From NCBI GenBank assembly GCA_946534775.1, contig CAMNCZ010000026.1, positions 1 to 8,443 of the forward strand: DNA of 8,443 nucleotides. The letters are read 5' to 3'. The position numbers and the translations under genes are program-made. Source of the DNA: an uncultured Eubacteriaceae bacterium (lineage in GTDB: Bacteria > Bacillota > Clostridia > Lachnospirales > CAG-274). Below, one piece after another: positions 1 to 8,443 of this stretch; position 1 is the stretch's first letter; each line of letters starts with the position of its first letter. The notes beneath the pieces are model-generated. The model did no database searches. It was given only the letters and a program-made list of their open reading frames with translations, and was not told where the DNA came from.

Positions 1-2625
1 GAAAATATCTCAAACGACGAACTTTCTCAGCGCTGCGAGGAAGCGGCGGACATACTGCGCAAGGTAAAGGGCGTAAGAAAAGTAAAATTGTTCGGTGACC
101 TTAAATCCGAGGTACATATCACCGTGGATTCGTCAAAACTTAACGACCAAAACGTTTCTATGGCGGAAGTGGCGGCTGTTATACAAAACCAAAACAGTGC
201 CATCCCCACAGGCAGCATAAAAGTTGACGGTGAGGAGATAGACGTCACCACAAGCTGTCGTTTTGAAAGCCTTAAAGATATTGAAGATCTGGTTATTGAT
301 ATAAGCAGTGACGGTGTTGTTACCACGCTTAAAGATATAGCGGATGTCAGCATAAAACTTCCCGATGATGAGGAATATTTTATACTGAATAACCAAAATG
401 CAACTGTTATAGGCGTTTATTTTGAGGAAGGCTTAAACAGCGTTGATGTCGGCAAAAGGGTAAACGCGGCCGTTGAGGAATATACAAAGACACTGCCCGA
501 AAGTATTTCGTTTGCGCCTATCGCACTTCAGCAGGAGGATGTTGAAAAATCCGTAAATGATTTTGTTATAAACCTTGTTGAATCGGTAGTGCTGGTAATA
601 CTGGTAATTATGGTCGGTATGAACCGCAACAACGCGTTTGTTGTAAGTTTTGCCATACCGCTTGCGATATTTGCAAACTTTATATGTATGTATATTTTTA
701 AAGTGGATATACAGTTTGTTTCGCTTTGCGGACTTATAGTTGTGCTGGGTATGCTGGTGGATAACGCCATTGTTGTAAGCGACTCCATACAGAAAAAACT
801 TGATGCGGGCGTTGAGAGAAAAACGGCGGTAATAGAGGGCACACAAAGTGTTATAGTACCCGTTTTTATATCTATGCTTACCACAATATCGGGCTTTGCA
901 TCGCTGTTTACGCTGCCCGGCGCATATCATCAGCTTTGTTTTACTTTCCCGTGCGTAATTGTTTTTTCGCTGATAGCAAGCTTTTTGATATCGATTTTTG
1001 TAACACCGCTTATGAGCCTGTTTTTCCTTAAAGTCACTGTCAAAAAGGAGGAGAAAGCGCCTCTTGCGGTAAGGGCATACAACAAAGTATTCGGCTTTGC
1101 ATTCAAGTACAGGCTGCTTACTATCGTGATCGCGGCGCTGTTTGTGATCATCTGCGGCAGCACATTTTTTATGATAGATTTCCAGGTAAAGCCAAAGGCT
1201 TTTAAAGATGTTGTAACTATCGAGATAAGCGGCGATGTTGACGATATGAAAGCGACAAGGGCAATAGTTGAGGATATACAGAAGATACTTGACGAGCAGC
1301 CCGAAACAAAGTATTATTTAAGCTGTATCGGCGGCGGTATACCGCGTTATGACTATGCGATAATGCCAAAGGTATCTGCGGATAATGTCGGCGATATCTA
1401 TGTAAAAATAGATTTGTCCGAAAGCGACAGATTCAAAGCCACCTGGCAGATGGTCGATTATCTTCAGACAGAGATAAACAAGCGTGTCAGCGGCGGTATG
1501 ATTTTGGTAGATGAAATAGATATTTTCAAACTTACCACAAAACCCGTTGAAGTTACCATAAAGGGTAATGATATTGAAGACCTTAACGAGGCCGAAGGTA
1601 TAATAAACAACGTATTAAGCGGTATGGAAGGCACAAAGGGCATAGGCAACTACGGTCAGCTTTCCACCTACGATTATTTTGTGGATGTTGACGACCTTAA
1701 ATTAAACACGATAGGCCTGTTTAATGCCGAGGTACAAAACGAACTGAGCCTTGCGCTGATGGGCCGCGATATTTCGTATTTTAAAAACGGCGGGTCGGAA
1801 TATCCCATAGTTATCGACAGCGATATCAAGACGGAAACTCAGCTGAAAGAGTTTAAGATAAAGGCTTCGACAACCAAGCAAAAACACCCGTTAAGGCAGT
1901 TTGCAACGGTATCGCTTAAAAACAGAATACCGCGCATCACCCATATCGACGGTCAGCGCGGACGAACGGTAGGCTGCTACAACGCAAGCAGCTACAGCTA
2001 TTTCGAGATGCAAAATCAGCTTGAAAAAGAACTTGCCGATATCGATATCCCCGAAAGCGTTACAGTCGAACAGACGGGCGCAAGAAAGGATTTCCTTGAC
2101 CTTGCGGTAGATATCGTAAAAGCGGGCGTTGTATCGCTGTTTTTGATATTTATTATACTGCTTATCCAGTTCAGTTCGGTCAAAAAAGTGCTTTTGGTAT
2201 TTATTTCAATACCTTTCGGCGCACTTGCGGGCGTTGCGTTTTTGTACCTTACGGGTCAGAAACTTACGTTTTTCGCAATGGTCGGCTCCATAAGCCTGCT
2301 TGGCTGCGTACTTGCAAATGCGATAGTGCTGGTGGACTATATCGATAATGAGGTGGCAAACGGTATGGGTATAAGGGAGGCCTGCATTACGGCAGGCGCA
2401 CAGCGTTTCCGTCCTATACGAATGAGTACTATGACAACGGTGCTGGGTCTTGCGCCCCTTGCCCTTTTCGGTGATGCACTGTTTGTGCCTATGGCTTCGC
2501 TGATGATAGCGGGTCTGTTTGTGGCAATGATAGTAAACCTGATTATGGTACCGATGCTGTATGATACTATCTTTAACAGAACCAAAAAAGAAAAGAAGAT
2601 AAAAAACAAAACGGCAGAAGTTTGA
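1..2625 (+). CDS. RND-superfamily efflux transporter (HAE/AcrB-like permease), 5'-truncated by window edge
   Basis: Inner-membrane pump of the resistance-nodulation-division superfamily, which normally exports drugs, lipids or metabolites using the proton or cation gradient together with an adaptor protein. The frame is open from base 1, so the gene begins outside the window; 874 residues are visible, and comparison with AcrB-length proteins (about 1,000-1,050) suggests 140-150 residues including TM1 are missing. A TTG at 88 is inside the conserved porter strand and is not a start. Visible order: end of the first porter region (residues 1-190), TM2-TM6 (about 190-343), TM7 (about 371-392), second porter region (about 395-700), TM8-TM12 (about 707-855), Lys-rich tail. 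TM4 carries GMLVDNAIVV (about residues 250-259) and TM10 carries LANAIVLVDY, followed by RFRPIRMSTMTT. The AcrB relay residue Asp408 is Asn and Lys940 is Ala here. Substrate unknown. An adaptor gene may lie upstream, outside the window. Confidence 0.93.
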   Translation, partial: ENISNDELSQRCEEAADILRKVKGVRKVKLFGDLKSEVHITVDSSKLNDQNVSMAEVAAVIQNQNSAIPTGSIKVDGEEIDVTTSCRFESLKDIEDLVIDISSDGVVTTLKDIADVSIKLPDDEEYFILNNQNATVIGVYFEEGLNSVDVGKRVNAAVEEYTKTLPESISFAPIALQQEDVEKSVNDFVINLVESVVLVILVIMVGMNRNNAFVVSFAIPLAIFANFICMYIFKVDIQFVSLCGLIVVLGMLVDNAIVVSDSIQKKLDAGVERKTAVIEGTQSVIVPVFISMLTTISGFASLFTLPGAYHQLCFTFPCVIVFSLIASFLISIFVTPLMSLFFLKVTVKKEEKAPLAVRAYNKVFGFAFKYRLLTIVIAALFVIICGSTFFMIDFQVKPKAFKDVVTIEISGDVDDMKATRAIVEDIQKILDEQPETKYYLSCIGGGIPRYDYAIMPKVSADNVGDIYVKIDLSESDRFKATWQMVDYLQTEINKRVSGGMILVDEIDIFKLTTKPVEVTIKGNDIEDLNEAEGIINNVLSGMEGTKGIGNYGQLSTYDYFVDVDDLKLNTIGLFNAEVQNELSLALMGRDISYFKNGGSEYPIVIDSDIKTETQLKEFKIKASTTKQKHPLRQFATVSLKNRIPRITHIDGQRGRTVGCYNASSYSYFEMQNQLEKELADIDIPESVTVEQTGARKDFLDLAVDIVKAGVVSLFLIFIILLIQFSSVKKVLLVFISIPFGALAGVAFLYLTGQKLTFFAMVGSISLLGCVLANAIVLVDYIDNEVANGMGIREACITAGAQRFRPIRMSTMTTVLGLAPLALFGDALFVPMASLMIAGLFVAMIVNLIMVPMLYDTIFNRTKKEKKIKNKTAEV

Positions 2626-2640
2626 TAACGGCTAAACTTT

Positions 2641-2677
2641 AAAAGATGCGTCTTGCGGCGCATCTTTTTTTGTTTTT
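2641..2677 (+). terminator. Intrinsic terminator of the RND gene
   Basis: A perfect 10-bp stem, AAAAGATGCG (2641-2650) with CGCATCTTTT (2659-2668), closes an 8-base loop. It runs into a T-tract broken by one G (seven T from 2665, then five T). It starts 15 bases after the RND stop codon, which fits a Rho-independent terminator and separates the RND gene from the flippase gene. Confidence 0.9.
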
Positions 2678-2731
2678 ATCGGCTTTTGTGTTACGATTTT
2701 ATTACAAATTGGAAATAATGGGATTTTACCA

Positions 2732-2760
2732 TTGAAAAAAAAGCGGATTTTGTATATAAT
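2732..2760 (+). promoter_or_regulatory. Sigma-A type promoter of the flippase gene
   Basis: A -35 box TTGAAA (2732-2737) and a perfect -10 box TATAAT (2755-2760) are separated by 17 bases. Transcription should begin near 2767, leaving a leader of about 45 bases before the TTG start at 2812. The spacing and match are close to the vegetative consensus. No operator-like dyad is obvious. Confidence 0.82.
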
Positions 2761-2799
2761 ATATGAGTGATTTTATGGCTTTTGTATAATTTTTATATC

Positions 2800-2805
2800 G
2801 GAGGT
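2800..2805 (+). promoter_or_regulatory. Ribosome binding site that selects the TTG start at 2812
   Basis: GGAGGT lies six bases before TTG at 2812. The longer in-frame alternative, GTG at 2767, falls at the predicted transcription start and could have no ribosome binding site. The added 15 residues are also unlike the family's N-terminus. Confidence 0.88.
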
Positions 2806-2811
2806 AGTGTT

Positions 2812-4434
2812 TTGGCTAAGACCGAAAAAAAAGGCGGTTTTATAAAACAGGCGGCAATTCTGGCGGCGGCGGGCCTATTGGTGCGCGTGCTTGGCTTTTT
2901 GTACCGTCTGCCGCTTACGGATATGATAGGCGATGAAGGCAACGGTATTTACTCCGCGGGCTTTTATCTTTACAATATGTTCCTTATTATGAGTTCTGCG
3001 GGTCTGCCCGTGGCTATCAGCCGTATGGTGGCGGAAAAACTGGCGCTTGGGGAATATAAAAACGCAAAAAAAATATTTCGTGTTTCAATGATGACGGCGT
3101 CGTCGCTTGGTTTTATATGTATGCTTGTGATGCTTTTGTTTTCAAGGCAGTTTTGTATGCTTATAAAAAGCGAGAGAAGTTTATACTGCATAATCACGCT
3201 TGCGCCGACGGTTTTCATAGTGTCGATAATGGCGGTGTACCGCGGCTATTTTCAGGGTTTTGGCACAACTTTCCCGACGGCTATGTCACAGCTTGTGGAG
3301 CAGATATTCAATGCCGTATTCAGCGTGTTTATGGCGTGGTATCTTATGAAAACTATGACGGGCGACCTTATAGCGTGGGGCGCGGCAGGCGGTACAATGG
3401 GTACGGGCATAGGCGCATTTGCGGGCCTTGTCACGCTTGCACTTATGTTTTTTGCAACAAGAAACTACAGAAAAAGATATTTTGCCGATGACAAGGACAA
3501 CTATAAAATAGAGACCCAAAAGACGATTTTAAAAAGGCTTTTGACAATTGCCGTTCCCGTAATTACGGGTACAGCGATATTTTCAATGACCAACCTTATA
3601 GATATGGCAATGGTAAAGGACAGGCTTGCGGCGATAGGCACATACAGCGATAAAGAGATGGATGCTCTTTACGGCCTGCTTACGGGCAAATACGTTACGC
3701 TTACAACGCTGCCCGTTGCGATCTCCACAGCTATCGCAACTGCGGTAATACCGAGTATTGCGGCAAGTCTTGCGCTTAAACAGCACGATACCGTACAGTC
3801 AAAGGTAGACACTACACTGCGCCTTACAATGATGATATCCATTCCCGCGGCAGTGGGGCTGGGGGTGCTTGGCAATCAGATACTTATGATGCTTTTCCCG
3901 AATCATCCCGAGGGCGGCTCACTTTTAAGGATAGGTGCACTCAGCGTTATCTTCCTTGCTTTAAGTCAGATATCAACAGGTGTTTTGCAGGGCCTCGGCA
4001 AGGTAAATGCCCCCGCGTTCAATGCACTTTGGGGAAGCCTGGCAAAGATACCCGTAAATTATTTTCTTATCGCCATACCGCAGATAAATGTTGCGGGTGC
4101 GGTAATAAGTACAACTGTCTGCTATATGATAGCCAGCCTGCTTAATTTCCGTGCGCTTGTAAAAGCAACGGGCGCAAGCCCCGATTATGTGGGTATGCTG
4201 GTAAAACCGACAGCCGCAAGCATAATTATGGGCGCAGCCTGCATAGCGGCGTATAAACTGGTTTATATGCTTATACCGAGCAATACGGCAGCAACACTTA
4301 GCGCAGTTGTTTTTGCAATGTTTGGTTATATGGTGGGTATGATAGCCGTCAGGGGCTTTGTAAGGGAGGACCTTGCAAATGTGCCGATGGGCGGTAAATT
4401 GATAAAATTTCTTGAAAAGATAAACAGAATATAA
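2812..4434 (+). CDS. SpoVB/YtgP-like polysaccharide or lipid II flippase (MOP superfamily)
   Basis: Polytopic inner-membrane protein of the MOP superfamily, the polysaccharide-transport branch that includes Bacillus SpoVB and YtgP (a MurJ-type lipid II flippase). Such proteins move lipid-linked cell-wall or polysaccharide precursors across the membrane. With the TTG start it has 540 residues, the usual length, and a hydrophobic pattern compatible with about 14 helices. The N-terminal block (residues about 9-90) matches the family closely: a Lys-rich start, then KQAAILAAAGLLVRVLGFLY, a loop IGDEGNGIYS, GLPVAISRMV and LGEYKNAKKIF. Near residues 155-180 it has YRGYFQGFGTTFPTAMSQLVEQ, another family hallmark. 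The gene has its own promoter and terminators on both sides, so it is probably monocistronic and unrelated to its neighbours. Housekeeping lipid II flipping, a sporulation role or a polysaccharide role cannot be told apart from sequence alone, so no symbol is given. Confidence 0.93.
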   Translation: MAKTEKKGGFIKQAAILAAAGLLVRVLGFLYRLPLTDMIGDEGNGIYSAGFYLYNMFLIMSSAGLPVAISRMVAEKLALGEYKNAKKIFRVSMMTASSLGFICMLVMLLFSRQFCMLIKSERSLYCIITLAPTVFIVSIMAVYRGYFQGFGTTFPTAMSQLVEQIFNAVFSVFMAWYLMKTMTGDLIAWGAAGGTMGTGIGAFAGLVTLALMFFATRNYRKRYFADDKDNYKIETQKTILKRLLTIAVPVITGTAIFSMTNLIDMAMVKDRLAAIGTYSDKEMDALYGLLTGKYVTLTTLPVAISTAIATAVIPSIAASLALKQHDTVQSKVDTTLRLTMMISIPAAVGLGVLGNQILMMLFPNHPEGGSLLRIGALSVIFLALSQISTGVLQGLGKVNAPAFNALWGSLAKIPVNYFLIAIPQINVAGAVISTTVCYMIASLLNFRALVKATGASPDYVGMLVKPTAASIIMGAACIAAYKLVYMLIPSNTAATLSAVVFAMFGYMVGMIAVRGFVREDLANVPMGGKLIKFLEKINRI

Positions 4435-4472
4435 AACGACCGACAGATCTACGCGGCAATGCCGTATAGCCC

Positions 4473-4518
4473 AAAAAAGTGGAGGGTGTTGCATTAAGCG
4501 ACACCCTCTCATATTTTT
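4473..4518. terminator. Bidirectional terminator between the flippase gene and the ABC operon
   Basis: An 11-bp stem, GAGGGTGTTGC (4482-4492) with GCGACACCCTC (4498-4508), closes the loop ATTAA; one pair is G-T. On the + strand five T (4514-4518) follow closely. On the - strand six T (complement of 4473-4478) follow after three bases. It lies 47 bases after the flippase stop and 11 bases beyond the DUF1847 stop, so it can end both convergent transcripts. The same hairpin recurs at 8389-8415. Confidence 0.85.
4481..4509 (+). repeat. Palindromic intergenic repeat, copy 1
   Basis: A 29-base element matches 8388-8416 at 28 positions; the only difference is T at 4490 against C at 8397. The asymmetric loop ATTAA shows both copies have the same orientation. 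This copy is the stem of the bidirectional terminator at the 3' end of the ABC operon. Confidence 0.85.
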
Positions 4519-4519
4519 A

Positions 4520-5170
4520 TCAAATTTTACTGTATAAACCGTTGTATGTCCAAAGCGGTACGCAGGGGTTATGGCCCGTTACCCTGTCTTTAACGACAAG
4601 TACTGTTGTGGGTGCCTCGGAATGTCTGATAAACAGCGCATCGTGACCTACGCAAAGGCCGATAAGTATATTAAGATCGGTCTTTTTTTGGTTGAGTATC
4701 TTTGCCTGCATTATCGGATTACACATAGATTCGTACTGCGCGCCCTTGGTAAGGGTATTTTCGGGCGGTATGCCTATCTCGGATTTTTCGATAGCACCTA
4801 TCTTACAGCCGACAGCGTAATATTCGATATTGTTCTTTTTGAGTATCTTTGCAAAAACGCCCGCTTCGTGCAAAAGACCGACACAGGTAGCTATGCCGAC
4901 TTTTTTTGCGCCATAGCGTTTGATAAATTCAACAGTTTCCTGAACGCGGGTATATTTGCCGTAAAACTGACCTTCTATCTCGGCCGCCGTAAGTGCAAGG
5001 TTTTGGTTTACCTCGTCAAAATACAGTTCCTTTGCCTCTGCAAGGAGTTCCTTGTCCACCTTTGCGGTAAGGCAAAAACGCGGATATTTGTCCTCTTCTT
5101 TATGCATACAGCTTTTCAGCGTACAATCGGCGCAGGTAAGGCATTGTCTTACTTTCTTTTCTTCACTCAT
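4520..5170 (-). CDS. DUF1847 cysteine-rich protein, predicted metal-binding
   Basis: Member of the DUF1847 family, described only as predicted metal-binding proteins; no reaction is known to me. The 216-residue protein has no signal peptide or membrane segment, so it should be cytoplasmic. It has ten cysteines: 10, 13, 16, 21 and 33 form an N-terminal cluster (C-x2-C-x2-C-x4-C, then Pro-Arg-Phe-Cys) that looks like a metal or Fe-S site; the others are 96, 122, 150, 173 and 203. Family motifs seen: GIATCVGLLHEAG (92-104), CNPIMQA (150-156), GLCVGHDALF (171-180) and KDRVTGHNPC (194-203), where Cys and His recur. Its ATG overlaps the stop of the binding-protein gene (ATGA) and its ribosome site is inside that gene, so the two are translationally coupled. 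This places a cytoplasmic thiol/metal protein as the last product of an ABC importer operon; a role in handling the imported ligand is inference. Confidence 0.9.
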   Translation of the reverse strand: MSEEKKVRQCLTCADCTLKSCMHKEEDKYPRFCLTAKVDKELLAEAKELYFDEVNQNLALTAAEIEGQFYGKYTRVQETVEFIKRYGAKKVGIATCVGLLHEAGVFAKILKKNNIEYYAVGCKIGAIEKSEIGIPPENTLTKGAQYESMCNPIMQAKILNQKKTDLNILIGLCVGHDALFIRHSEAPTTVLVVKDRVTGHNPCVPLWTYNGLYSKI

Positions 5171-6435
5171 TTTTCTTCCTCCTCGCAGCAGTCTTTTTTA
5201 ACCTCTTCTTTGTGCTTGCAGCATTCTTTTTCTTCGCTTTCTTCTTTTGCCTCTTCTTTTGCATCTTCTTTGCAGCAGTCGTCTATTTCAAGCTTGTCAA
5301 GTGTTACATCCGAAAAAGCGGAGGCGTTTGGTGTTTCTTCGTTTCTTGCGGCAAGTTCTTCCGCAGTTACGCCCGAATCCTCAAAAACTTCCTCGTCGGT
5401 AAGGTCGGGAACAGCTAAAAATGTTTTGTTGACAAATTCGTCAATATCCGTGCTTTCCTGTATAAGTCCAAGTTCCTTTATGGCGGGTGCCGAAAGTTTA
5501 AGCGCTTCCAGACCGCCTTCAAGTGACGGCTTGTAGTTGTACTGTTTTAAAACCTCCGCATTGAACTTTGCATCGCCCGATACCCAGGATTTTTCTACCT
5601 GTATCTGCGCTGTTTCCTCGGGATGCGCTTCTACCCAAAGGCTGGCTTCCATTATGGCTTTTGTAAAGTTTCTTGCGGCCTGAGGATGGTTTTGCGCAAT
5701 ATTATCCGTAACAAAGCTTATGCAGCAGTATTCGTCCTTGTAATCGTCATCTTTTGCGGTATCTATGATACATCTTAAACCAAACTCGTTTTCTGCCACG
5801 CTGCCCTGAGGGTCGCTCATTGCAACCACATCGACCGCGCCGTTTTGCAGCGCCGAGGGAAGGTCACTCATTGAAAATACCGCAAACTCGACCTCGGCTT
5901 TATCGGCGGAAACATCAATGCCCTCTTTTGCAAGCGAACGTTTTGTAATTATCGCAGGCGCCGCGCCAAGACCGGGTACGCCTATTTTTTTGCCCTTCAG
6001 GTCGGCAACGGTTTTAATATCGGAATCGCCGGGTACAAGTACCTTTGTACAGCCCGTATGTAAACCTGCGGTAACTCTCATTGGCAGGCCGTTGTCGATA
6101 GGCTGTAAAAACTTGCCCAGAAGGCCGAAGCCCGCTTCTATCTTGCCCGAACCTACCGCAGAGGCAGTCTCGGCCGCGTCAACACGTTCAAGCTCATACT
6201 TAACGCCCTCTTTGTCGAAAAATCCCTTTTCAACGGCAATGTGCAAAGGCGCTTCGCAAAGGCCGCCGCCGTAGCCTATTTTTATAACATAGTCGTCCTG
6301 CGCGGGTTCGCCGTTTTCGGCTGTCTGCGCCGTTTCGTCCCCCGTTTGGGGTGCAGCTGTCTGCTGCTCTCCACAGGCCGCAAGGCTTGCGGAAATAAGT
6401 GTTAAAATAAGTAGTTTTGCAAGTTGTTTTTTCAT
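5167..6435 (-). CDS. ABC transporter substrate-binding lipoprotein (NMT1/SsuA-like) with Cys-Cys-rich C-terminal tail
   Basis: Extracytoplasmic ligand-binding lipoprotein of the NitT/TauT (NMT1/SsuA-like) class, delivering ligand to the permease and ATPase encoded upstream. Residues 1-20 are a signal peptide with lipobox LAAC; Cys21 would be lipidated. A Gln/Glu/Thr-rich linker (22-47) precedes the two-lobe fold (about 50-345). Family-like blocks: GYGGGLCEAPLHIAVEKGFF (54-73), the region around GLLGKFLQPIDNG (104-116), LHTGCTKVLV (125-134), LKGKKIGVPGLGAAP (146-160) and ALQNGAVDVV (195-204). Core cysteines are 60, 129, 222, 237 and 238; three of these segments correspond to regions that line the ligand cleft in this fold. 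The protein is 422 residues against roughly 320-340 for relatives. The extra part is a linker (345-384) and a tail (385-422) full of Glu and Lys with Cys pairs at 387-388, 405-406 and 416-417 and a His at 408. The ATG at 6435 has AAGGAA seven bases upstream. The ligand is unknown; the cysteines suggest a thiophilic metal or its complex (inference). Confidence 0.9.
   Translation of the reverse strand: MKKQLAKLLILTLISASLAACGEQQTAAPQTGDETAQTAENGEPAQDDYVIKIGYGGGLCEAPLHIAVEKGFFDKEGVKYELERVDAAETASAVGSGKIEAGFGLLGKFLQPIDNGLPMRVTAGLHTGCTKVLVPGDSDIKTVADLKGKKIGVPGLGAAPAIITKRSLAKEGIDVSADKAEVEFAVFSMSDLPSALQNGAVDVVAMSDPQGSVAENEFGLRCIIDTAKDDDYKDEYCCISFVTDNIAQNHPQAARNFTKAIMEASLWVEAHPEETAQIQVEKSWVSGDAKFNAEVLKQYNYKPSLEGGLEALKLSAPAIKELGLIQESTDIDEFVNKTFLAVPDLTDEEVFEDSGVTAEELAARNEETPNASAFSDVTLDKLEIDDCCKEDAKEEAKEESEEKECCKHKEEVKKDCCEEEEK
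5178..5184 (-). promoter_or_regulatory. Ribosome binding site of the DUF1847 gene, inside the upstream gene
   Basis: GAGGAGG on the - strand lies seven bases before the ATG at 5170. The same bases encode the final Glu run just after the last Cys-Cys of the binding protein, so the charged tail codons double as a translation signal. Confidence 0.85.
5241..5276 (-). repeat. 12-base tandem repeat within the binding-protein tail
   Basis: Three consecutive 12-base units on the + strand: CTTCTTTTGCCT (5241-5252), CTTCTTTTGCAT (5253-5264) and CTTCTTTGCAGC (5265-5276, degenerate). On the coding strand they give the repeated Glu/Asp-Ala-Lys-Glu pattern after the first Cys pair. In-frame units of four codons could let the tail lengthen or shorten by slippage without a frameshift. 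Confidence 0.7.
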
Positions 6436-6479
6436 TTTTATGTTCCTTTCTTTGGATATTGTTTTAATGTTTAAATAGC

Positions 6480-7259
6480 TTAAATCACATATTCCTGATC
6501 GGGTTCGTTGCCCGCATAATGCAGGGTTTTGAGTATCTGCGAACGCAGCCTTAAAAACTCGGGGTTGTTCCTTGCCCTTGGACGGAAAAGTTTAACATCT
6601 ATAATGTCCTCTATTTTAGCGGGGCGCGGACTCATCACAACTATTTTGTCCGATAAATACAGCGCCTCGTCAACATCGTGAGTGACCATTACCATAGTCA
6701 TATTTTTTTCGCTTTTTATCCTTAAAAGTTCGTCCTGCATATTCATACGGGTAAAGGCATCAAGCGCGCCGAGTGGTTCATCAAGCAGCAGCACCTTGGG
6801 ATGTCCGATAAGTGCCCTGGCAAGCGATGCCCTCTGCGCCATACCGCCCGAAAGCTGGTGCGGGTAGGAGTTTGCAAAATTCTCAAGGCCGACAAGGCTT
6901 AAATATTCGCTTACTTCTTCTTTTTTTTCTTTGAAAATTTTTCTTGCTTTCAGCCCGAAAGCAACATTGTCGTAAATGCTGAGCCACGGAAAAAGTGTCG
7001 GGTTTTGAAATACCAACCCTCTTTCGTAATGTGGGCCGTCAATTTTTTCGCCGTCAAGCGATAGTTCGCCGGAGGTAGGTTTTGAAAGGCCTGCAATAAG
7101 CCTTAGCAGTGTAGTTTTGCCGCAGCCCGACGGGCCGATAAACGATACAAAGCTGCCTGCTTCTATGTCCAAATCGACGTGGTTAAGTGCCGTCAGCGTG
7201 CTGCCGTCGGGCTGTATAAAGGTCTGTACCACATCTTTTACGGTAATTTCGCCTACCAT
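6480..7259 (-). CDS. ABC transporter ATP-binding protein (SsuB/TauB/NrtD-like)
   Basis: Cytoplasmic ATPase that powers the importer. 259 residues, the usual length. In order: Walker A GPSGCGKTT (about 42-50), Q-loop VFQNPTLFPW (about 80-89), signature LSGGMAQR (about 136-143), Walker B VLLLDEP (about 156-162), D-loop GALDA (163-167) and switch His in VTHDVDEAL (about 191-199). The ERGLVFQNPTLFPWLSIYDNV stretch and the short C-terminal part are typical of nitrate/sulfonate/taurine-class importers, with no extra regulatory domain. I chose ATG at 7259 because AAGGGAG lies seven bases upstream and it overlaps the permease stop by only 7 bp (ATGGTAG), a sign of coupling; the longer ATG at 7280 has only a weak AAGG. 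All catalytic motifs are intact. A 44-base gap, with no terminator, separates it from the binding-protein gene. Confidence 0.95.
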   Translation of the reverse strand: MVGEITVKDVVQTFIQPDGSTLTALNHVDLDIEAGSFVSFIGPSGCGKTTLLRLIAGLSKPTSGELSLDGEKIDGPHYERGLVFQNPTLFPWLSIYDNVAFGLKARKIFKEKKEEVSEYLSLVGLENFANSYPHQLSGGMAQRASLARALIGHPKVLLLDEPLGALDAFTRMNMQDELLRIKSEKNMTMVMVTHDVDEALYLSDKIVVMSPRPAKIEDIIDVKLFRPRARNNPEFLRLRSQILKTLHYAGNEPDQEYVI

Positions 7260-8197
7260 TTTATCACTCCCTTCTGCCATACAAGAACCTTGTCTCTTAC
7301 CTTAAAAAGCAGGGTTATAAGCAGCGAACACAGCACCGCTATAATTATAAGACCTGCGTATACGTTTGAATAACTCATCATTTCTTTCTGCCAGTTCACA
7401 TACCAGCCAATGCCGTATTTTGCGCCTATCATCTCCGCCGTCATCAGTGTTATAAAAGATGAACAAACACCGTTGAAAAGGCCTATAAACATACTTGGCA
7501 TAGCCGACGGAACGCCTACTTTGAAGATCCTGTAAAAATAACTTGCGCCCAGTGTCGATGATACCTCAAACAGGCTGTTTGAAATGTTTTTTATGCCGCT
7601 TGATGTCATAACCGTAGTCGGGAACCATACCGCAAGGCCAATAAGAAAGGCGCTTGCCGAAACTGCGCTTGGAAAACTGATAAGTACCAGCGGTATCCAC
7701 GCTGTTGAGGGGATAGGGCCGAGTATCCTTATTATCGGGCTTATCCAGTAGTCCGCCGCTTTGCTGAAACCAACCGCAATGCCCGTAAGTATGCCGATGA
7801 ACGCGCCGCCGAAAAAGCCTGTCAGCAGCAGCCTTGCCGAATAGCCGAGGCATTTTATAAGCAGCTCTTTGTCATTTACCATTGCGCCGAAAATTCTTGA
7901 CGGTGACGGAAAGTAAATGGCGGGAAGTATGCAAAATTTTTCGGTCAACAGGTCAAGCACCGCAAAAAACACGATAACACCGGTCCAAAACGGTGCTTTG
8001 AAACTCCATTTTTCGTTAAAGCCTTTATTTGCAAGCGAAGCCAGCGCGCACATCAGTGCTATCACCCCGCCCGCAATGCTTACATACAGATAGTAATCCG
8101 CATCGGCCTTTGGATGTGTGCCGTTTGATACGACAAGCAGCTGAATCAATATCGCTGCGACAGATGCCGCTGTTGGCAGCCATTTTTTGAATGTCAT
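7253..8197 (-). CDS. ABC transporter permease (SsuC/TauC-like) with extra N-terminal membrane segments
   Basis: Membrane subunit of the importer, forming (as a presumed homodimer) the channel through which ligand from the binding protein passes. 314 residues. The core (about 65-310) has the family layout: a helix near 69-88, LPAIYFPSPSRIFGAMV (91-107), further helices, and an EAA-type coupling loop EVSSTLGASYFYRIFKVGVP (211-230) with the conserved Glu211, Gly217 and Pro230 that contacts the ATPase. It is longer than E. coli SsuC or TauC (about 263-275) because of two extra hydrophobic segments at residues 7-24 and 35-54. ATG at 8197 has AAGGAG ten bases upstream and is the first gene of the four-gene operon. 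The substrate class cannot be told from the permease; nitrate/sulfonate/taurine/HMP importers all share this fold. Confidence 0.93.
   Translation of the reverse strand: MTFKKWLPTAASVAAILIQLLVVSNGTHPKADADYYLYVSIAGGVIALMCALASLANKGFNEKWSFKAPFWTGVIVFFAVLDLLTEKFCILPAIYFPSPSRIFGAMVNDKELLIKCLGYSARLLLTGFFGGAFIGILTGIAVGFSKAADYWISPIIRILGPIPSTAWIPLVLISFPSAVSASAFLIGLAVWFPTTVMTSSGIKNISNSLFEVSSTLGASYFYRIFKVGVPSAMPSMFIGLFNGVCSSFITLMTAEMIGAKYGIGWYVNWQKEMMSYSNVYAGLIIIAVLCSLLITLLFKVRDKVLVWQKGVIKW
7267..7273 (-). promoter_or_regulatory. Ribosome binding site that decides the ATPase start
   Basis: AAGGGAG on the - strand, within the last codons of the permease gene, is seven bases before ATG at 7259. This favours the 259-residue ATPase over the 266-residue reading from 7280. 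Confidence 0.8.
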
Positions 8198-8237
8198 TTC
8201 GCTTTCTCTCCTTTTTAAGATATTTTTGATACAATTT

Positions 8238-8254
8238 CCTATATATTAAATAGG
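8238..8254. repeat. 17-bp dyad CCTAT-N7-ATAGG, possible operator over P2
   Basis: Perfect 5-bp arms CCTAT (8238-8242) and ATAGG (8250-8254) seven bases apart, covering the P2 -10 box. It matches the dyad at 8312-8328 at 12 of 17 positions. A regulator-binding site is an inference. Confidence 0.35.
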
Positions 8255-8268
8255 TTTATGGTGTGCAA
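8240..8268 (-). promoter_or_regulatory. Weaker candidate promoter (P2) of the ABC operon
   Basis: On the - strand, TTGCAC (8268-8263) and TATATA (8245-8240) are 17 bases apart, giving a start near 8233 and a leader of about 35 bases before the permease ATG. The hexamers match consensus less well than those of P1, and the region is AT-rich, so this could be chance. Confidence 0.4.
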
Positions 8269-8285
8269 GGATTTTCTTATCCCTG
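8266..8285 (-). other. Small leader hairpin downstream of promoter P1
   Basis: CAGGGAT and ATCCTTG on the - strand can pair over seven positions (one G-T) around the six-base loop AAGAAA. It sits within about five bases of the predicted P1 start, so it would be the 5' end of the operon mRNA, where it may protect the message. No known riboswitch core, such as the thiamine pyrophosphate element, is visible in the leader. Confidence 0.4.
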
Positions 8286-8295
8286 ACACAAATAG

Positions 8296-8324
8296 ATTAT
8301 AAACCATTATTCCCATTAAATCAA
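8296..8324 (-). promoter_or_regulatory. Main candidate promoter (P1) of the ABC operon
   Basis: On the - strand, TTGATT (8324-8319) and a perfect TATAAT (8301-8296) are separated by 17 bases. An A/T-tract region (8329-8345) just upstream could act as an UP element. Transcription should begin near 8289, giving a leader of about 90 bases before the permease ATG at 8197. Confidence 0.7.
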
Positions 8325-8328
8325 TAGG
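8312..8328. repeat. 17-bp imperfect dyad CCCAT-N7-ATAGG, possible operator over P1
   Basis: Arms CCCAT (8312-8316) and ATAGG (8324-8328), with one mismatched pair, cover the P1 -35 box (8319-8324). Same length, arms and N7 spacing as the dyad at 8238-8254, 74 bases away. Confidence 0.35.
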
Positions 8329-8387
8329 AAAATTCGATTTTTATTATCCTTAAATTCTATAGCCCGTTATAAGTTTTGCCTATCACA

Positions 8388-8416
8388 GGAGGGTGTCGCA
8401 TTAAGCGACACCCTCT
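8388..8416 (+). repeat. Palindromic intergenic repeat, copy 2
   Basis: Perfect 11-bp stem GAGGGTGTCGC (8389-8399) with GCGACACCCTC (8405-8415) and loop ATTAA. It matches copy 1 at 4481-4509 in 28 of 29 bases and the same orientation. Unlike copy 1 it has no T-tract immediately beside it on either strand, so its role as a terminator is less clear. It may end a neighbouring transcript from outside the window. Confidence 0.8.
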
Positions 8417-8439
8417 GGCAAAAAACAGGTTTTTTGCCA
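8416..8439. terminator. A/T-rich perfect hairpin next to repeat copy 2, possible terminator
   Basis: TGGCAAAAAA (8416-8425) pairs perfectly with TTTTTTGCCA (8430-8439) around the loop CAGG. It directly abuts the preceding hairpin, making a tandem pair. The six T are inside the 3' arm rather than after a GC-rich stem, so it is not a textbook terminator; it could serve as one in either direction, or the whole pair could be one repeat unit. The flanking gene is outside the window. Confidence 0.45.
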
Positions 8440-8443
8440 ATTA

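Follow-up and report, generated by a model that had tools for sequence, protein, structure and literature searches.

The question raised by this locus is which compound a four-gene ABC importer operon brings into the cell, and whether the cysteine-rich DUF1847 protein encoded at its end belongs to the same pathway. In the window, the whole stretch of 8,443 nucleotides that was analysed, the four genes are all encoded by the minus strand, at the positions claimed by the sequence-only reading: a permease of 314 amino acids (7253..8197; PF00528, BPD_transp_1) with AAAGGAG upstream of its ATG, an ATPase of 259 amino acids (6480..7259; PF00005), a substrate-binding lipoprotein of 422 amino acids (5167..6435; PF13379/PF09084, NMT1/SsuA fold) and a DUF1847 protein of 216 amino acids (4520..5170; PF08901). 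Gene calls, Pfam matches and junctions agree that the four-gene unit proposed there is real and conserved, and the junctions it gave were exact, namely a 7-bp overlap between permease and ATPase, a 44-base gap, and a 4-bp ATGA overlap between the binding protein and DUF1847 genes. The 7-bp overlap arises because the permease stop TAG falls within ATGGTAG when the ATPase starts at 7259; GGGAG lies upstream of this start, and an alternative longer ATPase ORF from 7280 would overlap the permease by 28 bp. A promoter-like site, TTGATT-17-TATAAT, is found upstream of the permease (8296..8324, minus strand; 10 of 12 matches), such sites being no commoner in the region than in shuffled sequences (8 against 5.8, sd 2.6), and a terminator-like palindrome, not assigned to a strand, lies just past DUF1847 (4481..4509; its stem has 12 pairs on the plus strand and is flanked by T runs at either end); such sites number 7 in the region and 6.2 in shuffled sequences.

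By its domains this is an ABC importer of the NMT1/SsuA fold (NitT/TauT class), with PF13379/PF09084, PF00528 and PF00005 all matched above cut-off in one operon. Its binding protein carries the signal of an exported lipoprotein, a hydrophobic start followed by SLAAC21 (C21 in 119 of 120 homologues), and contains 12 cysteines, at positions 21 (the lipobox), 60, 129, 222, 237 and 238 and in three pairs (387/388, 405/406 and 416/417) in the tail. The four constant cysteines of the folded domain are C60 (GLCEAP; codon at 6256..6258, minus strand), found in 118 of 120 homologues, C129 of the HTGC motif (H126-T-G-C129; 6049..6060, minus strand), in which the histidine is kept in 119 and the cysteine in all 120, and C237-C238 (EYCC; 5722..5727, minus strand), kept in 120/120; all three elements are also present in 20/20 relatives that are not linked to DUF1847. 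None of the 20 NMT1 binding proteins used as controls has HxGC, so the signature is not shared by the NitT/TauT class as a whole. The C-terminal tail with its three Cys-Cys pairs (5185..5277, minus strand) is largely predicted to be disordered, residues 393-422 having a model pLDDT under 50, and a Cys-Cys tail occurs in 13 of 30 DUF1847-linked binding proteins versus 0/20 unlinked relatives. The tail emphasized by the sequence-only reading is thus present in the window but is not a defining trait: the subfamily signature, which that reading missed, is C60, C129, C237 and C238 together with His126, and the tail is the variable part. We predict that C60, H126, C129 and C237-C238 together make up a single ligand site, acting either directly or via a bound metal ion such as zinc or iron. 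The four-cysteine signature allows annotators to tell these proteins from sulfonate or pyrimidine importers of the same Pfam names, in agreement with the earlier suggestion that a NitT/TauT-class annotation (sulfonate, nitrate or HMP) would hide such an importer.

The DUF1847 protein of the window scores 206.8 bits with PF08901 (gathering cut-off 25), has ten cysteines and shows no signal peptide apparent by eye. Eight of the cysteines are invariant in 48/48 aligned proteins: an N-terminal Cys4 stretch, CX2CX4CX11C (C13, C16, C21 and C33; 5072..5134, minus strand), and a second set formed by C96, C122, C150 and C173 (4652..4885, minus strand). The remaining two are less well kept, C10 in 52 and C203 in 5 of 120 proteins. 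In the structural model (pLDDT 88.9), C96 comes right after the predicted strand 90-95, C122 after strand 116-121, and C173 three residues past strand 166-170. We infer that DUF1847 holds an iron-sulfur cluster or a metal. The idea of cysteine chemistry outside and inside the membrane, as first envisaged, is supported. Within open-licence PubMed Central, no papers naming DUF1847 were found.

Linkage between the two proteins was then evaluated across genomes. Among 48 genomes of the window's family, the binding protein is present in 10 and DUF1847 in 12, and the two are adjacent in all 10 genomes with the binding protein. Of the 81 DUF1847 loci sampled, 33 have a binding protein or permease on the same strand and no more than five genes away; DUF1847 follows the binding protein in 18 of them, precedes the permease in 13 and is otherwise placed in 2. 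The order DUF1847, permease, ATPase, binding protein is that of L050, from the cultured Ruminococcus albus 8. The linked DUF1847 proteins form two lineages, separated by a branch with 100/97 support, and the binding proteins linked to them form one group (support 79/78), so that a single binding-protein group is paired with two DUF1847 lineages, one at either end of the operon. These counts exceed chance co-placement. In a sample of 299 genomes of the phylum, DUF1847 is matched in 67 (64 over the cut-off), and among these 67 only the window has an importer adjacent; broad co-occurrence at the phylum scale was rejected, given that, of 17 other genomes encoding the binding protein, 4 have DUF1847, about the background of 67/299. 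The adjacency anticipated by the sequence-only reading is thus tight in one branch and absent elsewhere in the 299-genome sample: the linkage is not due to chance, but it is limited to one branch. Within it, importer and cysteine-rich partner remain neighbours in many gut bacteria, and the pairing of a protein as common in this phylum as DUF1847 with one importer subfamily gives a testable pathway.

O-acetylhomoserine sulfhydrylase, cysteine synthase, NifS/NifU/MnmA and nitrogenase-like genes are among the neighbours of the importer subfamily. Nitrogenase-like genes lie within 6 kb on the same strand of 7 out of 20 unlinked subfamily importers (6/18 and 1/2 in the two sets) versus 1 out of 20 control NMT1 importers (one-sided p 0.02, uncorrected, with some loci near copies), and none were found near DUF1847-linked importers in 31 loci, many of them on short contigs. 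Genes of the CysK/Cys-Met-PLP/HTS set accompany 12/20 unlinked relatives and 7/20 controls, which is not significant (p 0.10, uncorrected and again with some near-copy loci), and only 4/31 DUF1847-linked importers, below the proportion in controls. In L016, a near relative, CysK and MetY are encoded immediately upstream. One genome, G045, carries both versions of the importer, a nitrogenase-like one (L221) in a run of importer, PALP, NifB-like, NifX-like, NifH, PALP and NifD/K-like genes, and a DUF1847-type one (L223) ordered MnmA, importer, DUF1847, NifS and NifU, where the names NifS, NifU and MnmA were carried over from the same genes in L021. In two loci without importer (L035 and L049), DUF1847 overlaps a PatB-family C-S lyase gene by 4 bp, and sulfur genes were counted at 14/273 near DUF1847 and 8/456 far from it, the families having been chosen after looking. 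Altogether, the context of the subfamily suggests sulfur assimilation more than metal handling, although the DUF1847-linked loci themselves have few such genes.

Rather than a sulfur gene, the commonest neighbour of linked loci is a MacB/FtsX-like ABC transporter with an adjacent DUF4418 gene, located upstream in 9 of 33; all nine belong to the DUF1847-first branch, mostly from Ruminococcus, and by similarity to the L034 genes the pair was found in 0/18 unlinked importers, 0/20 controls and 0/48 unlinked DUF1847 loci. It was set aside as a partner for being clade-specific. In L181, Pfam names a different FtsX/MacB protein. Unlinked DUF1847 genes have varied neighbours, such as aldolase, HAD, GDSL lipase and Tex genes. 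In L041 a tRNA gene directly precedes DUF1847, and in L013 an ECF riboflavin component lies inside the operon. No riboswitch or leader heading the importer operon was detected at Rfam gathering scores in the window, in 22 of the other 32 linked loci or in 11 of the initial 18 unlinked ones, and an E-value scan of window positions 8100-8443 gave three weak matches, all under gathering scores. A SAM riboswitch in L188 and a TPP riboswitch in L178 are each on the strand opposite to the importer, and a T-box in L018 is on the other strand, some 2.8 kb downstream.

The reading we prefer, over that of metal uptake, is that the importer brings a sulfur compound into the anaerobic cell and that DUF1847 handles this cargo, a tentative assignment as far as the ligand is concerned. 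The four family-constant cysteines of the binding lipoprotein are predicted to face the ligand cleft, and the Cys-Cys tail, where present, would be an accessory raising the local thiol concentration at the membrane. The ABC importer would then carry the sulfur-containing compound into the cell, where DUF1847, with its CX2CX4CX11C stretch and second set of four cysteines near strand ends of a Rossmann-like sheet, presumably holding a metal or iron-sulfur cluster, would receive the cargo and either liberate its sulfur or pass it on, working where related operons use a nitrogenase-like reductase. If the cargo is a sulfur compound, the operon would represent an unrecognised anaerobic sulfur-supply route in gut bacteria; should it be an iron-sulfide cluster or a metal, such importers would gain a new class of nutrient.

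The strongest competitor, though in our view unlikely, is that the cysteine pocket captures a soft metal, a metalloid or a metal chelate, the tail acting as a buffer and DUF1847 as a cytoplasmic carrier or sensor. The constant cysteines and histidine of the binding protein and the eight cysteines of DUF1847 are classic soft-metal ligands, and phmmer aligns C237-C238 (EYCCISF in the window protein) with the CCCFC motif by which the Thi5/NMT1 pyrimidine synthase, of related fold, is described as holding iron (PMC10512395). SaoX, a related NMT1 binding protein, is assigned in PMC13188914 to Sao, a system described there as Sec-assisted organometallic, and in L032 DUF1847 lies behind an RND-like pump. 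However, no metal transporter, metallochaperone or metal regulator was found among the annotated part of the linked-locus neighbours, the sulfur-assimilation genes of the subfamily point elsewhere, and the RND gene of the window is on the opposite strand and best matched by a multidrug model (363 versus 263 bits for CusA/CzcA).

It is rather improbable that this is an ordinary NitT/TauT importer of sulfonate, taurine or pyrimidine (HMP), with structural cysteines and DUF1847 as a bystander. By fold, the binding protein comes nearest to nitrate, bicarbonate and sulfonate proteins, Thi5 being lower in the list; ThiC is encoded upstream in L018, isethionate import by SsuCAB is described as serving the nitrogenase-like isethionate reductase IsrBHDK (PMC11423573), and the control importers also lie near cysteine synthase-type genes, as seen above. 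Nevertheless, the binding protein falls below the cut-off of the SsuA model (TIGR01728; 128.3 versus 163.5 bits), of TauA (21.6 of 304.25) and of the other three models listed, the controls lack HxGC, a sulfonate would presumably require no such cysteines, and the repeated pairing with two DUF1847 lineages speaks against a bystander.

A selenium-free offshoot of Sao (selenocysteine-assisted organometal), importing an organometallic for breakdown, is very improbable. In its favour, permease and ATPase have SaoP and SaoA as their top NCBIfam models, SaoX is second-best for the binding protein and the CC pair at 237/238 recurs in five of six true SaoX. Against it, all three scores are far below cut-off (SaoX 92.3/300, SaoA 257.3/360, SaoP 87.9/295), true SaoX has HxGG where HTGC is found here and its first cysteine two places off C60, the window subfamily is a group apart from SaoX (support 100/99), and no in-frame TGA was found inside the binding protein or DUF1847. 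None of saoC, saoD, saoE, saoL and saoT was found among six window ORFs scanned; the system is attributed to Haft and Gwadz 2023 (via PMC13188914 and PMC10418091). Selenocysteine, which the resemblance to Sao had suggested, was rejected, with no in-frame stop inside 93 DUF1847 matches and with TGA, in the 44 binding-protein matches, confined to positions past the protein end (L006/L018); a cysteine-like tail beyond the binding-protein stop was found in none of 19 loci. A conserved position is hit by an in-frame stop only at Y236, where L011 and L017, most likely a single sequence met twice, have TAG; this is taken as a broken or misread copy, and the other four binding-protein stops, TAA in L004/L014 and the TGA just mentioned, are at or past the protein end.

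In comparison with known systems, the window operon differs from SsuA-, TauA- and NrtA-type NitT/TauT importers by its four constant cysteines and its DUF1847 partner. Its binding protein differs from Thi5 in carrying two cysteines where Thi5 has CCCFC, in its lipoprotein signal and in being encoded within an importer operon. The likeness to nitrogenase-like C-S reductase systems, as PMC12552129 describes the methylthio-alkane reductase MarBHDK, and to IsrBHDK as presented in PMC11423573, lies in the subfamily: some unlinked importers sit with nitrogenase-like genes, and that of L221 is accompanied by a NifB/H/D/K-like set and cysteine-synthase-type genes. Unlike MarBHDK and IsrBHDK as these sources portray them, the window operon lacks nitrogenase-like genes, their place being taken by DUF1847. 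A doubtful proposal, with a variant in which the cargo is an iron-sulfide cluster and iron and sulfur come in jointly, is that DUF1847 is a hitherto unrecognised cysteine-cluster metalloenzyme stripping sulfur from the compound which the four-cysteine importer delivers, and thereby a small, nitrogenase-independent counterpart of the Mar and Isr carbon-sulfur reductases; DUF1847 pairs with the same importer subfamily and can occur alongside the nitrogenase-like version in one genome.

The permease (8197..7253), the ATPase (7259..6480), the binding lipoprotein (6435..5167) and DUF1847 (5170..4520), all on the minus strand, had been read as a single four-gene unit, and the 7-bp overlap of permease and ATPase, the 44-base gap after the ATPase and the 4-bp overlap of lipoprotein and DUF1847 are all present. 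A promoter-like site (8324..8296) and, at the other end, a palindrome with T runs on either side (4481-4509) bracket these genes in the window, which is the complete contig C26 (8443 bases) of an assembly with a completeness of 70.6%; because shuffled sequences contain sites of this sort about as often, they suggest, rather than show, that the operon is complete. A SpoVB/MurJ-like flippase gene (2767-4434) and an RND efflux pump fragment (1-2625; best model multidrug RND permease, CusA/CzcA second), both on the plus strand, converge on the operon from outside it. The near-perfect palindrome GGGTGTYGCATTAAGCGACACCC occurs on both sides of the operon (4484-4506 and 8391-8413) and, with 16 copies at no more than two mismatches in the genome and 0 for the reversed control, looks like a shared terminator or a small repeat family.

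Within the window's family, DUF1847 was found in 12 of 48 genomes and the binding protein in 10, the two being adjacent by position in 10/10; genomes G001 and G003 carry DUF1847 alone, and G045 and G046 each carry a second, unlinked binding protein. Among 81 DUF1847 loci, namely the window and 80 drawn by words of its DUF1847 and hence biased to near kin, 33 had a binding protein or permease at most five genes away on the same strand and 48 had none, some contigs being too short for all parts to show. DUF1847 was the last gene in 18 of the linked loci, the first in 13 and otherwise placed in 2. Recorded hosts include Bacillota, Desulfovibrionaceae, Oxalobacter and one Alistipes; most of these records are bins from metagenomes, whose naming may in some cases be in error. 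At the phylum scale the tie vanishes: of 299 genomes, 18 had a binding-protein match at E no higher than 1e-40 and 67 had DUF1847, and only in the window were they adjacent. In G081 and G221 the two shared a contig at distances of 9 kb and 22 kb, and in 30 DUF1847 loci of this sample (flanks up to 1.5 kb) a strong binding-protein match appeared only at the window's own locus, with a weak 56-bit match in locus L128. The association proposed by the sequence-only reading holds in the family and at 33 of the 81 sampled loci, but not across the phylum sample.

In their tree, the linked DUF1847 proteins split into two lineages separated by a 100/97 branch, and unlinked copies surround the second of these (97/95). 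The linked binding proteins, in a tree of their own, instead make up a single, modestly supported group (79/78; 76% of bootstraps). This pattern reflects either double recruitment, replacement of the DUF1847 copy or an old link often lost, and the first two would speak for a functional tie with the importer. The safest statement is that a four-cysteine NMT1-type importer and DUF1847 form a conserved four-gene unit.

The C-terminal Cys-Cys pairs, which the sequence-only reading pointed out in the binding protein, are its variable part, and the constant signature is four cysteines in the folded domain. Disorder is predicted over most of this tail, and the pairs vary in number and place among homologues: one lies within the last 70 residues in 96 of the best 120 of 440 homologues, and an extra pair was present in 13/30 DUF1847-linked proteins (those encoded in the retrieved loci by frames longer than 250 residues) versus 0/20 unlinked relatives, a set made up of 18 unlinked phylum-sample matches (out of 20) and the second binding proteins of G045 and G046. 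In the same best 120 of 440, C129, C237 and C238 were each kept in 120, C60 in 118, and H126 and the lipobox C21 in 119 each. C60, H126, C129, C237 and C238 were all kept in the 20 unlinked relatives; of the two remaining unlinked matches, that of G089 has all four cysteines and that of G112, whose frame ends early, keeps C60, H126 and C129. Loci L011 and L017, most likely one sequence seen twice, have a TAG (position 337) at the conserved Y236, directly before the CC pair, and in L013 (6174-6707) an ECF riboflavin-type S component lies between ATPase and binding protein.

DUF1847 has eight cysteines invariant in 48 aligned proteins, comprising CX2CX4CX11C at its N-terminal start and C96, C122, C150 and C173; in its model, one predicted strand ends immediately before C96 and another before C122, and C173 stands three residues past a third. 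One open frame of 390 residues (G091:C2:194251-195108) matches DUF1847 twice, and G127 and G171 have matching frames 307 and 313 aa long; these may represent duplication or fusion.

From the genomic company of the subfamily, and not from the window itself, we tentatively propose that the importer's cargo is a sulfur compound. Neighbours on the same strand within 6 kb were counted for all 20 unlinked four-cysteine matches of the 299-genome search, which include near copies (L178, L179) and short contigs, and for 20 control NMT1 binding proteins from the sub-cut-off list (p one-sided, uncorrected): nitrogenase-like genes accompanied 7/20 unlinked importers versus 1/20 controls (p 0.02), cysteine synthase-type, Cys/Met PLP or homoserine succinyltransferase genes 12/20 versus 7/20 (p 0.10), and any nitrogenase-like, cysteine/methionine-set or URO-D gene 14/20 versus 8/20 (p 0.06). 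For the first 18 unlinked loci the nitrogenase-like count was 6/18, and inclusion of the other two, which brought it to 7/20, left the weighing of the readings unchanged. In L173 (1-14001), nitrogenase-like genes, three over the Pfam cut-off and two more by similarity, stand on either side of the importer with PALP and Cys/Met-PLP genes between, and the G089 binding protein directly adjoins nitrogenase-like genes (L228, 5928-7118). URO-D family genes directly adjoin the binding protein in L175, L176 and L185; coenzyme M methyltransferase homologues are presumably URO-D-type proteins of this kind.

Among 31 DUF1847-linked importers from 32 loci (L044 lacks a binding protein), the cysteine/methionine gene set was near four (L016, L025, L029, L041) and nitrogenase-like genes near none on the same strand within 6 kb. 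In L016, which is closely related to the window, the gene order is CysK, MetY, importer, DUF1847. Two operons of G045 tie the nitrogenase-like and DUF1847 versions together: L223 runs MnmA, an 89-residue protein, permease, ATPase, binding protein, DUF1847, NifS, NifU (the names MnmA, NifS and NifU being those of the L021 counterparts), and L221 (1-12472), with the second four-cysteine importer, runs permease, ATPase, binding protein, PALP, NifB-like, NifX-like, NifH, PALP, NifD/K-like, both PALP genes being cysteine-synthase-type. At L222, the locus of the second G046 binding protein, there was no nitrogenase-like or sulfur-gene neighbour of this kind.

Away from the importer, neighbours of DUF1847 varied (aldolase, HAD, GDSL lipase, Tex, sigma factor). 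In L035 and L049 the next gene, which overlaps DUF1847 by 4 bp, encodes a PatB-family C-S lyase, and a related gene directly follows in L040 and L059; sulfur genes made up 14/273 within three places on the same strand versus 8/456 farther (p 0.01), for families picked after looking and loci that are not independent. DUF1847 also lies between an upstream DUF134/Nitro_FeMo-Co (NifX-type) protein and a HAD hydrolase in L038 (1704-3532), and, in a bin assigned to Desulfovibrio, immediately after a pair of RND-like pump genes (L032, 474-9304).

That the cysteine-bearing binding protein takes a metal as cargo, one of the candidates named in the sequence-only reading, seems less likely than a sulfur compound, and the idea stays because cysteines holding a metal and cysteines holding a sulfur compound via a metal are alike in sequence. 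A MacB/FtsX-like ABC transporter with a DUF4418 gene, upstream in 9/33 linked loci (L034, L039, L044, L046, L047, L048, L050, L052, L057; all DUF1847-first, one branch) and with counterparts at 0/18 unlinked importers, 0/20 controls and 0/48 unlinked DUF1847 loci, cannot be fitted to either cargo.

A sulfur compound as the proposed cargo, with DUF1847 as its putative handler, can be set beside published nitrogenase-like sulfur systems. MarBHDK is described as a nitrogenase-like C-S reductase (PMC12552129), IsrBHDK as another that works with an SsuCAB importer (PMC11423573), and gene clusters that contain coenzyme M methyltransferase homologues are noted to include MarHDK-like and sulfur genes (PMC10418091).
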